In this document: positions 1 through 64,000 of the stretch, one piece after another
Position numbering within the stretch: the stretch's first letter is position 1
Layout: every line of letters starts with the position of its first letter
Assembly (NCBI GenBank): GCA_024278755.1
Contig: JAJRSO010000063.1
Span: 1 to 64,000 of the forward strand
DNA: 64,000 nt
Origin: Calditrichota bacterium
GTDB taxonomy: Bacteria > Calditrichota > Calditrichia > Calditrichales > Calditrichaceae
Reading direction: 5' to 3'
The notes under the pieces: model-generated
Told to the model about the DNA's origin: nothing
Databases searched by the model: none
Seen by the model: the letters and a program-made list of their open reading frames with translations, nothing else
Position numbers and translations under genes: made by a program

Positions 1-108
1 AATCACAAAACGGTAGCTTGCCGCTACTTTATAGCTTCGTTCGTGAATACCTGTGTAAAGGTGTAACAAATCATAAAGTACGGCGCCCCGCAAAATAATA
101 TGCGCGGC

Positions 109-1110
109 CTAAATACTTCGTTCTATTTCGAATACGGGAGCCTTTACCCGTTTTTCCAAATCGTTTTTTTTTAGTACGCGGCGAAAATCGTTTAACAATT
201 GTTTATCCCACTTGCCCATTTCCACTTCCTGTTCTAAAACGCGAAGCGCTTCTTTTTGAGGCAATGCCTGTCGATAGGGCCTGGCGGTTGTCAGGGCATC
301 AAAGGCGTCCACAAGAGCGACAACCCTTGCACACAGCGGGATATCCTCTCCGCTTAACTGATCCGGATAACCGCTGCCGTCAAAACGTTCCTGATGATGC
401 CGGATAACCGGCAGGACATCATTCATCGTCTGCAGCGGACGGCATATTTTTTCGCCTTCCGCCGGGTGCTGTTTGATAATGGCATATTCTTCTTTGGTAA
501 GCGGGCCTGGTTTTAAAAGGATAGAATCCACAATGGCTAGTTTACCTATATCATGCAAAATGCCTCCCCTTCGCACCGTACGCAATTCGTGTTCTTCCAG
601 TCCTATTTCTTCGCCCAGAAGCATACCGTAATTGGCCAGACGGTTGCAGTGCCCCTGCGTATTGGGGTCTTTCGCTTCTACCGTCAACGCTAAACTGAAA
701 AGTATGCTTTCGGCACTTTCCAGCTGATCGGTATATTGTTTAAGCTTAATTAGAGAAGCCGCTCGTGCTTTTAGTTCAAATATATTAAACGGTTTGGTGA
801 TAAAATCATCAACCCCCAATCGAATTCCGCGAATTTTACTATCGCTGTCTTCGAGACCGGTTATCATTATAATGGGAATGAGTTTAGTGGACGCTTTTGC
901 CTTTAACCGTTCACAAACGGTAAAACCGTTCATTCCGGGCATAATCACATCCAGCAAAATAAGGTCTACTTTGTTTTCTTCCACAAGCATTAAGGCTTCC
1001 TCGCCACTCGTTGCGGATAGTATATTGTAGGGCTGCTCGGAAAAGAAGTTTTGAATCAGTTCAATATTCGCAGGCAAATCATCTACAATAAGAATCGTCG
1101 GTCTGGCCAC
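109..1110 (-). CDS. Response regulator with HD-GYP phosphodiesterase output domain
   Basis: A two-component response regulator whose output domain is expected to hydrolyse cyclic di-GMP in the cytoplasm. An N-terminal receiver domain (about residues 4-120) has the acidic pair DD at 10-11, the phospho-acceptor Asp54 and Lys106. A HD-GYP domain fills about 140-320, with the HD pair at 186-187 (motif HDIGK) and the diagnostic DGSGYP at 244-249, so the metal-binding and GYP signatures look intact. The start is a GTG preceded by an AGGAGG ribosome-binding site 4 nt upstream. No partner kinase is adjacent, so the input signal is unknown. The family assignment is firm; the c-di-GMP substrate follows from the family and was not shown here. 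Confidence 0.95.
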   Translation of the reverse strand: MARPTILIVDDLPANIELIQNFFSEQPYNILSATSGEEALMLVEENKVDLILLDVIMPGMNGFTVCERLKAKASTKLIPIIMITGLEDSDSKIRGIRLGVDDFITKPFNIFELKARAASLIKLKQYTDQLESAESILFSLALTVEAKDPNTQGHCNRLANYGMLLGEEIGLEEHELRTVRRGGILHDIGKLAIVDSILLKPGPLTKEEYAIIKQHPAEGEKICRPLQTMNDVLPVIRHHQERFDGSGYPDQLSGEDIPLCARVVALVDAFDALTTARPYRQALPQKEALRVLEQEVEMGKWDKQLLNDFRRVLKKNDLEKRVKAPVFEIERSI

Positions 1111-1809
1111 ACTACCTCCTGTATGCGCTGATTAAAATAGAATCCAGAAAGTTAGATGCTCGGATGCTTGCCTAAAAACTTTAACAAAAAAACAGCCGAT
1201 TATTCTGCTCTTTGTCGGTTAATCCATTTTATTTGGCGCTATGTCGATCCGTGTGGGAAAGAATAAATACAAAAGAAAAGCCACAGATTACCTTCACGCC
1301 AGAGGAGGCCAGGCAGAAAAAAACAGGATAAAAACCGAGCAATTCGATTTGTTCTGTTTTAGTTTTACATGGCAAAACATCGCGCGTTACGCGCTTAAAA
1401 AATAAAGAAATCGTAGCCGCGAATGCGCCCATGAACGCGAATAAATTTAAGCAAAAAAATAATAGCTTTAATCGGCGAAAATCCGTGTTCATCCGCGGCA
1501 AAAGAAGATAAATTAAATCAGTGAATATCCGTGTTCATCTGTAGCTAAAAAAACTACCTCCACAAAATGACAGGGTACTCAAATTTCTAAAATAAAATTT
1601 AGGTAACTCAAAATGCAAGCGCTAAATAACAAATAAACACCAAATTCAAAGATTTAAACAGGCCTCTGCAAGGTATTTTTTAGTTGAGATTTAAGCTAAT
1701 GTTTCTTTGATTTTGTTATTTGTCTTTAGAATTTAAGGTGGTCTATTTTTTACCGTTTCATTTGCGTTAAAAAAACAGAGACGGTTTTGTATTTTGCCGG
1801 TGTAAAAGA
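1111..1809. other. Intergenic region of about 700 bp, no supported gene
   Basis: This gap lies between the HD-GYP regulator and rpsU. It contains AT-rich sequence and two near-repeats of an 'atccgtgttcatc' phrase around 1486 and 1530, a type of low-information intergenic text also seen elsewhere in the window. A 90-codon open frame on the minus strand (1229-1501) lacks a convincing ribosome-binding site and a recognisable product, and I do not regard it as a gene. Confidence 0.5.
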
Positions 1810-1977
1810 TTAACGGCGGATTTTCCGTTTCCGATTGCGATGCCGTTTTTCGCTGGGGCTAATATAATGCGATTTACTGTTAATCAATTCTAAAATATGC
1901 GCCTGCCGAACTTTAGTGCGAAAGACACGCAACGCTTTATCTAAATCCTGATACCGCGAGACATCTACGTTTACCAT
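1810..1977 (-). CDS. rpsU: 30S ribosomal protein bS21
   Basis: A 55-codon gene encoding a very basic protein that fits bS21, a small-subunit protein that helps initiate translation. The N-terminal half (MVNVDVSRYQDLDKALRVF) resembles the bS21 helix start, and the C-terminal part has the YxxPSEKRxRxxRK pattern typical of short FCB-type bS21. The ATG is preceded by GGGGGAG, 3 nt upstream, a strong Shine-Dalgarno sequence. It lies 86 bp downstream of fmt on the same strand and may be cotranscribed with tgt-yajC-fmt. It is shorter than the E. coli protein (71 residues) but within the range of other phyla. I am fairly sure of this assignment. Confidence 0.88.
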   Translation of the reverse strand: MVNVDVSRYQDLDKALRVFRTKVRQAHILELINSKSHYISPSEKRHRNRKRKIRR

Positions 1978-2063
1978 AACTCCCCCTTTTTTAATGGTCT
2001 TTAGTATGCAACGCAGATGCGGCAGGAAAGTTTCCTGTCCGTTAAAATGATTGAACTATTGAA

Positions 2064-2986
2064 TCAGGTTAAAATGGTGTCGATATCCAGTTGAAAACCG
2101 TTAAAAAAATCACGCACGGGCAGACGCCGTTTACCCTGCAATTGCACTTCCGATACCAGGATAGCGCCTTGCGCACAGGCAATGGTGAAAGAATCGCGTT
2201 CCTTTATTATAATCGTACCCGGAGGCCGGTTGTGATTAATATCCGTAAGCGGTTGTGCGGTTAAAATTTTAAGCGTTTTCTGCTGAATAAAACAGTATGC
2301 ACCCGGATAGGGACTTAATCCACGAATAAGATTAAAAACGCTGGCAGCCGGCCGGTTAAAATTAATATGCCCGCTTTCTCTGGTTAGTTTCGGAGCTTTT
2401 GTAGCCAGGCTGTCATCCTGTTTTTTCGGTTGTATTTGATTTAGCTCTTTTAAAACCCGAACTAAAAGCCTAGCGCCTCTTTCGGCCAAAACATCATGCA
2501 ATTCCCCCGCGGTCATAAACGGCAGTATGGGAATGGTTTCCTGCATTAAAATATTGCCTGTATCCACGGTGGCGTCAATACGCATAATGGTTATGCCCGT
2601 TTCACTTTCGCCGTTTATTATAGCCCGGTTGATAGGCGCCGCACCACGGTATTTTGGCAGTAAAGAGGCGTGCACATTAATCGTTCCGTGGGGTGGAATG
2701 GTAAACACTTCCTTAGGTAAAATACGATACGCCGTCACAATAAACACATCCGCACGAAGATTTTTGAGCGATTTTATAAACGAAGGATCTTTTAGTTTTC
2801 GGGCTGCAATACCGGAAGACCAAGCTCCAGAGCAAGCCGTTTAACGGCCGAGGATGTTAATTTACGTCCCCGGCCTGCCGGTTTATCAGGCACTGTAACC
2901 ACGCTTAAGATATCATGCCCGGATTTTACCAGCTCCCGAAGGGAAACGGCGGCAAAATCCGGACTGCCCATAAAAACAATTTTCAT
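2064..2986 (-). CDS. fmt: Methionyl-tRNA formyltransferase, with an apparent -1 frameshift
   Basis: Fmt formylates the initiator Met-tRNA using 10-formyl-tetrahydrofolate. The first part, starting MKIVFMGSPDFAAVSL, reads to a stop at 2792; the second part contains the formyl-transfer signature INVHASLLPKYRGAAPI and the C-terminal domain. In the + strand the break is at the T4 run 2796-2799. Adding one A to the mRNA run changes QPEN-stop into QPEKLKDPSF, which is the expected Fmt sequence, and restores a 307-residue protein, the usual length. The ATG chosen at 2986 lies 1 nt past the yajC stop, consistent with translational coupling. Because the gene is otherwise intact, a homopolymer sequencing error is the simplest explanation; a genuine recent mutation is the alternative. 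Confidence 0.9.
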
Positions 2987-2987
2987 T

Positions 2988-3317
2988 TTATTTGGTGGTT
3001 CCCACAACATTTACAACGGTGATTGCATTCTTATCCACATTCAGTTTTACATTATCATCCACCTTGATAATAACAACATTATTGTCACTCGTAAAACCGG
3101 ATACTTTTCCGTGAATACCGCCGGTAGTAACCACATTGTCTCCTTTTTTCAAGGCTTCCAGCATGCGCTGCTTTTCTTTTTGTTTTTTCTGCTGAGGACG
3201 AATCATCAGGAAATACATAATAACGATGATTAAAATAAACGGTAAAAATGAGGCAATGGGATTCCCGCCTCCGCCTTCGGGATTGGCCGGAGCCATTAAT
3301 AAAATAAAATCAAGCAT
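2988..3317 (-). CDS. yajC: Preprotein translocase accessory subunit YajC
   Basis: YajC is a small single-span inner-membrane protein that copurifies with the SecDF-YidC part of the Sec translocon. The 109-residue product has a hydrophobic segment at about 22-40 (FLPFILIIVIMYFLMI), the family's RPQQKKQKE motif directly after it, then a small cytoplasmic beta-domain (GDNVVTTGGIHGKV). I start at the ATG with AGGAG 5 nt upstream; a GTG two codons earlier overlaps that site. Its stop abuts the fmt start. The order tgt-yajC is common in bacteria and suggests one transcription unit, although secD and secF are not next to it here. Confidence 0.95.
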   Translation of the reverse strand: MLDFILLMAPANPEGGGGNPIASFLPFILIIVIMYFLMIRPQQKKQKEKQRMLEALKKGDNVVTTGGIHGKVSGFTSDNNVVIIKVDDNVKLNVDKNAITVVNVVGTTK

Positions 3318-3435
3318 ACTCACTCCTTTTGTTTTTTTTGTTAGGTTTTTATTTTTTTCTGTCCGGTATTTAAAACTGACTCTAAGAACCGGCAGAATGC
3401 ATTTTGTTTTTGCACTACTCTTTTTATTCGGATGC

Positions 3436-4563
3436 TCAGAGAACAGTTGTTATTTTAGGAAGGACATTTTTTTTCCATTCCGTAAAGGTATCTTCCAAAA
3501 TGTGGCTACGCGCTTCCCTGACCAGTTGCAGATAAAAATGGATATTATGAATTGTAGCCAGTCGCAATCCAAGATATTCATTTACATTGTATAAATGCCG
3601 CATATACCCCCTGCTGAAATTTCGGCAGGCATAACAGGTACAATCCCGGTCAATCGGTTCCTGGTCTTCTTTAAATCGCGCCCCCTTTAGCACCATTTTG
3701 CCGTTCATTGTAAACACCGTTCCATTGCGTGCGTTACGGGTAGGAATGACACAATCAAACATATCAATTCCGCGGTCGATGGATTCAATAATGTTTTCCG
3801 GCATCCCCACACCCATTAGGTAGCGCGGTTTTTCCTGAGGTAAGATACCCGTACATAAATCAGTAATCTTATACATCTCTTCAGCCGTTTCGCCTACCGC
3901 CAAACCGCCAACCGCATAACCCGGGAAGTCCATTTTTATCAGTTCTCTGGCACTGTTTTCACGGATACTTTCGTAAGTGCTTCCCTGAACAATACCGAAT
4001 AAAAACTGTTTATGACCGTATATAAACTCATGTTTTTCATATAGCTCTCTGGCCTGCTGCGCCCATTCCAGCGTTAACTGATTTGATTTTTGCGCATATT
4101 CATATTCTGCCGGATGCGGGGCGCATTCATCCAGAACCATCATAATGTCGCTGCCCAGTTTTTGCTGAACCGACAACACCGACTGCGGCGTGAACAAATG
4201 TTTGGAACCGTCAAGATGCGACCGAAAGACAACCCCTTCCGAATTTATTTTCCGTAATTCTTTTAAACTAAAAACCTGATAACCGCCGCTGTCGGTTAAA
4301 ATGGGACGCTTCCAGTTCATAAAGCGATGCAGGCCGCCGAATTTTTCTATAAGTTCCGCACCGGGACGCATATACAAATGGTAAGTATTTCCCAGAATAA
4401 TTTGGGCATTTGCCGCTATTAGCTCGTCCGGGGAAAGTGTTTTTACCGAAGCTTGCGTACCAACCGGCATAAAAATGGGTGTTTCGATAGTTCCATGATC
4501 CGTGGTTATGATCCCGGCCCTGGCTTTAGAAGAACGACTGGTGTGTTGAAGCTGAAAAAACAA
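3436..4563 (-). CDS. tgt: Queuine/preQ1 tRNA-ribosyltransferase (tRNA-guanine transglycosylase)
   Basis: Tgt exchanges guanine-34 for the queuosine precursor preQ1 in tRNAs with GUN anticodons. The 375-residue protein is full length and has the base-binding Asp91 (LTDSGGYQVFSL), the nucleophilic Asp270 (DMFDCVIPTRNARNG) and the zinc ligands Cys308, Cys310, Cys313 and His339. The start appears to be TTG: an in-frame stop lies just upstream, no ATG fits, and the N-terminus aligns with the family at this point; AGGG about 9 nt upstream could serve as ribosome-binding site. It heads the tgt-yajC-fmt group. A TATAAT box at 4739-4744 suggests a leader of about 170 nt. Confidence 0.96.
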   Translation of the reverse strand: MFFQLQHTSRSSKARAGIITTDHGTIETPIFMPVGTQASVKTLSPDELIAANAQIILGNTYHLYMRPGAELIEKFGGLHRFMNWKRPILTDSGGYQVFSLKELRKINSEGVVFRSHLDGSKHLFTPQSVLSVQQKLGSDIMMVLDECAPHPAEYEYAQKSNQLTLEWAQQARELYEKHEFIYGHKQFLFGIVQGSTYESIRENSARELIKMDFPGYAVGGLAVGETAEEMYKITDLCTGILPQEKPRYLMGVGMPENIIESIDRGIDMFDCVIPTRNARNGTVFTMNGKMVLKGARFKEDQEPIDRDCTCYACRNFSRGYMRHLYNVNEYLGLRLATIHNIHFYLQLVREARSHILEDTFTEWKKNVLPKITTVL

Positions 4564-4934
4564 AATTCTGCCCTGACTGCCACTTTAAAATTAAAAAGCG
4601 GCAATTTAACCTGCCTCAGGGTATGATCGCAAATAAATAAAACCGGTAAAAAAAACACTTTGGCTCTATATAAATTAAAAAAACTATGCGCCCAGTTATA
4701 ACACACTCCCTCCTCGTATCAGGTTGTTGCGGTTTCTAATTATACCGCAAAGCGCACAACGTTTTTCAATGAAAAACCAAAATAGAGCTCATTTTTTTAC
4801 GCTCATTGCGCAACCGGCGTTTAGTTCCGTAGGCATTAACCGCCTGTATTGGGACAATTAAGGGGAAAATTACTGTTCATCCGTACCAATATACAACGAC
4901 TTGATTAGTTAGGACAATTGTGTTTAAAAATATA
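4564..4934. other. tgt leader and intergenic region
   Basis: This stretch separates tgt from the ROK repressor gene. On the minus strand it holds a candidate tgt promoter and a strong purine-rich stretch (4707-4716, read GAGGAGGGA) just ahead of a GTG-started frame of 66 codons that runs into tgt. That frame has no recognisable product and I treat it as a possible leader rather than a gene. The remaining sequence up to 4934 shows no other feature. Confidence 0.4.
4739..4769 (-). promoter_or_regulatory. Candidate sigma-70 promoter for tgt-yajC-fmt
   Basis: Read on the minus strand: TTGAAA, a 19-nt spacer, then TATAAT. The -10 is a perfect consensus; the spacer is longer than ideal. It would give a transcript start near 4732 and a 5' leader of about 170 nt ahead of the tgt TTG codon. 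Confidence 0.4.
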
Positions 4935-6173
4935 TTAACGCTTAAATCCAAATACATCGCGGTAGCGCATAATGTTTAAACGATCCATATAAAAAATATC
5001 TTCCAGCACCAACGCTATTGGACCTAAAATGCCCGCGCTTTGTTTGAGAGCGGCGCTTTTAATATGTACTGTTTTTCCGGGAGTTTTCAGAATGCCGCTT
5101 TTTAGTTTTTCTTTGACATATTTCAGAAATATTTTATTCCCTGCTAATTCATTGCCTCCGATAATGATCAATTCCGGATCCAATGTATTGACCAAATCGA
5201 TACAAATACAGGCCGTTAAATCGGCATATTCCTGCAATAATTCAATTGCCTTCGCCTCTTCTTTTTTAACCAGCAGTTGGTAGCCTTCCATAGTTAAACG
5301 ATTCTTATTGAGGAGTTTTCTGGCAGCGTCTATTAAAACCTTTTCGGATAAGAGCTCCGCAAAGGTTTTTTGCTTTTTATAAAGATATTTATATCGTTTC
5401 GAATCGGAAATATAGCCACAGGGTTTAAGATACCCGATTTCACCGGCGCCGGCAGAAGCGCCTCTGTAAAGCTCGCCGTTAATGATAATACCGGCGCCAA
5501 GGCCGTCTCCAATCCATAAATATATCTGGTTTTGAGCGCCCTTTCCGCTGCCAAAACGTGATTCCGCCAAACTGTTTGCTTTTACATCGTTTTCAATAAT
5601 CGTCTCCACCTCATAGCGTTTTTCAAAGGCATCCCGCAACGGATACCCCTGCCACTCTTTAAGCGAATCAGATTCTTCAATCCGTCCGGTTTGATAGTTG
5701 ATAACCCCGGGAATAGCCACCCCAATCCCCATGGGCTTTGCCTTTCGTACCCAATTTTTTTTAAGCATTACATCTATGACTTCCCAAATTTTTTCCAGAA
5801 TAACATTCAGCGGCGTATGGGCTTCGTAATTAATTATTTTATTTTCATGAATGTACGCATTTAAATCGCTAAGCGCCGCACGAGCATGGTCGCGTTTTAT
5901 TTCGACACCAAAAGAGTATCCCGCTTTGGGATTGAATTCCAGCATAATGGGCCGACGTCCGCCCAGTCGTGTGGAATTACCGATACCGGTTTCGAAGACA
6001 TAGCCCTGTTCCAACAGATTATTAATAATTTCGGAAACAGCGGCTTTTGATATTTTATACCGTTTGGCAATATCGGCCCTGGAAATAGGTCCGTCATTTT
6101 TTATAAAGCGTAAAATATTTAGTTCGTTGTATTCACGAACCAACCTAGGCCCAAAACTGGAATTTCGTATCAT
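4935..6173 (-). CDS. ROK-family transcriptional repressor (NagC/XylR type)
   Basis: A 412-residue ROK protein: a winged helix-turn-helix DNA-binding domain at about 15-75 (ILRFIKNDGPISRADIAKRY) followed by a sugar-kinase-like domain (GVAIPGVIN, ENDVKANSLAE, GDGLGAGIIINGELYRG, GEIG). Such proteins usually repress sugar-utilisation genes and are released by a sugar or sugar phosphate. The zinc site normal for ROK proteins is missing: GEIGH is GEIGY and no CxCGxxGC follows. I start at the ATG with AGGA 9 nt upstream; an earlier start at 6233 would lie upstream of the likely promoter -10. The gene is divergent from the DUF4954 gene, making that gene its most likely target. Confidence 0.9.
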   Translation of the reverse strand: MIRNSSFGPRLVREYNELNILRFIKNDGPISRADIAKRYKISKAAVSEIINNLLEQGYVFETGIGNSTRLGGRRPIMLEFNPKAGYSFGVEIKRDHARAALSDLNAYIHENKIINYEAHTPLNVILEKIWEVIDVMLKKNWVRKAKPMGIGVAIPGVINYQTGRIEESDSLKEWQGYPLRDAFEKRYEVETIIENDVKANSLAESRFGSGKGAQNQIYLWIGDGLGAGIIINGELYRGASAGAGEIGYLKPCGYISDSKRYKYLYKKQKTFAELLSEKVLIDAARKLLNKNRLTMEGYQLLVKKEEAKAIELLQEYADLTACICIDLVNTLDPELIIIGGNELAGNKIFLKYVKEKLKSGILKTPGKTVHIKSAALKQSAGILGPIALVLEDIFYMDRLNIMRYRDVFGFKR

Positions 6174-6224
6174 GTTGTTCCTGACTGAGTTTAACAGAAT
6201 TATTATTTGGAGCAAATAGAGTGT

Positions 6225-6230
6225 AGTATA
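6225..6230 (-). promoter_or_regulatory. Candidate -10 element for the ROK repressor gene
   Basis: Minus-strand TATACT preceded by TTTTG. It lies about 50 bp upstream of the chosen ATG, which supports the shorter start. The sequence TTTTGTATACT nearly mirrors the divergent element at 6284-6294. No good -35 is visible. Confidence 0.35.
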
Positions 6231-6283
6231 CAAAATATTTAATTAAAATAAAAATTTGGGACTTGTTTTATTTTTTCTAAATT

Positions 6284-6294
6284 TTTGGTATACT
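6284..6294 (+). promoter_or_regulatory. Candidate extended -10 promoter for the DUF4954 gene
   Basis: The sequence TTTGGTATACT contains an extended -10 (TGG-TATACT). A weak TTGTTT -35 occurs 20 nt upstream at 6263-6268. Together with the mirrored element at 6225 it forms an inverted pair about 50 bp apart, suitable for a divergent, co-regulated intergenic region. Confidence 0.4.
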
Positions 6295-6369
6295 CAAATC
6301 GTCTAAACCGGATGGCTTGCCTTTGCTTTTGCCGGTAAAATAAATTAACATCTTATAAACGAGGTTGCG

Positions 6370-8481
6370 ATGCAAACGAATTCCGTTCCTAACCCGACTG
6401 CTTCTTTTCCCTTAAACAATTTTAAAATCATTCCCAATACCTTTCGGAATATGACAAAAGCCGAAATAAGCATTTTAATTCAGAATCAGAATCATGCGGC
6501 AGACTGGGAAACCGTTTTTATCCGTGAACCGTTTGATTTGAATTGTATCCGTAATTCAACCTTTTGGGGAACCGTTTACCTTGACAGTCTTGAACCCGGC
6601 TTTTTGGAATACGATCAAATCCCCCATCCGGTCGGGATTTACGATTCTACTCTTATTTCCTGTGCTATTGGACGTGGCGTTTCCGTGCGTTCGGTAAATT
6701 TGCTGGTTAATTATCAGATAGAAGACGGATGCATTCTTTTTAATATTGATGAACTGAGCGCTTCTGCCGGAACCGGTTTTGGCAACGGCTATTTACGTCC
6801 CGGACAAAAAAAATCTGACCGGTTATGGATAGAAGCGGCCAATGAAAACGGAGGCCGCCGTATTTTACCTTTTGCAGGAATGCTGCCCGCCGATGCGTTT
6901 CTCTGGTCTAAATATCCGCACGATAAACCGCTGCTTAAAAAATTTACCGCCATGACAGACCTACTGGGACAAGAAGAAAAATATGCCTGTGCCCGGGTCG
7001 CAAAAAATTCGGTTATTCGCAACAGCACCGGTATTAAAAATATGCTTTGCGGCGAAAACACGACCATTGAAAGCGCTTTAAATCTTAAAAACATTACCAT
7101 TCAGTCTACCGCAGAAGAGCCCACGTTTATCGGCGCCGGCGTTAATTTAAAAAACGGCGTCATCGGCTATGGAAACACGATTGATTCCAATGTTATTGCC
7201 GAGAATTTTTTAACCGGTCGTAACGTAAAATTGCAATATGGCGTCCGTTTTATCAATACAATCTTGGGGCCCAACTCCACCATTTCCTGCTGTGAGGTGC
7301 TAAGTAATTTAATCTTTCCTTTTCACGAACAGCACCACAACAACTCATTTTTAATTGCCAGTACGGTGATGGGGCAATCCAATATTGCCGCCGGGGCAAC
7401 CATCGGTTCCAACCATAATTCACGGGCCGCAGACGGTGAGATTCTGGCCGAACGCGGATTTTGGCCAGGATTAAACAGTACCTTTAAACACAATTCCAAA
7501 TTTGCGGCCTTTACATTGATTGCCAAAGGGAATTACAATGCCGAACTAAATATTTCCCTGCCCTTTTCCCTGATTAGTCCGGCACAAAACAGCGCAAACG
7601 TACAGGTTTTTCCCGGCTTCTGGTTTAAATATAACATGTATGCCCTGGCTCGTAATACCTGGAAGTTCAAAAAACGAGACAAGCGAAAAATAAAACAGCA
7701 GTTTATCGAAACCGATTACCTGGCTCCGGACACGGTCGAAGAGATGGTTTCCGGAATTTCAATTTTAAAAACCGGTCTAGAGGAAGCGCTGCAACGTCCG
7801 TTGGACCTAGAGGAAATTATCCGGGATTATGTAAAAATTGATAAACAGGTTCATTTGACCCTGGATGGAATGATCAACAAAGGCAAAGCCGAAATCATAA
7901 AACCGGCTCAGGGGATTTATCTGTACCGTATGATGATATTGCTCTATGGCGGTCGTGAACTACTGCGCTTATTGCAAACAGAAGGTCCAAATAATATAAA
8001 GGCGCTGCAAAACACATATAGAGAAGCGCCACGGGACTGGATGAACCTCGGCGGTATGCTTGTGGCGGAAAATGATGTGCGGCAATTGCTCGAAGCGGTA
8101 AAAACAAGCGACTATTCCTGGGAAAAAATGCACCAGGCCTATGCAAAATTGGCAAACGGTTATGCGGAGGCAAAGGCGCGCCATTCCGTGTTTACCCTGT
8201 TGAATCTTTTTGGTCTGTCTGCCGACGTTTTTACAGCGGAACAAATTAAAACTATTTTAGATGAATTTGCCACCGTGGCAGATCAATTATTACACTGGGC
8301 CTATGAATCCCGCAAAAAAGATTATGCCGGAGATTTCCGCATCATGACTTATACAACCAAGGAAGAAATGAACGCCGTTTTGGGCACGATTGAAGAAAAT
8401 GAATTTTTGATCGAATATGAGAAAGAGATGAACGCCTACCAAAAACAGGCAAAAGAAATTGCCCTGACACTCGGCGCTTAA
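6370..8481 (+). CDS. DUF4954 family protein with left-handed beta-helix region
   Basis: A 703-residue protein of the DUF4954 family, found in Bacteroidetes, spirochaetes and relatives. Residues about 60-400 show hexapeptide-like turns (IGAGVNLKNGVIGYGNTI; GPNSTI; GQSNIAAGATIGSN) that indicate a left-handed beta-helix like that in sugar-nucleotide acyl- and nucleotidyltransferases. The C-terminal 280 residues are helical. No signal peptide is seen, so it should be cytoplasmic. No catalytic function has been assigned to the family as far as I know. It sits divergently from a ROK regulator and 17 bp upstream of a LOG-family gene, suggesting a role in sugar or nucleotide-sugar metabolism; that is inference only. 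Confidence 0.85.
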   Translation: MQTNSVPNPTASFPLNNFKIIPNTFRNMTKAEISILIQNQNHAADWETVFIREPFDLNCIRNSTFWGTVYLDSLEPGFLEYDQIPHPVGIYDSTLISCAIGRGVSVRSVNLLVNYQIEDGCILFNIDELSASAGTGFGNGYLRPGQKKSDRLWIEAANENGGRRILPFAGMLPADAFLWSKYPHDKPLLKKFTAMTDLLGQEEKYACARVAKNSVIRNSTGIKNMLCGENTTIESALNLKNITIQSTAEEPTFIGAGVNLKNGVIGYGNTIDSNVIAENFLTGRNVKLQYGVRFINTILGPNSTISCCEVLSNLIFPFHEQHHNNSFLIASTVMGQSNIAAGATIGSNHNSRAADGEILAERGFWPGLNSTFKHNSKFAAFTLIAKGNYNAELNISLPFSLISPAQNSANVQVFPGFWFKYNMYALARNTWKFKKRDKRKIKQQFIETDYLAPDTVEEMVSGISILKTGLEEALQRPLDLEEIIRDYVKIDKQVHLTLDGMINKGKAEIIKPAQGIYLYRMMILLYGGRELLRLLQTEGPNNIKALQNTYREAPRDWMNLGGMLVAENDVRQLLEAVKTSDYSWEKMHQAYAKLANGYAEAKARHSVFTLLNLFGLSADVFTAEQIKTILDEFATVADQLLHWAYESRKKDYAGDFRIMTYTTKEEMNAVLGTIEENEFLIEYEKEMNAYQKQAKEIALTLGA

Positions 8482-8498
8482 AAATTAGTGGAGAAAAA

Positions 8499-9305
8499 AT
8501 GACAAAATCACAGTATCCGTTAAAAGCCTATAAAAATCCGGAATTTATGAACAGCGCAGAAGCGCGTCCTATCCGCATCCTGTCCGAATATATCGAGCCC
8601 AATAATCGCTTTAATGAAAGCGGTATCGACTCCACTATTGTGTTTTTCGGTTCCGCCCGAATTAAGCCCAAAGAGTATGCAAAGAAGGAAATATTTAAAG
8701 CGGCGGAAGCATATGAAAAGAAACCAACGCCGGCAAATGAAAAAAAACTATCTTCCGCCCGTTTGCAATTACGCCTCTCCAAGTATTACGAAGATGCCGC
8801 AGAACTGGCACAACTGATTACCCGATGGGCGATGGATAAAGAAGGGGGTAAACAGTGTTGCTATGTCTGCTCAGGCGGCGGTCCGGGCATTATGGAGGCG
8901 GCTAATAAAGGGGCTCGTCTGGCCGGAGGTAAATCTATTGGACTCAATATTTCACTGCCACATGAGCAAAAGCCTAATCCATATATTTCCGACGAGTTTT
9001 TGTTTGATTTTCACTATTTTTTTATGCGCAAATACTGGTTTGTGTACAAAGCCAAAGCATTGATCGTTTTCCCCGGCGGATTTGGCACCTTCGATGAAAT
9101 GATGGAGGTACTAACTCTGATTCAAACTAAAAAAATTGATCGGAAACTGCCCATTATTATTTTTGGTCAGGATTACTGGCGGGAGATTATCGATTTGGAA
9201 GCGATGGTGCGCTGGGGAACCATTGCCGAAGAAGATTTGGAGTTATTCACCTTTGTAAACTCCGCCAAAGAGGGCTTTCGGCTATTAAAGAAGATGCTGA
9301 AATAA
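8499..9305 (+). CDS. LOG family protein (nucleoside 5'-monophosphate phosphoribohydrolase-like)
   Basis: A 268-residue Rossmann-fold protein of the LOG/TIGR00730 family, formerly annotated as lysine decarboxylase. It has SGGGPGIMEAANKGA and the PGGFGTFDEMMEVLTLIQ signature that forms the active site of LOG enzymes, which cleave nucleoside 5'-monophosphates into base and ribose 5-phosphate. The N-terminal 90 residues, with a charged helical segment at about 58-95, extend beyond the minimal plant LOG. It follows the DUF4954 gene by 17 bp with GGAG 8 nt ahead of the ATG, so the two genes form an operon. The exact substrate (AMP, other NMPs or cytokinin-type nucleotides) cannot be told from sequence. 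Confidence 0.9.
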   Translation: MTKSQYPLKAYKNPEFMNSAEARPIRILSEYIEPNNRFNESGIDSTIVFFGSARIKPKEYAKKEIFKAAEAYEKKPTPANEKKLSSARLQLRLSKYYEDAAELAQLITRWAMDKEGGKQCCYVCSGGGPGIMEAANKGARLAGGKSIGLNISLPHEQKPNPYISDEFLFDFHYFFMRKYWFVYKAKALIVFPGGFGTFDEMMEVLTLIQTKKIDRKLPIIIFGQDYWREIIDLEAMVRWGTIAEEDLELFTFVNSAKEGFRLLKKMLK

Positions 9306-9569
9306 GATGGACCTTACACAGATCCGAAGATTTTTAGGTTTCTAAAATTTGGAACATCCCTGGCTCTCTTTAATCTATCCACGACATACCTGATTTACAC
9401 GGACGAAAATTCAGATTTTTTAGATATCGTGTCTTCCACGGTTTCAATAACAAAAAAAAAATGGCTATTCCCGGTGCAATTGGAGGAATCATTATCTCTT
9501 AAAAAGCGGATTTAACAGAAATGAACCGTAGGGAGGAATAATTTCTACGATGCAAACATTCGGGAGGCG
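9306..9569. other. Convergent intergenic region
   Basis: The region separates the LOG gene from the convergent signalling operon. It includes an A10 run near 9452 and an 'acacggac' phrase typical of intergenic repeats in this window. I see no clear terminator hairpin and no gene. Confidence 0.4.
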
Positions 9570-10691
9570 TTATTCACGTATAAAATCAATAGCCTGCTCA
9601 TAGTATATATAAAACTGGCTGTTTTCCAGAAAACGGTTTATCTCTTTGTCAGTCGCCTGGAATTTCCAGAAATCCATTCCCAGTAAATCCCGACCAAGGG
9701 CTTCGATTACATCACGCATTAGCACAGCTAAAAATAGAGTGTGTTTGTCCGTCCAACCGTCAATGGCCTGCATAGTTACCGAGCATTTGGGTTCAACCGC
9801 AATTCGGATATCGGAAGTTACATCAAAATATTTTTCAAACTTAAAATAACTCTTGTTTAAGGCAACTTGAATGGTACGGGCGCCGGCAAATTTTATAAGT
9901 GAACTGAATTTCTCTTTTATATAACGCTCAAACATATTAATTATGAGGCTGTCTTCCAGTACCTTTTCCGGACCGGCCACTTCTTCTGTCTCCTTAGGTA
10001 ATTTAAAAACACTCGGTTCGATGGTAAAAGTACCCCCTGTCCAGTCAAGAATCTCATCCATGGCTTCATCTTCTTCTTTGCTATCAAATTCCAGCTTATC
10101 AAGCTGCCCTTTGCTGTAAATAAAACAGGCTTCTTTTTCGTTGTAATTTAGGCGTATTTGGCCGGTTAATGAATTTTCTTCCGCATATTTTAACAGTTTA
10201 ATTAAATCGACCTCTGCAAGATTGCCATGCGGCGTAATGCGGTTTTTATAGTAGCGTTCACTGCGCTCCCGTGCTTTATTGGAAAGATTCAGGCGCTGGC
10301 TGAGCATGTGGGTAAGCGATAATGAAATAGCCGGGTTATTCATCACCAGATCGTCAAAATTCTTTTTTTTCACTTCATACAAACTGCAATCCTGCTCGGC
10401 AACCACGGTAGCCGATCGCGGTTCGCCGGTGATCAGGGCCATTTCGCCAAAATAATCGCCCGCTCCGAGGAAAGAAAGCACCACCGGCTCGTCCACGTCC
10501 TTAACATCGGCAACCACCTTCACACGTCCCCGGCGGATGATATACAAACAGTCGCCCACTTCGCCTTCGCTGATAATAATTTCACCCTTAGTTACGGAAA
10601 CAGATTTCAGGTTCTCATCAAGCCGAAGCAGTTCCCCTTCCGGAATGGACTGAAACAGCGGAATTTTTTTTAGGTGCTCAACGCTTTTCAT
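9570..10691 (-). CDS. Cyclic nucleotide-binding domain protein with DUF4388
   Basis: A 373-residue cytoplasmic signalling protein. Residues about 10-125 are a cNMP-binding domain with the phosphate-binding cassette GEMALITGEPRSATV, which keeps the Glu and Arg that contact a cyclic nucleotide. A DUF4388 (PatA N-terminal type) domain follows at about 155-240 (LTGQIRLNYNEKEACFIYSKG). The C-terminal 130 residues are not recognised. No DNA-binding domain is present, so it is not a Crp-type regulator. The gene starts 3 nt after its paralogue stops, and the two share the same first two domains, indicating tandem duplication with different C-termini. Ligand and output are unknown. Confidence 0.88.
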   Translation of the reverse strand: MKSVEHLKKIPLFQSIPEGELLRLDENLKSVSVTKGEIIISEGEVGDCLYIIRRGRVKVVADVKDVDEPVVLSFLGAGDYFGEMALITGEPRSATVVAEQDCSLYEVKKKNFDDLVMNNPAISLSLTHMLSQRLNLSNKARERSERYYKNRITPHGNLAEVDLIKLLKYAEENSLTGQIRLNYNEKEACFIYSKGQLDKLEFDSKEEDEAMDEILDWTGGTFTIEPSVFKLPKETEEVAGPEKVLEDSLIINMFERYIKEKFSSLIKFAGARTIQVALNKSYFKFEKYFDVTSDIRIAVEPKCSVTMQAIDGWTDKHTLFLAVLMRDVIEALGRDLLGMDFWKFQATDKEINRFLENSQFYIYYEQAIDFIRE

Positions 10692-10694
10692 AGC

Positions 10695-11783
10695 TTAGAT
10701 AAAGTTCTCAACCAGTTTTACGATTTCGCTTACTTCATGCGTTTTCGTCAGTTCTGCGTTACCGATATTTTTCAGTTTTTGTTCGAATTCTGCCCGAACC
10801 GAATTATCGGTGATAAAGATAAACGGAATATCTGCTTTTTCGCGGACTTTTTCGGCAAACAAATCGCCGCCCCCATCGGGAAGCTTAATATCCGTGATAA
10901 TTACATCGATGGTCTGTTTGCCAATAATCTCAAGAGAACCTTCAATATTCTTTGCCGACGCCACCCGGTACCCCAATCCTGTAAAGGCCCGCTCCACAAT
11001 TTTGCGCACTACAAGCGAATTATTGGCAATTAATATCGTCTTTTCTTCTTCCGGCTCTTCCGGAGTTGTTTCGTTACCCATGGTCAGCGGACGTACCGTA
11101 ATTTTAAAACTGCCGTCGTTCCAGTCTATCATTTTATCTAACGCTTTGTCATCCTGTAAACTGCCGAGTTTTACCGACTGCAATCGTCCGGAATCAAATT
11201 CAAAAACACCCTCTTCTCCGCCGCTTTTAACCGACATGGTTCCGGTAACCGAATTGGATTCGCAAAAACTAATCAAATCCACTAACGGCACTTCGCTTAA
11301 CTGTCCGGAAGGCCCCGCTTGTTCTGTAGCCGACTTTCCCGGTTTGGGCATTGTTATCGCTTTTTGAAGGGTTTCTTTGAGACGTTTACTAACGATTTTG
11401 CCCATGCTTAATGAAATAGACGGGAATTTTTCAAGGATAACGTCAAAATCTTTTTTTTGCAGCACAAAGGTTTCGGCGTCTTCCGTTGCAATCACAGATG
11501 CCGACCGGGTTTCACCGGTAAGTAAAGCCATTTCGCCAAAATAATCGCCGGATTTGAGAGTAGCGACCACCTGTTCGTTTTCACCGTTTTCGTCATAAAT
11601 ACATATATTTACACTGCCGCTGATGATAATGAACATTTCATCACCAGGATCACCGATTTTACAAATGGTTTCTTTTCCTGAAAAAGTTTTGAATTTTAAG
11701 CGTTCGACGATAAAATCGATACTATCTTTCCCCAACATACGAAAGATGGGTACTTGTTTTAAAATTTTTCCGATTTGAATCAT
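10695..11783 (-). CDS. Cyclic nucleotide-binding/DUF4388 protein with receiver-like C-terminus
   Basis: A 362-residue protein: cNMP-binding domain (about 8-125, with GEMALLTGETRSAS), DUF4388 (about 155-240), an acidic linker, then a receiver-like domain (about 247-362). In the receiver, Asp298 (IITDIKLPDGGG) and Lys347 match phospho-acceptor and signalling Lys, but the usual acidic pair is replaced by Asn254-Asn255 (ILIANNS), so metal-dependent phosphorylation is doubtful. I start at the ATG at 11783 with GAGAGG about 10 nt upstream; a TTG nine codons earlier lacks support. It is the second gene of a three-gene operon and probably works with its downstream paralogue. Confidence 0.88.
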   Translation of the reverse strand: MIQIGKILKQVPIFRMLGKDSIDFIVERLKFKTFSGKETICKIGDPGDEMFIIISGSVNICIYDENGENEQVVATLKSGDYFGEMALLTGETRSASVIATEDAETFVLQKKDFDVILEKFPSISLSMGKIVSKRLKETLQKAITMPKPGKSATEQAGPSGQLSEVPLVDLISFCESNSVTGTMSVKSGGEEGVFEFDSGRLQSVKLGSLQDDKALDKMIDWNDGSFKITVRPLTMGNETTPEEPEEEKTILIANNSLVVRKIVERAFTGLGYRVASAKNIEGSLEIIGKQTIDVIITDIKLPDGGGDLFAEKVREKADIPFIFITDNSVRAEFEQKLKNIGNAELTKTHEVSEIVKLVENFI

Positions 11784-11816
11784 AAAGAAGGTCCTCTCAA
11801 AGACAGGCAATTTAAA

Positions 11817-11996
11817 TTACCGTAAATACTGGTAAAGCGTATAGGCCACAATAAACAGAAAAAAATACCACCAGACAGAGCGCATTTTTTTTCGCGGAAG
11901 GCGGTCAAATTCGATTCGTTTTTTTCCGTCCTTCGTGCCATGCAGACGGTATGCCAGATCAAACGTGCGGTGTTTTTTCCGATTAAAGACTTTCAT
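11817..11996 (-). CDS. Small single-span membrane protein (59 aa), unknown function
   Basis: A 59-codon frame encoding a protein with a highly basic N-terminal 40 residues (MKVFNRKKHRTFDLAYRL at the start; LPRKKMR before the membrane) and a C-terminal hydrophobic stretch (VWWYFFLFIVAYTLYQYL). The charge pattern predicts N-in, C-out topology. A TTGACA-17-TATCTT promoter lies about 50 bp upstream and the next gene starts 33 bp downstream, so it is the first gene of the cNMP/DUF4388 operon. The ribosome-binding site is poor (AGGG almost touching the ATG). I do not recognise the family; the reading frame, composition and context make it more likely than not a real gene. Confidence 0.6.
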   Translation of the reverse strand: MKVFNRKKHRTFDLAYRLHGTKDGKKRIEFDRLPRKKMRSVWWYFFLFIVAYTLYQYLR

Positions 11997-12049
11997 ACCC
12001 TGCTCTGTATTCGTACCATTATGTAAAACTTTAGCTTTTAGCGTGTAAA

Positions 12050-12078
12050 AAGATAGCCAAATGCTTTTTGGGTGTCAA
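12050..12078 (-). promoter_or_regulatory. Sigma-70 promoter of the cNMP/DUF4388 operon
   Basis: On the minus strand: a perfect TTGACA at 12078-12073, a 17-nt spacer and TATCTT at 12055-12050. Transcription would start near 12043, giving a leader of about 47 nt before the small membrane-protein ATG. It is one of the two best sigma-70 matches I found in the window. Confidence 0.7.
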
Positions 12079-12112
12079 GGCTCCTTGCGGGCTCCCTAAA
12101 AGGAATAAAATC

Positions 12113-12151
12113 AGAAGACGGGGCAGGCCCTTCGGGAAAGCCCCATCTTCT
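12113..12151 (-). terminator. Rho-independent terminator after the OPT transporter gene
   Basis: A 12-bp GC-rich stem (AGAAGATGGGGC pairing with GCCCCGTCTTCT, one G-T pair) with a 15-nt loop, followed on the minus strand by GATTTTATT. It starts 11 bp past the OPT stop codon and separates that gene from the downstream signalling operon. Confidence 0.8.
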
Positions 12152-12162
12152 TATCTAAAACT

Positions 12163-14217
12163 CTATTCTACTTTTGCCCGTTTTGAATCCCAATACAAAT
12201 AGAACAGTAAAATAAAGAACATGACAAAACCAAGAATTTCGCTTCCTGCGGTGGTCATCCAGCCATGCATTACGCCCGTTGCTTTATCAATATACTCTGT
12301 CCCGATAACATGCTTCAAGTTCCAGTTCGAATTTCCGGTGACCGATTGTCCGATAAAGACGATCAAAGCCGCCAGAACCCCCATAATGGCGCCGCCGGCA
12401 ATAAAACCGGAAGCGATGAGCGTACCGCGCTCTTTACGAGCGGAAACCAGTTTTTCATCGGATGAACTTTTGGCTACAAAATGGGCAACCAGTCCGCCGG
12501 CCAGTACCGGGGTATTCAGATACAATGGCAAATACAGACCCAAAGCAAAGGCCAGGGGCGGAATGCCGATAAGTTCCAGAATGACAGCCAGAATAATTCC
12601 GGCAATATACAGTAACCACGGAGCGGGTTGCCCGGTCATAAGCGGTTCCAGTACAGCAGCCATGGCCGAAGCCTGGGGGGCCTCCAGCGCATTCGGTCCG
12701 CCGGTGGCGCCGAAACCATACGTCTGGTTAAGCATAAAGATAACGCCGCCCACGGCAGCAGCCGCAACCAAGGTGCCTAAAAATTTATAACGCTGCTGCG
12801 AGGCGGGCGTGGTTCCCAGCCAGTAACCGATTTTTAAATCCGAAATAAAACCGCCGGCCATAGACAGCGCGGTACAAACAACACCGCCAATAATCAGAGC
12901 CGCCAGCATCCCGTCATCTCCTTTAAGACCGATAGAGACTAAAATAACGGAAGAGATAATAAGCGTCATCAACGTCATCCCGGAAACGGGGTTACTGCCT
13001 ACAATGGCAATGGCCCGTGCCGCTACCGTTGTGAATAAAAAGGCAACCACGGCCACAATGGCCAAACCGGTTGCGGCGTATAAAATATTACCGTTAACCA
13101 CTAAAATTAAAAAGAAAGCAAATACGCCAAGCAGAGCGCTGCCGATAATTACGGCAATCCACTTCATGCTGATATCTTTCTGTGTCCGCTCTACCTTTTC
13201 GGAAGAGGCGTGTTTCCCTTTTCCGCTGATTTCTGCAACAGCCAGCCCAAAGGCGTCTACAATAATTTTACGGGATTTAATAATACCGATAATGCCCGCG
13301 GCCGCAATACCGCCGATACCGATATGACGGACATATAGCGAAAAAATCTCTTTTGGAGCCATATCGATAATCGGTTTTGCCGCATTTAAAATCGGCGCCG
13401 GATTAAACTGACCGATATAATAAATAGCCGGCACAAAAACCCACCAGGCTAAAAAAGAACCGCTGGCAATAATCAACGCATATTTAAGCCCGATAATATA
13501 GCCGAGCCCCATCACGGCTGCGCCTATGTTCATATTGAATTCCAGTTTGGTTGCCGCGGCCAGGTTTTTGCCCCACTCAAAAACCCGGGTCGAAACCACT
13601 TCTTTCCAGAAACCGAGTCCGGAAACAAAAAAATCATATATTCCGCCGATAATCAGCGCTTTCATTAATATTTTTGCCGACTTTCCACCGGCTTCCCCTG
13701 CTACCAGTATTTCCGTTGTAGCAGTTGCTTCGGGAAATGGAAATTCTCCGTGCATATCTTTCACAAAATAACGGCGAAAGGGAATTAAAAAAATAATCCC
13801 AAGAATACCGCCAAACAAGGACGATAAAAATACCTGCAAAAAGGAAGCGTCCAAACCGAGAATATATAAGCCGGGAATAGTAAAAATCGCCCCCGCTACA
13901 ATAACTCCGGAACTGGAGCCGATAGACTGAATAATGACGTTTTCGGACAACGCATTTTTACGACCCATCATGGTAGAAACGCCAACCGCTAAAATAGCGA
14001 TGGGAATGGCCGCTTCAAAAACCTGTCCGATTTTTAAACCGAGATAGGCGGCTGCCGCTGAAAACAACACAGCATAAAAAAGGCCCCATAAAACGGAATA
14101 ACTGGTTATCTCCGGGAGCGGTGCATTTTCCGGAACAACCGGTTTGTACACTTCCCCCTCTTTTAATACCCGGTATGCATTTTCCGGCAATCCCTTTCCG
14201 GATGACTGATTTTCCAT
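12163..14217 (-). CDS. OPT family oligopeptide transporter
   Basis: A 684-residue polytopic inner-membrane protein of the OPT family (bacterial TIGR00733 type), which take up oligopeptides or metal chelates with protons. Family marks include SVLWGLFYAVLFSAAAAYLG near the N-terminus, the conserved GEFPFPEATA segment and many hydrophobic spans (about 14-16). The ATG at 14217 has AAGGAGA 5 nt upstream and is preferred over an ATG eleven codons earlier. It is monocistronic: a candidate promoter lies upstream and a strong terminator downstream. The substrate cannot be predicted. Confidence 0.93.
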   Translation of the reverse strand: MENQSSGKGLPENAYRVLKEGEVYKPVVPENAPLPEITSYSVLWGLFYAVLFSAAAAYLGLKIGQVFEAAIPIAILAVGVSTMMGRKNALSENVIIQSIGSSSGVIVAGAIFTIPGLYILGLDASFLQVFLSSLFGGILGIIFLIPFRRYFVKDMHGEFPFPEATATTEILVAGEAGGKSAKILMKALIIGGIYDFFVSGLGFWKEVVSTRVFEWGKNLAAATKLEFNMNIGAAVMGLGYIIGLKYALIIASGSFLAWWVFVPAIYYIGQFNPAPILNAAKPIIDMAPKEIFSLYVRHIGIGGIAAAGIIGIIKSRKIIVDAFGLAVAEISGKGKHASSEKVERTQKDISMKWIAVIIGSALLGVFAFFLILVVNGNILYAATGLAIVAVVAFLFTTVAARAIAIVGSNPVSGMTLMTLIISSVILVSIGLKGDDGMLAALIIGGVVCTALSMAGGFISDLKIGYWLGTTPASQQRYKFLGTLVAAAAVGGVIFMLNQTYGFGATGGPNALEAPQASAMAAVLEPLMTGQPAPWLLYIAGIILAVILELIGIPPLAFALGLYLPLYLNTPVLAGGLVAHFVAKSSSDEKLVSARKERGTLIASGFIAGGAIMGVLAALIVFIGQSVTGNSNWNLKHVIGTEYIDKATGVMHGWMTTAGSEILGFVMFFILLFYLYWDSKRAKVE

Positions 14218-14642
14218 ACATTCTCCTTTTGGCTTAGGTTCGTTGGTCAAAACAGAAGATGTAAAAATAGCAAATTGTTACATACAAGTAAAGATTTTAC
14301 CTAAAATTCTAAAGTCCAAACAATATAAATCAAATAACTCTCCAAGGAACAATAAGTTAAACCTTAAACAATACGCTTCTTATTCATTGCTTCGTATAGA
14401 AAACACATGCGTGATAAATCGGGTCATTCGCTACATTTATTACTGACACACCGAATGCAAACAACGGAGCATTTCAAAAGGACCCGAATCTTTTTCGCAA
14501 CCCAAGGGGCGGTAAAAAAAACCATCTGGACAGGGTTTAAAAAAAACGTGCGGCAAATTTAAACAAATACTTAACAATCACGTCGTAAAAATAAAAAACG
14601 GGCCGGGCTTTAATGACCCAAAATAATCCGAAATCGAACGGT
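14218..14642. other. Intergenic region upstream of the OPT gene
   Basis: About 425 bp of AT-rich sequence between two minus-strand transporter genes. It holds a candidate OPT promoter at 14264-14292 and, near 14590-14625, a T-rich stretch after a GGGT/GCCC mini-hairpin (minus strand) that might end the TauE transcript but is too weak to call. No gene is evident. Confidence 0.4.
14264..14292 (-). promoter_or_regulatory. Candidate promoter for the OPT transporter gene
   Basis: Minus strand TTTACT, 17-nt spacer, TATTTT. Spacing is optimal and both boxes match four of six consensus positions. It predicts a 5' leader of about 40 nt. Confidence 0.35.
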
Positions 14643-15428
14643 TTATAAGAAATCCAGTAAGTGCATGCACATGCGGATAAAAATTATGATTAAAAAAACC
14701 GCCAAAAGGGTTTTCTGTAGTTTTAGTGAAATCGAATCCTGAATTTTAGTGCCAAACCAGGCTGCCGGTAAAGCGCCCAGAAAAATAATAAAAGCAGAAT
14801 TGAGATGGACCGCTCCAATCTGCCAGACATCTGTTCCGCGAACGGGCTCCAGCGCAAAAGCCAGTGCGCCAAAAAATGAAGCGGCCATCATAAAAACATT
14901 CACTATAGGAATTACTCTGTTGCGCGTAATACTACGGTTACTTAACAGAATAGGGGTGAGAATACTGCCTCCGCCCACTCCGGTTAGCCCGGAAATCAAA
15001 CCGGCAAAAGAACCAAACTGAGCCATCTTAAACACAGAAACAGATGTTTTGCTTTGCGTCTCCTGTCTATCAGGCAATAATAAAATTTTTAATATCAGAA
15101 ACGCCAGCAGTAAAATAAAAAGGACAATTAAAACAGGTTCGGAGAACCAGGCAGCCGTACGCCCGGCAATAAACGCGGCAAGCGATCCCGAAATAACCAA
15201 AACAAAAACCGACGCCCAATGAATTTTTTTTTGAAAATGAAAACGAAGCACATTAAATCCGGTAACCAGGCTAATGGTCATCAGACTTGCCGCCACCGCC
15301 TCATGGTGTGTAAAACCAAGGTAAATACTAAGCGCCGGAACTATCACCACTCCGCCGCCCAGGCCGATTACGGAGCTCATTAAACCTATGATAATGCCGA
15401 TGATAAGTAGTTCTGCTATCTGTTCCAT
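14643..15428 (-). CDS. TauE/SafE (DUF81) family membrane transporter
   Basis: A 261-residue inner-membrane protein with about eight hydrophobic spans and the two glycine-rich repeats of the family: VIGLGGGVVIVPAL near residue 22 and GLTGVGGGSILTPIL near residue 150. Members export sulfite, sulfoacetate or other small organic and sulfur anions; the substrate here is unknown. It lies 30 bp downstream of the histidine-kinase gene on the same strand and could be the last gene of that operon. Confidence 0.9.
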   Translation of the reverse strand: MEQIAELLIIGIIIGLMSSVIGLGGGVVIVPALSIYLGFTHHEAVAASLMTISLVTGFNVLRFHFQKKIHWASVFVLVISGSLAAFIAGRTAAWFSEPVLIVLFILLLAFLILKILLLPDRQETQSKTSVSVFKMAQFGSFAGLISGLTGVGGGSILTPILLSNRSITRNRVIPIVNVFMMAASFFGALAFALEPVRGTDVWQIGAVHLNSAFIIFLGALPAAWFGTKIQDSISLKLQKTLLAVFLIIIFIRMCMHLLDFL

Positions 15429-15458
15429 AATCTGCGGTTCTGTTTTCTGCCAGAGTGT

Positions 15459-17584
15459 TTATTTTCTACCATCGTTAGTGTCCGTACTTTGTTTTTCTTT
15501 TTGAAAAGCAGGTAAAATAATCAAAAATTCGGTGCCTTTCCCTTCTTTGCTCACCACGTCAATCTTCCCTCCGTGCTCTTTTATTATTTGGTACACAATG
15601 GATAAACCGAGCCCGGTACCGGTCGATTTAGAGGAATAAAAAGGGTCAAATATTTTTTTGCACACTTTTTGAGAGATTCCAATTCCGGTATCTTTTACAA
15701 TTATCTGCACAAACGAATCGGATAACAGCCCGGAGGCCGGTTTACGCCGATCGACAATAGGATTCGAATAGACGGTATTCATGGCCTTAATTTCCAATAT
15801 GCCTCCGTCCGGCATGGCGTCAGCCGCATTTAAAAATAAATTCAAAAAAACCTGTTGAATCTGGTTGGCATCCACAAAGACGTCGGCTAAATCCGGTGCA
15901 TATTTTTGCTGAAATACAATCTTTTTCTCGTTTAATTTCCGATCAATGAGCGGAATAACTTCATCAATTATTTTGCGGATATAAACGGGGGCCGGGTCCG
16001 GCAGGTTTGGTCTGGCATAGGTAAAAAAAGCTTTCAGCAGCGTAGTAAGCCGGTTTACCTGGCGCAGGATGCGCTGAATATATTCCGTCTTTTGTGTATC
16101 GTCTTCCAACTGCTCTTCAAGCGACTGTACCATCGCTTTTATACCGGCCAGCGGATTGCGGATTTCATGGGCAATTCCGGAGCTTAAGGCGCCCAGCGAA
16201 GCCATTCTATCCATATGAACGATTTCGGCCTGTATACGCTTGGTTCGTGAAATTTCAGAAAAAACCAGGATATAACGTTCTTTGCTTTTCTTTTCCGGAA
16301 ATGTATAAATCGACAAACCGATATAAAAATGAGGAATCTGCGGGTCCTGAAGCTGCAGTTCTTCCCGAATAACGGGAAACTTGTTTTTTTGAATCAGATT
16401 GTCTAAAAAAGCAAAGGCTTCACGGTCAAACAATTTTGTCAGATCGGCGAAGGGCGGTTCCGATTTTTTTTATTTAAAATTTTAAACGAAGCCGGATTCA
16501 TATAAAACACATCAAACGAACTGTCAAAAACAATGGTTCCGAAATGTACCGAATCCATAATATGCTTTAGCATTGTCCATTCCTGCACAATTACATCATT
16601 CTTTGCCGCAAGCACAGAACCGGCCGGCGCCTTTCCCTCTCCAAAATCTTCCAACTGTATTTTTTCCAGATGGTAAGTGATTTTATTAGCAGCAATCATA
16701 CTAAACGAGAGATCGTTTTCGGTGAACTCATCCCGATAGAGTTTATTTATCAGAATAATACCGGCGCGGGGTTCGTGAAAAACGGTAACCGGGATAAATA
16801 GCAGGCTGAATATTTTAATACCCAGGGCTTCCTCCAGCTCCAGAACAAACGGATCCTGCAGCGCGTTTCCCTCAAAAATTTGCGGGTAGTTTTCGGTTAA
16901 CAGCCGTTTAACCGAACTTTTTTGCAGACCAAACAGATGTTTATGCAGTAGATTCCGGCTGCTGTGTTCAAAAATATTAAGTGCGAGGATATCCCGCTTT
17001 TTATTATAAGAAGTAAAAAGCGCCGTTTCCACTGCCAGGGCCAGTTCCAGCCGCCGGATAAAGGATTGTTCCAAATGCTGTAACAGGCTTGCTTCATCGT
17101 TAAACTGAACAATACGCTCCATTTCCAGAAGCTCATCCATGTGCGAAAGTAGTTTTTTTTCACCCTCGATGATATCTTTATACAGGATATTCTTCCGTTC
17201 GATGGCGCTCTGATACAAGGCATTGTTCACCATCGAAATAAAAGCAAAGCGATCCGCCGGATCGATAACGATAAAGTTATTGGGATTTTTATAGATTTGA
17301 CGTTTGAGTGTTTCCTGATTAATCGAAATAATAAAAATAAAGGAGATATTTTCCAGCTTATTATAACTGCGGATTTCCGAAAGTGCGCTATAATTTAAAT
17401 CGGGATTGGACACACAATCGATAAGCACAACATCAAAGGGAATTTCAAGCAATTTATCGGTATAGGCTTGCGCAAAACTTAAAATATGCTCTTTATTCCG
17501 CGTATCCTGCAATAAGCCGGCGAGAAATCCGGAACGGTTTAAATCATCGGATACGATAGCAATATTGTAATGTTGTTGCAACAT
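15459..17584 (-). CDS. Sensor histidine kinase (receiver-like, GAF, PAS, HisKA, HATPase), apparent frameshift
   Basis: Two adjacent frames together encode one hybrid sensor kinase. The N-terminal frame (16439-17584) has a receiver-like fold with VVLIDC near residue 55, a coiled segment and a GAF domain (about 165-315). The PAS domain begins there (FGTIVFDSSFDVFYMNPAS) and continues in the second frame, which has the H-box SSGIAHEIRNPLAGIK, the N-box NLFLNAADAMPDGG and the G-boxes DTGIGIS and GTGLGLSIVY. The break is in an A8 run (T8 at 16464-16471 on the + strand); nine As would join the frames into about 708 residues. It follows a Crp-type gene by 6 bp. Sequencing error, mutation or transcriptional slippage are all possible. 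Confidence 0.88.
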
Positions 17585-17590
17585 GAAAAC

Positions 17591-18268
17591 TTACGAAAAA
17601 TCCTGTCTGAACCTATCATAGTCCAGAATCAGCAGCTTACTGCCTTCTTTTTTTACATATCCGAGCTGTCCCAGTGTTTTAATGACTCTGGAAATAGTCT
17701 CGCGGCTTGTTCCGGCCATATTGGCCAAATCCTGTTGCGGAGGCAGATGCGGAATTTCTACGATTCCCTGCTTAATAATACCCGAATCATCGGCAATACG
17801 AAGCAAGGTTGAAGCGACGCGTCCGAGCGCATTTTGAAGCGACAGACTTTTAATCTGTGAATCGCTTCTGCGTAGCCGGTGCGCCAGCTCTTTTAATAAA
17901 TTTATGGCAATCTGCGGATAGTCGTGCAGCATTTGCAAAAAGTTTTCGCGGCGGATGATCAGCATTTCGGTATCTTCGAGGGTAATCGCATTGGCGCTGC
18001 GTGTCTGACCGTCCAATATGGCCATTTCGCCAAAAAAATCACCATCTACTAAAATAGAAAGAATCACTTCCCGCCCTTCGTCGCTAATACGCGATATTTT
18101 TACTCGTCCCTTTAAAATAATAAACATGGTCGAACCGACTTCCTCTTCGATAAGGACCATATTATCTTTTTTAAAGGTCTGCCGCACACTCACTTTTGTA
18201 AGATTGTTCAGTTCATCTTCTTTAAGTTCAGAAAAAAGCGGAATTAGCTTTAAATCTATTGGATCCAT
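17591..18268 (-). CDS. Crp/Fnr family transcriptional regulator
   Basis: A 225-residue DNA-binding regulator: cNMP-binding domain at about 10-125 with GEMAILDGQTRSAN, a dimerisation helix, and a C-terminal winged helix (about 148-220) whose recognition helix lies in LANMAGTSRETISRVIKTL, the Crp-type pattern with the DNA-contacting RETxSR. No N-terminal cysteine cluster is present, so it is not an oxygen-sensing FNR. It lies between the SPOR-protein gene and the histidine-kinase gene with gaps of 9 and 6 bp, making a common transcript likely. The effector is not evident. Confidence 0.93.
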   Translation of the reverse strand: MDPIDLKLIPLFSELKEDELNNLTKVSVRQTFKKDNMVLIEEEVGSTMFIILKGRVKISRISDEGREVILSILVDGDFFGEMAILDGQTRSANAITLEDTEMLIIRRENFLQMLHDYPQIAINLLKELAHRLRRSDSQIKSLSLQNALGRVASTLLRIADDSGIIKQGIVEIPHLPPQQDLANMAGTSRETISRVIKTLGQLGYVKKEGSKLLILDYDRFRQDFS

Positions 18269-18277
18269 TCGGCGCCC

Positions 18278-18925
18278 CTATTTTTTCATAATTTGAAATT
18301 CCAGATCAAACTTTTGCTTTATTTTTTTTGTATATTCTAAACTTTTATCCAAATCCTTTTTACCTTCTATCCATACACAATACAGCGTTTTGCTGTTAAT
18401 TACCCGTTCCACTAACCGGGATTTAACATCCTGTGTTTTTAAAAATGCAACCCGCTGGCGGGCGTTTTCGGGCAGGCCAAAGGCTCCTACCTGAATAAAG
18501 TATTTGACAGATGTTGCATCCCGAACCGGCTGCAACGCATCTGTTTTTGCGACCGGAGTTTCATGTTCCACAATGTATTTTTGATATTTCTCCGATGTTA
18601 CATAATACCCGGCCGCATAAAAATATTCCATTAGTTTTTTTGCCGCCATTAGTTTGAGCCGTGCGGAACCATGTTCGAAAACAGACAAATATTTTTGCTC
18701 CGCCTGTTCTCCGTCTTTTACAAAAAGGGCCTGGAAAAACAGTAATTCATAATCATCGGCTGCTGCCGGCGCAACATTTTTTAAAACTTGACGCAAAGCC
18801 TGCGTATGGTTTTGTTCGTATAAACTATAAAGTTCTGCTCTCTGTTGTGCAAATGCCAAACTCACAGCGCAAAACACAACGCCGATTAAAACAAATAGGA
18901 TGATTATCCGCTTAAATATGTTCAT
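18278..18925 (-). CDS. Secreted SPOR-domain protein
   Basis: A 215-residue protein with an N-terminal signal peptide (hydrophobic residues 6-26, likely cut after SLAFA) and a C-terminal SPOR domain at about 143-215 (YFIQVGAFGLPENARQRVAFL). SPOR domains bind denuded septal peptidoglycan, so it probably acts in the periplasm at the envelope or division site. The middle region is helical and TPR-like. The gene overlaps the end of lapB by 14 bp, indicating translational coupling, and it precedes the Crp-type gene. No further function can be named. Confidence 0.85.
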   Translation of the reverse strand: MNIFKRIIILFVLIGVVFCAVSLAFAQQRAELYSLYEQNHTQALRQVLKNVAPAAADDYELLFFQALFVKDGEQAEQKYLSVFEHGSARLKLMAAKKLMEYFYAAGYYVTSEKYQKYIVEHETPVAKTDALQPVRDATSVKYFIQVGAFGLPENARQRVAFLKTQDVKSRLVERVINSKTLYCVWIEGKKDLDKSLEYTKKIKQKFDLEFQIMKK

Positions 18926-20057
18926 CTACGGTTCCACACTGCGGACATTTGATAAACAGTTTTTCCGATGTGTATCCGCAACTGTTACATTTAAAAATTT
19001 GCGTAAACCGGCCGGTTTCTTCCTCCGCAACGGCAATGGCTTTTGCAGCCGCTTCTTTATATCGACCCTTTTCAAATAAAATTGAAACAATTTCACCGGC
19101 CAGCGGTTTTTCATTGCCGTTCTGGCAACTATTTATCAGGCTTAACGCCGTATCAAAATCACCCTTTTTACGTAAGATGGCGCTCAATGCCTTGCAGGCC
19201 GGGACATTTTGAGAGTCCTTCTTTAAGATAGTCTCGTATAATTCCTGAATTTTATTAAAATTCCCTTTTTCAAAATAGGTTTTTTCGAGACTCGGAAAAA
19301 GCACCTTTGCTTTTTGCGGATAGGCGTAACAAAACTCGCTCCAGATATTCAGCGCTTCTTCAACCCGTTCTTCGGTTAAATAAGATTCTCCGATGCAAAA
19401 CACGGCCGACACACAATCCGGGCGTTTTTTCAGCGCTTCTTTATACAGAATTCGGGCGTTTTTCCCCTCTCCCTTTTCCTGTTCCAAAAGGCCTTCGAGC
19501 ACTTTTAAAAAGACCAGTCTGTCTTGATATTTTTCATCTTTTACCAGAGCGGTGCTTTCAATAATCTTTGCGGCCTCTTTGTAGCGGTCGCCCGTTTCAT
19601 ATATTTTAACAAGATATGGCGCAACACGCAGTACATATTTTTTTTGTTCTATCAGTTTTTTAAAATAGGTCTCGGCGGCTTCTAAATTTTTAAGATGCCA
19701 GTAATCAAGCCCCATACTATACCAGATTTTCAGCTTATCTTCTTCGTTTAATCCGGTACGCAGCGATAAATCCCGGTGAATACGCGCCGCATTTTTGAGC
19801 ATCCCCTCTTTTCGCAGAATATCACCCAGTTTCAGGTAGGCGTCGATATTGTCGGAATCTTCGCGCACAGCTTCTTTAAATTTTTCTACGGCACGGCGAT
19901 TATCGTTTTCCGCCATAAATTTTAAGGCGCTTAAATAGGGTTTGCTTTGGGCGGCCGTTTTTTCCTGCTTTTTAAAATAGAAAAAATAAAACGCCCAGCC
20001 GGCTGCGGTTAGCAGTATTAAAATGGAAAGGACTTGAATACTAAGAGATGAATCCAT
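18912..20057 (-). CDS. lapB: LapB-like tetratricopeptide protein with zinc ribbon
   Basis: LapB (YciM) is an inner-membrane TPR protein that in E. coli regulates LPS synthesis by directing LpxC turnover through FtsH. This 381-residue protein has one N-terminal membrane span (about 8-28), a series of TPR-like helices (about 40-345) and a C-terminal rubredoxin-type zinc ribbon (CNSCGY...CPQCG), the full architecture of LapB. The lapA gene lies 18 bp upstream, as in E. coli. Whether it controls LpxC here is inferred from the family. Confidence 0.85.
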   Translation of the reverse strand: MDSSLSIQVLSILILLTAAGWAFYFFYFKKQEKTAAQSKPYLSALKFMAENDNRRAVEKFKEAVREDSDNIDAYLKLGDILRKEGMLKNAARIHRDLSLRTGLNEEDKLKIWYSMGLDYWHLKNLEAAETYFKKLIEQKKYVLRVAPYLVKIYETGDRYKEAAKIIESTALVKDEKYQDRLVFLKVLEGLLEQEKGEGKNARILYKEALKKRPDCVSAVFCIGESYLTEERVEEALNIWSEFCYAYPQKAKVLFPSLEKTYFEKGNFNKIQELYETILKKDSQNVPACKALSAILRKKGDFDTALSLINSCQNGNEKPLAGEIVSILFEKGRYKEAAAKAIAVAEEETGRFTQIFKCNSCGYTSEKLFIKCPQCGTVDEHI

Positions 20058-20075
20058 ATCATGTTAACCTTTTAC

Positions 20076-20408
20076 TTAAAGGGCGTCGCTGGATTGAATT
20101 TGGGCTTCCGTATCGGGTATTTCATCGATGGATAAATTGCGCAGACCTTCGAGCTCTTTATGCAGTTTTTTATTTTGTTTTTTTACCGAGGCCGCTTCGG
20201 CCTTTGATTTGACAATTTGAGATGAAAGCAGTAATGCGCCGACAACAACGCCGATAAATAAGGAAATAAATATTACGGTAACCAAATTGACGTTTTCATA
20301 GACATGATTAAATAAATAAATGGTTACATACTGATTTAAATTAAGCGTAAAGAACCAGAGAATAACAGCTCCCAAAGCTATCCAAATAAAAATTCCCAGC
20401 ATACGCAT
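20076..20408 (-). CDS. lapA: LapA domain (DUF1049) membrane protein
   Basis: A 110-residue inner-membrane protein with two predicted spans (about 5-27 and 43-63) followed by a charged coiled-coil tail (KSKAEAASVKKQNKKLHKEL). The pattern, including the conserved N in FTLNLNQ and a second hydrophobic segment with FIGVVVGALL, fits LapA. LapA acts with LapB in LPS assembly control. It is the first gene of the lapA-lapB-SPOR-Crp-kinase group. Confidence 0.82.
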   Translation of the reverse strand: MRMLGIFIWIALGAVILWFFTLNLNQYVTIYLFNHVYENVNLVTVIFISLFIGVVVGALLLSSQIVKSKAEAASVKKQNKKLHKELEGLRNLSIDEIPDTEAQIQSSDAL

Positions 20409-21037
20409 AGAGGCCTCATTTCTGTATTTTCAAACGGTTAGATCATATATTCAGGATTTAATTTTTCAAAATAATGATTTTTAAATTTAATTACAACAAA
20501 TAATTAGAAAGCAACTCTGAGTCCCCCCATTTTTCAAATTGGATTCAATGAAAGCTATCCATTATTGACAACGGTGTCTCTGGCAAAAGGTGTTTTAAGT
20601 TTCAGTTTTACTTTCGGCAATACCCAGCTTACCCTTTTGCTGATTTTATAATAGATAAATCTGGTATATTCAAAATAACCTGTTTTTATACATTTAATTC
20701 CCGCTTCTGCTCTGAAAGATTTTATAAGTGAAAAGCCCTGTTTATCCGCGACAAAAAAAGGCAACTGCCCTTTCCGGTGAGAATGTGTTCTTACTGGATT
20801 CACAGTTTTTTTAATTCCTTCAGGACGAATGTGAAATAGCATTGTTCTCACCAAATGTTCATATTTATAGTGCATTCAATATTCGGTTCCGGACGTATAA
20901 TTTTGGTATAATAATTGAAGCGTATTCGACACTGTTGGCAGAAGAACAGTCCGGTTCGGCCGTAGCAGAGGAAAAATAAAGAAAAAAGTCAATAACTGTA
21001 CTCTTTTTTTACACAATCAGGGAAGTTCGGATTAAAA
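20409..21037. other. Intergenic region with doubtful 106-codon frame
   Basis: About 630 bp between the divergent lapA gene and the small gene at 21038. A minus-strand frame (20555-20875) could encode 106 residues that are basic and unrecognised; it has no visible ribosome-binding site and I leave it uncalled. An extended -10 sequence near 20907 reads toward the downstream gene. Nothing else is evident. Confidence 0.4.
20904..20912 (+). promoter_or_regulatory. Candidate extended -10 promoter (TGG-TATAAT)
   Basis: TTGGTATAAT on the plus strand, with a perfect TATAAT box and an upstream TG. No clear -35 is present. It would produce a leader of about 120 nt ahead of the 115-residue protein gene. 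The element resembles the TTTGGTATACT sequence in front of the DUF4954 gene. Confidence 0.4.
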
Positions 21038-21385
21038 ATGGAAAAACATCTAATTATTATTGATAGCTATCCAACGGCTTTGCAGTTAAAAAAAATAACC
21101 GCCATTCTTGAAAAAATGCGTACAAAAAGGACAGAGACCTCTGTCTTTTTCGTGGACTACGGCGTCTTTTGGCTTTTAGATGAATACTGGGAGACTATTT
21201 ACAGTCCTCATTTTTTATACTACGCCCATGTGCATGATGCGGAAAAATACAGCATTCCTTTTAAAGAGGAGGTTGTCTTTTCGGGTATGCCCGCGTTACA
21301 ACAGCTTCTGAGTACAGCGGAACATGTGGAACATTTTAAAGAAGATAAAGTTTTTCCGGAACCAATGTTGACAGGATATAAATAA
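21038..21385 (+). CDS. Small cytoplasmic protein of unknown function (115 aa)
   Basis: A 115-residue protein without signal peptide or membrane segment. It opens with a hydrophobic beta strand and a helix (HLIIIDSYPTALQLKKITAIL), then VFFVDYGVFWLLDEYW, and ends with GMPALQQLLSTAEHV. The alternation of strands and helices is vaguely reminiscent of the DsrE/DsrF fold but the family's cysteine is absent, so I do not assign it. The frame ends in the tRNA-Ala promoter: its last five codons overlap the -35 box. Confidence 0.6.
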   Translation: MEKHLIIIDSYPTALQLKKITAILEKMRTKRTETSVFFVDYGVFWLLDEYWETIYSPHFLYYAHVHDAEKYSIPFKEEVVFSGMPALQQLLSTAEHVEHFKEDKVFPEPMLTGYK

Positions 21386-21396
21386 TCCCTTATATT
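21368..21396 (+). promoter_or_regulatory. Sigma-70 promoter of tRNA-Ala
   Basis: A perfect TTGACA (21368-21373), a 17-nt spacer and TATATT (21391-21396). The predicted start, near 21403, is about 5 nt upstream of the mature tRNA. The -35 box lies inside the last codons of the preceding small gene. Confidence 0.75.
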
Positions 21397-21407
21397 TGCC
21401 GACGCTT

Positions 21408-21480
21408 GGGGCTGTAGCTCAGTTGGGAGAGTACTTGAATGGCATTCAAGGGGTCAGGAGTTCGAGCCTCCTCAGCTCCA
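21408..21480 (+). tRNA. tRNA-Ala (anticodon GGC)
   Basis: A 73-nt cloverleaf: acceptor GGGGCTG pairs with CAGCTCC (one G-T), the D arm is GCTC-AGTTGGGA-GAGT, the anticodon stem CTTGA/TCAAG encloses ATGGCAT with anticodon GGC, and the T arm is AGGAG-TTCGAGC-CTCCT. The anticodon reads GCC and GCU alanine codons. The 3' CCA is not encoded: the discriminator A is followed by CAA, so CCA must be added. A consensus promoter precedes it and a hairpin terminator follows 2 nt after. Confidence 0.97.
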
Positions 21481-21482
21481 CA

Positions 21483-21514
21483 AAAGTCCGGCTTTTGCCG
21501 GACTTTGTTATTTT
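21483..21514. terminator. Bidirectional hairpin terminator
   Basis: A perfect 10-bp stem AAAGTCCGGC/GCCGGACTTT with a TTTT loop, immediately after tRNA-Ala and followed by GTTATTTT. On the other strand the A-rich 5' side supplies a short U tract, so it can also end the convergent transcript that finishes with the methionine-sulfoxide reductase gene. Confidence 0.8.
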
Positions 21515-21521
21515 AAACCTT

Positions 21522-21989
21522 TTATAAAGCTGCAATAAAAAGTTCCGCAATCTCTTCAAGCGCTTTAGCACACTCTTCATCAAAACGATCCGTCAGCGGA
21601 CTATCTAAATCAAGAACACCGATTAATTGTCCCTTATTTACCAAAGGCACTACAATTTCCGAACGGGAATCCGCATCACAGGCAATGTGCCCTTCGAACT
21701 GGCGCACATCTGGGATAATAATTGTTTTGCGTTGGGCAGCGCTGGTTCCGCAGACGCCACGACCCAATTGCAAATGTACACAGGCCGGCTGCCCCATAAA
21801 AGGGCCTAATAAAAGATGGCCATTTTTTAAACGATAAAATCCCACCCAGTTTATATCGGGCAGAGACCAATAAAGCAGAGCGGAAAGGTTGGCCATATTG
21901 GCAATGGGATCAAACACTCCTTCCAGTAAGGCCGCCGCCTGTTTGACGAGTAAGCGGTACGAAGGAAACGAAGAAGTACTGTTTTTCAT
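21522..21989 (-). CDS. msrC: Free methionine-(R)-sulfoxide reductase (GAF domain)
   Basis: A 155-residue single-GAF-domain enzyme of the fRMsr (YebR/MsrC) family, which reduces free methionine-R-sulfoxide using thioredoxin. Cys70, Cys80 and Cys104 (PACVHL, RGVCGTSA, HIACDADSRSEIVVP) have exactly the spacing (10 and 24) of the three redox cysteines in the E. coli enzyme, and the DxDS(x)SE substrate region is present. It follows the DUF35 gene by 9 bp and so may be the last gene of the thiolase operon, although no functional link is obvious. Confidence 0.93.
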   Translation of the reverse strand: MKNSTSSFPSYRLLVKQAAALLEGVFDPIANMANLSALLYWSLPDINWVGFYRLKNGHLLLGPFMGQPACVHLQLGRGVCGTSAAQRKTIIIPDVRQFEGHIACDADSRSEIVVPLVNKGQLIGVLDLDSPLTDRFDEECAKALEEIAELFIAAL

Positions 21990-21998
21990 AGTTTAAAT

Positions 21999-22397
21999 CT
22001 ATTTGTTTAATACAGGCCTGAATTTATATCCATATTGAATGGGGCCGTGTTCCCCGTCTTCATATATTTTACGGATAACCATTTCTACCGGAAGTTTAAT
22101 TTTAATTTCATCCGGACTAATATCTGCCAATTGCGTCGTAATCAGCGGTCCTTCCTCCAATTTAACCAGGGCGATAGAATACGGAATATCTTTATCAAAG
22201 GTATCCAGCGCCTGATAAATGGTGGAAAAACTGTAAATCGTCCCCTTTCCGGAAAAGCGAAAGGGTTGTAACGAATCACTTTTACATTTTGCACAGACAC
22301 AACGCGGCGGAAAGCTTTTTTCACCGCACTCCGTACATTCTGTTCCTTCCAGACGATAACGCTGGTTGCGCAGTCGCCAGTATCGGGGTATATCCAT
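21999..22397 (-). CDS. DUF35 zinc-ribbon OB-fold protein, acyl-CoA partner
   Basis: A 132-residue protein with an N-terminal zinc ribbon (CTECGEKSFPPRCVCAKC) and an OB-fold (about 55-130, GKGTIYSFSTIYQALDTF). In archaea this DUF35 protein forms a complex with acetoacetyl-CoA thiolase and HMG-CoA synthase and channels acetoacetyl-CoA between them. Here the three genes occur in the order HMG-CoA synthase, thiolase, DUF35 on one strand, the same set as in archaea. A 290-bp palindrome-rich gap separates it from the thiolase gene. Confidence 0.9.
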   Translation of the reverse strand: MDIPRYWRLRNQRYRLEGTECTECGEKSFPPRCVCAKCKSDSLQPFRFSGKGTIYSFSTIYQALDTFDKDIPYSIALVKLEEGPLITTQLADISPDEIKIKLPVEMVIRKIYEDGEHGPIQYGYKFRPVLNK

Positions 22398-22689
22398 AAT
22401 GTAATTCCAAATGTTTGTTTTTGTCCAAAACTAAAATTTCTAATCGTCATCGCTTTGTAAATATAACCATCATAACCCACCCGTCCCGATAATCGGGACA
22501 CCCTCCCTGATTTCAGGGAGGGAAAATTCCCGGGAACCGGGAATAGGGAGGGTTAGAATCCTGAACAAAATTTAAAACGTCTGGTGTTTTTCTGATTTTA
22601 TAGACAGACATTAACTAAGATATCGCTGTCCGGAATCCGAAATCGCTCTCAATCAATACAACGAAACCGGGACCGTAAAGACGTGTTCT
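22398..22689. other. Palindrome-bearing gap in the mevalonate gene cluster
   Basis: This gap between the thiolase and DUF35 genes carries three adjacent hairpins at 22483-22553 (listed separately). The remainder (22554-22689) shows no gene or clear promoter. Confidence 0.5.
22483..22553. repeat. Cluster of three hairpins with an alternative long-range pairing
   Basis: Hairpin 1: GTCCCGAT/ATCGGGAC (22483-22499). Hairpin 2: CCCTCCCTGA/TCAGGGAGGG (22501-22522), perfect 10-bp arms. Hairpin 3: ATTCCCGG-GAA-CCGGGAAT (22526-22544). In addition ACCCTCCC at 22500-22507 can pair with GGGAGGGT at 22546-22553, so hairpin 2 has a competing partner that would enclose hairpin 3. No U tract follows on either strand, so it is not a plain terminator. 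It resembles a REP/BIME-type palindromic unit or an RNA processing or stability element. Confidence 0.75.
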
Positions 22690-23847
22690 TTATATTTTCT
22701 CCAGAATCGAGGTGACCACTGTCGCCCCGCTGCCGCCAATATTCTGCGTCATGGCCGTACGGACATCCGGCACCTGAAGCTTATCCGGCGCGCAGCCCCG
22801 TACCTGTTCAGTCGCTTCTACCAACTGATAGACACCCGTCGCCCCCACCGGGTGGCCGCGTCCTTTCAATCCCCCAAACGTACTGATGGGCAAACGACCG
22901 TCTATATTGTAAATTCCTTCGGCAGCCAATCGGGGCGCCTGGCCGTCCTTGACAAATCCGCTTGCCTCCAGCGATAAAGCGGTGATGATGCTAAAGGCGT
23001 CGTGGGCTTCGAAAACAGAAATATCTTTCGGCAATACTCCGGCGGTTTTGTAGGCCGCTCGGGCGCTTTTTTGCGCCGCCGCTAAAATAATAGGATTTTC
23101 CCTGTTATCCAGACCGATACTATCGGTGGTAATTTCGCAAGCCGATATTTTGACCCCCTTGCCGGCAAACCTGCTGATTTTTTCCAGCGGCACAATAATC
23201 AGAGCCGCCGCGCCGTCCGAAACCGGGCTGGAATCCAACAGATTAACGGGATCGGCAATGGGTTTTGCTTTTAAATACTGCGCTTTTGTAATGGGATAAC
23301 GAAACATAGCATTGGGATTAAATTGCGCATTATGATGTGCGATCATGGGAAAGGGAGAAAAATCTTCCTTCGAATACCCATATTCATACATATAACGCTG
23401 CATCATCAATGCATTTAAGGCGGCAAAACTAAGTCCGATGGATGCTTCGTAATCGGCGTCCGCTGCCGTAGCCAGCGCTTTACTGCTGAATTTTCCGGAA
23501 AACTCGGTAAGTTTTTCCACACCGACAGCCGCGGCAATTTCCAGATGTCCCGAAGCAACTGCTAAAACCGCCTGACGTACCGCGGCGGCCCCGGAAGCGC
23601 AGGCCGCTTCTATTTTAACCGCCTCGATGCCCGGAAACCCGGCATAGTCTGCCACCAGAGCGCCCAAGTGTTCCTGCTCGGCCAGGGCGCCGCTCAGCAT
23701 ATTGCCCACAAACAGACCTTCAATACGTTCCGTTCCGGCATCCTGCATGGCTGCCCGCAGCGCTTTAACGGCCAAACCCCGAATAGGGTAATCCCAGTGT
23801 TCGCGAACCGGTGTCTGTCCGATTCCGATAATTGCTGTTTGTCTCAT
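22690..23847 (-). CDS. Acetyl-CoA acetyltransferase (archaeal-type thiolase)
   Basis: A 385-residue thiolase of the archaeal/SCPx-like type that condenses two acetyl-CoA into acetoacetyl-CoA. The nucleophilic Cys83 (EAACASGAAA), the EAHDAFSI segment and GHPVGATG (oxyanion and base region) are all visible. The HMG-CoA synthase gene lies 16 bp upstream and a DUF35 gene downstream. This composition marks entry into the mevalonate pathway rather than fatty-acid oxidation. HMG-CoA reductase and later enzymes are not in the window. Confidence 0.92.
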   Translation of the reverse strand: MRQTAIIGIGQTPVREHWDYPIRGLAVKALRAAMQDAGTERIEGLFVGNMLSGALAEQEHLGALVADYAGFPGIEAVKIEAACASGAAAVRQAVLAVASGHLEIAAAVGVEKLTEFSGKFSSKALATAADADYEASIGLSFAALNALMMQRYMYEYGYSKEDFSPFPMIAHHNAQFNPNAMFRYPITKAQYLKAKPIADPVNLLDSSPVSDGAAALIIVPLEKISRFAGKGVKISACEITTDSIGLDNRENPIILAAAQKSARAAYKTAGVLPKDISVFEAHDAFSIITALSLEASGFVKDGQAPRLAAEGIYNIDGRLPISTFGGLKGRGHPVGATGVYQLVEATEQVRGCAPDKLQVPDVRTAMTQNIGGSGATVVTSILEKI

Positions 23848-23863
23848 AGCGCGTCCATTACCA

Positions 23864-24928
23864 TTAATGCATTACAATTTTTTTACGCCAGCGCGCATAG
23901 CGGGCATAATCGATTTTCTCTTCCCTGCGCACATAGTATTGCGTGTCCGGCGCTTTGCTACGTACTTTTTTAATCCGATCGGTTACAATAAAACTAAAGG
24001 CGTCGCTGCCTGCGCCGCTGCCAAAACTGGCCAGCAACAAACGATCGCCGGGTTCTGCTTTATCCAGCGCGGCAGTAAATCCCAAAACGGAAGCGCCCGC
24101 GTAAGTATTTCCAATAAAATCGACCAGCAACCCTTCCTTTATCTGTAAATCTGTAAAATTTAAATCCTTCGCCTTTTTGCGAGGAAATTTTACATTGGGC
24201 TGATGAAAAACCGCCTGGGCAAAATCGGACGGTTTTAAATTTAATTCTTCCATTAAAGTGGTTACAGCGTTATAAATATGATGGAAATAAGCTAAATCCC
24301 CGGTAAAACGGTTGCCATGTTCCGGGTATTTTTGATGCGCGCGGCGAAAAAAATCCGGGGTATCGGTTACATAACTATAACTGCCCTCCAAAACGGCCAC
24401 GGCCTCTTCGGCAGGGCCCATAATAAAGGCAGCGCCTCCGGCAGCCGCGGTATATTCGAGCGCGTCGCCCGGCTTTCCCTGTGCCGTATCCATGCCAATG
24501 GCCAGCGCATAATCGCCCATTCCGGAGCCCACAAAAGCGGTAGCCGCCTGCATGGCTTCGGTACCGGCTTTACAGGCAAATTCAAAATCGCCCGAAACCG
24601 TATCCGGAACAATGCCCAAAATTTGAGATACGACCGTGCCGCTTGGTTTTACGGCATAGGGATGGGATTCCGAACCGACCCAGACCGCCCGAATCTCTTG
24701 CGGATCGGTTCCGGCCCGTTTCAATGCGTTTTGTGCCGCTTCGATGGACATTGTGATGGTATCTTCATCGGGACCGGGAACGCTTTTTTGCTTAATGGGC
24801 AGAAAATTTTCATCCTGCCCATCCCGCCAAAGATTTGAAATTTCGGAAGCGGGCAGACGGTATTTGGGGATATAGGCGCCGTAGCCGATGATACCGGTTT
24901 GGCGAATGGGTTTCATTATTTTAGACAT
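23864..24928 (-). CDS. Hydroxymethylglutaryl-CoA synthase (archaeal type)
   Basis: A 354-residue HMG-CoA synthase that condenses acetyl-CoA with acetoacetyl-CoA. Catalytic Cys119 ([11 protein letters not shown]) and His242 ([10 protein letters not shown]), and Glu87 in VGSESHP, fit the archaeal-type enzyme, which is shorter than eukaryotic and Gram-positive forms. The ATG at 24928 has AGGAAA 8 nt upstream; a TTG one codon earlier is less likely. It is the first gene of the HMGCS-thiolase-DUF35 operon. The bacterial distribution of this version is patchy and usually ascribed to exchange with archaea. Confidence 0.93.
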
Positions 24929-25355
24929 CAAAATTTTCCTGATGAAAGTTTGTACGAAATAATTTTATTCCTTTAGCCACAGAGAGTACAGAGTTTTTTT
25001 ACTTTTAATCTGTAACTAAAAATCCTGAATTTTCTAACCTTGATAAATTAGAAAAGCCAATAAACAATGCCTGCCCTGAGCGAAGCTTGCCCCTGTTATT
25101 TGGGGGCGAAGGGAACAAATATCAAATAAATTTTAAATCCCAATAATAAAATCCAGACACACAGAGTATCGTGGTTTTGACTCCAAAATTTCGGTCATTG
25201 ATATTTTGAATTTGGATTTTGTCATTTGTTATTTTCTGCCCAAAAAACAAGAAATTCACGGCTAAGGCACTAAAGGCTATTTTTAATTTGTATCTACCGC
25301 AGAATAACACGGATTTTCTTCACTTAAAACACATTTATAATCCAAAATTTAAAAT
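24929..25355. other. Intergenic region with repeat-like remnants
   Basis: About 430 bp between HMG-CoA synthase and the EVE-domain gene. It contains phrases such as 'gccacagagagtacagag', 'cctgagcgaag' and 'aataacacggattttctt' that recur in intergenic DNA of this window. Short open frames here have no support. No promoter or terminator stands out. Confidence 0.4.
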
Positions 25356-25826
25356 CTACTCATACACAGCGGTTTTTATTTCCAATGAACAAATTATGTT
25401 CCATTCCTCTTCGGTAACCGGCTGAATGGAAAGGCGGCTGCCCTTGCGTAGCAGCATCATCTCCTCCAGACCGGGTATGGTTTTAAGACGTTCCAGCGTA
25501 ATCGGATTTTCAAAACCCTCTTTAGCCTGCACATCCACCATAAACCAGCGCGGATTATCCGCAGCCGATTTGGGATCGAAATATTTATGTCCCGGTTCAA
25601 AGGCAAAATGATCGGGATAGGCTGCGCGCACAACTTCGGCAATACCCATAATGGCTATGGGCTGCACAACACTATGGTAAATAAAGACCCGGTCGCCCAC
25701 TTTCATCTGATCGCGCATAAAATTACGCGCCTGATAATTGCGAACGCCTTCCCAACTGGTAATTTTTTCTACACATAAATCCTGCCAGGAATAGGTGCGC
25801 GGTTCGGTTTTCATCAGCCAATACAC
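25356..25826 (-). CDS. EVE domain-containing protein
   Basis: A 156-residue single EVE domain of the thymocyte nuclear protein 1 type, a PUA-like fold that binds modified bases in DNA or RNA. The GTG start gives the usual YWLMKTEP N-terminus, with AAGGAG 9 nt upstream. Conserved pieces include SWEGVRNYQARNFMR, GDRVFIYHS and WFMVDVQ. It is a lone gene here and does not neighbour a restriction system, so a housekeeping role is more likely than defence. Confidence 0.92.
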   Translation of the reverse strand: MYWLMKTEPRTYSWQDLCVEKITSWEGVRNYQARNFMRDQMKVGDRVFIYHSVVQPIAIMGIAEVVRAAYPDHFAFEPGHKYFDPKSAADNPRWFMVDVQAKEGFENPITLERLKTIPGLEEMMLLRKGSRLSIQPVTEEEWNIICSLEIKTAVYE

Positions 25827-25921
25827 GATAGTTTGCTCCTTTTATTTTTTTGCGGGCAAATGTATAAATATACCGTACGTGAATCAAATAAATTAATGTT
25901 TCGGCAACTCGGCCATTTATC

Positions 25922-28093
25922 TTAAAATAAATAGCCGGCTTTCATATAATACACATTTTGAAAATCATTCTTTTGGACAAAGCTTTTCTCTCCCCGTGAA
26001 AAAACAAATTCCACCGGTCCCAGCAAAGAAAGAAGTTTAAGACCGATTCCGTAACCAACGATATACGGTTGGATTTTGGAAACCGCTCTGTCAATATATT
26101 TATAATCGAACATGGTATTAAACAGAAGTTTAAGATAGATGTCTTTTTTATACATCCAGCGGTATTCCAATCCGGCGGTGGCCGCTTCTCTCGCGCTGTA
26201 CTGGTCGTATCGGCCGCCCGTAAAACTTTGCATACCTCCGAGAGAGAATTTTTTATAGAACGGCATAGAACGTCCGGTTCCCATAAACCCGCTTAAATGC
26301 AGTGTATGCCGGGGAAGGAATGAAAAATAGTAGTGAAGATATGATTGAAAAAGCCAATAATTCAGCTTCGATCCCAGACGCTTATCACTCAGTTCATAAC
26401 TTCCAGAAAAAGTTCCTCCCGAATGCGGAATAAATACATCGTCCAGCGAATCGTAATCATATTCAATTCTTATTTTACATAGCTTATCATTAAATTCTCT
26501 CTTCTGAGCCGAAATAATGGATGTACTGCGGTTTAATTCAAAATTGAATTCCGCTTGTACATTAAAGGCGTCTATGGGCAAAAATCCCAACCCAAAACCC
26601 GCCTGAAAGTTTCGTTCGGCATACGTAAGCACTTCTTTGCCGTGTTCATCGAATCCAATTTTCGGAGTATTTTCATGTTCAGCCCGCAAATAGGGATAAA
26701 TGGGACGTTTCAGCGACACCGACGGATAAGAAAGCCGGTACGTTAAACGAGAAATCCCCGGAAACTGGTATTCCAGCTCGCCTCTTACTCCCGGGACAAG
26801 AATATTGGTTCCCTGCATTTTAACCGCCAACACTATCTTGCGGTAATCATCATACCTGAAACCGATGCGTAGCCGACGGAAAAGACGCTCCTGAACATGA
26901 ATTTCCAAATGGACATGACCGGAACGAAGCGGGATGATATCGTATTCGATGGTTTTAAAATAGTTCAGACTATATAACAGCTGAATAGCACGGTTGAGTT
27001 TATCAAGATGTAGAATTTCGCCCGGTGCAACATCTAAAAACTGATAAATAAAAGCAAAAGACAATTTTTTATTTCCAGAAATATTCAGACTGTAGATAAT
27101 CGGTTTTTCTGAAAAATCAGCCGGTTTATCGGGGATATTTTTAGTTTGCGGCCCGGTAAAACGATTTAATTTCCGTTTCAGTTCCTGCAACTGAGGAATG
27201 GCACGACGAGCCGCTTCTCTGCCGGCTACAACAATGGATCGCATCTTTTTTTTGCTAAAATCACCGGATGAAAACAAATCCAGATCAGGAGTAATAAGAA
27301 TATCAACCTGCCGAAGGTTTCGTTCTTCGCGGTAGGAACCGGGAATGTTAAACGCCTGTTCAAAAATATCGATGGTCGAACGCAATCGATGGCGTTTTTT
27401 TAAGGGCGTGCCCACGTTTACGGCAATTACGATGTCGGCGCCCATTTTTTTTACCACATCAACGGGAAGATTGTTTACAATCCCGCCGTCTATTAAAAGC
27501 GAATCTCCCCACTCTACCGGGTTAAATACACTGGGAATGGATATGGTCGCGCGCATGGCCCTAGGTAAAGAACCTTTCGTTAAAACGACTTCTTTTCCCG
27601 AAATTAGATCCACGGTCACACAACGAAACGGGATGGGTAATTTATTAAAATCATGAATCTGTGAATACGGAAAGGTTTCCTTCGAAAAGAAAAGACTTAT
27701 TTTTTCTCCTTCAATAAGTCCTAACGGAAGAACGGGCGCAACTCCTTTTAATCCGAAATCAAGCTGATACCTGCTTTTTTGATATTTTACAATATAGGGT
27801 TGAATCCTGCGCGGCGGAAGATCGTTGAATAATTCATCCCAGTCTGCTTTTAACAAAATATTTTCGACTCGTTTTCCGGAATAACCCAACGCATAAAAAG
27901 CGCCGGCCAAACCGCCCATACTGGTGCCGGCAATATAATCAACGGGAATATTCAGCGAATCCAGAAGTTTTAAAACCGGTATATGGGCTGCGCCGCGCGC
28001 GCCGCCGCCCGACAGTACCAGCCCAATTTTTGGTCTTTCCTGCGCAAGAGAAGCAGTCAGGAAAAGAAAAACTATAAAAACCATCCGCTTCAT
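25922..28093 (-). CDS. Patatin-like phospholipase fused to an outer-membrane BamA-type barrel
   Basis: A 723-residue two-part protein, similar in layout to PlpD-type autotransporters. After a signal peptide (residues 1-17, ending SLA) comes a patatin domain with the oxyanion GGGARG (29-34), the nucleophile Ser58 in GTSMGG and the catalytic Asp in LIDGGIVNN. A POTRA-like segment (about 330-410) leads into a C-terminal Omp85/BamA barrel that ends in phenylalanine (MKAGYLF). It is expected to place a lipase at or outside the outer membrane. The ATG at 28093 lies 2 bp after the SDR stop with GGAAAG upstream, indicating an operon. Confidence 0.93.
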   Translation of the reverse strand: MKRMVFIVFLFLTASLAQERPKIGLVLSGGGARGAAHIPVLKLLDSLNIPVDYIAGTSMGGLAGAFYALGYSGKRVENILLKADWDELFNDLPPRRIQPYIVKYQKSRYQLDFGLKGVAPVLPLGLIEGEKISLFFSKETFPYSQIHDFNKLPIPFRCVTVDLISGKEVVLTKGSLPRAMRATISIPSVFNPVEWGDSLLIDGGIVNNLPVDVVKKMGADIVIAVNVGTPLKKRHRLRSTIDIFEQAFNIPGSYREERNLRQVDILITPDLDLFSSGDFSKKKMRSIVVAGREAARRAIPQLQELKRKLNRFTGPQTKNIPDKPADFSEKPIIYSLNISGNKKLSFAFIYQFLDVAPGEILHLDKLNRAIQLLYSLNYFKTIEYDIIPLRSGHVHLEIHVQERLFRRLRIGFRYDDYRKIVLAVKMQGTNILVPGVRGELEYQFPGISRLTYRLSYPSVSLKRPIYPYLRAEHENTPKIGFDEHGKEVLTYAERNFQAGFGLGFLPIDAFNVQAEFNFELNRSTSIISAQKREFNDKLCKIRIEYDYDSLDDVFIPHSGGTFSGSYELSDKRLGSKLNYWLFQSYLHYYFSFLPRHTLHLSGFMGTGRSMPFYKKFSLGGMQSFTGGRYDQYSAREAATAGLEYRWMYKKDIYLKLLFNTMFDYKYIDRAVSKIQPYIVGYGIGLKLLSLLGPVEFVFSRGEKSFVQKNDFQNVYYMKAGYLF

Positions 28094-28095
28094 CG

Positions 28096-28836
28096 TTACT
28101 TTCCGAACCGATCCGTACGCATATCCCATTCTTTCTCGCTAAATGTTTCGGCAGGAATATTCAACAAAAGATGCGCTAGAAAAGCGGCAACATCATTTGC
28201 CCGAAAGAGTTGGTTATTTTCTTTTAACCGAATAAATTTATCAAGATCCGGAAAAACCGTTTCATCGGTCTGCCGCACTTGATCCTGCATGGGCGTATCC
28301 ACGACTCCGGGACGTACGCTACCTACGGCAACGCCTTTTGCTTTAAGTTCTTCTTTTAAAACAAGGTAAAGCATGTGCAGTGCGGCTTTGGACGTACAAT
28401 AGGCGCCCCAGCCCGCATACGAATTATGCGCCGCACCCGATGAAATATGCAGGATACGGCCGCCTTTTAATTTGGGCAGCAAGCGTTGCGTTAAAAACAG
28501 CGGTCCCTCAACATTTATACTTTGGTGCATACGCCATTGCTCCACCGTCATTTCACTTAACGGAACAACCGGCTCCAGCACCGCTGCATTATGCACTAAA
28601 AAACGCAGGGATTCCGTATTTTTAAGGGCTGCGCTAATTTTCTCACGGCCCGAAACGGTGGATACATCGGCCGCCAATATACGAATATATGTTTTATCGG
28701 CGGCCTGCGTTTCCCGCAGTTTATCCGGCTGCCGGCCAATTGCCAGGACTTCCATTTTATGCCTTAGCGACAATTCCCTGGTAAGCGCCCGGCCGATACC
28801 GCTTCCGGCGCCGGTAATTACGGCAAATCCATTCAT
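28096..28836 (-). CDS. Short-chain dehydrogenase/reductase
   Basis: A 246-residue classical SDR with the NAD(P)-binding TGAGSGIG at the N-terminus, the NAG-equivalent HNAAV, catalytic Ser in HISSGAA and the YCTSK catalytic motif. The residues after the first glycine motif (IGRQPDK) favour NADPH. Overall it is closest in feel to benzil/sepiapterin reductase-like enzymes, but the substrate cannot be named. It lies 9 bp after the lipoate-ligase gene and 2 bp before the patatin gene. Confidence 0.9.
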   Translation of the reverse strand: MNGFAVITGAGSGIGRALTRELSLRHKMEVLAIGRQPDKLRETQAADKTYIRILAADVSTVSGREKISAALKNTESLRFLVHNAAVLEPVVPLSEMTVEQWRMHQSINVEGPLFLTQRLLPKLKGGRILHISSGAAHNSYAGWGAYCTSKAALHMLYLVLKEELKAKGVAVGSVRPGVVDTPMQDQVRQTDETVFPDLDKFIRLKENNQLFRANDVAAFLAHLLLNIPAETFSEKEWDMRTDRFGK

Positions 28837-28845
28837 TTTACACCC

Positions 28846-29835
28846 TCAAAACAACAGGTTCATCATCTGCTCCAGAGAGCCCGGCAGGTTACCCGGCCAG
28901 ACAGATAAAAAGGATTGTAACGAACGAACATCATATTTTTGTCCGTTCAGCGCTTCGACAAAATCCGAAAAATCGCCGTCGCCTTCTATCTGGGCCTGGC
29001 AGATGCGTCCTTTTTTTAAGCGGAGCATTAAGCGAACCGGCCGCTTACCAATATGCGCGGACTTACGCAAAACGCTATCCGGCGAACGGCCGAAATTCCA
29101 GTTCCAGTCGGTATATTTTTCATTGGCCAGTTGTTGCACTTTAGCCTGCTCTTCCTCATTTAAACGGTATTCACTGAGCCCCAGGGCAAACAGACGTTTC
29201 AATAAAAGGGAACGAAAAAGCGCAACACCGCATTTTTCTGCGTTTGAATGGGCGCAAATATTGCCAACCGCCGCCCGTCGGGATTTAGCGCTGCGCGATT
29301 CAAACTGCACCGTTTGGTTTATTTTAAGGCTCTCCTTTAAATCCGAAAGGTCGCTGTTAAAAAGCAAAGTCCCGTGGCTCAACAGCCTTCCGGCGCTTGT
29401 AAACTGAGCGTTTCCCGATATTTTTTTGCCAAACAAAAGCAGATTGTTGCGCGCATCCGTTTTAACCGGAAGATTAAGTTCTTGTAATATCTGAAGTATC
29501 GGTTTAAGAGATATTGAGTAGGAATTAAAATTTTTCAGAGTATGCGTAGTGATATAGCTGAAGTTCAGACACCCTAAATCCTGATAAACCGCGCCGCCGC
29601 CGGAAATCCGCCGGAAAACCGGAATATTGTGTTTAGCGCAAAACGGCAGATTGACTTCTTCCGCAACATTTTGATGCTTGCCCACAATAACCGACGGCCG
29701 GTTAACATACAGCAACAGGTAATCGTTCTCCGCGGGAAAATGGCGCACAACGTACTCTTCCAGCGCCAGATTTAACGCCGGATCGGTTTGCCCCTTATCG
29801 AAAATATACAGCCGTTTTGTGTGTTCTGTGTCCAT
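28846..29835 (-). CDS. Lipoate-protein ligase family protein
   Basis: A 329-residue BPL/LplA-superfamily enzyme that attaches lipoate to lipoyl domains of oxo-acid dehydrogenases or the glycine-cleavage H protein. Characteristic segments are RRISGGGAVYQDLGCLNFS and GKKISGNAQ with the catalytic lysine, followed by the accessory C-terminal domain. I place the start at ATG 29835; a GTG four codons earlier with AGGA is a credible alternative. It starts a lplA-SDR-patatin gene string, probably cotranscribed. Confidence 0.9.
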   Translation of the reverse strand: MDTEHTKRLYIFDKGQTDPALNLALEEYVVRHFPAENDYLLLYVNRPSVIVGKHQNVAEEVNLPFCAKHNIPVFRRISGGGAVYQDLGCLNFSYITTHTLKNFNSYSISLKPILQILQELNLPVKTDARNNLLLFGKKISGNAQFTSAGRLLSHGTLLFNSDLSDLKESLKINQTVQFESRSAKSRRAAVGNICAHSNAEKCGVALFRSLLLKRLFALGLSEYRLNEEEQAKVQQLANEKYTDWNWNFGRSPDSVLRKSAHIGKRPVRLMLRLKKGRICQAQIEGDGDFSDFVEALNGQKYDVRSLQSFLSVWPGNLPGSLEQMMNLLF

Positions 29836-29875
29836 AAGGCATACCACCGCATCCTACGGCAAAGTTAGTGTTCGA

Positions 29876-31528
29876 TTATTGACGCTCGATTTGAAAATCC
29901 GGATAAATATCCACCGGCAAAGCGATTAAACAAGCGCGGAGGTCTGCAATGGGTTTGCTTTCCACCGCATAAATATCGATCAGTGATTTTGCGCCCTCAT
30001 AGTTTCCCTGCGCCTGAATGGTTAGCAGCGTATGCGCTAATTCGGTGATGGCTGCTTCGATTTTATCAAAGTTCACCTTTACCGTATGGGTTTTCGCATC
30101 ATAAAGATAGGCGCCTTTTTCCAGCAGAAAATTAAAAATGATGGCGTTGCCCGCTCCATGCGCTTCATTAATGCCAAAACGGATGGAACGGAATATTCCG
30201 GCCAGAAAGGTTGCCCAGGTCTCTTTTTTCAACGACTCCGGATAAAAGCCCTTGCCAATCATAAAAAGATTATTGTACATGCCCAGTACGTCGGCCTTGC
30301 ATTCTTCAATCTTGGAATAGGTCTCTTTGAGTTCCCTTTTTACTTCCGTCTTACGCCCTTTCAACGTTATAATTCCCGGCCCGAGTCCGTGCGAAACTTC
30401 ATGCATTAACGTGTGGTTAAAAAAGCCATCGAAGGTCACATATTTTTGCTGTTCCGGTTGCAGTACAATTTTTGAAATCGGCTGCAACAGTTTTTCGAAT
30501 TTTGCTTCGTGCATATTTTTGAGCATTACCTTTTTAGAACCTTTTGCTTCCCGCACCCGCTCGTCGTTGGGTAAATTAAAGGCCAGGGTCTGAACGCCAG
30601 CTTTCGTATCTCCTGCCGAAAAAACTTCCTGCACGACCATAATGGGCGATTCCGAACCGCGGTTAAAATTTTTGTACTTGTCCGGAATGGGCAAATGCGC
30701 TTCCATTTCATTTAGATAACTGCCGATGGTTTTCAACTTAGCGCTCTCTACCGGGTCTTTGAGCGTCAAAAAACATTCAAAGGAAGCCTTGTAATTGAAC
30801 AACTCGTCTTCATACACTTCGTAGGGTCCGATAATAACTTCGATAGTATGATCCTTCAAATCCATCCAGGCCATATCGCTTTCGAAATAATCATTCGTTG
30901 AAAAAGCCGCCGCACGGGTCAATAGGTATTTTTTTAAAGATGGATTATCGGCAAACTCCGCTGCTTCCCGCATCAGTTTAACAATGCGACCCAAAGGTTC
31001 TTTGTAATATTCGGTATAGGGAATGGCAAGGAGTTTATCCCCGTCGCGGCGAATAACCGTAAATTCAGAAGTAAATGCTTTTTCGTCTTCCGGATGCGCT
31101 ATTATCCAGGCGCTAAATTCTTCCTTGGTCATATTTTCGGGATAAAAATTGGCCCCGGCGGGTTTGGCGTGTGTACCGTAAAACGGTTTGTCGTGGTCGA
31201 GGCGGTCAAAGGGGCCAAACATCATATTGAAATACTGTAGAGTGAGCCGCCCCTCTTCGGATGCGTTCTTTTCCAACTCCGTTTTAATTGTTTTATTTTT
31301 AGAATAGACCTGATCCAAATAGATGGCGTCAATTATTTTGGCCGCTTCATAGAGTTTATGCAGTACAACCGTCTGACGTTTGTCTAAAAGATCGCTATCG
31401 TATGTCAGTTCCGTTTTGGCAAACTGCGCCACTTTTTGTTTAAGCATATCAACCCTCTTTGTATTTTCTTTTTTTACGGAACATGAAAAGACTAAAATGA
31501 GTAGACTAAAAATTAAAAGGTTCTTCAT
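29876..31528 (-). CDS. Peptidase M49 (dipeptidyl peptidase III-like) lipoprotein
   Basis: A 550-residue zinc exopeptidase of family M49, which removes dipeptides from the N-terminus of peptides. The zinc site is HEVSH at 376-380, followed by GLGPG, and the third ligand lies in EECKAD at 408-413. The motif is the pentapeptide HEXXH, not the hexapeptide HEXXGH of most DPP III enzymes. I recall the same shortened form (HEISH) from the characterised Caldithrix abyssi enzyme. An N-terminal signal with Cys16 (LVFSC) suggests a membrane-anchored lipoprotein, so it should act in the periplasm. Confidence 0.92.
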   Translation of the reverse strand: MKNLLIFSLLILVFSCSVKKENTKRVDMLKQKVAQFAKTELTYDSDLLDKRQTVVLHKLYEAAKIIDAIYLDQVYSKNKTIKTELEKNASEEGRLTLQYFNMMFGPFDRLDHDKPFYGTHAKPAGANFYPENMTKEEFSAWIIAHPEDEKAFTSEFTVIRRDGDKLLAIPYTEYYKEPLGRIVKLMREAAEFADNPSLKKYLLTRAAAFSTNDYFESDMAWMDLKDHTIEVIIGPYEVYEDELFNYKASFECFLTLKDPVESAKLKTIGSYLNEMEAHLPIPDKYKNFNRGSESPIMVVQEVFSAGDTKAGVQTLAFNLPNDERVREAKGSKKVMLKNMHEAKFEKLLQPISKIVLQPEQQKYVTFDGFFNHTLMHEVSHGLGPGIITLKGRKTEVKRELKETYSKIEECKADVLGMYNNLFMIGKGFYPESLKKETWATFLAGIFRSIRFGINEAHGAGNAIIFNFLLEKGAYLYDAKTHTVKVNFDKIEAAITELAHTLLTIQAQGNYEGAKSLIDIYAVESKPIADLRACLIALPVDIYPDFQIERQ

Positions 31529-31588
31529 TGTGCTCCCCTGTATTTTATTAAAGATGCTTTTTGCCGGTTAACCGTCTGCTTTCAGCGA

Positions 31589-32815
31589 TTAGCTGAACAG
31601 TAATTTCATATAAAACAATGGGCTGGCCAGTTGTTTACGGGGAATGGTGTTGGCCATCATTCCGCTTAACGTTTCCCGCACATGGGCGCTGCCGGCGGCT
31701 TTATTAATTACCATATTCAGTAGGATTTTATTGCGCCCGATTTTCTGCAATAGGGTGCTGGTTCGCGCTTCGGCCCCGATATGATTCCATAAGCGGCGGT
31801 CGTATTCGGCCAGCGTTTCCGTGTCAAACCGTCCCGCCCGTACCGCTTTTGCCGCGGTTTCCGCCGCGTGTTTTCCCGAAACCATGGCATTACCGATGCC
31901 TTCTCCCGTAAAAGGATCAATTAAACCGGCCGCATCGCCCAGCAACATAAATCCGTTGCCGTAATTTTTACGGCGGATACTGGCGGCAGGCAAATTCCAA
32001 CCCTCCGTTTTCGAAACAGCTTCGGCATGCTCGAACCGTGTTGCAAACGTATCGCTATTGATAATTTTGTCCATAGCATTTTTCAGGTTAAACGGCCGTT
32101 TCTGCAAAGCGGACTGCACAATGCCAAGCCCCACATTGGCCAGATTCTCCCCTGCAGAAAACAGCCAGAAATAACCGGGAATAATTTCATCCACAAAATG
32201 CAATTCGATTTGATGGTCCAGTCCCGAAACATTTTTATAATAACTGCGAACCGCGGTGATCCAGTGGTCGGGATTACGATCATGCAGCTTTTTCTTGCGG
32301 GCGATCAGCGAATGGTATCCATCGGCGCCCAGAACGATTTTCCCGCGGTATTCTTCTACACGGCCGCTGGTACGGTTCCTACCGCTTACACCGCAGATTT
32401 GTCCATCTTCTTCCAGAATATTCTGTACTTCGAAACCCGTTATAATTTTTGCCGAGGTCTGTGCGGCTTTCTTGAACAGGAAAGCGTCAAATATTTTGCG
32501 CGGAACCACCAACCCGGTGGGAATGCCATCCGCGTTGGCGCTTTTCATGGGAATATCGGTAACCACGCCTTTGGGGCTGCCAAAGACCACCGATTGGATA
32601 TGTGCTCCGGGCAAATTTTGTGCTTCTTCGGCCAAATTCAAATCCCGCAATACCTCCATTGATTTTCCCGACAAGGCGTCTCCGCAGATTTTATCCCGCG
32701 GGAAGCTCTCTTTATCTAATAGCAAAACTTTTAACCCCAGGGGCGCCGCGTAAAGCGCGGCGCTGGTTCCGGCCGGCCCGGCGCCAATAATAATCAGATC
32801 ATATGTTTCAGGCAT
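31589..32815 (-). CDS. FAD-dependent oxidoreductase, geranylgeranyl reductase family
   Basis: A 408-residue flavoprotein with the N-terminal dinucleotide fold GAGPAGTSAALYAA, the family CGDALSG segment after PRDKI, the GADG motif and the second FAD motif LLGDAAGLIDPFTGEGI. Members reduce isoprenoid double bonds in chlorophyll precursors, archaeal lipids or menaquinone side chains. With an archaeal-type mevalonate entry operon 7 kb away, a role in quinone or isoprenoid saturation is plausible but not shown. The ATG has AAAGGA 5 nt upstream. It is a single gene. Confidence 0.9.
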   Translation of the reverse strand: MPETYDLIIIGAGPAGTSAALYAAPLGLKVLLLDKESFPRDKICGDALSGKSMEVLRDLNLAEEAQNLPGAHIQSVVFGSPKGVVTDIPMKSANADGIPTGLVVPRKIFDAFLFKKAAQTSAKIITGFEVQNILEEDGQICGVSGRNRTSGRVEEYRGKIVLGADGYHSLIARKKKLHDRNPDHWITAVRSYYKNVSGLDHQIELHFVDEIIPGYFWLFSAGENLANVGLGIVQSALQKRPFNLKNAMDKIINSDTFATRFEHAEAVSKTEGWNLPAASIRRKNYGNGFMLLGDAAGLIDPFTGEGIGNAMVSGKHAAETAAKAVRAGRFDTETLAEYDRRLWNHIGAEARTSTLLQKIGRNKILLNMVINKAAGSAHVRETLSGMMANTIPRKQLASPLFYMKLLFS

Positions 32816-33118
32816 ATATTTCCTTTTATGTTAAGCAAGTGTGTAGATTAAGGAATTCACCGATTTTGTGCAAGAGCGAAAAGAGGTTTGAAATTAAGCG
32901 TTCATACGTTTCCCTAAGATTTAAAATTGTTAAGCGGGAATTTAAAAGAATTAACGATTGCAGATTGGCCGGTGTTACCGTCTTCACGAGGACAAAGGAC
33001 GAAGTGATCCCTCGTGGTTGTGAAAAAAAAATTCCGCTATCTAAGACCGTTAATCGTTATTCTGACTTCGTTTGATTTTCGCTTTAATATGAAAACAATA
33101 TTTAGGTTGTTTTAATAA
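32816..33118. other. Intergenic region containing a dispersed repeat copy
   Basis: The gap upstream of the FAD-reductase gene and downstream of the sugar-phosphorylase gene is mostly occupied by copy A of the dispersed repeat family (about 32950-33090). No gene is present. Confidence 0.5.
32950..33090 (+). repeat. Dispersed intergenic repeat, copy A
   Basis: Core sequence ACCGTCTTCACGAG followed by GGACGAAGTGATCCCT, ending with CTGACTTCGTTTGATTTTCG. The same blocks recur at about 39226-39450, 41300-41512 and, inverted, 57699-57889. Confidence 0.7.
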
Positions 33119-34984
33119 TTATCTTTTGTTTTTCAGCCAGATAATCTGATAGGGTCTTAGGCGTAGGCGCAGTATTTCCCCCCTTGCCCGATAGGTCTTC
33201 TTCGCGATTACATCATACCAGGCTTTGGTATTGGCGCCTGTTACAGAAATCGGTATTTCAACAGATTGTGCTTTTGCGCTAATATTGATTACGCTAAACA
33301 GGAATGTGCTTTTATCTTTTGTAAAACGAAGTACCGTAAACAGGGATTTTGAAAGGGAAAGTATTTTTTGCGGCGCATTGGGATGAAACACTTTTTCTTT
33401 AATACGGATACGAATTAGTTTGGTCAAACGGCTGGAAACCATAGACTCTCTGGAATCGGGATTTTCCAAACGCCGCAGTAATTCATTTTTATCAATATTC
33501 TTTCGGTTAATACTACGGGTTTGTTTTTCTTCGATTACCAGCTCGGCGTCATTTTTCGATCCCAGCAGTCCGTGCAGATAAACGCCGGGAACCCCCATCA
33601 TTACCAGCGCCGCCGCCCGGGAAGCAATATAGCGATCCACCTGAAACGGCAGCGGTTCATCAGCGTCATCATTATTTATGGCCGACCACCAGGTAATATT
33701 CATTTCATAGGGACTCACGGAGCCGTCGCCGTTGTCTTTATAGGAAATATAACCGCCGTTTTCCAAAACTTTTAGAGCCATCATTTCAATTTCCGAATCG
33801 CTTAAGATACCTTTTGCGGCCATCACGCCAATCCCATCATGCGAATCCAGAAAATTAAAATAGGTGGCTTGGTCGGATACTTTTTGCAGGCCTGCGGCCC
33901 ACCCGGTTAGTTTGGAAGAATCGCCGGTCTGAAAAGAATGCAGCACCAGCGGTGGAAGTGCAAAATTGTAAACCATTTGCGCTTCGTCGGTACTGTTTCC
34001 AAAATAACGCACATTGTCTTCGTGTGGCACATTCGTTTCCGTTATCAAAGCAGTCTGGGGAGCGGCCGCATTCAGCACAGCACGGAAGAGACGAATGATT
34101 TCGTGGGTTTGTTCCAAATGTACACAACTCGTGCCCAGCTCCTCCCAGAGATAGGTCACTGCGTCTAAGCGCAGCAAATCAGCGCCCCGACGCACATAGG
34201 TTAGCATGATTTCAATCATTTTCAGCAGCACACGCGGATTATGAAAATTGAGATCGATCTGATCCGGACTGAAGGTGGTCCAGACCATACGCTTGCCGTT
34301 GAGCGTACAAAATGTGCTTAGCAGTTCCGATGTACGCGGACGGACAATCAATTTTAGGTGATCCGCTGAGATTTTATTTTTTGTGGAAAAAACAGTAAAA
34401 AAATCGATATAATCCGGGTTCTGGTTCAAAAACTCCTGGAACCAGCGGCTTTTAGACGAGACATGATTAAACACCCCATCAAACATCAGTTTAAAATCCG
34501 GTTTTAATTCCAGAATATCTTCCCAGCTGCCAAGATTGGGATCCACTTCCTCAAAATCCATAACCGCAAAACCACGGTCGGAGGAATATGGAAAAAACGG
34601 TAAAATATGAATGGTGTTAAAGACACCGTGTAAATACTTGTGAAGAAGTTCCTGCATGGTTTTTAACGGCTTTTCACCGGTCTGACGCACCAAATCACCA
34701 TAGGTGATTAAAATGACATCTTTTTCGGAAAAGCGCTCCGACGCTTTAAATGATTTTTCTCGTTCGATCATTTGCGGCGTTTTATGGGCATAGTAAACTT
34801 TAAGCAGCCGTTCTAATTCCTTGTAGCAAGCGGCGCCGCATTTAGAGCCATATAAAAATTTCAGATGCGCTTTAATCTGTTTTTTAAGTTTAGCGGGAAT
34901 TTGATAACGCGGGCGAGTATAATCCGGTTTTAAATAGTGGTCATTGCGTTTGTCCGTAGGGACTGTTTTTTTTTCGTCCGGCAT
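33119..34984 (-). CDS. GH13 subfamily 18-like sugar phosphorylase
   Basis: A 621-residue alpha-amylase-superfamily enzyme of the sucrose-phosphorylase type (GH13_18), cytoplasmic. The barrel shows HILPFFPYSSDRGFAV, FDGVFNHVS, nucleophile Asp274 in LLRLDAVTYLWEE, acid/base Glu316 in LITETN and Asp383 in FLDSHDG. Relatives phosphorolyse sucrose, sucrose 6'-phosphate or glucosylglycerate to glucose 1-phosphate; I cannot tell the substrate here. It is longer than typical sucrose phosphorylases (about 490-560) because of an extra N-terminal 80 residues. The gene follows a STAS-domain gene by 3 bp. Confidence 0.85.
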   Translation of the reverse strand: MPDEKKTVPTDKRNDHYLKPDYTRPRYQIPAKLKKQIKAHLKFLYGSKCGAACYKELERLLKVYYAHKTPQMIEREKSFKASERFSEKDVILITYGDLVRQTGEKPLKTMQELLHKYLHGVFNTIHILPFFPYSSDRGFAVMDFEEVDPNLGSWEDILELKPDFKLMFDGVFNHVSSKSRWFQEFLNQNPDYIDFFTVFSTKNKISADHLKLIVRPRTSELLSTFCTLNGKRMVWTTFSPDQIDLNFHNPRVLLKMIEIMLTYVRRGADLLRLDAVTYLWEELGTSCVHLEQTHEIIRLFRAVLNAAAPQTALITETNVPHEDNVRYFGNSTDEAQMVYNFALPPLVLHSFQTGDSSKLTGWAAGLQKVSDQATYFNFLDSHDGIGVMAAKGILSDSEIEMMALKVLENGGYISYKDNGDGSVSPYEMNITWWSAINNDDADEPLPFQVDRYIASRAAALVMMGVPGVYLHGLLGSKNDAELVIEEKQTRSINRKNIDKNELLRRLENPDSRESMVSSRLTKLIRIRIKEKVFHPNAPQKILSLSKSLFTVLRFTKDKSTFLFSVINISAKAQSVEIPISVTGANTKAWYDVIAKKTYRARGEILRLRLRPYQIIWLKNKR

Positions 34985-34987
34985 AAA

Positions 34988-35332
34988 TTACCCCCCAAAA
35001 CTGGCCACTGCCTGTTCGGGTGTATCAAAGAGTTTCACAATTTGGTTGATATGGGTAAGCTCGAGAAGATTCAGCACATACTCCTGAACCGAAGCCAGAC
35101 GAATGTCTCCGTTATTGGAACGGGTTTGCGCAATTTTAGATACAATTGCGCCTAAACCGCTGGAATCGAGATACTCGGTTCCGGCCAGATTGATAACTAT
35201 TTTAAAATGCCCTTCGTCCACATAGTTTTTAAGCAGTTTTTTTAAACCATCCGCATTTTCCGTTGTCAGCCGGCGGGGTGTCTGAATAATAAGAACCGTT
35301 CCGTCGGCGCTTTGCTCCGTTTTAAAATCCAT
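34988..35332 (-). CDS. STAS domain anti-sigma factor antagonist
   Basis: A 114-residue single STAS domain of the SpoIIAA/RsbV type. The phosphorylation loop YLDSSGLGAIV places the conserved serine at 57-58. Such proteins bind a serine kinase of the RsbW/SpoIIAB type and thereby free a sigma factor or other partner. No kinase, phosphatase or sigma factor is next to it. Instead it lies 25 bp after a MOP-type transporter gene and 3 bp before a sugar-phosphorylase gene, an unusual pairing. Confidence 0.92.
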   Translation of the reverse strand: MDFKTEQSADGTVLIIQTPRRLTTENADGLKKLLKNYVDEGHFKIVINLAGTEYLDSSGLGAIVSKIAQTRSNNGDIRLASVQEYVLNLLELTHINQIVKLFDTPEQAVASFGG

Positions 35333-35357
35333 ACAAACCTCATTTTTGAACTACTGC

Positions 35358-36668
35358 TTAATTGTTTTCGGCGCGTTTTGTCCGCTCTTTAAAAATCTTT
35401 CGCCACAGATAGCTCAAAGCCCCGCTGCGTCCAATCAGTAAGGCTGACGCGGCCGCGGAAACAGCGCTAAAAGACGAGTGAAAAATAAGCATGTACATAA
35501 CAAAAACAACCAGTAAAACCTCAATGGAAGTTGCGGCGGTAATGGGTCCGGTACTGCGTTGTACTACTAATTCCGCCCGTTGAAATGAGATCCAAACGGA
35601 AAAAGCAGGCATTAAGATGAGTATCTGAACCGGCAAAAAAGTAAAAATAGCGAGGGATTCGTTTAATCCACTGACACCGGCCATCCAGACATTGATGAGC
35701 GGGCTAAATGCCGTAAGCGCTATTATGGCGCTCACACCGGCAGCTATCATCTGGGCAAAGCGTTTTAATTTGTAATAATTGGCCCGGTTTTCACCCAGCA
35801 AAGAAATCGCCACTTCCTGAAAGGAGAGTCCAAAACTGCGGAAGATGAACACAAACGAATTCACTACCGGCCACACCGCAAGTGATTCCAACGCGTATCT
35901 GCCCTGCCCCATAAAAAACGTAAGCGCCGGCTGGACCACTAGGCTTAGGATAGAAGTCAGAGCCAACGGATAGTAAAATCTTAAAATACCGCGATAGGTT
36001 AAATTCTGAAGCGCAGACGAAGTTTGGGAACCAATGATTTTTAACGCATCCCGAACCATCAGCCGGCTGGCCAGCGCTTCCATCATCACACCGCTGGATA
36101 GAGCCAAAGCGCCGAGCGACGCGCCCGGAACAATTTTAAAGCAATACAAAAAGACGGCTACTGCGGCCATTGAAATTAAACGAATACCCGTCCCGTAAGC
36201 CACCCGCCGTGTAAATCCGTACCGAATAAGAATACCCTGATAAAACCGGCGATAACCGATGGCGCCCGGCCAGACAATTAAAATAACTAAGGCCGGATGA
36301 GTGCGGCGGATGATTTCGGAATCGAGATGCATTAAATCAGAAAGGAAAAAATTAAAAACCGGAGGAAATAACAAAACCATCATCACAGCCGTTATCAGGC
36401 CGTTTAGAATCCAGGTAAAACGGCGTAATTTTTCAAACGTTTGTTTGTTTTGCACCAATGCGGTGGAGGCGCTGAGCATCATAATCACCGGCGCTTCGAC
36501 GATCAGGGCAAAGGCAAAGGCAACCCCGTAAGCAGCCAGATTCAGCTTGGGCTCGGCAAGGCGTGCAATGACAGCGGCAATGAGAGGCCCTTCAACCGAC
36601 ATCATCAGCCAGGTCGCCGAAAGAGGCGCCCATAATCGAAATATTTTTTTGTAGGTTAAAGGGCCCAT
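35358..36668 (-). CDS. MOP-superfamily (MATE/ANKH-like) membrane transporter
   Basis: A 436-residue protein with about twelve hydrophobic spans in two similar halves, fitting the MOP (MATE/flippase) superfamily. The N-terminus (LWAPLSATWLMMSVEGPLI) and the second half (FYYPLALTSILSLVVQPAL) have the repeat-start pattern. The overall feel is closer to the bacterial ANKH-like branch than to classical NorM/DinF, but I am not certain. It may export or flip a small molecule. It begins the STAS and sugar-phosphorylase gene string. Confidence 0.75.
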   Translation of the reverse strand: MGPLTYKKIFRLWAPLSATWLMMSVEGPLIAAVIARLAEPKLNLAAYGVAFAFALIVEAPVIMMLSASTALVQNKQTFEKLRRFTWILNGLITAVMMVLLFPPVFNFFLSDLMHLDSEIIRRTHPALVILIVWPGAIGYRRFYQGILIRYGFTRRVAYGTGIRLISMAAVAVFLYCFKIVPGASLGALALSSGVMMEALASRLMVRDALKIIGSQTSSALQNLTYRGILRFYYPLALTSILSLVVQPALTFFMGQGRYALESLAVWPVVNSFVFIFRSFGLSFQEVAISLLGENRANYYKLKRFAQMIAAGVSAIIALTAFSPLINVWMAGVSGLNESLAIFTFLPVQILILMPAFSVWISFQRAELVVQRSTGPITAATSIEVLLVVFVMYMLIFHSSFSAVSAAASALLIGRSGALSYLWRKIFKERTKRAENN

Positions 36669-36880
36669 GAAATGGTGTTGACGTCCGGTTTATGTCCGTT
36701 AGCAAGCGACAAACTAAGACTTTAAATCCATTTGTGCAAGGAGCGCGCTCGTGCAAAGTTCGAAGATGTGTCATCCCCGAATGCTTTTATCGGGGAACCA
36801 GTTCATAGCTTTATAAAATTAATCTGGATCCGCTTTTCAGGATATTGCAGAACAGTATTTTAAAGAAAGATTCCTCCATA

Positions 36881-36947
36881 AATTTGGACAATGTCCAAAT
36901 TCCCGTTCGGAATGACAGACTTTTTATGTCATTTCGAACGGGAATTT
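36881..36947. repeat. Two adjacent long palindromes, MITE/REP-like
   Basis: First palindrome: AATTTGGACA-a-TGTCCAAATT (36881-36901), perfect 10-bp arms. Second: 21-bp arms at 36897-36917 and 36927-36947 that match at 20 of 21 positions around a 9-nt loop. The two overlap by five bases. The arms hold the 'ttccgaacgggaattt'-type text that is widely repeated in genomes of this phylogenetic range, suggesting a non-autonomous mobile or REP-like element. Confidence 0.75.
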
Positions 36948-37012
36948 CGAAGAAATGAACGAGAAATCCTGAAAACTGCAACACCCTGTTTCGTGGGACT
37001 GACTGTAAAAAG

Positions 37013-37055
37013 GCACTGCGAAGCCTTTGAGGATTAGTACCATTTTAATCTTTAA
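37013..37055 (+). repeat. Dispersed intergenic repeat, fragment
   Basis: The segment GCACTGCGAAGCCTTTGAGG followed by ATTAGTACCATTTTAA matches the 3' block (ctgcgaagcctt..ggattcgtacc) of the dispersed repeat family found at 39.3, 41.4 and 57.8 kb. Confidence 0.55.
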
Positions 37056-37082
37056 AATCTAAAACGTAACCTCTATTTTAAG

Positions 37083-37122
37083 ATAAAAAAAATCCCGCAC
37101 CAAAAAATCAGATGCGGGATTT
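37083..37122 (-). terminator. Rho-independent terminator after the ALDH gene
   Basis: A 10-bp stem AAATCCCGCA/TGCGGGATTT around a 13-nt loop, followed on the minus strand by an eight-T tract. It lies 28 bp past the aldehyde dehydrogenase stop codon. Confidence 0.85.
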
Positions 37123-37149
37123 ATTTTTTAAATTACCTGTCAGGCCGGA

Positions 37150-38691
37150 TTAAATATCAAATTTAATCCCCTGAGCCAAAGGCAGTTCTTTTCCGTAATT
37201 GATGGTATTGGTCTGCCTGCGCATATAGGCTTTCCATGCATCGGAACCGGATTCGCGTCCGCCGCCGGTTTCTTTTTCACCGCCGAAAGCGCCGCCGATT
37301 TCCGCACCGGAAGTTCCGATATTGACATTGGCAATACCACAATCCGATCCGTGATGCGATAGGAAAGCTTCCGCTTCCTGCAGATTATTGGTAAAGATAG
37401 CAGACGACAAGCCCTGAACCACGTCATTATGAATGGCAATGGCATTTTCCACATCACCACTGTATTTAATGAGATACAGGATGGGCGCAAAGGTTTCTTC
37501 CTGCACGATTTCGTAACTGTTTTCGGCTTCAACCACGGTTGGTTTTACATAACAGCCCGATTCATATCCGGCGCCGCTTAAAACCTCGCCGCCATAAAGC
37601 ACATTGCCGCCTTCGGCTTTCACCTTTTCAATAGCGTCCAGATACTGTTGAACCGCACCCGTATCAATCAGCGGCCCCATATGATTTTTTTCATCCAGCG
37701 GGTCCCCGATGCGGATGCCTTTGTAGGCATTCAGAATCGTTTCTTTAACGCGATCGTAGATGGATTCGTGAATGATTAAACGGCGCGTACTGGTGCAGCG
37801 CTGTCCTGCGGTGCCAACCGCGCCAAATACGATGGCCGGTAAAGCCATTTTCAGATCGGCGTCCGGGGTTAAAATAATGGCATTGTTGCCACCCAGCTCC
37901 AGAATATATTTTCCGAGACGGCGGGCAATCACTTCACCGGCATGACGGCCGACACGGGTGGAACCGGTTAAGGAAACCAGCGGAATACGCTTGTCATTTA
38001 AAATCTTTTCGCCGATGGTGGAGCCGCGACCAACCACGAGGTTAAAAACGCCTTCGGGCACATCGTTGTCTTTTAATACGGAGCTGATAATATTTTGCAC
38101 GGCAATCGCTGTCAGCGGCACCTTGGAAGCCGGCTTCCAGATGTTCACATCACCCGCCACGGCGGCAATCATAGCATTCCATGCCCATACGGCTACCGGA
38201 AAATTAAAGGCCGATATGGTCACGACAGGGCCCAGCGGATGGTACTGATCATACATACGGTGGTTGGGCCGTTCGGAGTGCATGGTAAAACCGTATAGCT
38301 GGCGGGACTGTCCCACGGCAAAATCACAGATATCGATCATTTCCTGTACTTCGCCCCAGCCCTCCTGCAGGGATTTCCCCATTTCATAGGAAACCAGAAT
38401 GCCGAGGGGTTCTTTGTATTCGCGTAATTTGTCACCGATCTGACGGACAATTTCACCGCGTTTCGGAGCCGGTACGGTACGCCAGTATTTAAACGCTTCC
38501 TGTGATTTTTTTACGATGTTTTCGTAATCCTCTTCCGAAGCCTGGTACACCGAAGCAATGTGTTTGCCGTCGGCAGGCGATGAAATTTTAAGCATCCCTT
38601 CCGATGTTGTGTTTCCCCACTCCAAACCGGTACAGGCGCCAAAATTTTCGTCTTTTACGCCAAGCGTTTCAAGAACTTTTTTATTAAACAT
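37150..38691 (-). CDS. ALDH7-type aldehyde dehydrogenase (aminoadipate semialdehyde dehydrogenase-like)
   Basis: A 513-residue NAD-dependent aldehyde dehydrogenase. Catalytic Cys in GQRCTSTRR, Glu in LELGGNNA and NAD-site SLTGSTRVG are present. The composition ([32 protein letters not shown]) is typical of ALDH7 (antiquitin/AmaB), which oxidises alpha-aminoadipate semialdehyde in lysine breakdown, and some members act on other aldehydes. The ATG at 38691 has AAAGGAAAG upstream and is preferred over one five codons earlier. It follows an Rrf2 gene by 23 bp and ends at a clear terminator, forming a two-gene operon. Confidence 0.93.
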
Positions 38692-38714
38692 AATCTTTCC
38701 TTTCATTTAAACAT

Positions 38715-39131
38715 TTATGCTGTTTTATTTATAATAGTTTGAATGGTTATATTTTTCATTTTGTTTTCGATATCCGCTTGAATTTCTAAGAACAAATCAT
38801 TGAAAAAAAAGTTGATTTTTTGAGCGCCGTTATTTTCGGCCGGAATTCCCGTGTGTACATCCAAATGAAAAGCCCGGCGATCTTCCACACCACAGTAAAT
38901 TTCCTGCAAGTCGATTTCGGAGCATTTACGATTCAGTTTAAAGCCGCCGTCTTTTCCTTTAATCGTTTTCACAATGCCCTGTTTTGCCAGGGCGGATAGC
39001 AGGCTGCGCAGTTTGGAGGCATTGACGCCTATGGCGTCGGCAATTTCGGCGCTGGTTTGCACAGAATCCGGTGTTTTTGCCAAACAGCTCAACGCTTTTA
39101 CGGCAGTGGAAAGTTTAGTGGATGCAGACAT
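38715..39131 (-). CDS. Rrf2 family transcriptional regulator
   Basis: A 138-residue winged-helix regulator. The N-terminal pattern (STKLSTAVKALSCLAK), recognition region GVNASKLRSLLSALAKQG and wing KGKDGGFKLNR are typical of Rrf2. The three-cysteine [Fe-S] cluster loop of IscR is absent; the only cysteines are isolated (17, 69 and 79 or thereabouts), so it probably does not bind a cluster in the IscR way. A perfect 17-bp palindrome lies 24 bp upstream of its ATG and is a likely operator. It is cotranscribed with the ALDH gene, which it may control. Confidence 0.9.
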   Translation of the reverse strand: MSASTKLSTAVKALSCLAKTPDSVQTSAEIADAIGVNASKLRSLLSALAKQGIVKTIKGKDGGFKLNRKCSEIDLQEIYCGVEDRRAFHLDVHTGIPAENNGAQKINFFFNDLFLEIQADIENKMKNITIQTIINKTA

Positions 39132-39155
39132 GATTGTATTAAGGATCCATTTGTT

Positions 39156-39172
39156 ATTGTTACTGTAACAAT
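39156..39172. promoter_or_regulatory. Probable Rrf2 operator palindrome
   Basis: ATTGTTACTGTAACAAT, perfect 8-bp arms around one base. It lies 24 bp upstream of the Rrf2 start and 10 bp downstream of a TATAAA box (39183-39188, minus strand), the usual place for a repressor site. Confidence 0.6.
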
Positions 39173-39225
39173 TTAATTAATGTTTATATCAAAAGGCAAA
39201 CTTTTTTTTTGCTATACGTTTTTAA

Positions 39226-39450
39226 AACGCTCTCACGCTGCGAAGCCTTACAGGATTCGTAGCGTCAAAATCTCTACCATCTAAAATCGTTAATCGTTGG
39301 TCTGATTTCTAATTATTAACGATTGTAGAGTAACGAATGACGATTGCGGATTGGCCGGCTGTACCGTCTTCACGAGTCTAAGGACGCAGTGATCCCTTGA
39401 GGTGTGGAAGAAATCTCTGCACTCTGAGTTCGTTTGATTTTCGATTGAAG
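39226..39450 (+). repeat. Dispersed intergenic repeat, copy B
   Basis: Contains GCTGCGAAGCCTTACAGGAT followed by TCGTAGCGTC, then AACGATTG, the core TACCGTCTTCACGAG with CAGTGATCCCTTGA, and GAGTTCGTTTGATTTTCGAT. The same order of blocks appears in copies A and C. Confidence 0.7.
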
Positions 39451-39467
39451 ATAGAAAACGTCTGCTC

Positions 39468-40751
39468 TCAATAACTAATAGAAATGTTGTAACCACCGCC
39501 CCCGCCGCTGCCAAAACGGGAATTAACCACATTTGAATAAATGGATCCAAATGTATAGCTGATGCCAAACGAAGTGAAATAGGAATAGGTGGTGGCCAGT
39601 TCTTTTTGGCGTAGCAACACTTCCTGCTGGTCGGCGCCGCTACGCGCCAGAGCAAGCTGATCGTGGATTCGGGAGATACTTCCCATCAGATGCAGTGAAA
39701 ACCCGCTAAATAACCGCCAGTTAAAGGAGGTAAATAAACTAACCTGGTTTTTGGATAAATCGTGTAAGTACTGCCGGGCGTCAAATGACGTGCTGATACT
39801 TCCCCACGGTTGGGTAACGGCAAGCGTTACGGAAAAATGATGCCGGGTCAGGAACTCATTCTTCTTAAAATAGATGGTCTCCTCATCGTAATCCGTATAA
39901 CTTTCTTGAATTCCATATTCGATTCTCAGCTCCTTGCGGGTAGATTCTGAATAAGGAAAGAGATTGTATTCAATCGCGGCGGAAGTATTATAAGTATGGG
40001 CAATATTACCATAACTTGACTGATAGTACCCGCCAAAAACGCCGGCCGACCAGTGCGCGCCAAGACTCTTTATCACGGAGCCATTCATTCCGCTGCTTTT
40101 TGTGATACTGGTAATAGTCGTATTGCCAAATTCAAACCGGTTTTCACTAAAATTACCCCGGATTTTAAAACGTATCTTCCATTGAGGCGTTACGCGGTTT
40201 GCATAGGCGGAGCCATATAAGGAATAACTGCTGCTTGATTGTTGGCCATTGGCAAAGGTATTGCCCCGCACGCCAAAAACCCAATAATCCCATTTATCCT
40301 TAACTTCCGCCTTTTTTATGGCCGCTTTATATGTAAGTGCAATATCTTTTACAGCGGGCGTCCGGGCCACATAGCGGGCAAGGCCGAGTTTAAGAATCTT
40401 TACTTTCCCTTTGCGTATTTCGTCTTCGGTATTCGTTTTCCCGGAAACAAAATGCAGCGTATCGTCCAGCCCCGTAAAATTTTCTCTGCCGATAAACGTA
40501 AAAGTATATTCCCTGCCCCCGCTGCCCGTACGCTGCCTCGTTACCATTACATGAACCTGGGCTTCCTGCCGGTCACGGACATAATTGACAAACGGCGCTT
40601 CGGTGCGAATATAGTCTTTGTCACAAGAATTGCAATCCAGAAAAATTCGCGGTGCGTCTTTTCGCGTATCAAGACTATCGGAAACATTGTTTTGTGCCAA
40701 AAGTAAAGAGGTGCTTAAAAGCAGAATCAGAAAATATACGTTTAATTTCAT
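39468..40751 (-). CDS. Predicted outer-membrane beta-barrel protein, unknown function
   Basis: A 427-residue exported protein with a signal peptide (residues 1-19, LLLSTSLLLAQN). Residues about 30-140 form a soluble region with CNSCDKDY. From about 150 to the end, alternating aromatic/polar strands of 8-12 residues (WKIRFKIRGNFSENRFEFG; HWSAGVFGGYYQSS) and the C-terminal YNISISY indicate an outer-membrane barrel. I do not recognise the family. The ATG at 40751 gives the signal peptide; longer starts would bury it. The NifX-like gene lies 13 bp upstream, so they are likely cotranscribed. Confidence 0.8.
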   Translation of the reverse strand: MKLNVYFLILLLSTSLLLAQNNVSDSLDTRKDAPRIFLDCNSCDKDYIRTEAPFVNYVRDRQEAQVHVMVTRQRTGSGGREYTFTFIGRENFTGLDDTLHFVSGKTNTEDEIRKGKVKILKLGLARYVARTPAVKDIALTYKAAIKKAEVKDKWDYWVFGVRGNTFANGQQSSSSYSLYGSAYANRVTPQWKIRFKIRGNFSENRFEFGNTTITSITKSSGMNGSVIKSLGAHWSAGVFGGYYQSSYGNIAHTYNTSAAIEYNLFPYSESTRKELRIEYGIQESYTDYDEETIYFKKNEFLTRHHFSVTLAVTQPWGSISTSFDARQYLHDLSKNQVSLFTSFNWRLFSGFSLHLMGSISRIHDQLALARSGADQQEVLLRQKELATTYSYFTSFGISYTFGSIYSNVVNSRFGSGGGGGYNISISY

Positions 40752-40764
40752 TCTTTCTCTGTTT

Positions 40765-41172
40765 TTAGTGGGTTCTCTTTTCATATAGATTCTCAATTTT
40801 ATTTTCCATATAGGCGGTTATGGCTTCTTCAATCCATGAATAGTCGGTTAAAATCACATCCAGCCCGGCGGATTTAAAACTATCGTAGGCCCCGCGGCCC
40901 ATTCCGCCGGCAATGAGCGCTTTACAGTCGGAGATTTCCACAGCCATCTGAGCATGTTTATTCTGCGACGCGGCGTCGGTGCCGTGCGGCGCCTTGTGAT
41001 CGATGGTTTTGTGTTCATGCGTTTCCTCCGGAGCATGGTGCCCTACCCCGCGTTGGCGCATTTCCACATTCGTTATTTTACCCGCTTCAATTTCATATAT
41101 TTTATAATAGCGCGCGCGTCCGAAATGCTGATCTACATAATCGCCGTCACTGGTTACAATTGCTACTTTCAT
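40765..41172 (-). CDS. NifX/NifB-type iron-molybdenum cofactor-binding domain protein
   Basis: A 135-residue protein of the dinitrogenase cofactor-binding family (PF02579; NifX, MTH1175-like). The core beta-alpha fold starts MKVAIVTSDGDYVDQHFGRARYY-like (first 20: MKVAIVTSDGDYVDQHFGRA) and continues ALIAGGMGRGAYDSFK. A histidine-rich loop with seven His between 45 and 73 is inserted. No nif genes are in the window, so binding of a metal or Fe-S cofactor in another context is more likely than nitrogen fixation. A strong GGAGG precedes the ATG, and a palindrome lies 36 bp upstream. Confidence 0.88.
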   Translation of the reverse strand: MKVAIVTSDGDYVDQHFGRARYYKIYEIEAGKITNVEMRQRGVGHHAPEETHEHKTIDHKAPHGTDAASQNKHAQMAVEISDCKALIAGGMGRGAYDSFKSAGLDVILTDYSWIEEAITAYMENKIENLYEKRTH

Positions 41173-41207
41173 TGTTCCTCCACAAAGTATTTATAAAAAT
41201 TAAGCGA

Positions 41208-41224
41208 TAAAGTTATTAACTTTA
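41208..41224. promoter_or_regulatory. Palindrome upstream of the NifX-like gene, candidate operator
   Basis: TAAAGTTATTAACTTTA, perfect 8-bp arms around one base, 36 bp upstream of the NifX-like ATG. The position suits a repressor site; the regulator is unknown. Confidence 0.45.
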
Positions 41225-41299
41225 GATATATCGGTCAAGCAATGAAAATCAAATTTATAGATGGTGACTTCGTACTGGTTAAAATTCTGTTATCTATAA

Positions 41300-41512
41300 A
41301 CGTTAATCGATAACCTGACATTGTTTTTTATAAACGATTGAAAAGTGACGAATGACGGTTGCGGATTGGCAGTTTGTGCCGTTTTCACGAGTCAGAAAGA
41401 CGAAGTGATCCCTTATAACTATTCGTGGATTGCTTGGTCGTCCCATATAACCGATCGCGCTGCAAAGCCTTTTGGTATTCGTATCGTTAAAAAATTTTGT
41501 AGTCTGAGACCG
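41300..41512 (+). repeat. Dispersed intergenic repeat, copy C
   Basis: Contains GTTTGTGCCGTTTTCACGAG, AGACGAAGTGATCCCT, CCATATAACCGATCGCGCTG, CAAAGCCTTTTGGTATTCGT and ATCGTTAAAAA. It is closest to the inverted copy D at 57699-57889. Confidence 0.7.
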
Positions 41513-42316
41513 TTAATTGTTATGAGAAGCTGCCAACTGCACAATGGCCTTAAATTCAGTAGCGCTCCTATCCGCCCGGATTATTCCGGCACCTTTTCTT
41601 CCGCCCCCTTTGCGGCCGCCTCCGCGCATTCCGCCGGACTTCCCTCCGGACATACCGCCACCGCGCATGCTCATGGCGCTGTTTGTCCCCGCAGGTCGTT
41701 TCATTTCTTTTATCTTAAAGGTTATGTTAACGGTATTTTTTTTGTTAATGACCGCGCCATGTCCTCTTTCGCTTTCCGGCACCAACGGCACACTGAATTC
41801 AAAACAAAACAAGCCTTCTTCAACTCCGGAAGCCGCGCTTAAATACCGCACATCGGTCTGGTTTACATTGCGTACCGATCCTTTTAGAAACACATCAAAA
41901 TCCTGTAAAGAAAGAGATAACGGAAAACCCATATTCTGAAATCTGTTCCGATTAAGAGAATCGGTATTCACCCGTTGTCTTCCCTGCGGCCTTATGGACT
42001 GCCTCCGGCCGGAAAAATTAAGGCCGAACTGTTCTTCGTCATCAAACCAGATGTTAAAACCACGACGGTACATCATTTGGGCCAAAGTGGGATCGTTAAA
42101 ACGAAGCATAAGGCTCAGCTTATTCGTATCATTTACCGCACCCAAAACAAAGGGCGGCTTTTTATTAAAAAACAACGGCACATTTTCCCAGTCAGAGGCC
42201 GAGCCGTCTATTTGGATAGCCGTATCAACAATAGTACTCTTAATTTTTGCTTTTGAACAGGCAGAGAGTATCAAGGAAGCAAAAAGCAACAGTGCGAATA
42301 CAATCCGGATTTTCAT
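41513..42316 (-). CDS. Lipoprotein with CBM9-like domain and Gly/Arg-rich tail
   Basis: A 267-residue lipoprotein: signal peptide with lipobox LSAC, mature Cys20. The sequence AIQIDGSASDWENVPLFF at about 34-51 is the typical start of a CBM9-like/DOMON-related beta-sandwich. A low-complexity stretch at 215-244 is rich in GG, M, R and K (MSMRGGGMSGGKSGGMRGGG), after which a last strand follows. It probably resides on the periplasmic or outer face of a membrane. Function is unknown. The ATG at 42316 has GGAG 6 nt upstream and is preferred to the longer frame, which would hide the signal peptide. Confidence 0.8.
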   Translation of the reverse strand: MKIRIVFALLLFASLILSACSKAKIKSTIVDTAIQIDGSASDWENVPLFFNKKPPFVLGAVNDTNKLSLMLRFNDPTLAQMMYRRGFNIWFDDEEQFGLNFSGRRQSIRPQGRQRVNTDSLNRNRFQNMGFPLSLSLQDFDVFLKGSVRNVNQTDVRYLSAASGVEEGLFCFEFSVPLVPESERGHGAVINKKNTVNITFKIKEMKRPAGTNSAMSMRGGGMSGGKSGGMRGGGRKGGGRKGAGIIRADRSATEFKAIVQLAASHNN

Positions 42317-42675
42317 TTTTTCTCCATTTTTTTTATTTTGCCTTTTTTCAGGCAAACAGAGTGCCAGCCAAATTCGGCACGTCATCCACTGTTTTCCGGA
42401 ATTAGATTACAGCGAATTCGGCAAAAGAGTCGGAAACATGGAACAGAATCGCCCGAACGGTCGTTAATGAAGGCATTCGTTTTTAAGGCGATCGGCTTGA
42501 ATCTTTAAGTCCGGCAACTTAAACTCTTATTATTGTATCTTTTATATTTAATCTGCCGGATTTATTCGGATGAAAAGCGTATCGAAACATTCAAAATCCG
42601 TTTCACTGGATTCCGGATAATGCTTAAAAAGATATAATTTTTAAAATCATTCAATAAAATCAGAAAGGATATCCC
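42317..42675. other. Divergent intergenic region
   Basis: About 360 bp separating the lipoprotein gene (minus) from the prolyl oligopeptidase gene (plus). A candidate promoter for the latter lies at 42611-42638. No gene is evident. Confidence 0.45.
42611..42638 (+). promoter_or_regulatory. Candidate promoter of the prolyl oligopeptidase gene
   Basis: TTCCGG, a 16-nt spacer and a perfect TATAAT box, 37 bp upstream of the ATG. The -35 is weak. Confidence 0.4.
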
Positions 42676-44763
42676 ATGCGCGCTTCTGTTTCCCTTTTAA
42701 TTTTTACGGCTTTCCTGTTGTTCCGCTCTCTGCCGGTCCTTGCTCAGGAAACGGATGATCCGTTTCTGTGGTTGGAAAACGTGAATAGTGAAAAATCCAT
42801 GGAATGGGTTTACGCCCAGAATAAAATAACAAAAGACGTATTAACCGCTAACCCGGTTTTTAACGAACTGTTAGAAAAAAACGTGGACATCTATAATTCC
42901 AAAGAACGTATTGCCTATCCGTCCTTTCATGGCCGGTTTATCTATAATTTCTGGCAGGATGCGGAACACCGGCGCGGCATTATTCGCCGCACAACGTTAA
43001 ATGATTATATGACAAAAAATCCCCATTGGGAAACCGTCCTGGATATCGATGCGCTCAATACAGTCGAAAACGAAAACTGGGTCTACAAAGGCGCTTCCTG
43101 GCTCTATCCCGGAGATGAACTGTGTATGTTGCGCCTTTCACACGGAGGGGGCGACGCCGTTGTAATGCGTGAATTTAATGCCTTAAAAAAAGAATTCGTC
43201 AAAGACGGTTTTTTCTTGCCGGAGGCAAAGGGCTCGGTTTCCTGGAAAAATAAAAACACCCTGCTGGTCTCCACCGATTTCGGCCCCGCTTCTCTCACCA
43301 CTTCCGGATATCCGCGAGTTACGAAAGAATGGAAACGCGGTACGCCGCTTGATAAAGCAACGCTTTTATTCGAAGGCGACAGTACGGATGTTTCGGTGGG
43401 CAGTTATGTCATTCACACGCCCGAACGCAATTACGAAATTATTTCCCGCGGGATGACCTTTTATTCTTCCAAAAATTATGTGATAGAAAACGGGAAGCAG
43501 ATAGCATTAGAGTTTCCCGAAGACGCCGAATTTGACGGTATTTTTAAAAATCAGATTTTACTGCAGATGAAATCGGATTGGAAAATTAACGGGAATATTT
43601 ACCCTCAAGGCGCCCTGCTCAGTATTGACTATGACGCCTTTTTAAACGGAGACCGGAATTTTACGGTGATTGCGGTACCGGATGAACGCTCCAGTATTGC
43701 ATCCGTCAGCACAACGAAAAACATGCTGCTGGTAAACTTGCTAACCAACGTGCGAAGCACCTTATTTAAATACCGTTTCACCGCCGGAAAATGGCAAAAA
43801 GAAAAAGTGGACGCGCCGGATTTTGGTTCGATTGGCATCGCTGCCACAGACGAATTTTCCGACCGCTTTTTCTTTACCTATACCGGTTTCCTAACCCCGT
43901 CCAGTCTCTATTTTGTTTCGGCGGATGAAACGATAAAAAAACTCAAAAGTCTGCCCGATTTCTTTAATGCAAGCAAGTTTAGGATCAGCCAAAATGAGGC
44001 GGTTTCGAAGGACGGGACTAAAATCCCCTATTTTATTATCATGCCCAAAGCCATGAAATATGACGGCAGTAATCCGACCCTGCTCTATGGGTACGGAGGA
44101 TTTGAAATCTCCCTGCGTCCGCGTTATTCGGCTGTCATTGGCAGTAACTGGCTGGAACGCGGCGGCGTGTATGTACTGGCCAATATCCGCGGCGGCGGCG
44201 AGTTTGGCCCCAAATGGCACCTTGCCGCGCTTAAGGAAAATCGTCAGCGGGCTTTTGATGATTTTGCCGCTGTGGCGGAAGATTTGATAAAACGTAATAT
44301 TACTTCTCCCCGGCATCTGGGCATTCAGGGCGGCAGCAACGGCGGTCTGCTGGTGGGTGTGGTTTTCACACAACGTCCCGAATTATTCAATGCGGTCGTC
44401 TGTCGGGTGCCGCTGTTGGATATGAAACGATTCAGCCATCTGCTGGCCGGCGCAAGCTGGATGGGCGAATACGGCAATCCCGATATTCCCGAAGAATGGG
44501 CATATATTAAAAAATACTCCCCCTATCAGAATGTATTTAAAGATAAAAAATATCCAGTGGTTTTTTTCAATACGTCCACCCGCGACGATCGGGTGCATCC
44601 CGGCCATGCCCGTAAAATGACCGCCAAAATGGAAGTCCAGGGACATAAGGTCTATTATTATGAGAATACCGAAGGCGGGCATGCCGCTTCAACAACCAAT
44701 AAACAACGCGCCTACAGCAGCGCCCTGATTTACACGTTTTTGTGGCAACAGCTAGGGAAATAA
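42676..44763 (+). CDS. Prolyl oligopeptidase family serine peptidase (S9A)
   Basis: A 695-residue peptidase that cleaves short peptides after proline. A signal peptide (1-23, ending VLAQ) sends it to the periplasm, unlike cytosolic relatives. A seven-bladed propeller fills about 75-420. The hydrolase domain has the nucleophile Ser554 in GGSNGG, Asp637/638 in TSTRDDRVHP and His669 in EGGHAAS, a complete triad. The family segment ANIRGGGEFG is present. AAAGGA lies 9 nt upstream of the ATG. It is a single-gene unit on the plus strand. Confidence 0.95.
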   Translation: MRASVSLLIFTAFLLFRSLPVLAQETDDPFLWLENVNSEKSMEWVYAQNKITKDVLTANPVFNELLEKNVDIYNSKERIAYPSFHGRFIYNFWQDAEHRRGIIRRTTLNDYMTKNPHWETVLDIDALNTVENENWVYKGASWLYPGDELCMLRLSHGGGDAVVMREFNALKKEFVKDGFFLPEAKGSVSWKNKNTLLVSTDFGPASLTTSGYPRVTKEWKRGTPLDKATLLFEGDSTDVSVGSYVIHTPERNYEIISRGMTFYSSKNYVIENGKQIALEFPEDAEFDGIFKNQILLQMKSDWKINGNIYPQGALLSIDYDAFLNGDRNFTVIAVPDERSSIASVSTTKNMLLVNLLTNVRSTLFKYRFTAGKWQKEKVDAPDFGSIGIAATDEFSDRFFFTYTGFLTPSSLYFVSADETIKKLKSLPDFFNASKFRISQNEAVSKDGTKIPYFIIMPKAMKYDGSNPTLLYGYGGFEISLRPRYSAVIGSNWLERGGVYVLANIRGGGEFGPKWHLAALKENRQRAFDDFAAVAEDLIKRNITSPRHLGIQGGSNGGLLVGVVFTQRPELFNAVVCRVPLLDMKRFSHLLAGASWMGEYGNPDIPEEWAYIKKYSPYQNVFKDKKYPVVFFNTSTRDDRVHPGHARKMTAKMEVQGHKVYYYENTEGGHAASTTNKQRAYSSALIYTFLWQQLGK

Positions 44764-45175
44764 CAATTTGCAGCTACAGGTTTTCACTGGTAATTGTAAA
44801 ATTTTTTAAATTTTAGATTTTAAATGATAAAGACGCTTTTGTCAGTGAAAATCTGTGGCTAAAACAACAGCGGCACTATATCCACTTTGTGTGAGTCGCA
44901 TAATTAAAAGAATGCTGCGAATTTATATCGATAGCAGCTAAGAACCTATACTAATTTCTTTTTCTAAACTTTAAGGCACAAATAATCTAAATGTTCTGCA
45001 TCTTCTTAAATAGAAGAGAAACAAGCATTTTGTATAAACGAAGGAAAAACAGGAATCAGCAAAAAGTAATTACAAAAGCGCCTAAATGCTTGTAATATAG
45101 GGATTAAAATCGGTATTCTTTCGGCCTCTCCGCCTCCGGCGTGGGGTAATCCATGGCTTTTCTTTTGTCTTTTGT
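44764..45175. other. Convergent intergenic region
   Basis: About 410 bp, AT-rich, between the oligopeptidase gene and the amidohydrolase gene. It includes 'cagtgaaaatctgtggctaaa' type text seen in other gaps. No gene and no good terminator hairpin were found. Confidence 0.4.
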
Positions 45176-45883
45176 TTAGATTAATCGACTGAGCGTAGAC
45201 AAAATCAGACGGTTAAGGCTTTCCGCTTCTTTAGTATCGCGGTAGAATTTTTGATTTATTTCCAGTTCGAAACCAACATAGCGTTCGTCCGGAAGTTCTT
45301 TTCTCAAACGGGCGCAGATGCCATCGGGTTTTCCGCGATAGGGACGGTTCAGTTTTACAAGAAGGCCGGGCCGGGTCTTTTGAATTAATTTCCGCCACTG
45401 CAACGCCAAAGCGCGCTCGGTTGCCCGTTCGGGGTTGTATAAGATTCCTATATCCACATCGCGTTTAATACCATTAAAAACAGGCGTAAAACTATGCAGC
45501 GCCAGATGAAAGATGGCTCCCTTTTGCCTTAAACTCTCAAAAACAGTTTTTTTTACGGCTTGCTGATGCGGGTCATAATACTCGGTTAAAATACGCTGGC
45601 GCGCTTCTTTGGATAACGGTTTGGTAATTTCCGAAAAAAGCGTACGGCGGTACAGAGAACGGTTCACATCTACGAGAAGACGGCTCCAGAGAGCCAGTAC
45701 GGCCGGGGCAGGCAACTGTTCCGAAAGGAAGCGTGTTAAACCGGCGCTACCCAGGTCATACGCGCGGTGTGTTTCCAGCAGATCTCGGTAGTGTTGAAAA
45801 TGCGTTTCATACGCATCCGGTATTTTATTGGAAGCGTGTTCACAGCTTAAAACGAATTGGAAATCTTTACGCATTGCATTCAT
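45176..45883 (-). CDS. N-formylglutamate amidohydrolase family protein
   Basis: A 235-residue zinc amidohydrolase-like protein of PF05013. Diagnostic pieces in order are SCEHASN, DLGSAGLTRFL, RLLVDVNRS, LALHSFTP, DIGILYNPER and VGFELEINQKF. Family members release formate from N-formylglutamate in histidine degradation (HutG type), but many stand-alone members have no tested function. No hut genes are nearby. The start is one of three clustered codons (GTG, ATG, ATG); I use the first ATG. Confidence 0.88.
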   Translation of the reverse strand: MNAMRKDFQFVLSCEHASNKIPDAYETHFQHYRDLLETHRAYDLGSAGLTRFLSEQLPAPAVLALWSRLLVDVNRSLYRRTLFSEITKPLSKEARQRILTEYYDPHQQAVKKTVFESLRQKGAIFHLALHSFTPVFNGIKRDVDIGILYNPERATERALALQWRKLIQKTRPGLLVKLNRPYRGKPDGICARLRKELPDERYVGFELEINQKFYRDTKEAESLNRLILSTLSRLI

Positions 45884-46084
45884 CACTTTTCAAGCGTTGG
45901 CTTTTTAAGTCGGACATCAGGAAAAAGATCGCCATGGCGCGCACACGCCTCGAAATGACAATAAAAAATCGCTCATCTAATTGTTTGTTGGCAAAAAAAA
46001 CAGCCACCGGGTTCTTTGAGAAAGTTTAATAAACCTCTGTGCTCTCTAAGGCAAACTATTTTCTTAGCTAAATAGATATGCATA

Positions 46085-47065
46085 TCAGCCTAAATATACC
46101 GTTTTCATACTTTTAAAAATTGTATCCACATCCGAATATTGGGCCTTCCAGCCCAGTTTTTCAAATGCCAAAGCGGAAGAGGCTACCAGGTTTCCGGGGT
46201 CGCCTTCCCTGCGGCTGACGATTTCGTAGTGTACTTTCCGGCCGCTGCTTTTTTCTGCCGACCGAATCACTTCCAGCACGCTGTACCCTTTTTCGGCGCC
46301 AAGATTTACGACCAGACTCTCCTGTTTTTCATTCAGATATTGCAACGCCAGAACATGGGCGGTGGCTAAATCACTTACGTGGATATAATCACGGATGCAG
46401 GTGCCATCCGGCGTGTCATAATCATTCCCAAATACCTGCATACTTTTCCGTTCCCCTGCGGCCACTTCCATTACGATGGGCGAAAGGTTGGCGGGATTTT
46501 TTTCTTTGCCGCTTAAACGACCTTTCACATCGTATCCGGTGGCGTTGAAGTAACGCAATGCCGCATAGCGGATGCCTTTTAATTTTCCGTACCATTCCAG
46601 ATTCTGTTCAATGGCCAGCTTGGTATAGCCGTAGTAATTTTCAGGAACAGTAGGGTGTTTTTCATCGATGGGCAAATATTGCGGATTGCCATACACCGCC
46701 GCCGAAGATGAAAAGACAAAGTTTTTCACGCTGTATTTAACCAAATAATTTAAAAGGTTCAGCGTTCCGCAAATATTATTTTTTGCATATTTATCCGGAT
46801 CTTCCATGGATTCTCCGGCGGCTTTCCAGGCGGCAAAATGGAACACGGCATTTACGTTATGCGCAAAGGCTTTTTCCAAGTCCGCCTCGTTACGGATATC
46901 GCCTTCAATTACTTCCAAAACCCGACTGTCAATATTTTCAGGCAGTCCCAGTGAAAAATTATCAATAATAATCACTTCGTAGCCATCGTCGCAGAGTTGT
47001 TTTACCACATGGCTGCCAATGTATCCGGCGCCGCCCGTTACCAGGATTTTCGTATTATCGGACAT
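46085..47065 (-). CDS. galE: UDP-glucose 4-epimerase
   Basis: A 326-residue NAD-dependent epimerase that interconverts UDP-glucose and UDP-galactose. The Rossmann motif TGGAGYIGSHVV, the FSSSAAVYG strand with catalytic Ser, and YYGYTKLAIE with the Tyr-Lys pair are present, as is the GalE-type VVNLGAEKGYSVLEV. The ATG at 47065 has GAGGGA 5 nt upstream. The product supplies precursors for surface polysaccharide or galactose metabolism. It stands alone between noncoding gaps. Confidence 0.95.
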   Translation of the reverse strand: MSDNTKILVTGGAGYIGSHVVKQLCDDGYEVIIIDNFSLGLPENIDSRVLEVIEGDIRNEADLEKAFAHNVNAVFHFAAWKAAGESMEDPDKYAKNNICGTLNLLNYLVKYSVKNFVFSSSAAVYGNPQYLPIDEKHPTVPENYYGYTKLAIEQNLEWYGKLKGIRYAALRYFNATGYDVKGRLSGKEKNPANLSPIVMEVAAGERKSMQVFGNDYDTPDGTCIRDYIHVSDLATAHVLALQYLNEKQESLVVNLGAEKGYSVLEVIRSAEKSSGRKVHYEIVSRREGDPGNLVASSALAFEKLGWKAQYSDVDTIFKSMKTVYLG

Positions 47066-47182
47066 AGATTCCCTCATATTTTTTTATTTGTATTATCTAC
47101 GGCTTAAAAGCAGAATAATTGAGTAGGTTGTGCCTTAGAAAACAAGTTAAATGTATAGTTTTTTAGAATGTCGTTCAGGTAA

Positions 47183-48154
47183 TTATTCAAGCAGAAGCAG
47201 TTGCGGTAGTTTTTCTAACACATTCTTGAAATCGGCGGGCAATTCCGTTTGGAACGTAACTTCTTCCCCGCTGCCGGGATGAATGAAGGACAACTTTTTG
47301 GCATGCAGGGCCTGACGCGGCAGTATTTTTAAAATATGCTTGCCACGCTTCTGTAGGTTCGGCGGCAACCCTTTTAACTGAGAGTTCCGCCCGTTATAAT
47401 CGCCGTCTCCCAAAACCGGGTGATGCAGAAAATTCATATGCACCCGAATCTGATGCGTGCGTCCCGTATCCAGCTTCAGTTCCAGAAGAGACATATACAT
47501 AAAGCTTTGCAGTACTTTCCAGTGGGTCACGGCATGTTTGCCTGTTCGCGCCACGGCAAATTTTGTGGGATCGCGCCGGCTGCGATCGATAAAAGTATCC
47601 ACGATACCGGATTCTTCTTCGAACCGTCCCCAAACCAGGCTCCAGTACGTGCGGTGAATGGTGCGATCGTCAAATTGTGCGCGCAAGTGGCGCATGGCCC
47701 GATCGGTTTTGGCCACCACCATAAGGCCGGAGGTAAACTTATCGAGGCGGTGCACAATGCCCGGCCGATCGCTCTGCCCGAAACCCAGCAGGTCTTTTGT
47801 GTAAAACAGGAGCGCATTCACCAGCGTATCGTTTTCGGTGCCTTTACCGGGATGAACGGCAATACCAGCGGCCTTATTCACCACTAGGATATGAGCGTCT
47901 TCGTGAACAATATGTAACGGAATATCCGCTGGTTCCAGGCTCATTTCTTCCCGATGAAACGTAATGTCGATGGTATCTTTTTCTTTTACGGAATAACCGC
48001 TTTTTACGGTAGAAGCATTGACTAACACATATTTTTGTTTACATAGTTTATTAAAATAGGAGCGGGAAAACTGAGGATAACGTTCCACCAGAAACTGATC
48101 GAGCCGTTTTCCGACTGCGGCCGACTCAACTGTAAAAGATTCGGTTTTATCCAT
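47183..48154 (-). CDS. rluD: RluA/RluD family 23S rRNA pseudouridine synthase
   Basis: A 323-residue pseudouridine synthase with an N-terminal S4 RNA-binding domain (about 16-75) and catalytic Asp138 in HRLDKFTSG. Members like RluD modify 23S rRNA helix 69. LDTGRTHQIRVHM and HPVLGDGDYNG further match. The gene overlaps the end of lspA by 8 bp. The neighbourhood rluD-lspA-dksA/traR-ileS is a familiar conserved block in bacteria. The exact target base (RluD or a related RluA-type specificity) is inferred. Confidence 0.93.
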   Translation of the reverse strand: MDKTESFTVESAAVGKRLDQFLVERYPQFSRSYFNKLCKQKYVLVNASTVKSGYSVKEKDTIDITFHREEMSLEPADIPLHIVHEDAHILVVNKAAGIAVHPGKGTENDTLVNALLFYTKDLLGFGQSDRPGIVHRLDKFTSGLMVVAKTDRAMRHLRAQFDDRTIHRTYWSLVWGRFEEESGIVDTFIDRSRRDPTKFAVARTGKHAVTHWKVLQSFMYMSLLELKLDTGRTHQIRVHMNFLHHPVLGDGDYNGRNSQLKGLPPNLQKRGKHILKILPRQALHAKKLSFIHPGSGEEVTFQTELPADFKNVLEKLPQLLLLE

Positions 48155-48713
48155 TTGAAGAATCAGCCGTGGGGGGTACCGAGGGTTTTAACGGATCGCC
48201 GATGATTAAAATATAACCGATTAAAATAATCATCCCAATGGATACGGCCGTATCGGCGATATTAAAAACAGGCCACCGGGTCATATAATAGCCCTGAAAA
48301 TGAAGCCCTAAAAAGTGGAATGAGGGGATGGAAATGTCAAAGAATTCAAAATCAAACAGGTCGACCACTTTCCCCCGCAAAATACGATCGGCCAGATTTC
48401 CGATGGCTCCGGCCGTAATAAGACTAAGCGCTAACTGCAAAAGCCAGTTTTCGTTTCGCATACGATACAGGTAATAGAACACAAGCGCCACGGCAATAAG
48501 CGAAAAACCCATAAAAACAAAGGAATTATCAAAGCGGATACCAAAGGCCATTCCCGGATTTTCCACATAGGTAATCCGAAAAAAATTGCCAAACACAGGA
48601 AAAGATTGGCCGAGAGACATGGATGTTTTAATAATATACTTTACCACATGATCCAGCGTTAAAACGGCGGCAATTATGATACCCATCCAATAGAAAGGCA
48701 TTTGTTTTTTCAT
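48147..48713 (-). CDS. lspA: Lipoprotein signal peptidase II
   Basis: A 188-residue inner-membrane aspartyl peptidase that removes signal peptides of prolipoproteins. Four hydrophobic spans are visible. The catalytic dyad is Asp118 (GKVVDLFDF) and Asp154 (VFNIADTA), with the conserved ENPGMAFG and GNLADRI segments. The extracellular loop between the two aspartates is longer than in E. coli. It sits 6 bp after the TraR/DksA gene and overlaps rluD. Many predicted lipoproteins in the window are consistent substrates. Confidence 0.95.
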   Translation of the reverse strand: MKKQMPFYWMGIIIAAVLTLDHVVKYIIKTSMSLGQSFPVFGNFFRITYVENPGMAFGIRFDNSFVFMGFSLIAVALVFYYLYRMRNENWLLQLALSLITAGAIGNLADRILRGKVVDLFDFEFFDISIPSFHFLGLHFQGYYMTRWPVFNIADTAVSIGMIILIGYILIIGDPLKPSVPPTADSSNG

Positions 48714-48719
48714 ATCCGG

Positions 48720-49085
48720 TTACGATTCCTTTATTTTACAATCGTAGCAGATTGTAGTCGTAGGAACCGCTTCAAGACGTTCGTTTCCGATGTCTTTTCC
48801 GCAGACCCGGCAGATACCGAAGGTACCCAGGTTAATGCGTTCAAAAGCATCATCAAGCTGCTTTAAATATTTTTCTTCCCGGGCATAAAACATAAAGGCT
48901 TTTTCCCGTTCCTGGGCATCTGTGCCCTGATCGGCCATATGAAAGGAATAAGCCGAATGATCGCCGGAAGCCTCCTTTGTGGTTGTTTCCCTTACAATTT
49001 TTTTATAATAATCAACATTTTTATTACATTCTTCATATTTTCCCTGAAGAATTTTTTCGAATTTTGCCAGGTCTTTTTTAGTCAT
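48720..49085 (-). CDS. TraR/DksA family zinc-finger protein
   Basis: A 121-residue protein with an N-terminal coiled coil (about 5-70) and a C-terminal C4 zinc finger (CRVCGKDI...CYDCK). DksA-type proteins enter the RNA polymerase secondary channel and modulate rRNA and stress promoters, often with ppGpp. The coiled-coil tip differs from E. coli DksA, so I do not use the gene symbol. It is cotranscribed between ileS (18 bp upstream) and lspA. Confidence 0.9.
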   Translation of the reverse strand: MTKKDLAKFEKILQGKYEECNKNVDYYKKIVRETTTKEASGDHSAYSFHMADQGTDAQEREKAFMFYAREEKYLKQLDDAFERINLGTFGICRVCGKDIGNERLEAVPTTTICYDCKIKES

Positions 49086-49103
49086 AGAATCCTCCCTGAG
49101 GAA

Positions 49104-52100
49104 TTATATTTTAGCCAAACCGATTAAAAAGGTCTGCTTTTCTATTTTTGTTTCTTTTTTAAACGCGGTGGTAATTTCGCCAAACCGAATCTCATCGGCA
49201 AGTGTTTCGTTACAAATATACGTTTTTTGCCGCTTCAATGCATCCGTTTCTTTTTTTTCCATATCCTTAACCTGAATCAGGATATGATCGGTCACCTCAA
49301 AGCCCGCCTCTTTGCGTAAATTCTGAACGCGGTTTACAAATTCCCGGGCAAATCCTTCCTCCAGTAAGGCCTCGCTTAATTGCGTATTTAGCGCAACGGT
49401 AATGGAACGATCCGACTGAGCGCTGTACCCTTCTTTGGCGTGCGCTGTAATTTCGATATCCTCCGGCTCCAGGCGGAATTCATGGCCGTCAATTAAAATA
49501 TGCTCGTAGCCGTTTTCTCGGAAAGACTTAATTTGCGCCGCGTCAAAATTCTTCACCGCCGCAGCAATACGACCCATCAGTTTTCCGGCCTTTGCGCCCA
49601 GAACCCGAAAATTAGGTTTGGCCGAAAGGGTAACGATTTTCATGGAATCCGCTTCCAGCGCCACTTTTTTTACATTTAATTCATCGCTGATAATTTGCGC
49701 CATTTCCCGCACATATTTCCGGTCCTGTTCGTTTTCCGAGACAAAGATCAGTTCGGCCAACGGCTGGCGTACTTTAATCTGCGCTTCATTGCGCAGGGCG
49801 CGGGCGATGGTCACCACCTGCTGAGCCAGGTGCATTTTTTCTTCCAGCTGCAAATCGATGCGCGTCTTCTGTTTTTCCGTTACGGAAGGATAGGCTGCGA
49901 GATGAATACTCTGCTCTTCTGCTCCGCCGGTCAGGTTCAGATAAAGTTCGTCGGCAAGAAAAGGCGCATAGGGCGCAATCAGTTTATTCACCGTCACCAG
50001 CACTTCGTGTAGGGTTTGGTAGGCGGCTCGTTTATCATCCGAATCACCCGATTTCCAAAAACGGCGACGGTTACGGCGTACGTACCAGTTGGAAACGTCG
50101 TCGATTAAATAATCGGAAATGATACGCGCCGCGCGGGTTAAATCAAATTTTTCAAAGAAGTCTTCCGTCTGCTGTACTACCGTGTACAAGCGGGATAAAA
50201 CCCAGCGGTCAATTTCGGGGCGGTTTTCAAACGGAACCGGCTGTTCCGAGGGATCAAAGCTATCGATATTGGCGTATAACGCGAAGAACGAATAGGTGTT
50301 TAGCAGCGTATTCATGAATTTACGCTGTACTTCCATCACTCCGTCCGGATCAAACTTTTTCGGTGTCCAGGGCGAGGAGACGCTCATCAAATACCAGCGG
50401 ATGGTATCGGCCCCAAAGCGGGCGATCATCTCCTGCGGATCGACGGCATTGCCTCTGGATTTACTCATCTTCTGCCCGTTTTTATCCAGAATCAGCTCGT
50501 TTACCACGATATTTTTATAGGCCGGTTCATCAAAGAGCAGCGTAGAAATGGCCAGCAACGAATAAAACCAGCCGCGGGTCTGATCGATTCCTTCGCAGAT
50601 AAAATCGGCCGGGAAGCGTTTTTCAAATTTTTCTTTATTTTCGAACGGGTAATGCCACTGGGCGATGGGCATACTGCCGGAATCAAACCAGCAGTCGATA
50701 ACTTCCGGTACGCGCTTCATGTGTCCGCCGCATTCGCTGCATTTCAGGGTAATATCATCCACGTATGGCCGGTGCAAATCGACTTTTTCCATATCATCGG
50801 CCGATAAATTCTCCGCCCGATCAAATAATTCGACAACAGAACCGATAGCGTCCTGCCGGCGGCAGGATTCGCAGGTCCAGATATTGAGCGGCGTTCCCCA
50901 GTAACGGTCACGGGAAAGGCTCCAATCCACGTTATTTTTCAGCCATTCGCCAAAACGTCCTTCGCCCACCTCTTTTGGGTACCAGTTGATTTGGGCATTG
51001 TTATTCAGCATAGCCTCTTTAAATTTGGACGTTTCAATATACCAGGACTCGCGAGCATAATACAGCAGCGGCGACTGGCAGCGCCAGCAGTGCGGATAAC
51101 TATGCTCGATGGTTTTCTTTTTAACCAGAATACCCCGCGCCCGCAAATCGGCAATGATTTTTTCATCCGCCTTTTTTACGAACATCCCGGCGTAATCGGT
51201 AATTTCTTCTGTAAACGAACCGGTGGCGTCTACGGGACGCATCACCGGAAGGCCGTATTTGCGTCCCAACTGATTATCGTCTTCGCCAAAAGCCGGCGCG
51301 ATATGCACGATTCCGGTACCGTCTTCGGTGGTAACAAAATCGCCTTCGGTTACATAAAACGCATCTTTGTCCACGTCTACGAAATCAAAGATGCGTTTGT
51401 ATCGTTTACCGGCCAGTTCGGAACCCTTAAATATTTTTTCGACGGAATAGCTGCCCTCTTCAAACAGATCGCCGATGCGCGCCGTGGCGATAATGTATTT
51501 TTTTCCGTTTTCATCGTTCACTTGTGAATATTCCACATCCGAGCCGACGGCTAGCGCCACGTTGGAAATCAGCGTCCAGGGAGTTGTGGTCCAGACCAGA
51601 AAATAGGTATCCGCTTCATCCTGCAATTCCATGGTGACATAAATGGACGGATCTTTCACCTCTTTGTAGCCCTGGGAAACTTCATGGCTGGAAAGCGGCG
51701 TTTCGCAACGCGGACAGTAGGGGAGAATTTTAAATCCCTGGTAAATAAGCTTTTTATCCCACAGCTGTTTTAAAATCCACCAGACCGATTCGATATAATC
51801 GTTTTCGTAGGTGATATAGGGATCTTCCAAATCCAGCCAGTAGCCGATGCGTTCGGTCAGCGCATCCCAATCGGATTTATAATTGAACACACTATGGCGG
51901 CACATGGCATTGAATTCGCTGATGCCGTATTCTTCTATCTGCTCTTTTCCGTTGATTTTAAGCTGCTTTTCCACTTCAATTTCGACGGGTAGTCCGTGAG
52001 TATCCCAGCCCGCTTTGCGATGCACATAGTGGCCGGTCATGGTTTTATGACGGCAGACCACATCCTTTACCGTACGGGCCATCACATGGTGAATGCCCGG

Positions 52101-52259
52101 CTTACCGTTTGCGGTGGGCGGGCCTTCGAAGAATACGAAGTTTTTACCGTCTTGAGTTTTCTCCAAGGTTTTCTTAAATATATTTTCTGTCTGCCAACGT
52201 TGCAGGACTTTTTCTTCCATCTCGGGGAGTTTAAAATTTTTGGGGATTTCCGGAAACAT
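49104..52259 (-). CDS. ileS: Isoleucyl-tRNA synthetase, type 2, with GIHH instead of HIGH
   Basis: A 1051-residue class I aminoacyl-tRNA synthetase charging tRNA-Ile. The sequence GPPTANGKPGIHHVMAR identifies the type-2 (archaeal/eukaryote-like) form; the KMSKS signature is intact near residue 597 (KMSKSRGN), and the editing domain is present. The first signature, normally HxGH, reads GIHH at residues 55-58, so the first and third positions are exchanged. I recall that this GxHH variant of type-2 IleRS has been linked to very high mupirocin resistance. The C-terminal region has no zinc-binding CxxC pair of type 1. It heads the ileS-traR-lspA-rluD operon. Confidence 0.97.
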   Translation of the reverse strand: MFPEIPKNFKLPEMEEKVLQRWQTENIFKKTLEKTQDGKNFVFFEGPPTANGKPGIHHVMARTVKDVVCRHKTMTGHYVHRKAGWDTHGLPVEIEVEKQLKINGKEQIEEYGISEFNAMCRHSVFNYKSDWDALTERIGYWLDLEDPYITYENDYIESVWWILKQLWDKKLIYQGFKILPYCPRCETPLSSHEVSQGYKEVKDPSIYVTMELQDEADTYFLVWTTTPWTLISNVALAVGSDVEYSQVNDENGKKYIIATARIGDLFEEGSYSVEKIFKGSELAGKRYKRIFDFVDVDKDAFYVTEGDFVTTEDGTGIVHIAPAFGEDDNQLGRKYGLPVMRPVDATGSFTEEITDYAGMFVKKADEKIIADLRARGILVKKKTIEHSYPHCWRCQSPLLYYARESWYIETSKFKEAMLNNNAQINWYPKEVGEGRFGEWLKNNVDWSLSRDRYWGTPLNIWTCESCRRQDAIGSVVELFDRAENLSADDMEKVDLHRPYVDDITLKCSECGGHMKRVPEVIDCWFDSGSMPIAQWHYPFENKEKFEKRFPADFICEGIDQTRGWFYSLLAISTLLFDEPAYKNIVVNELILDKNGQKMSKSRGNAVDPQEMIARFGADTIRWYLMSVSSPWTPKKFDPDGVMEVQRKFMNTLLNTYSFFALYANIDSFDPSEQPVPFENRPEIDRWVLSRLYTVVQQTEDFFEKFDLTRAARIISDYLIDDVSNWYVRRNRRRFWKSGDSDDKRAAYQTLHEVLVTVNKLIAPYAPFLADELYLNLTGGAEEQSIHLAAYPSVTEKQKTRIDLQLEEKMHLAQQVVTIARALRNEAQIKVRQPLAELIFVSENEQDRKYVREMAQIISDELNVKKVALEADSMKIVTLSAKPNFRVLGAKAGKLMGRIAAAVKNFDAAQIKSFRENGYEHILIDGHEFRLEPEDIEITAHAKEGYSAQSDRSITVALNTQLSEALLEEGFAREFVNRVQNLRKEAGFEVTDHILIQVKDMEKKETDALKRQKTYICNETLADEIRFGEITTAFKKETKIEKQTFLIGLAKI

Positions 52260-52435
52260 TTTATACCTTGCTTTTACTTTAGATAAATGGTTTATTTGAC
52301 CACCGATTCACACCGAATGGCGCCGATTCCTTTTATTGGAAAAAACATGTGTTCTTTCGTGCGCTTCGTGGCATTTTCTGTACACCACTCAAACTTTTAT
52401 CTCAATTTTTGCTGTATATTTTTCTGGCAGCTGTT

Positions 52436-53275
52436 TTAAGCCGAAAGTCGTTTTACGACTTCACATAGTAACAGAGTTAGTTTTGGTTCGGTTTTTCCCG
52501 CCACAGCGATAATCTCTTCCACATTCACCGCTTTAAGCGCATCAGGAAAACACTCGTCCGTAATAACGGAAATACCCAGTACTTCCATTCCCTGGTGATT
52601 GGCCGCAATCACCTCGGGAACGGTGGACATACCGACCACATCGGCGCCTGCCGTGCGCAGAAAACGATATTCCGCCTTGGTTTCCAAATTCGGACCGGTC
52701 ACTGCCGTAAAGCAGCCTTTCTGTACTTTCAACTTATTTTCCAGGGCAATTTCTTCGGCGAGAGCAATCAGGCGCCGGGAATAGGGCTCGGACATATCCG
52801 GGAAGCGCGGACCAAATTCATCCAGATTCGGACCGATAAGCGGATTATTGCCCAGCAAATTAATCTGGTCGTCTATGAGCATTAAATCGCCTTTGCGGTA
52901 CTGCGGATTCAATCCGCCGCCGGCGTTGGAAATGAGCAGGGTTTTAATTCCCAGCAGATGCATCAGGCGAATGGGAAAAACAATTCGCTGCATGGTAAGT
53001 CCTTCGTAATAATGAAAACGCCCTTGCATCACCATAATATATTTTCCGCCCAGCAATCCGAAAATCAATTTTCCGGCGTGGCTTTCTACGGTGGATTCCG
53101 GGAAATGGGGAATATCGGCATAATTTAATTTAACCTGTACTTCTATTTCCGAAACAAGGCCGCCAAGACCCGTCCCCAAAATGATACCGGCCACCGGTTG
53201 TTCCGATATTTTACCCCGGATAAAAGCTTCCGCTTCTTTTAGTTGTAAACGGTATTCTTCAATATCAAAATTCAT
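52436..53275 (-). CDS. Purine nucleoside phosphorylase
   Basis: A 279-residue PNP of the trimeric (PNP-I/MTAP-like) type that phosphorolyses purine nucleosides. Features include GIILGTGLGGLV (phosphate site), VMQGRFHYYEG, ISNAGGGLN, and the substrate-site GPNLETKAEYRFLRTAGADVVGMS-type region (GPNLETKAEYRFLR). Glu and Asn determinants suggest activity on 6-oxopurines. The gene ends 176 bp before ileS starts; it is a separate unit. Confidence 0.94.
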   Translation of the reverse strand: MNFDIEEYRLQLKEAEAFIRGKISEQPVAGIILGTGLGGLVSEIEVQVKLNYADIPHFPESTVESHAGKLIFGLLGGKYIMVMQGRFHYYEGLTMQRIVFPIRLMHLLGIKTLLISNAGGGLNPQYRKGDLMLIDDQINLLGNNPLIGPNLDEFGPRFPDMSEPYSRRLIALAEEIALENKLKVQKGCFTAVTGPNLETKAEYRFLRTAGADVVGMSTVPEVIAANHQGMEVLGISVITDECFPDALKAVNVEEIIAVAGKTEPKLTLLLCEVVKRLSA

Positions 53276-53306
53276 ATAGTTCTGCTTTCTATGTTTTAGT
53301 AGTCAG

Positions 53307-53371
53307 CTTTTATTTATTACTTACTACCTACTACTTGATACTTGATACTTTTGTCTTGCTACTTCCTACTT
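53307..53371. repeat. Low-complexity CTACTTGATACTT-type intergenic repeat
   Basis: Tandem-like short units (TACTTACTACCTACTACTTG then ATACTTGATACTT) between the PNP gene and the lipoprotein gene. It looks like simple-sequence expansion; no function is evident. Confidence 0.5.
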
Positions 53372-53970
53372 TTCTTCAACCGTTCCAGCTCTTTTTTCTT
53401 TTTGTCCATCTCTTTCTTTTCCACCAGATAGCGTGCTTTACGGGTTTTAAAAACCGCATCGTCAAAATCGGCATTCGAACCCAGCCAGCCAAAGACCACG
53501 GCCCCAATGGTTCCGAATGCGGCAATGGCACCGATTGCGGCATCGCTGTTGCCCGTATCTCCGTCCTCTTTAGGAGCAAAGAGAGCAATGGCGGTTCCGG
53601 CCCCGGCTGCGGCTCCGAGGATTAATCCCCCGCCTCCATAGAGCAGCGTTTTCTTTAGCCCCTTATGGGATTTTATTTCGGCTTTGGGCATTTCGTACCC
53701 GTTAAAATCCAGATAGCGGTTCAAATATTCCATACTTTTAACAGCGTCGTACATTACGGTGTCGGTTTTATGGGTAGCAGCATTGACAAAAAAGAGCTGT
53801 TCTTTATCGCCCTTAAAAATAACGCCCTCTTTTACGGACCCGTCCGCTAAGATCATTTTTACGGAAGACTGCGGTTTTACATCGCGTACCGCGCTGATGC
53901 GGCCTGAAGCGCAACTGCTCAAACTGACGGCGGCAAGTGCGAGTAGAAGTAACATAAATGTATTTTTCAT
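53359..53970 (-). CDS. Predicted lipoprotein with glycine-zipper segment
   Basis: A 203-residue lipoprotein: signal peptide with lipobox LSSC. The domain after it (SVKMILADGSVKEGVIF) looks like a small beta-barrel/SH3-like module. Two glycine/alanine-rich segments (about 106-130 and 144-165; LGAAAGAGTAIALF) resemble glycine zippers that insert in membranes. The C-terminus is a strongly charged coiled coil (VEKKEMDKKKKELERLKK). No family could be named. GAGGAA lies 5 nt upstream of the ATG. Confidence 0.75.
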   Translation of the reverse strand: MKNTFMLLLLALAAVSLSSCASGRISAVRDVKPQSSVKMILADGSVKEGVIFKGDKEQLFFVNAATHKTDTVMYDAVKSMEYLNRYLDFNGYEMPKAEIKSHKGLKKTLLYGGGGLILGAAAGAGTAIALFAPKEDGDTGNSDAAIGAIAAFGTIGAVVFGWLGSNADFDDAVFKTRKARYLVEKKEMDKKKKELERLKKSRK

Positions 53971-54024
53971 AATTTCCTCAAAATTTATTATCGGTGGATT
54001 CTCGTGTAAATGATTGGCTAATTA

Positions 54025-54678
54025 CTACAGTTTATCATCATCAAATATATCGCCAAAGAATTCGTGTCCCTTATTTTTTTCAACCACAGGCGGCGCGCTC
54101 TGTTCCGGTTCCTGACTGGTTTTAATAACCGGAGGAGCGGAGGGCGCGGCGGTTTTTTTTCGTTCCGGCCGGCGGGGCGTTGCCGAAAATGTTTTTTTTG
54201 TGCGATCCTTTACTTCCGAAATTCCCTCTTCATCGATTTCCAGCACTTCCAATAATTCTATCTGTGAAGTCAGCAGATGGCGCAGACGGGCAATAAACGA
54301 CTCTTTTTGCTGGCGCAGAGTATTGACCTCTTCGCGCATGGAAAGCACTTCCTGACGCGCCTTATCAATCATCTGCGTGGCGGATAGCTCGGCTTCTCTC
54401 TTCACCAGAGTCGCTTCTTTTTCGGACGTCTGTTTGGAAAGCTGCGAGGTTTTCTGCATATTGTACAGGGTCTCTTTCAGCGTTTTTTCCACTTCCTTAA
54501 AGTGTTTTAATTCCGCCTCAACCGAAATCACCCGTTTGGACAAGGTGCTGTTTTCCTGGATCAGATTTTCATAATCTTCCGCCAGTTTTTCCATGAACGT
54601 ATCCACTTCCACGACGTCATAGCCACGCATGGCTTTTTTAAACTCTTGTTTGCGTATTTCAAGCGGTGATAATCTCAC
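54025..54678 (-). CDS. DivIVA domain protein
   Basis: A 217-residue cytoplasmic protein. The N-terminal DivIVA motif (MRLSPLEIRKQEFKKAMRGY with YDVVEVDTFM) is followed by a long coiled coil (about 30-150) and a proline-rich acidic tail. DivIVA proteins sense membrane curvature and position division or polar-growth factors; Gram-negative members are less understood. The ATG overlaps the yggS stop by 4 bp, giving translational coupling. DUF3467 and yggS precede it. Confidence 0.92.
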   Translation of the reverse strand: MRLSPLEIRKQEFKKAMRGYDVVEVDTFMEKLAEDYENLIQENSTLSKRVISVEAELKHFKEVEKTLKETLYNMQKTSQLSKQTSEKEATLVKREAELSATQMIDKARQEVLSMREEVNTLRQQKESFIARLRHLLTSQIELLEVLEIDEEGISEVKDRTKKTFSATPRRPERKKTAAPSAPPVIKTSQEPEQSAPPVVEKNKGHEFFGDIFDDDKL

Positions 54679-55358
54679 TGAACCTCCCGTGATCCAAAAA
54701 TAGCCGTGCCAACGCGCACGATTGTACTTCCCTCTTCAATGGCCGTTTCAAAATCCGCCGACATACCCATGGAGAGCTCCGCTGTGTTTTCCGGCGCGGT
54801 AAACCGGCTAACCTCTTCTTTTATGCGGCGCAGTAATTGAAACGATGCGCGTATTTTTTTTTCATCCGAAACGAAGGGAGCAATGGTCATAAAGCCCTTT
54901 AAAACAATCCCCTGCATATCGTTCATTTTAAGAAAAGCATCCGCGGCCTCCTGTGGTGAAAACCCGTATTTGGCTTTCTCACCGGAGGTATTTATCTCCA
55001 TTAAAACAGAAACCGACAAGCCGTGTTTCTGCGCATAGCGCGAGGCCGCTTCCGCCAGCGCAAGGGAATCAATCGAATGTAGCAGATGCACATGCGGCAG
55101 TACATATTTTATTTTATTACTCTGTAAATGTCCGATAAAGTGCCATTCAATATCGTCCGGCAGGCCGATTACTTTACTTTTGAACTCCTGAGCCCGGCTT
55201 TCTCCGAAAATGCGCAGCCCGGCTTCGTAGGCTTTTTTGATGGATTCGGCCGGAAAAGTTTTGCTGACGGCAACGAGGGTTACCTCGTTCCGGCTCCTTC
55301 CGCTGCGCGCACAGGCCCGCTGAATCCGTTCTTCTACTTTTTGAATGGCGTCTAACAT
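54675..55358 (-). CDS. YggS/PROSC family pyridoxal-phosphate homeostasis protein
   Basis: A 227-residue PLP-binding protein with a TIM barrel. The PLP lysine lies in TLVAVSKTFP, and FGESRAQEF, WHFIGHLQSNK, MEINTSGEKAK and LSMGMSADFETAI are characteristic. Members maintain free PLP levels; no catalytic reaction is known. I start at the ATG directly after the DUF3467 gene (4 bp), since upstream codons overlap that gene. The gene lies next to divIVA, a widespread neighbourhood. Confidence 0.94.
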   Translation of the reverse strand: MLDAIQKVEERIQRACARSGRSRNEVTLVAVSKTFPAESIKKAYEAGLRIFGESRAQEFKSKVIGLPDDIEWHFIGHLQSNKIKYVLPHVHLLHSIDSLALAEAASRYAQKHGLSVSVLMEINTSGEKAKYGFSPQEAADAFLKMNDMQGIVLKGFMTIAPFVSDEKKIRASFQLLRRIKEEVSRFTAPENTAELSMGMSADFETAIEEGSTIVRVGTAIFGSREVQ

Positions 55359-55362
55359 TTTT

Positions 55363-55656
55363 TTAGAATCCGATACTTTTATCTTTTCCCGGCATGCCGT
55401 ACACTTTAACTTCGCCAAATTCCGCTTCGTATTTTTTGATATTTTCTTCCAGCGCGCCCAGCAGTGATTTGGCATGTTGCGGCGCCATTATAATTCGCGA
55501 ATAGACTTTTGTCTTTGCTTTGCCCGGCAAAACCCGTGTAAAATCAAACACAAATTCCGCCGGCGAATGCGAAATAAGCACCAGATTACTGTAGATGCCT
55601 TCCGCTTCGGCCTCGCCCAATTCAATATTTATCTGTTTTCCCGGTTGCTGCTCCAT
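55363..55656 (-). CDS. DUF3467 family protein
   Basis: A 97-residue protein of the DUF3467 family, cytoplasmic, with EGIYSNLVLISHSPAEFVFD and SRIIMAPQHAKSLLGALEEN as conserved parts. Function is unknown. It is the first gene of the DUF3467-yggS-divIVA set, with GGAG about 5 nt upstream of the ATG, and it diverges from dnaG across 100 bp. Confidence 0.9.
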   Translation of the reverse strand: MEQQPGKQINIELGEAEAEGIYSNLVLISHSPAEFVFDFTRVLPGKAKTKVYSRIIMAPQHAKSLLGALEENIKKYEAEFGEVKVYGMPGKDKSIGF

Positions 55657-55756
55657 ATTTCTCCATTCGAACCTATGGGTTCAACTTGTTTATTTTTAAG
55701 GAAATAATTACATTCTGAGCAATTTAGAGAAATCCATTTTTTAAGTCAAGGAAACC

Positions 55757-57556
55757 ATGCCCCGAATCCCGGAAGACAAGATCGATGAAGTGCGCGCATC
55801 GGCCAATATTGTGCACTATATTCAGCAATTTGTAAATCTGAAAAAAGCCGGGCAAAATTTTAAAGGCCTCTGTCCGTTTCATTCGGAAAAAACGCCCTCC
55901 TTTGTAGTCAGCCCCGAAAAGCAATTGTTTAAATGTTTTGGCTGTGGGAAAGGCGGCAATGTTTTTACCTTTATTAAAGAGTACGAAAAGGTTCCCTTCA
56001 TCGAAGCGGTTCAGAAGGCGGCGGAGTTCGCCGGTATCGCCCTGCCCAAAGACGACGGGCCTTCGGAAAATACCGGTTATTTCCAGCAGTTGTACGCCAT
56101 CAACGAAACGGCCTGTTCGTTTTTCGAGCAGAATTTATGGAACGGGCAGTATAAAAGATACCTGCAGTATTTTATCGACCGCAATCTTTCCGAAGAAACC
56201 ATTAAAAAATTCCGTCTCGGATTTGCCCCCGATTCCTATGAGAAACTGCTGCCCCTGCTCAAATCGGCCGGGCACGATCTGGAAGAGGCCGCCAATCTGG
56301 GCCTGATTAACCGCAGCGAAAAATCCCAAGGCTGGTTCGACAAATTCCGTTTCCGGGTGATTTTCCCTTTTCATAATACGGCCGGTAGAATTATCGGTTT
56401 TGGGGGGCGGAAACTGAGGGAAGAACAACAGCCCAAATATTTAAACAGCCCCGAAAGTCCCATTTACAAAAAAGGTGAGATATTATACGGTCTGCACCAG
56501 GCCATTCAGTCGGTGCGTGAAAATGGTTTTTTATATATTGTGGAAGGTTATTTTGACCTGCTGCGTCTGGTGGAAGCCGGCATTAACAATGTGGCCGCGG
56601 TTAGCGGCACCGCCTTTACCGAAAACCAGGCCCGGCTCATCCGACGCTACACTAAAAATGTGTATATCGCCTTTGATGGCGACAGCGCCGGCCGCAAGGC
56701 CTCTGTCCGCGCCGCACAGATTATTGAAAAAGAGGGCCTCAGCGCCTTTATTGTACGTCTTCCCGACGACGAAGACCCGGACACCTTCATTTTAAATTTC
56801 AGCACGGCCGCTTTTGAGGAGATCCGAAAGAAGAATTTGTCCCCGTTGGAGTTTCAGATCGACGCTTTTTTTCAGGAGAATAAAAACCCGCCGCTGGAAG
56901 AAAAAGAGTCCTTTATCGAAAACGTGCTCAATCAATTGGCCGAACTGCCCAACCAGGTCAAAACAGGACTCTATCTGCATCAGTTGTCCGACCGCCTGCA
57001 AATCAACGAAAGTCTGCTGGTGGATCAGCTGAACCGTTTTAAGCGCTTCCGGCTGAAAAATAAAACAAAGGAAGAAGCTACGGCTTCCCCAAAAATAAAA
57101 ACGCACAGCGGAATGTATAAGGCCGAAGCCGGTATTTTGGGACTGTTACTAAACGGCAAATCTGAAATCCGTAACACCATTCTCGGTGAAATCGGTATCG
57201 ATTCCTTTACAAATCCAAATTTCATTCGCCTCTTCGAGTATTTGATACAGGAATACGAGGAGACCGGCGGTTTAAATCCCGGCCGTCTGCTGGACCGGTT
57301 TAGCGAAGACGAGGAGATGGTCAAAACTATCACCGAACTCTCCATTGCCGAATACGGGGACGAAGCCAAATTTGCCAAGGATTGTGTTTTTCAGTTAAAA
57401 CGTTTCCAACTTGAAAAACGCAATACGGAACTGGCGCAGTTGATCAAACAGGAGGCGGCCTCGGACGACGCGGTTTTACACTACCAGCGCAGTCTGATGG
57501 AAACAAAAAAACAACTGAACGAATTAACCAAACAGCACCGTTCGCAGGCTTTTTAA
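55757..57556 (+). CDS. dnaG: DNA primase
   Basis: A 599-residue primase that makes RNA primers for replication. The N-terminal zinc finger (Cys39, His42, Cys60, Cys63; CPFHSEKTPSFV) is followed by the catalytic core, including the TOPRIM parts YIVEGYFD and AFDGDSAG with the acidic metal ligands. The C-terminal 150 residues resemble the helicase-binding domain. AAGGAAACC lies just before the ATG. It is the only replication gene on the plus strand here and is not followed by rpoD, the arrangement in many bacteria. Confidence 0.97.
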   Translation: MPRIPEDKIDEVRASANIVHYIQQFVNLKKAGQNFKGLCPFHSEKTPSFVVSPEKQLFKCFGCGKGGNVFTFIKEYEKVPFIEAVQKAAEFAGIALPKDDGPSENTGYFQQLYAINETACSFFEQNLWNGQYKRYLQYFIDRNLSEETIKKFRLGFAPDSYEKLLPLLKSAGHDLEEAANLGLINRSEKSQGWFDKFRFRVIFPFHNTAGRIIGFGGRKLREEQQPKYLNSPESPIYKKGEILYGLHQAIQSVRENGFLYIVEGYFDLLRLVEAGINNVAAVSGTAFTENQARLIRRYTKNVYIAFDGDSAGRKASVRAAQIIEKEGLSAFIVRLPDDEDPDTFILNFSTAAFEEIRKKNLSPLEFQIDAFFQENKNPPLEEKESFIENVLNQLAELPNQVKTGLYLHQLSDRLQINESLLVDQLNRFKRFRLKNKTKEEATASPKIKTHSGMYKAEAGILGLLLNGKSEIRNTILGEIGIDSFTNPNFIRLFEYLIQEYEETGGLNPGRLLDRFSEDEEMVKTITELSIAEYGDEAKFAKDCVFQLKRFQLEKRNTELAQLIKQEAASDDAVLHYQRSLMETKKQLNELTKQHRSQAF

Positions 57557-57985
57557 TTATCATGGATGAGTCCAGTCTAAAAAGGCATAGCCATTGATTT
57601 CCACAGAAGGACACGGATTGTTTTTATTGAAATGACATTGAATAGATTCGTGTAAATTCGTGGAATTCGTGGTTTTTATAGAGAACTCAAAGATAGCAGC
57701 GTTTTTAACGGTACGAATCCTAAAAGGCTTCGCACTGCGATCGGCTATATGGAAAGACGAAGCACTCCCCGCTCAGTCACGGGAGATCACTTCGCCCTTC
57801 GTCCTCGTGAAGACGGCACAAACAGCGCTTGCCAGTCTTTGATTGAAGCGCTTTTAACGGTACGAATCCCAACAGGCTTCGCACCGCGAATTACAAGTTC
57901 ACAATCAATAGGCTTAAACATCCTCTGTGCTTTCTTGTGGTAGAAGGTTTGAAATTTGTTTATTGCGATTTTTGGGAAGGCAAAG
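57557..57985. other. Intergenic region with inverted repeat copy D
   Basis: Between convergent dnaG and polA. It starts with text like 'ccacagaaggacacggatt' and holds the full inverted copy of the dispersed repeat. No gene or clear terminator was seen. Confidence 0.5.
57699..57889 (-). repeat. Dispersed intergenic repeat, copy D (inverted, with two end units)
   Basis: Read on the minus strand it has the core GTTTGTGCCGTCTTCACGAG and GGGCGAAGTGATC, and at each end a 42-bp unit (57699-57740 and 57848-57889) that differ at only about four positions. Copies A-C are in the other orientation. Confidence 0.75.
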
Positions 57986-60718
57986 TCAGTGTGCTTCCAA
58001 CCAGTTTTTGCCAATGCCGCTGTCGGCTTTTATGGGCAGATTCAGTTTAAACGCATTCTCCATCATTTCGGTCACCCGTTTGGTCACCCGCTCCACTGCA
58101 TCCCGATGTACTTCGAACACCAGTTCGTCATGCACTTGCAGCAGCATCCGCGCCGCAACTTTTTCTTCATTTAAATAGCGCTGTACTTCATTCATCGCCT
58201 TTTTAATGAGATCGGCAGCCGAGCCCTGAATGGGCGTGTTTACCGCATTGCGTTCGGCAAATTCCCGGATTTGGCGGTTACTGCTTTTAATCTCCGGAAG
58301 GTAGCGGCGACGGTGCAGCATTGTTTCGGCATAACCAAGACGGGCCGCGGTTTCCTTCGCTTTATGTATATAATCGGCGATTCCCGGATAGGCGGCAAAA
58401 TAATCGGCAATAAATTCTTCCGCTTCCGGCACGGAAATGTGCAGACGCGAAGCCAACCCGTAACGGCTCATCCCGTAAATAATGCCAAAATTAATCTCCT
58501 TGGCTTTGCGGCGTTGGTCGCCGGTTACCGCTTCCAGCGGGACGCCAAAAATCAGCGCGGCGGTTTTGGAATGAATATCGAGGTTTTGCTTAAAACTTTC
58601 GATCATAGCCGTATCGCCGGAAAGATGGGCCATAATGCGCAGCTCGATTTGCGAATAATCGATGCTTAAAATCAGATAATCCTTTTGTGAAGGGACAAAG
58701 GCCTTACGGATTTGCCGTCCGATTTCGGTACGGATAGGAATATTTTGTAAATTGGGATTACTGCTGGATAAACGTCCGGTGGCAGCCACACTCTGGTTAA
58801 ACGATGTGTGCACCTTCCCTGTTTTCGGATGCACCAGCCCGGGAAGGGCGTCAAGATAGGTATTTTTCAGTTTGGTTAATTTACGGTATTCCATAATTTT
58901 TTCAACTACGGGATGCCCAAGATAACGCTCCAGAATTTTCTCCGAAGTGGAATACTGCCCTGTTTTAGTGCGCGGCGGTTTTTTCAAATTAAGGTCTTTG
59001 TGAATTTCAAGCGTATCAAACAGCAGTGTTCCCAACTGCTGCGGAGAATTTAGATTAAACTCCTCTTTGGCTGTTTCGAAGATACCGTTTTTCAGTGTTT
59101 CCACCTGAACGGCAGCCTGCTGCGACAGCGCGCTCAGGACTTCCGTATCCAGTTTAACCCCGTTCCGCTCCATCTGCATCAGTGTACGCACCAGGGGCAT
59201 TTCTAAGTGATAAAACAGATCGTCCATCTCGTTTTCCGCGATTCTCGGTTTCATCAAACGGTAGAGTTTAAAAGTAATATCCGCGTCTTCCGCGGCATAA
59301 TCGGCCGTTTGCAACGCCGGAATCTCAGTCATCTTTTTTTGATTTTTCCCCTTGCCGATCAATGCTTCGATATGAATCATTTCGTAACCGAGATACTGTT
59401 CGGACACCTTGTCCAGCTTATGCTGTCCGGAGGGATTGAGCAGGTACGAGGCAATCATCGTGTCAAAATAGAGTCCGTTTACTTCCACGCCATGCTGTTC
59501 CATAATCTGCGCGTCAAACTTTAAATTATGGCCGATTTTGCGAATCTTCGGATTGGAAAATATGGGCTTAAGCGCTTGCAGAACCTTTTGTTTATTCAGG
59601 GCAAAATCCGGATGCTGCAGCGGAATATAGGCGGCTTTGTTTTCCTGCCAGGCAAAGGCAATGCCGGCAATTTCCGCCGTCAGAAAATCCAGAGAACTGG
59701 TTTCCAGATCAAACACAAACTCCGGCTGAGCGGAACACTCTTTAACAAATTCCTGAAAATCGGCCTCTGTTTTAAGCAGACGGTAGTCGGCCGGATTTTC
59801 CGTTTCCTCGAAGGTGTCAAACAGGTCCCGCGTCCCGTAGCGGGCGGAAAGCTTTTGCATGCGGTCGGAAAGGGTGCGGAATTCTAATTGGGACATGAGC
59901 GCCACCGCTTTATCATTGTCCCATATTTTAAAGGCCAGGTCTTCCAGTTTGAGTTCGAGCGGCACATGCGTATCGATGGTGGCAAGATGTTGTGAAAGCT
60001 CGGCATCGTCACGGTATTCCAGTAAATTTGTTTTTACCGTTCCCTCTTTTAGCGTATCAATTTTCCGGTACAATTCCTCAAGACTGCCGTAAGCCGCCAG
60101 CAAATTTGCGGCCGTTTTTTTGCCGATTTTAGGCACGCCGGGAATATTATCGGAGCTATCGCCCATCAAAGCCAGATAGTCCACTACCTGAGTGGCTTCG
60201 ATACCCATTTTTTCTTTGATCTCTTTGGGCCCTAATATTTCCGCCTTTTGTTTGGCTTTTGGCGGTGTGTACATAAACACGTGTTTATTCACAAGCTGCG
60301 CCATATCTTTATCGCCCGAAACAATGAACACATCCAGGTTCGGACCGGCATAGGCAGCGGCCAGCGTGCCGATAATATCGTCCGCTTCGAAACCGGCTTT
60401 TTCGATGCGCAGAAGGCGCAGCTGATCCAGCGTATCGATAAGACGCGGAAACTGAGCCGACATCTCTTCGGGCATCTTAGCGCGGTTAGCTTTATACGCG
60501 TCATAAATTTTATGACGAAAAGTGGGTTCTTTGGTATCAAAGACAACTGCGAGATACTCCGGTTTTTCCTCTTCAATCAGGCGTACCAAAGTCATTAAAA
60601 ATCCGTATGTGGTGGACGTATCTTCGCCTTTGGAATTGATCAGCGGGTTGCGGACAAAAGCGAAATAGCTGCGGTAATAAAGCGCCGATCCGTCGATAAG
60701 AAACATTTTTTGAGCCAT
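57986..60718 (-). CDS. polA: DNA polymerase I
   Basis: A 910-residue polymerase for gap filling, primer removal and repair. The N-terminal 5' nuclease (about 1-290) is complete, with DGSALYYRSYFAF and VVFDTKEPTFRHK. The 3'-5' exonuclease (about 310-490) keeps FVFDLETSSL and YAAEDADITF, so proofreading should be active. The polymerase domain (about 520-910) has ILSIDYSQIELRIMAHLS, the O-helix FGIIYGMSRYG (in RRKAKEINFGIIYG), and LLQVHDELVFEV. All key residues look normal. Confidence 0.97.
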   Translation of the reverse strand: MAQKMFLIDGSALYYRSYFAFVRNPLINSKGEDTSTTYGFLMTLVRLIEEEKPEYLAVVFDTKEPTFRHKIYDAYKANRAKMPEEMSAQFPRLIDTLDQLRLLRIEKAGFEADDIIGTLAAAYAGPNLDVFIVSGDKDMAQLVNKHVFMYTPPKAKQKAEILGPKEIKEKMGIEATQVVDYLALMGDSSDNIPGVPKIGKKTAANLLAAYGSLEELYRKIDTLKEGTVKTNLLEYRDDAELSQHLATIDTHVPLELKLEDLAFKIWDNDKAVALMSQLEFRTLSDRMQKLSARYGTRDLFDTFEETENPADYRLLKTEADFQEFVKECSAQPEFVFDLETSSLDFLTAEIAGIAFAWQENKAAYIPLQHPDFALNKQKVLQALKPIFSNPKIRKIGHNLKFDAQIMEQHGVEVNGLYFDTMIASYLLNPSGQHKLDKVSEQYLGYEMIHIEALIGKGKNQKKMTEIPALQTADYAAEDADITFKLYRLMKPRIAENEMDDLFYHLEMPLVRTLMQMERNGVKLDTEVLSALSQQAAVQVETLKNGIFETAKEEFNLNSPQQLGTLLFDTLEIHKDLNLKKPPRTKTGQYSTSEKILERYLGHPVVEKIMEYRKLTKLKNTYLDALPGLVHPKTGKVHTSFNQSVAATGRLSSSNPNLQNIPIRTEIGRQIRKAFVPSQKDYLILSIDYSQIELRIMAHLSGDTAMIESFKQNLDIHSKTAALIFGVPLEAVTGDQRRKAKEINFGIIYGMSRYGLASRLHISVPEAEEFIADYFAAYPGIADYIHKAKETAARLGYAETMLHRRRYLPEIKSSNRQIREFAERNAVNTPIQGSAADLIKKAMNEVQRYLNEEKVAARMLLQVHDELVFEVHRDAVERVTKRVTEMMENAFKLNLPIKADSGIGKNWLEAH

Positions 60719-60805
60719 AGTTTACCTATATGAAGTGTTAGATTTTAAATTTTACCCTTCGACTTCGCTCAGGGCGCTTTCCCCGGTGACGGGAGCTCTC
60801 GAAGC

Positions 60806-63163
60806 CTAAAGTTCCACTATCGTAACGCCGCTGTCCCCTTCGCCCCAACGGCCGATACGAAATCCTTTTATGCCTTGAACGCCTTTCAAATACTGATGCA
60901 CCGCCTGACGCAACGCACCGGTACCCTTGCCGTGTACCAGACGCACTTCGTTCCAGTTGCTGAGCTTCGCTGCATCAATGTAACGCTCTGTTTCACGAAC
61001 GGCTTCTTCGGTCATTAAACCGCGCAGGTCTAATTCATTGTGCACATTCACTCCGGGCGCTTCGCTGCCTTCTAAAGCGTCGGATTTCTCTACCGGGCTG
61101 GGCTTGCCGTCCGCATCCAGAATTTCCAAATCAAAAGCAGAAACGGTGATTCTGAGTCCCTCTTTTTCAATTTCCACTTCCTGTTTACCGCGAAATACTT
61201 TGCTGATTTGTCCGCTGACGCCGTACTGCAGCGAGCGGGCGCGCTGACCGGGTTTTAATTCCTCTATCTTTACGCCGCCGGATTTTGGCGCCGTTGACGT
61301 TTCGGACATTCGCTTTTTCAGATCATTCAAATCACGGCGCGCTTTTTTTACCACCTGTTTATCCGCCGTCGATTCCTTAATTTCACGAATCACCCGTTCC
61401 ACTTCCTTATTAACGTCGGTTAAAAGGGCGCGCGCTTCCTCCTTTGCTTCCTTTTCGAACTGTTTGCGTTTGGCGCTGAGCGTATCGCTTTTGACCTTAT
61501 ACAGTTTTATCAGTCCGTCTAACTCCGACCGTTTAATGCTCAGTTCGGCATGCAGCGCCTTATATTTGCGGATACTCTCCGAAACGTCGGTCAATAGTTG
61601 ATCCAGTTCAAAACTATCCTGACCGCTCAGTTCGGCCGCCCGGAAAAGAATGGATTCATCCAATCCCATCCGGCGGCAGATTTCAAAGGTGTAACTGCTG
61701 CCCGGGATTCCACTTTCCAGTGTGAATAGCGGGCGCAGTTCCTTCGGGTCGAACTGCATAGCCGCATTGCGCACACCTTCCGTTTCGGCGCCAAAATATT
61801 TAAGCTGATTTTGATGTGTGGTGGCAATGGTAACGATGCCTTTTTTATTTAGCTTTTCCAGCACGGCAATGGCCAGAGCGGCGCCGCCTCCCGGTTCGGT
61901 TCCGCTACCGATTTCATCGATTAAAACCAAGCTGCGCTGATCCACTTCTTCCAAAATTTCCTGTAGCGATTTCAGATGCGAAGAAAAGGTGCTTAAATCG
62001 TTTTCGATGGATTGGTCGTCTCCGATAACCGCAAAGAGGCGTTCAGTAAGCGGCAATCGGCTGCCTTCGGCGGCGGGAATATGAAACCCGCTTTGGAAGA
62101 GCAGTTGTAGCAAGCCGATGGTTTTTAAAGCCACGGTTTTACCGCCGGCATTGGGACCGGAAATAATAAGTTCGTTATAGCTTCCGCCGGCTTCTACCGT
62201 TAACGGAACCGTGCTGTCCGGATGTAGCCGCAACAATAGCGGATGTTTGGCCTGTTTCAGTTTCCACCTAAAATCTTCCGAAATTTCCGGCGCGATACAG
62301 TGAAACTGGTTGGCGTCGCGGGCTTTGGCCTGCAGTACATCTAATTGGGTAAGCCGTTCCAAATTATTTAAAAACTCGGCCTGATGTTCCCGGACGGAAT
62401 TGGTGAGTCTTTTTAAGATACGCACCACTTCTTTGCGTTCGGTAGCAGTGGCTTTTTGGATATCGTTATTCAGCGGCACAACCGCCATGGGCTCCACAAA
62501 ATAGGTCGCGCCCGAACCGGATTGTCCGTGTACAATGCCGGGTATTTTTGTTACGGAATATTCCCGTACCGGCAGCACCAAACGCCCGTCACGCAGCGTG
62601 ATGTATTCTTCCTGAATATGTTCGGCGCTTTTGCGCATAATACGTTCCAGCCGAATATGAATCTCATTATTCAACCGGCTCATTTCTTTGCGAATCGATT
62701 TAAGTTCACTGCTGGCGTTATCAAAAATCCGTTCGGAAGATTCGAATGTAAACTGAAACTGGCGCAGCAGGTTTTCTAGCGGGTCAAGCGAACGGATTAA
62801 CCGGCTAAGCAGCGGATATTTTTCTCCGTTCTTTTTTTCGAACTGTTTGATCTCCGCCGTCAGTTCCAAAAAATCCTGCAATTTTACAAACTGCTCAATC
62901 TCCAGAAAACTTTCTTGCGGTTCGATTTTGGCAAATAAAATGCGCACATCGGTGAAATCCCAGATGGGAAAGCCGCCATCGGTAAGATAGATTTCGCGTA
63001 ATTCGGAAATTTGTTCCAGCGTTTTCTGCAGCGCTTTCGCATCCGAAAAGGGCCTGCTGTTTTTCAGGCGGCTGCGCCCGGTCTCCGAAACACATTTTTG
63101 GGCAATCGCTTCAACAACTTTATTAAATTCCAGAGCAGCGGCGCTCTTTTCAAATTTTCGCAT
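60806..63163 (-). CDS. mutS2: MutS2 family endonuclease/ribosome-rescue ATPase
   Basis: A 785-residue MutS2: clamp and core regions, the ATPase with P-loop GPNAGGKTVALKT and LVLIDEIGSGTEPGGGAAL, a long coiled coil and a C-terminal Smr domain (LDLRGL, HGKGTGALR) that is a nuclease. MutS2 limits recombination, and in some Firmicutes splits collided ribosomes. It lacks the mismatch-recognition N-domain of MutS. It lies 12 bp downstream of cvpA. Confidence 0.96.
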   Translation of the reverse strand: MRKFEKSAAALEFNKVVEAIAQKCVSETGRSRLKNSRPFSDAKALQKTLEQISELREIYLTDGGFPIWDFTDVRILFAKIEPQESFLEIEQFVKLQDFLELTAEIKQFEKKNGEKYPLLSRLIRSLDPLENLLRQFQFTFESSERIFDNASSELKSIRKEMSRLNNEIHIRLERIMRKSAEHIQEEYITLRDGRLVLPVREYSVTKIPGIVHGQSGSGATYFVEPMAVVPLNNDIQKATATERKEVVRILKRLTNSVREHQAEFLNNLERLTQLDVLQAKARDANQFHCIAPEISEDFRWKLKQAKHPLLLRLHPDSTVPLTVEAGGSYNELIISGPNAGGKTVALKTIGLLQLLFQSGFHIPAAEGSRLPLTERLFAVIGDDQSIENDLSTFSSHLKSLQEILEEVDQRSLVLIDEIGSGTEPGGGAALAIAVLEKLNKKGIVTIATTHQNQLKYFGAETEGVRNAAMQFDPKELRPLFTLESGIPGSSYTFEICRRMGLDESILFRAAELSGQDSFELDQLLTDVSESIRKYKALHAELSIKRSELDGLIKLYKVKSDTLSAKRKQFEKEAKEEARALLTDVNKEVERVIREIKESTADKQVVKKARRDLNDLKKRMSETSTAPKSGGVKIEELKPGQRARSLQYGVSGQISKVFRGKQEVEIEKEGLRITVSAFDLEILDADGKPSPVEKSDALEGSEAPGVNVHNELDLRGLMTEEAVRETERYIDAAKLSNWNEVRLVHGKGTGALRQAVHQYLKGVQGIKGFRIGRWGEGDSGVTIVEL

Positions 63164-63175
63164 ATTTTGCTCTAT

Positions 63176-63751
63176 TTAGAAAATGGGAGGGATATACTCT
63201 TTTGCGGTAGAATCGGCTTTTTGAATGGTTTTATCTACTTTATCCTGCAATTGGAAATCGCCGGGTACCACAGCCATTACGCCATTATACACCATAGGAG
63301 CAAAGGCGCGCAATGGTTGATACAAACGGCTCTCTTCGGCCCCGCTGTTTTTTTTTATCTGGCCGGAAAACGGAATAAACTCCAGTAAAATAAAAGCGAT
63401 ACTCAAAATCAGAGAGGCCTTAGCGGCGGCAAAGAAGCCGCCGGCAATTTTATTGACCGACTGCATAAAGGTGAGCGAAGCGAATTTATTGAGCATTTTT
63501 GCCAGCAGATGCAGAGTAATGTTGACAGCAAGAAAAATGATAGTAAACGCGATAAAACGGGTGGCAAATTCCGGCAGGGCCGGAAAGAAACTGCGCAAAA
63601 TATCAACGCCTGCCTGCATATAGGTAAAACCCAGCACATAACCGGCGATGAGCGCAATTAAAACGGTAAGTTCGGTAATAAGGCCGCGAAAAATACCACG
63701 GACGGCAAAAACGGAAATAATTACAAGCAGAGTGATATCGAATGAATTCAT
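63176..63751 (-). CDS. cvpA: CvpA family membrane protein
   Basis: A 191-residue protein with four hydrophobic spans in the first 130 residues, of the CvpA/colicin-V-production family (PF02674). The pattern FDITLLVIISVFAVRGIFRG is typical. Role in the envelope is poorly understood. It overlaps the yqeY stop by 4 bp and is followed by mutS2 12 bp on; yqeY-cvpA-mutS2 are probably one operon. Confidence 0.9.
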   Translation of the reverse strand: MNSFDITLLVIISVFAVRGIFRGLITELTVLIALIAGYVLGFTYMQAGVDILRSFFPALPEFATRFIAFTIIFLAVNITLHLLAKMLNKFASLTFMQSVNKIAGGFFAAAKASLILSIAFILLEFIPFSGQIKKNSGAEESRLYQPLRAFAPMVYNGVMAVVPGDFQLQDKVDKTIQKADSTAKEYIPPIF

Positions 63752-64000
63752 TGAGATAATTGGGTCAACCGTTCACGAACCAGGCTCTGTACCAGGCCGC
63801 CGTCGGTTTTCCCCTTTAAGCGGCCCATTGCACGACCCATTACTTTGCCGAGATCGGCAATCGATTTTGCCTGCACCTCGCTAATAATTTCATCTATGAT
63901 CTTTTTTACTTTATCTTCGGACAGCTGCTCGGGCAAATAACGCCGAATAATATTTAATTCGTTTTGCTCTTTTTCCACCAGGTCGTCCCGCCCCCCTTGT
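63748..64000 (-). CDS. GatB/YqeY domain protein, cut by the window edge
   Basis: The C-terminal 84 codons of a YqeY-type protein (normally about 150 residues), with its start beyond 64000. The residues GGRDDLVEKEQNEL, RRYLPEQLSE and GKVMGRAMGRLKGKTDG are family marks of the tRNA-amidotransferase-like YqeY domain. A GTG inside the frame at 63978 is not the real start, since homologous sequence continues upstream. It is joined to cvpA by a 4-bp ATGA-type overlap. Confidence 0.9.
   Translation of the reverse strand, partial: QGGRDDLVEKEQNELNIIRRYLPEQLSEDKVKKIIDEIISEVQAKSIADLGKVMGRAMGRLKGKTDGGLVQSLVRERLTQLSQ

Follow-up and report, generated by a model that had tools for sequence, protein, structure and literature searches.

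A three-gene locus conserved in Calditrichota that may encode a membrane-tethered cyclic-mononucleotide receptor acting by protein contacts

Three protein components are co-inherited and contiguous in Calditrichota, a phylum that has been little studied: a small membrane protein (sm), a protein (A) that joins a cyclic-nucleotide-binding domain, a DUF4388 domain and a pseudo-receiver, and a C domain that is found either on its own or joined to a second cNMP-DUF4388 unit (the protein B). We put at about even the chances that this trio is a conserved module of the phylum, a cyclic-mononucleotide receptor tethered to the membrane and acting by protein contacts rather than by transcription or phosphotransfer, for which we infer ligand, tethering and output. 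As almost every relative sampled retains the trio, it is probably a signalling module, and one so far undescribed.

The locus lies in the window, which is the whole stretch of 64,000 nucleotides that was analysed. All three open reading frames were confirmed on the minus strand, where they form the three-gene operon that a sequence-only reading had proposed, in the tight order sm, A, B; the spacings, 33 nt between sm and A and 3 nt between A and B, agree with its statement that all lie within 33 bp. The lineage is Calditrichota, not the delta-type setting which that reading had in mind. The start of A was taken as an ATG (the mechanical frame begins at a TTG, 11810), and the Pfam domains of A and B all scored above curated cut-offs. 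The features are as follows.

12050..12078, minus strand: promoter-like site TTGACA-17-TATCTT, 10/12 matches, ending 54 nt before the sm start codon
11817..11996, minus strand: sm, 59 amino acids, with a profile match in 35/40 phylum genomes
10695..11783, minus strand: gene A, 362 amino acids, cNMP_binding, DUF4388 (PATAN) and pseudo-receiver (Pfam)
11427..11690, minus strand: cyclic-nucleotide-binding domain of A, cassette FGEMALLTGETRSA, cNMP_binding 84.6 bits
11064..11309, minus strand: DUF4388 of A, 35.2 bits (cut-off 25)
10710..11036, minus strand: receiver-like domain of A, Response_reg 54.1 bits
9570..10691, minus strand: gene B, 373 amino acids, cNMP_binding, DUF4388 and C domain (Pfam)
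10335..10601, minus strand: cyclic-nucleotide-binding domain of B, cassette FGEMALITGEPRSA, cNMP_binding 91.0 bits
9957..10229, minus strand: DUF4388 of B, 26.3 bits, barely above the cut-off of 25
9573..9974, minus strand: C domain of B, about 134 amino acids, homologous to a stand-alone protein of about 130 amino acids in three other families
15459..17584, minus strand: histidine kinase gene of the upstream cluster (context), in two frames in the window
17591..18268, minus strand: CRP-type regulator with HTH (context), upstream cluster in families f1 and f2, 82-91% identical in nine relatives

One consensus promoter had been proposed for the operon. A promoter-like site does precede sm, downstream of an OPT transporter gene, but the 3-kb region holds 13 such sites against 5.5 expected, so that the match is weak taken alone. 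Inspection by eye of upstream DNA found a TTGACT or TTGACA hexamer at a comparable place in 5/7 relatives (L026, L028, L029, L031 and L032), which gives the promoter weak support.

The small membrane protein was found in the identical 35/40 phylum genomes as A, and all 23 high-quality assemblies (at least 90% complete and at most 5% contaminated) contain A. From the five genomes without A (G001, G005, G035, G037 and G038), whose completeness is 72-88%, sm is likewise missing. In 34 of the 35 relatives with both, sm lies directly before A on the same contig and strand, the 35th being split by contig ends; conservation of the gene order, the check that the sequence-only reading had set for itself, is thus borne out. 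The two profile matches are 16-37 nt apart in 32 genomes; in the other two the gaps measure 188 and 280 nt. The C domain was detected in 34/40 phylum genomes. Of the 35 genomes with A, 31 have it on the contig that carries A, in the downstream direction, and two (G011 and G013) have it on another contig; in G038, which lacks A, it stands at a contig start. It was not found in G025 and G030, both of high quality, and that these two genomes keep sm and A without it counts against the module.

Two versions of the third gene exist. All 22 genomes with A in families f1, f2 and f4 have B in this place (one copy is interrupted by an internal stop, another truncated where its contig ends), and here the earlier description of tandem paralogues holds; in f3, f5 and f6 that description fails, the third gene being a stand-alone protein of about 130 amino acids in 11/13 genomes with A. 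A profile of this protein matches the C-terminal domain of B alone (hhalign probability 99.2 over 117 columns), and the occurrence of the domain in free and fused form argues that it works with a cNMP-DUF4388 unit. In a tree built from 27 A and 17 B sequences, after near-identical and truncated ones had been dropped from 31 and 20, A and B formed separate groups with support of 100/100. A tree placing B with the A sequences of f1, f2 and f4 was not rejected (p-AU 0.215), so that either B was gained or its front part was lost.

The paralogues A and B had been said to differ at their C-termini, which is true, though it had been missed that the C-terminus of A is a receiver domain, and that of B had been left without identity. 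No receiver match was obtained for B in Pfam. Its C domain had no Pfam match above cut-off, and the stand-alone relative had none in NCBIfam. AlphaFold2 gave a confident model of the domain (pLDDT 91.8, pTM 0.86). A Foldseek search of the PDB with this model returned no matches at E 0.001 (best E 1.3), and VIA-align gave a best Z of 3.9 over 91 residues; chains of adenylyl and guanylyl cyclases fill many rows of both structure lists, at an insignificant level. With no convincing PDB match, the fold may be either new or known. A profile search of PDB sequences gave a single match, at E 0.67, which we took as chance.

In the cyclic-nucleotide-binding domains of A and B, the Glu and Arg of the phosphate cassette (FGEM[AS]L...RSA) are intact in all 31 A and all 20 B sequences. 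These two residues mark the cassette of cAMP or cGMP receptors; even with the cassette intact, A and B may have some other ligand than cAMP or cGMP. The window genome encodes three proteins with a Guanylate_cyc (class III cyclase) domain, and a ligand is therefore likely to be available. Neither A nor B matched an HTH family at E 0.1, whereas the neighbouring CRP gene did, and Pfam gave no HTH or other DNA-binding match in either protein, as had been read from the sequence.

The receiver positions of A were assigned by alignment with another receiver encoded in the window, one that is intact. The acidic pair is replaced by N254-N255, and the phosphoacceptor-equivalent D298 is kept. Among the 31 A sequences, the metal-binding positions are N/S/I and N/H/T/A and acidic in none, the phosphoacceptor Asp is invariant, the Thr/Ser position is T or S in 24 (lost in seven), and the Lys position is K in 18 (lost in 13). 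Because both metal-binding acidic residues are lost throughout, the domain is a pseudo-receiver and cannot be canonical, and a phosphotransfer "relay" is unlikely. The sequence-only reading, which had envisaged a membrane-linked cyclic-nucleotide relay without direct transcription output, is supported in part: the gene order, the intact cassette and the absence of a DNA-binding domain agree with it, with membrane linkage and ligand binding still putative. Pseudo-receivers are described in the available part of PMC12632262 by their loss of active-site residues, and their switching is called a mystery there; a ligand domain in cis is one candidate switch for that of A.

The invariant D298 can also be read in another way, namely that A is a two-component output phosphorylated at this residue by the histidine kinase encoded upstream, with the cyclic nucleotide merely modulating the response. 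A histidine kinase lies upstream in 9/9 f1/f2 loci with enough flank, and substitutions in pseudo-receivers do not always abolish phosphorylation, according to the part of PMC12632262 available. We nevertheless hold phosphorylation by this kinase to be improbable, given the non-acidic metal-binding positions and the patchy Lys. Moreover, no relative of the kinase was found near A in nine f3/f5/f6 loci, which still keep the receiver, and the kinase gene of the window is broken into two frames. Its orthologues in relatives are single open reading frames of about 700 amino acids; the frame break in the window, which has an A-rich run (near 16460-16474) close to it, may be either an assembly error or a real loss.

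The DUF4388-receiver part of A matched at full length only in 34 loci (L058-L091), mostly in records named Calditrichota, Calditrichia or Caldithrix, with a few labelled just "bacterium", KSB1 or Caldisericaceae; the other 45 loci kept match essentially the receiver alone. No relative of this part was found in viral contigs. The AlphaFold2 model of A had a low pTM (0.40), and the arrangement of its domains is therefore not predicted. CRP-type chains were the best structural matches of the model, and PDB sequence and structure searches with A gave cyclic-nucleotide and receiver matches among the matches listed and none usable for DUF4388. The same genome encodes five further DUF4388 proteins (L001-L005). 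In two of these the receiver comes first and has its acidic pair intact; two of the five, of about 490-510 amino acids, are in tandem on contig C50.

The frame for sm had been read as a membrane protein of 59 residues, and its presence in 35/40 phylum genomes together with third-position-biased changes (7/3/23 by codon position in one close pair) indicates that it is a real gene. Its N-terminal part is very basic (net charge +6 to +11 across the Calditrichota rows, a positive-inside pattern) and is followed by a single C-terminal membrane segment at residues of about 38-54. The hydrophobicity of the window protein is modest, with a mean Kyte-Doolittle value of 1.31 over 17 residues, compared with 1.7-3.2 in the other 18 family rows. 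Such a layout suggests an anchor whose soluble part is cytoplasmic. The family gave nothing above cut-off in Pfam (five members searched) or NCBIfam (four members).

The genes around the trio differ between f1/f2/f4 and f3/f5/f6, and the trio itself is kept together. Most f1/f2 loci have the order SPOR-CRP-kinase-(TauE)-(OPT)-trio-LOG-DUF4954, f3/f5 loci have orders of the type recombinase-trio-serS, and G029 has recombinase-sm-A-C-mutL-miaA, where recombinase, serS and miaA are names that we assigned by our own reading of the sequences. The CRP-type regulator at 17591-18268 is more conserved than the genes adjoining it, and is possibly the main transcriptional cyclic-nucleotide receptor of f1 and f2. 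On the plus strand, 6370-8481 encodes a large protein in which DUF4954 and DUF6819 were recognised, together with a weak match to a left-handed helix; this gene adjoins a LOG-like gene and is kept beside the trio in most f1/f2 loci.

Relatives of sm also occur outside Calditrichota. The first profile gave weak matches in most Bacteroidota-type genomes, and these became clear once Balneolota and KSB1 rows had been added. Relatives were found in 43/59 sampled genomes of the KSB1 phylum (E 1.6e-6 or better; a 44th, at E 0.0056, was left out of the count) and in 34/99 genomes of the Aliifodinibius phylum (Balneolota/Bacteroidota-type; all at E 2.4e-8 or better, with a further five between E 4e-4 and 0.01 left out). 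Among 191 genomes outside Calditrichota drawn across the domain, only nine had a relative, two of which share coordinates with KSB1 matches already counted. The neighbour counts in these two phyla are raw counts of events that are not independent. In 27/43 KSB1 genomes, sm is immediately followed on its own strand by a gene for a class III nucleotide cyclase, and the seven of these cyclases that were domain-scanned all have HAMP and Guanylate_cyc; mutL follows directly or closely in 9/43, and other genes in 7/43. The gene directly after sm is mutL in 15/20 loci fetched from the Aliifodinibius phylum, where 20 of the 34 genomes with a relative were inspected. Two of the pre-mutL members were scanned and had no NCBIfam match.

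That sm also precedes mutL in Bacteroidota-type genomes means that its link to cyclic nucleotides may be positional. It might then be a bystander, an old housekeeping membrane protein of the wider group, usually found beside mutL, with A and C inserted into the locus; the mutL neighbours in both outside groups and the order sm-A-C-mutL of G029 are what this account would explain. We consider it somewhat unlikely, as mutL adjoins the trio in only 1/20 inspected Calditrichota loci, sm and A stay together in all contiguous cases with mostly very short gaps, and the new neighbour of sm in KSB1 is again a cyclic-nucleotide gene. The family thus adjoins such a gene in two phyla, a maker in KSB1 and a reader in Calditrichota. 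From this one could go further and regard sm as a general membrane dock for cyclic-mononucleotide signalling in the wider group, placed with the synthesising enzyme in KSB1 and, in Calditrichota, with the receptor and a partner domain that has no recognised relative. We offer this extension as speculative and rather improbable; if true, the messenger would be made or read at a fixed membrane site, in principle like anchored protein kinase A.

Two further observations concern the outside loci. The sm-cyclase pair of KSB1 (L164, L204-L233) is often preceded by a gene for D-Ala-D-Ala carboxypeptidase or a MazG-like one, and is followed by a TPR protein. In Balneolota/Bacteroidota-type loci (L150, L151, L184-L203), a small basic single-pass membrane protein stands directly before mutL.

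If the trio is a receptor module, sm would be an inner-membrane protein that keeps its basic N-terminus on the cytoplasmic side and tethers A. Binding of cAMP or cGMP to A and B would alter the packing of the cyclic-nucleotide, DUF4388 and pseudo-receiver or C domains, and this repacking would open or close a contact surface for a partner located at the membrane. The C domain would be a trans partner of A in one half of the phylum and, in the other, be wired to a receptor unit of its own, that of B.

The partner might be the pilus motor, with the DUF4388 (PATAN) of A binding PilB or PilT in a cyclic-nucleotide-dependent manner, as a PatA/PixE-like form of pilus control. PATAN regulators of Synechocystis contact PilB according to the available parts of PMC7690835 and PMC10519157, and a cluster of type IV pilus genes is present in C. 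abyssi according to that of PMC5317091; PilT-family proteins scored above cut-off in 29/40 genomes. However, G008 (94% complete) and G022 (92% complete) keep sm, A and B, and a search for a PilT/PilB-class match gave none in G022 and only one of 6.8e-5 in G008, which argues that the pilus is not the sole target unless the assemblies miss it. No pilus gene was recognised adjoining the trio in the inspected loci, and the role could instead fall to other DUF4388 proteins that the genome encodes, two of which have intact receivers. We therefore regard pilus control as an unlikely function of A.

For DUF4388, the literature searched gave one paper, PMC8756737; three others that came up concern different subjects, judging by their titles. 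Within the literature searched, from which subscription journals mostly fall outside, no title or abstract described a protein like A, and nothing was found that joins PATAN with a cyclic-nucleotide-binding protein and a response regulator; the suggestion that the system is undescribed fits this result. The trio consists mostly of known domains in a new arrangement, together with two unnamed families, sm and C, for which it provides a first functional context. Receptors found across a phylum, lacking a DNA-binding part and tied to a membrane protein, make non-transcriptional, confined cyclic-nucleotide signalling directly testable. They also offer a clear case for the question of pseudo-receiver switching, for which an adjoining ligand-binding domain, in place of phosphate, is the candidate here.

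Discussions of bacterial cAMP usually have it act through transcription factors of the CRP type. The CRP/FNR proteins share with A and B the N-terminal cyclic-nucleotide domain, whereas A and B have no HTH and carry DUF4388 and a pseudo-receiver or C domain in its place. In eukaryotes, regulatory subunits of protein kinase A with membrane anchors provide a receptor that is held at the membrane and acts by protein contact. The trio resembles them by analogy in these two respects but has no kinase, and we claim no homology beyond the cyclic-nucleotide domain. In PatA, DUF4388 is followed by a CheY-like receiver. The cyanobacterial proteins PatA, PixG and PixE share this order and the lack of a DNA-binding domain with A; A is set apart by an extra cyclic-nucleotide domain at its N-terminus and by the loss of the acidic pair from its receiver, and no pilus or chemotaxis genes were recognised adjoining it. 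With the pseudo-receivers described in the available part of PMC12632262, A shares a Pfam Response_reg match and the loss of key active-site residues; the DD1 position is non-acidic in only about 20% of those proteins, and A differs in having lost both acidic positions with the Asp invariant.

Follow-up and report, generated by a model that had tools for sequence, protein, structure and literature searches.

The single housekeeping isoleucyl-tRNA synthetase of the Calditrichota bacterium studied here belongs, with high confidence, to type 2 (IleRS2) and naturally carries the class I signature motif in its exchanged form, GXHH; such an enzyme would stay active but would need very high mupirocin concentrations before it bound the drug. 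The gene lies in the window, i.e., the whole stretch of 64,000 nucleotides that was analyzed. The motif, GIHH, is real and had been read correctly in the preliminary description, but exchanges of this kind have already been published and explained (Brkic et al. 2023, PMC10485003). The features concerned are as follows.

49104..52259, minus strand: ileS2, full-length type 2 isoleucyl-tRNA synthetase, 1051 aa (by TIGR00392 and the best PDB relatives)
52086..52097, minus strand: GIHH signature motif, residues 55–58 (aligned without gaps to HVGH in 8c8v and 1ile and to GVHH in 8c8w)
50457..50471, minus strand: canonical KMSKS motif, residues 597–601 (by residue numbering and sequence)

Identity of the Enzyme

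The open reading frame 49104–52259 begins with ATG at position 52259. Its product scores 1022.3 bits with the curated HMM TIGR00392 (ileS; cut-off 621.4) and is thus an isoleucyl-tRNA synthetase. The best PDB relatives found by phmmer are 8c8w, 8c8v, 8c8u, 8c9d and 1ile. Solved IleRS2 structures (8c8w, 1070 bits over residues 12–1010; 1ile, 916 bits) are much closer to the protein than those of IleRS1 (8c9f, 429 bits; 1ffy, 422 bits), and on sequence grounds it is a type 2 enzyme. The possibility that it represents one of the acquired mupirocin-resistance synthetases, MupA or MupB, which it resembles, was considered and rejected, since its scores with the corresponding models (NF000257, 991 bits; NF000258, 958 bits) fall far under the NCBIfam exception cut-off of 1900.

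Signature Motif and Active-Site Neighbours

Codons 55–58 (52097–52086) encode Gly-Ile-His-His inside GPPTANGKPGIHH; the context is also given as GPPTANGKPGIHHVMART. In the phmmer alignments GIHH falls without a gap on HVGH of P. megaterium IleRS2 (8c8v) and of T. thermophilus IleRS2 (1ile), and 8c8w has GVHH at the same place. With glycine in the first position, histidines in the third and fourth, and an intact KMSKS, the protein is a non-canonical IleRS2 of the GXHH kind. The coordinates and residue numbers of the motif in a full-length type 2 enzyme, its alignment with the HXGH of solved type 2 enzymes and the integrity of KMSKS all agree with what the preliminary description had reported or proposed to check.

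The Pro-Pro-Thr-Ala-Asn segment upstream of the motif, Trp131 (equivalent to Trp130 of P. megaterium IleRS2, PmIleRS2) and KMSK are conserved throughout the alignment used for the tree below. Leu589 of the window protein stands where PmIleRS2 has His582, as it does in T. thermophilus and in most GXHH rows. His582 lies near the drug and is reoriented beside mupirocin (Brkic et al. 2023, PMC10485003), so the exact Ki of the window enzyme may differ.

A second-shell signature accompanying GXHH was also sought, and position 117 alone separates the two groups well. It is Asn in 71 of the 74 GXHH rows and Ile in 29 of 30 HXGH rows (T. thermophilus left out); Asn also stands in T. thermophilus and in a single further HXGH row. 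Because of these exceptions, and because the tree contains only two changes of motif state, ancestry and function are inseparable at this position, and the Asn/Ile split may reflect ancestry alone.

GXHH Enzymes and Mupirocin

Natural G/AXHH motifs occur in about half of the sampled IleRS2 (86 G/AXHH and 77 HXGH enzymes in the published tree), and no swapped IleRS1 was found (PMC10485003). With the swap the Ki for mupirocin increases 10^2- to 10^3-fold, and amino-acid activation, as measured by ATP/PPi exchange, is retained. D. radiodurans IleRS2, with wild-type ALHH, has a Ki of 6600 µM, which falls to 8.1 µM when the motif is swapped back to HVGH. Conversely, the change from HVGH to GVHH raises the Ki from 0.20 to 35 µM in T. 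thermophilus IleRS2 and from 1.08 to 460 µM in P. megaterium IleRS2. Loss of activation reaches about tenfold in the engineered swaps, and none is claimed for the natural D. radiodurans enzyme (PMC10485003). The preliminary description had tied this exchange to hyper-resistance with activity kept, which matches these data, including a Ki in the mM range. A full-text literature search found no other papers pairing the term GXHH with isoleucyl-tRNA synthetase.

The structural explanation offered in PMC10485003 is that the tip of the motif is displaced in IleRS2; the third histidine fits beside the adenine, and its nitrogen replaces that of the first histidine. Binding of mupirocin makes the motif move back, whereupon the third histidine would clash with it. 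By homology with the characterized enzymes, the third-position histidine of the window protein would assume the catalytic role of the first, since a shifted helix tip of the type 2 form would leave room for it beside the adenine. Binding of mupirocin would then force the motif back and bring the same histidine into a clash with the drug. The enzyme would thus remain active, and very high concentrations of mupirocin would be needed for binding. Hyper-resistance of the window enzyme to mupirocin is, by this homology, very likely; for the organism we infer mupirocin tolerance.

Among known systems, the closest in kind are the G/AXHH-type IleRS2 of S. griseus and D. radiodurans (ALHH), which are likewise type 2 enzymes with motif positions one and three swapped, an intact KMSKS and a possible role as sole housekeeping copy. 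The window enzyme differs from them in coming from another phylum and in carrying GIHH rather than the assayed ALHH. The natural enzyme assayed in the paper has ALHH; data on natural GXHH rest on S. griseus, which is cited there (PMC10485003). By sequence, the best structural relative is P. megaterium IleRS2 with GVHH (8c8w), which has GXHH in the same place; it matches the engineered mutant of the paper, with an approximately tenfold kcat cost, whereas GIHH in the window protein is natural. The natural HVGH form (8c8v) is 51% identical to the window protein over the aligned sequence. T. thermophilus IleRS2 (1ile), also of type 2 and about 50% identical, is canonical, with a mupirocin Ki of 0.20 µM, and its HVGH is read in PMC10485003 as a reversion from GXHH.

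Distribution and Ancestry of the Motif

A degenerate DNA pattern for TANGxPGxHH, together with a backwards control, was run on all 40 genomes available for the phylum Calditrichota. The pattern gave a single match in each of 37 genomes, and the control matched in none of the 40. The three genomes lacking a match are G012 (76% complete), G022 (92% complete) and G035 (62% complete). In G012 and G022 the profile search shows no ileS at all, so the absence of the pattern there is probably due to assembly gaps. Since the motif extends across the phylum and type 2 enzymes often have it, GIHH is not peculiar to the source organism.

Two IleRS2 subfamilies, both with GIHH, occur in the phylum (loci L116–L141): one of about 1050 aa, to which the window protein belongs (10 genomes), and one of about 1095 aa (16 genomes), which has a long stem branch and several small insertions. 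They are about 54% identical, approximately the distance of the window protein from Ignavibacteria, and both are present within the family of the window genome. Transfer that replaced the resident gene, or an ancient duplication followed by losses, could possibly account for them.

For the tree (FastTree), eighty relatives were taken from named genomes along with the full-length enzymes of the phylum; those with a readable full-length frame were kept, and PmIleRS2 and TtIleRS2 were added, giving 105 rows. The tree is drawn from its midpoint and gives the number of changes in motif state, not their direction. GXHH is found in 74 rows and HXGH in 31, proportions which are not frequencies in nature, because the sample was picked by likeness to the window protein. 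Only two changes of motif state are needed on this tree, with or without the motif columns. The window enzyme groups with its own phylum inside a clade of 60 sequences, the 59 others of which all have GXHH; the clade comprises Calditrichota-like sequences, Ignavibacteria, Rhodothermia/Balneolaceae, Gemmatimonadota, Cloacimonadota and some Clostridia. The motif probably goes back to an ancestor that predates the phylum.

The second motif position, described as hydrophobic in PMC10485003, is small and polar in two records, GSHH in Thermoleophilia (L054) and GTHH in Anaerolineae (L023). Canonical variants also occur (L047, L053, L057): HPGH in a record labelled Thermoplasmata and in Riflebacteria, and HAGH in Clostridiales GWE2_32_10. 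Since the record labelled Thermoplasmata falls among bacterial enzymes, it may reflect transfer or a binning error.

Why the motif is present at all is a separate matter. GIHH could be an alternative, neutral or structural in nature, that became fixed in an ancestral type 2 enzyme, with resistance an unselected by-product in this lineage; this reading is a serious one, though somewhat short of an even chance, and it is compatible with the same biochemistry. It fits the occurrence of the motif in nearly all genomes of the phylum and in 60/60 sequences of the wider clade, as well as the natural D. radiodurans enzyme, for which no loss of catalysis is reported (PMC10485003). The sequence data here do not distinguish selection from neutrality, however, and the authors of PMC10485003 favour environmental antibiotics as the selecting agent for the swap.

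Copy Number

Some bacteria have a type 2 IleRS as an additional copy that confers resistance (PMC10485003), and the window protein could by analogy be a degenerate or accessory paralogue, e.g., a resistance spare, with a canonical IleRS serving translation. This is very improbable. A profile search of the genome (3.94 Mb, 79 contigs, 95.8% complete) found one ileS and no second IleRS, the remaining PF00133 and TIGR00392 matches being much weaker class Ia relatives; a spare copy beside a canonical enzyme was rejected on this ground. The enzyme is also the IleRS seen in nearly all relatives, and its open reading frame is intact and stands among housekeeping genes, as read from the ORFs (lspA, an rluD-like pseudouridine synthase and purine nucleoside phosphorylase).

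A chance origin of the motif, or an error of sequencing or assembly in its codons, is excluded for all practical purposes by the pattern matches across the phylum against an empty backwards control and by the same residues being written in different synonymous codons in relatives, as in G009 of the same genus (91–92% protein identity; GGGATTCATCAC vs. GGCATTCACCAT).

GIHH is, therefore, a feature that a housekeeping enzyme inherited long ago and not a recent resistance mutation: the enzyme is the only IleRS found, the motif recurs in 37 of the 40 genomes of the phylum and in every other member of the clade, and the tree requires just two changes.

Implications

A published resistance-associated active-site variant is now extended to a whole phylum, where it is seemingly fixed, which suggests natural insensitivity to mupirocin there. 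If GXHH IleRS2 is the only IleRS across the phylum and the surrounding clade, its origin may predate pressure by any specific drug, which would make hyper-resistance an exaptation and not an adaptation, a suggestion put forward tentatively. These bacteria also provide more natural GXHH enzymes with which to ask whether the swap costs catalysis.
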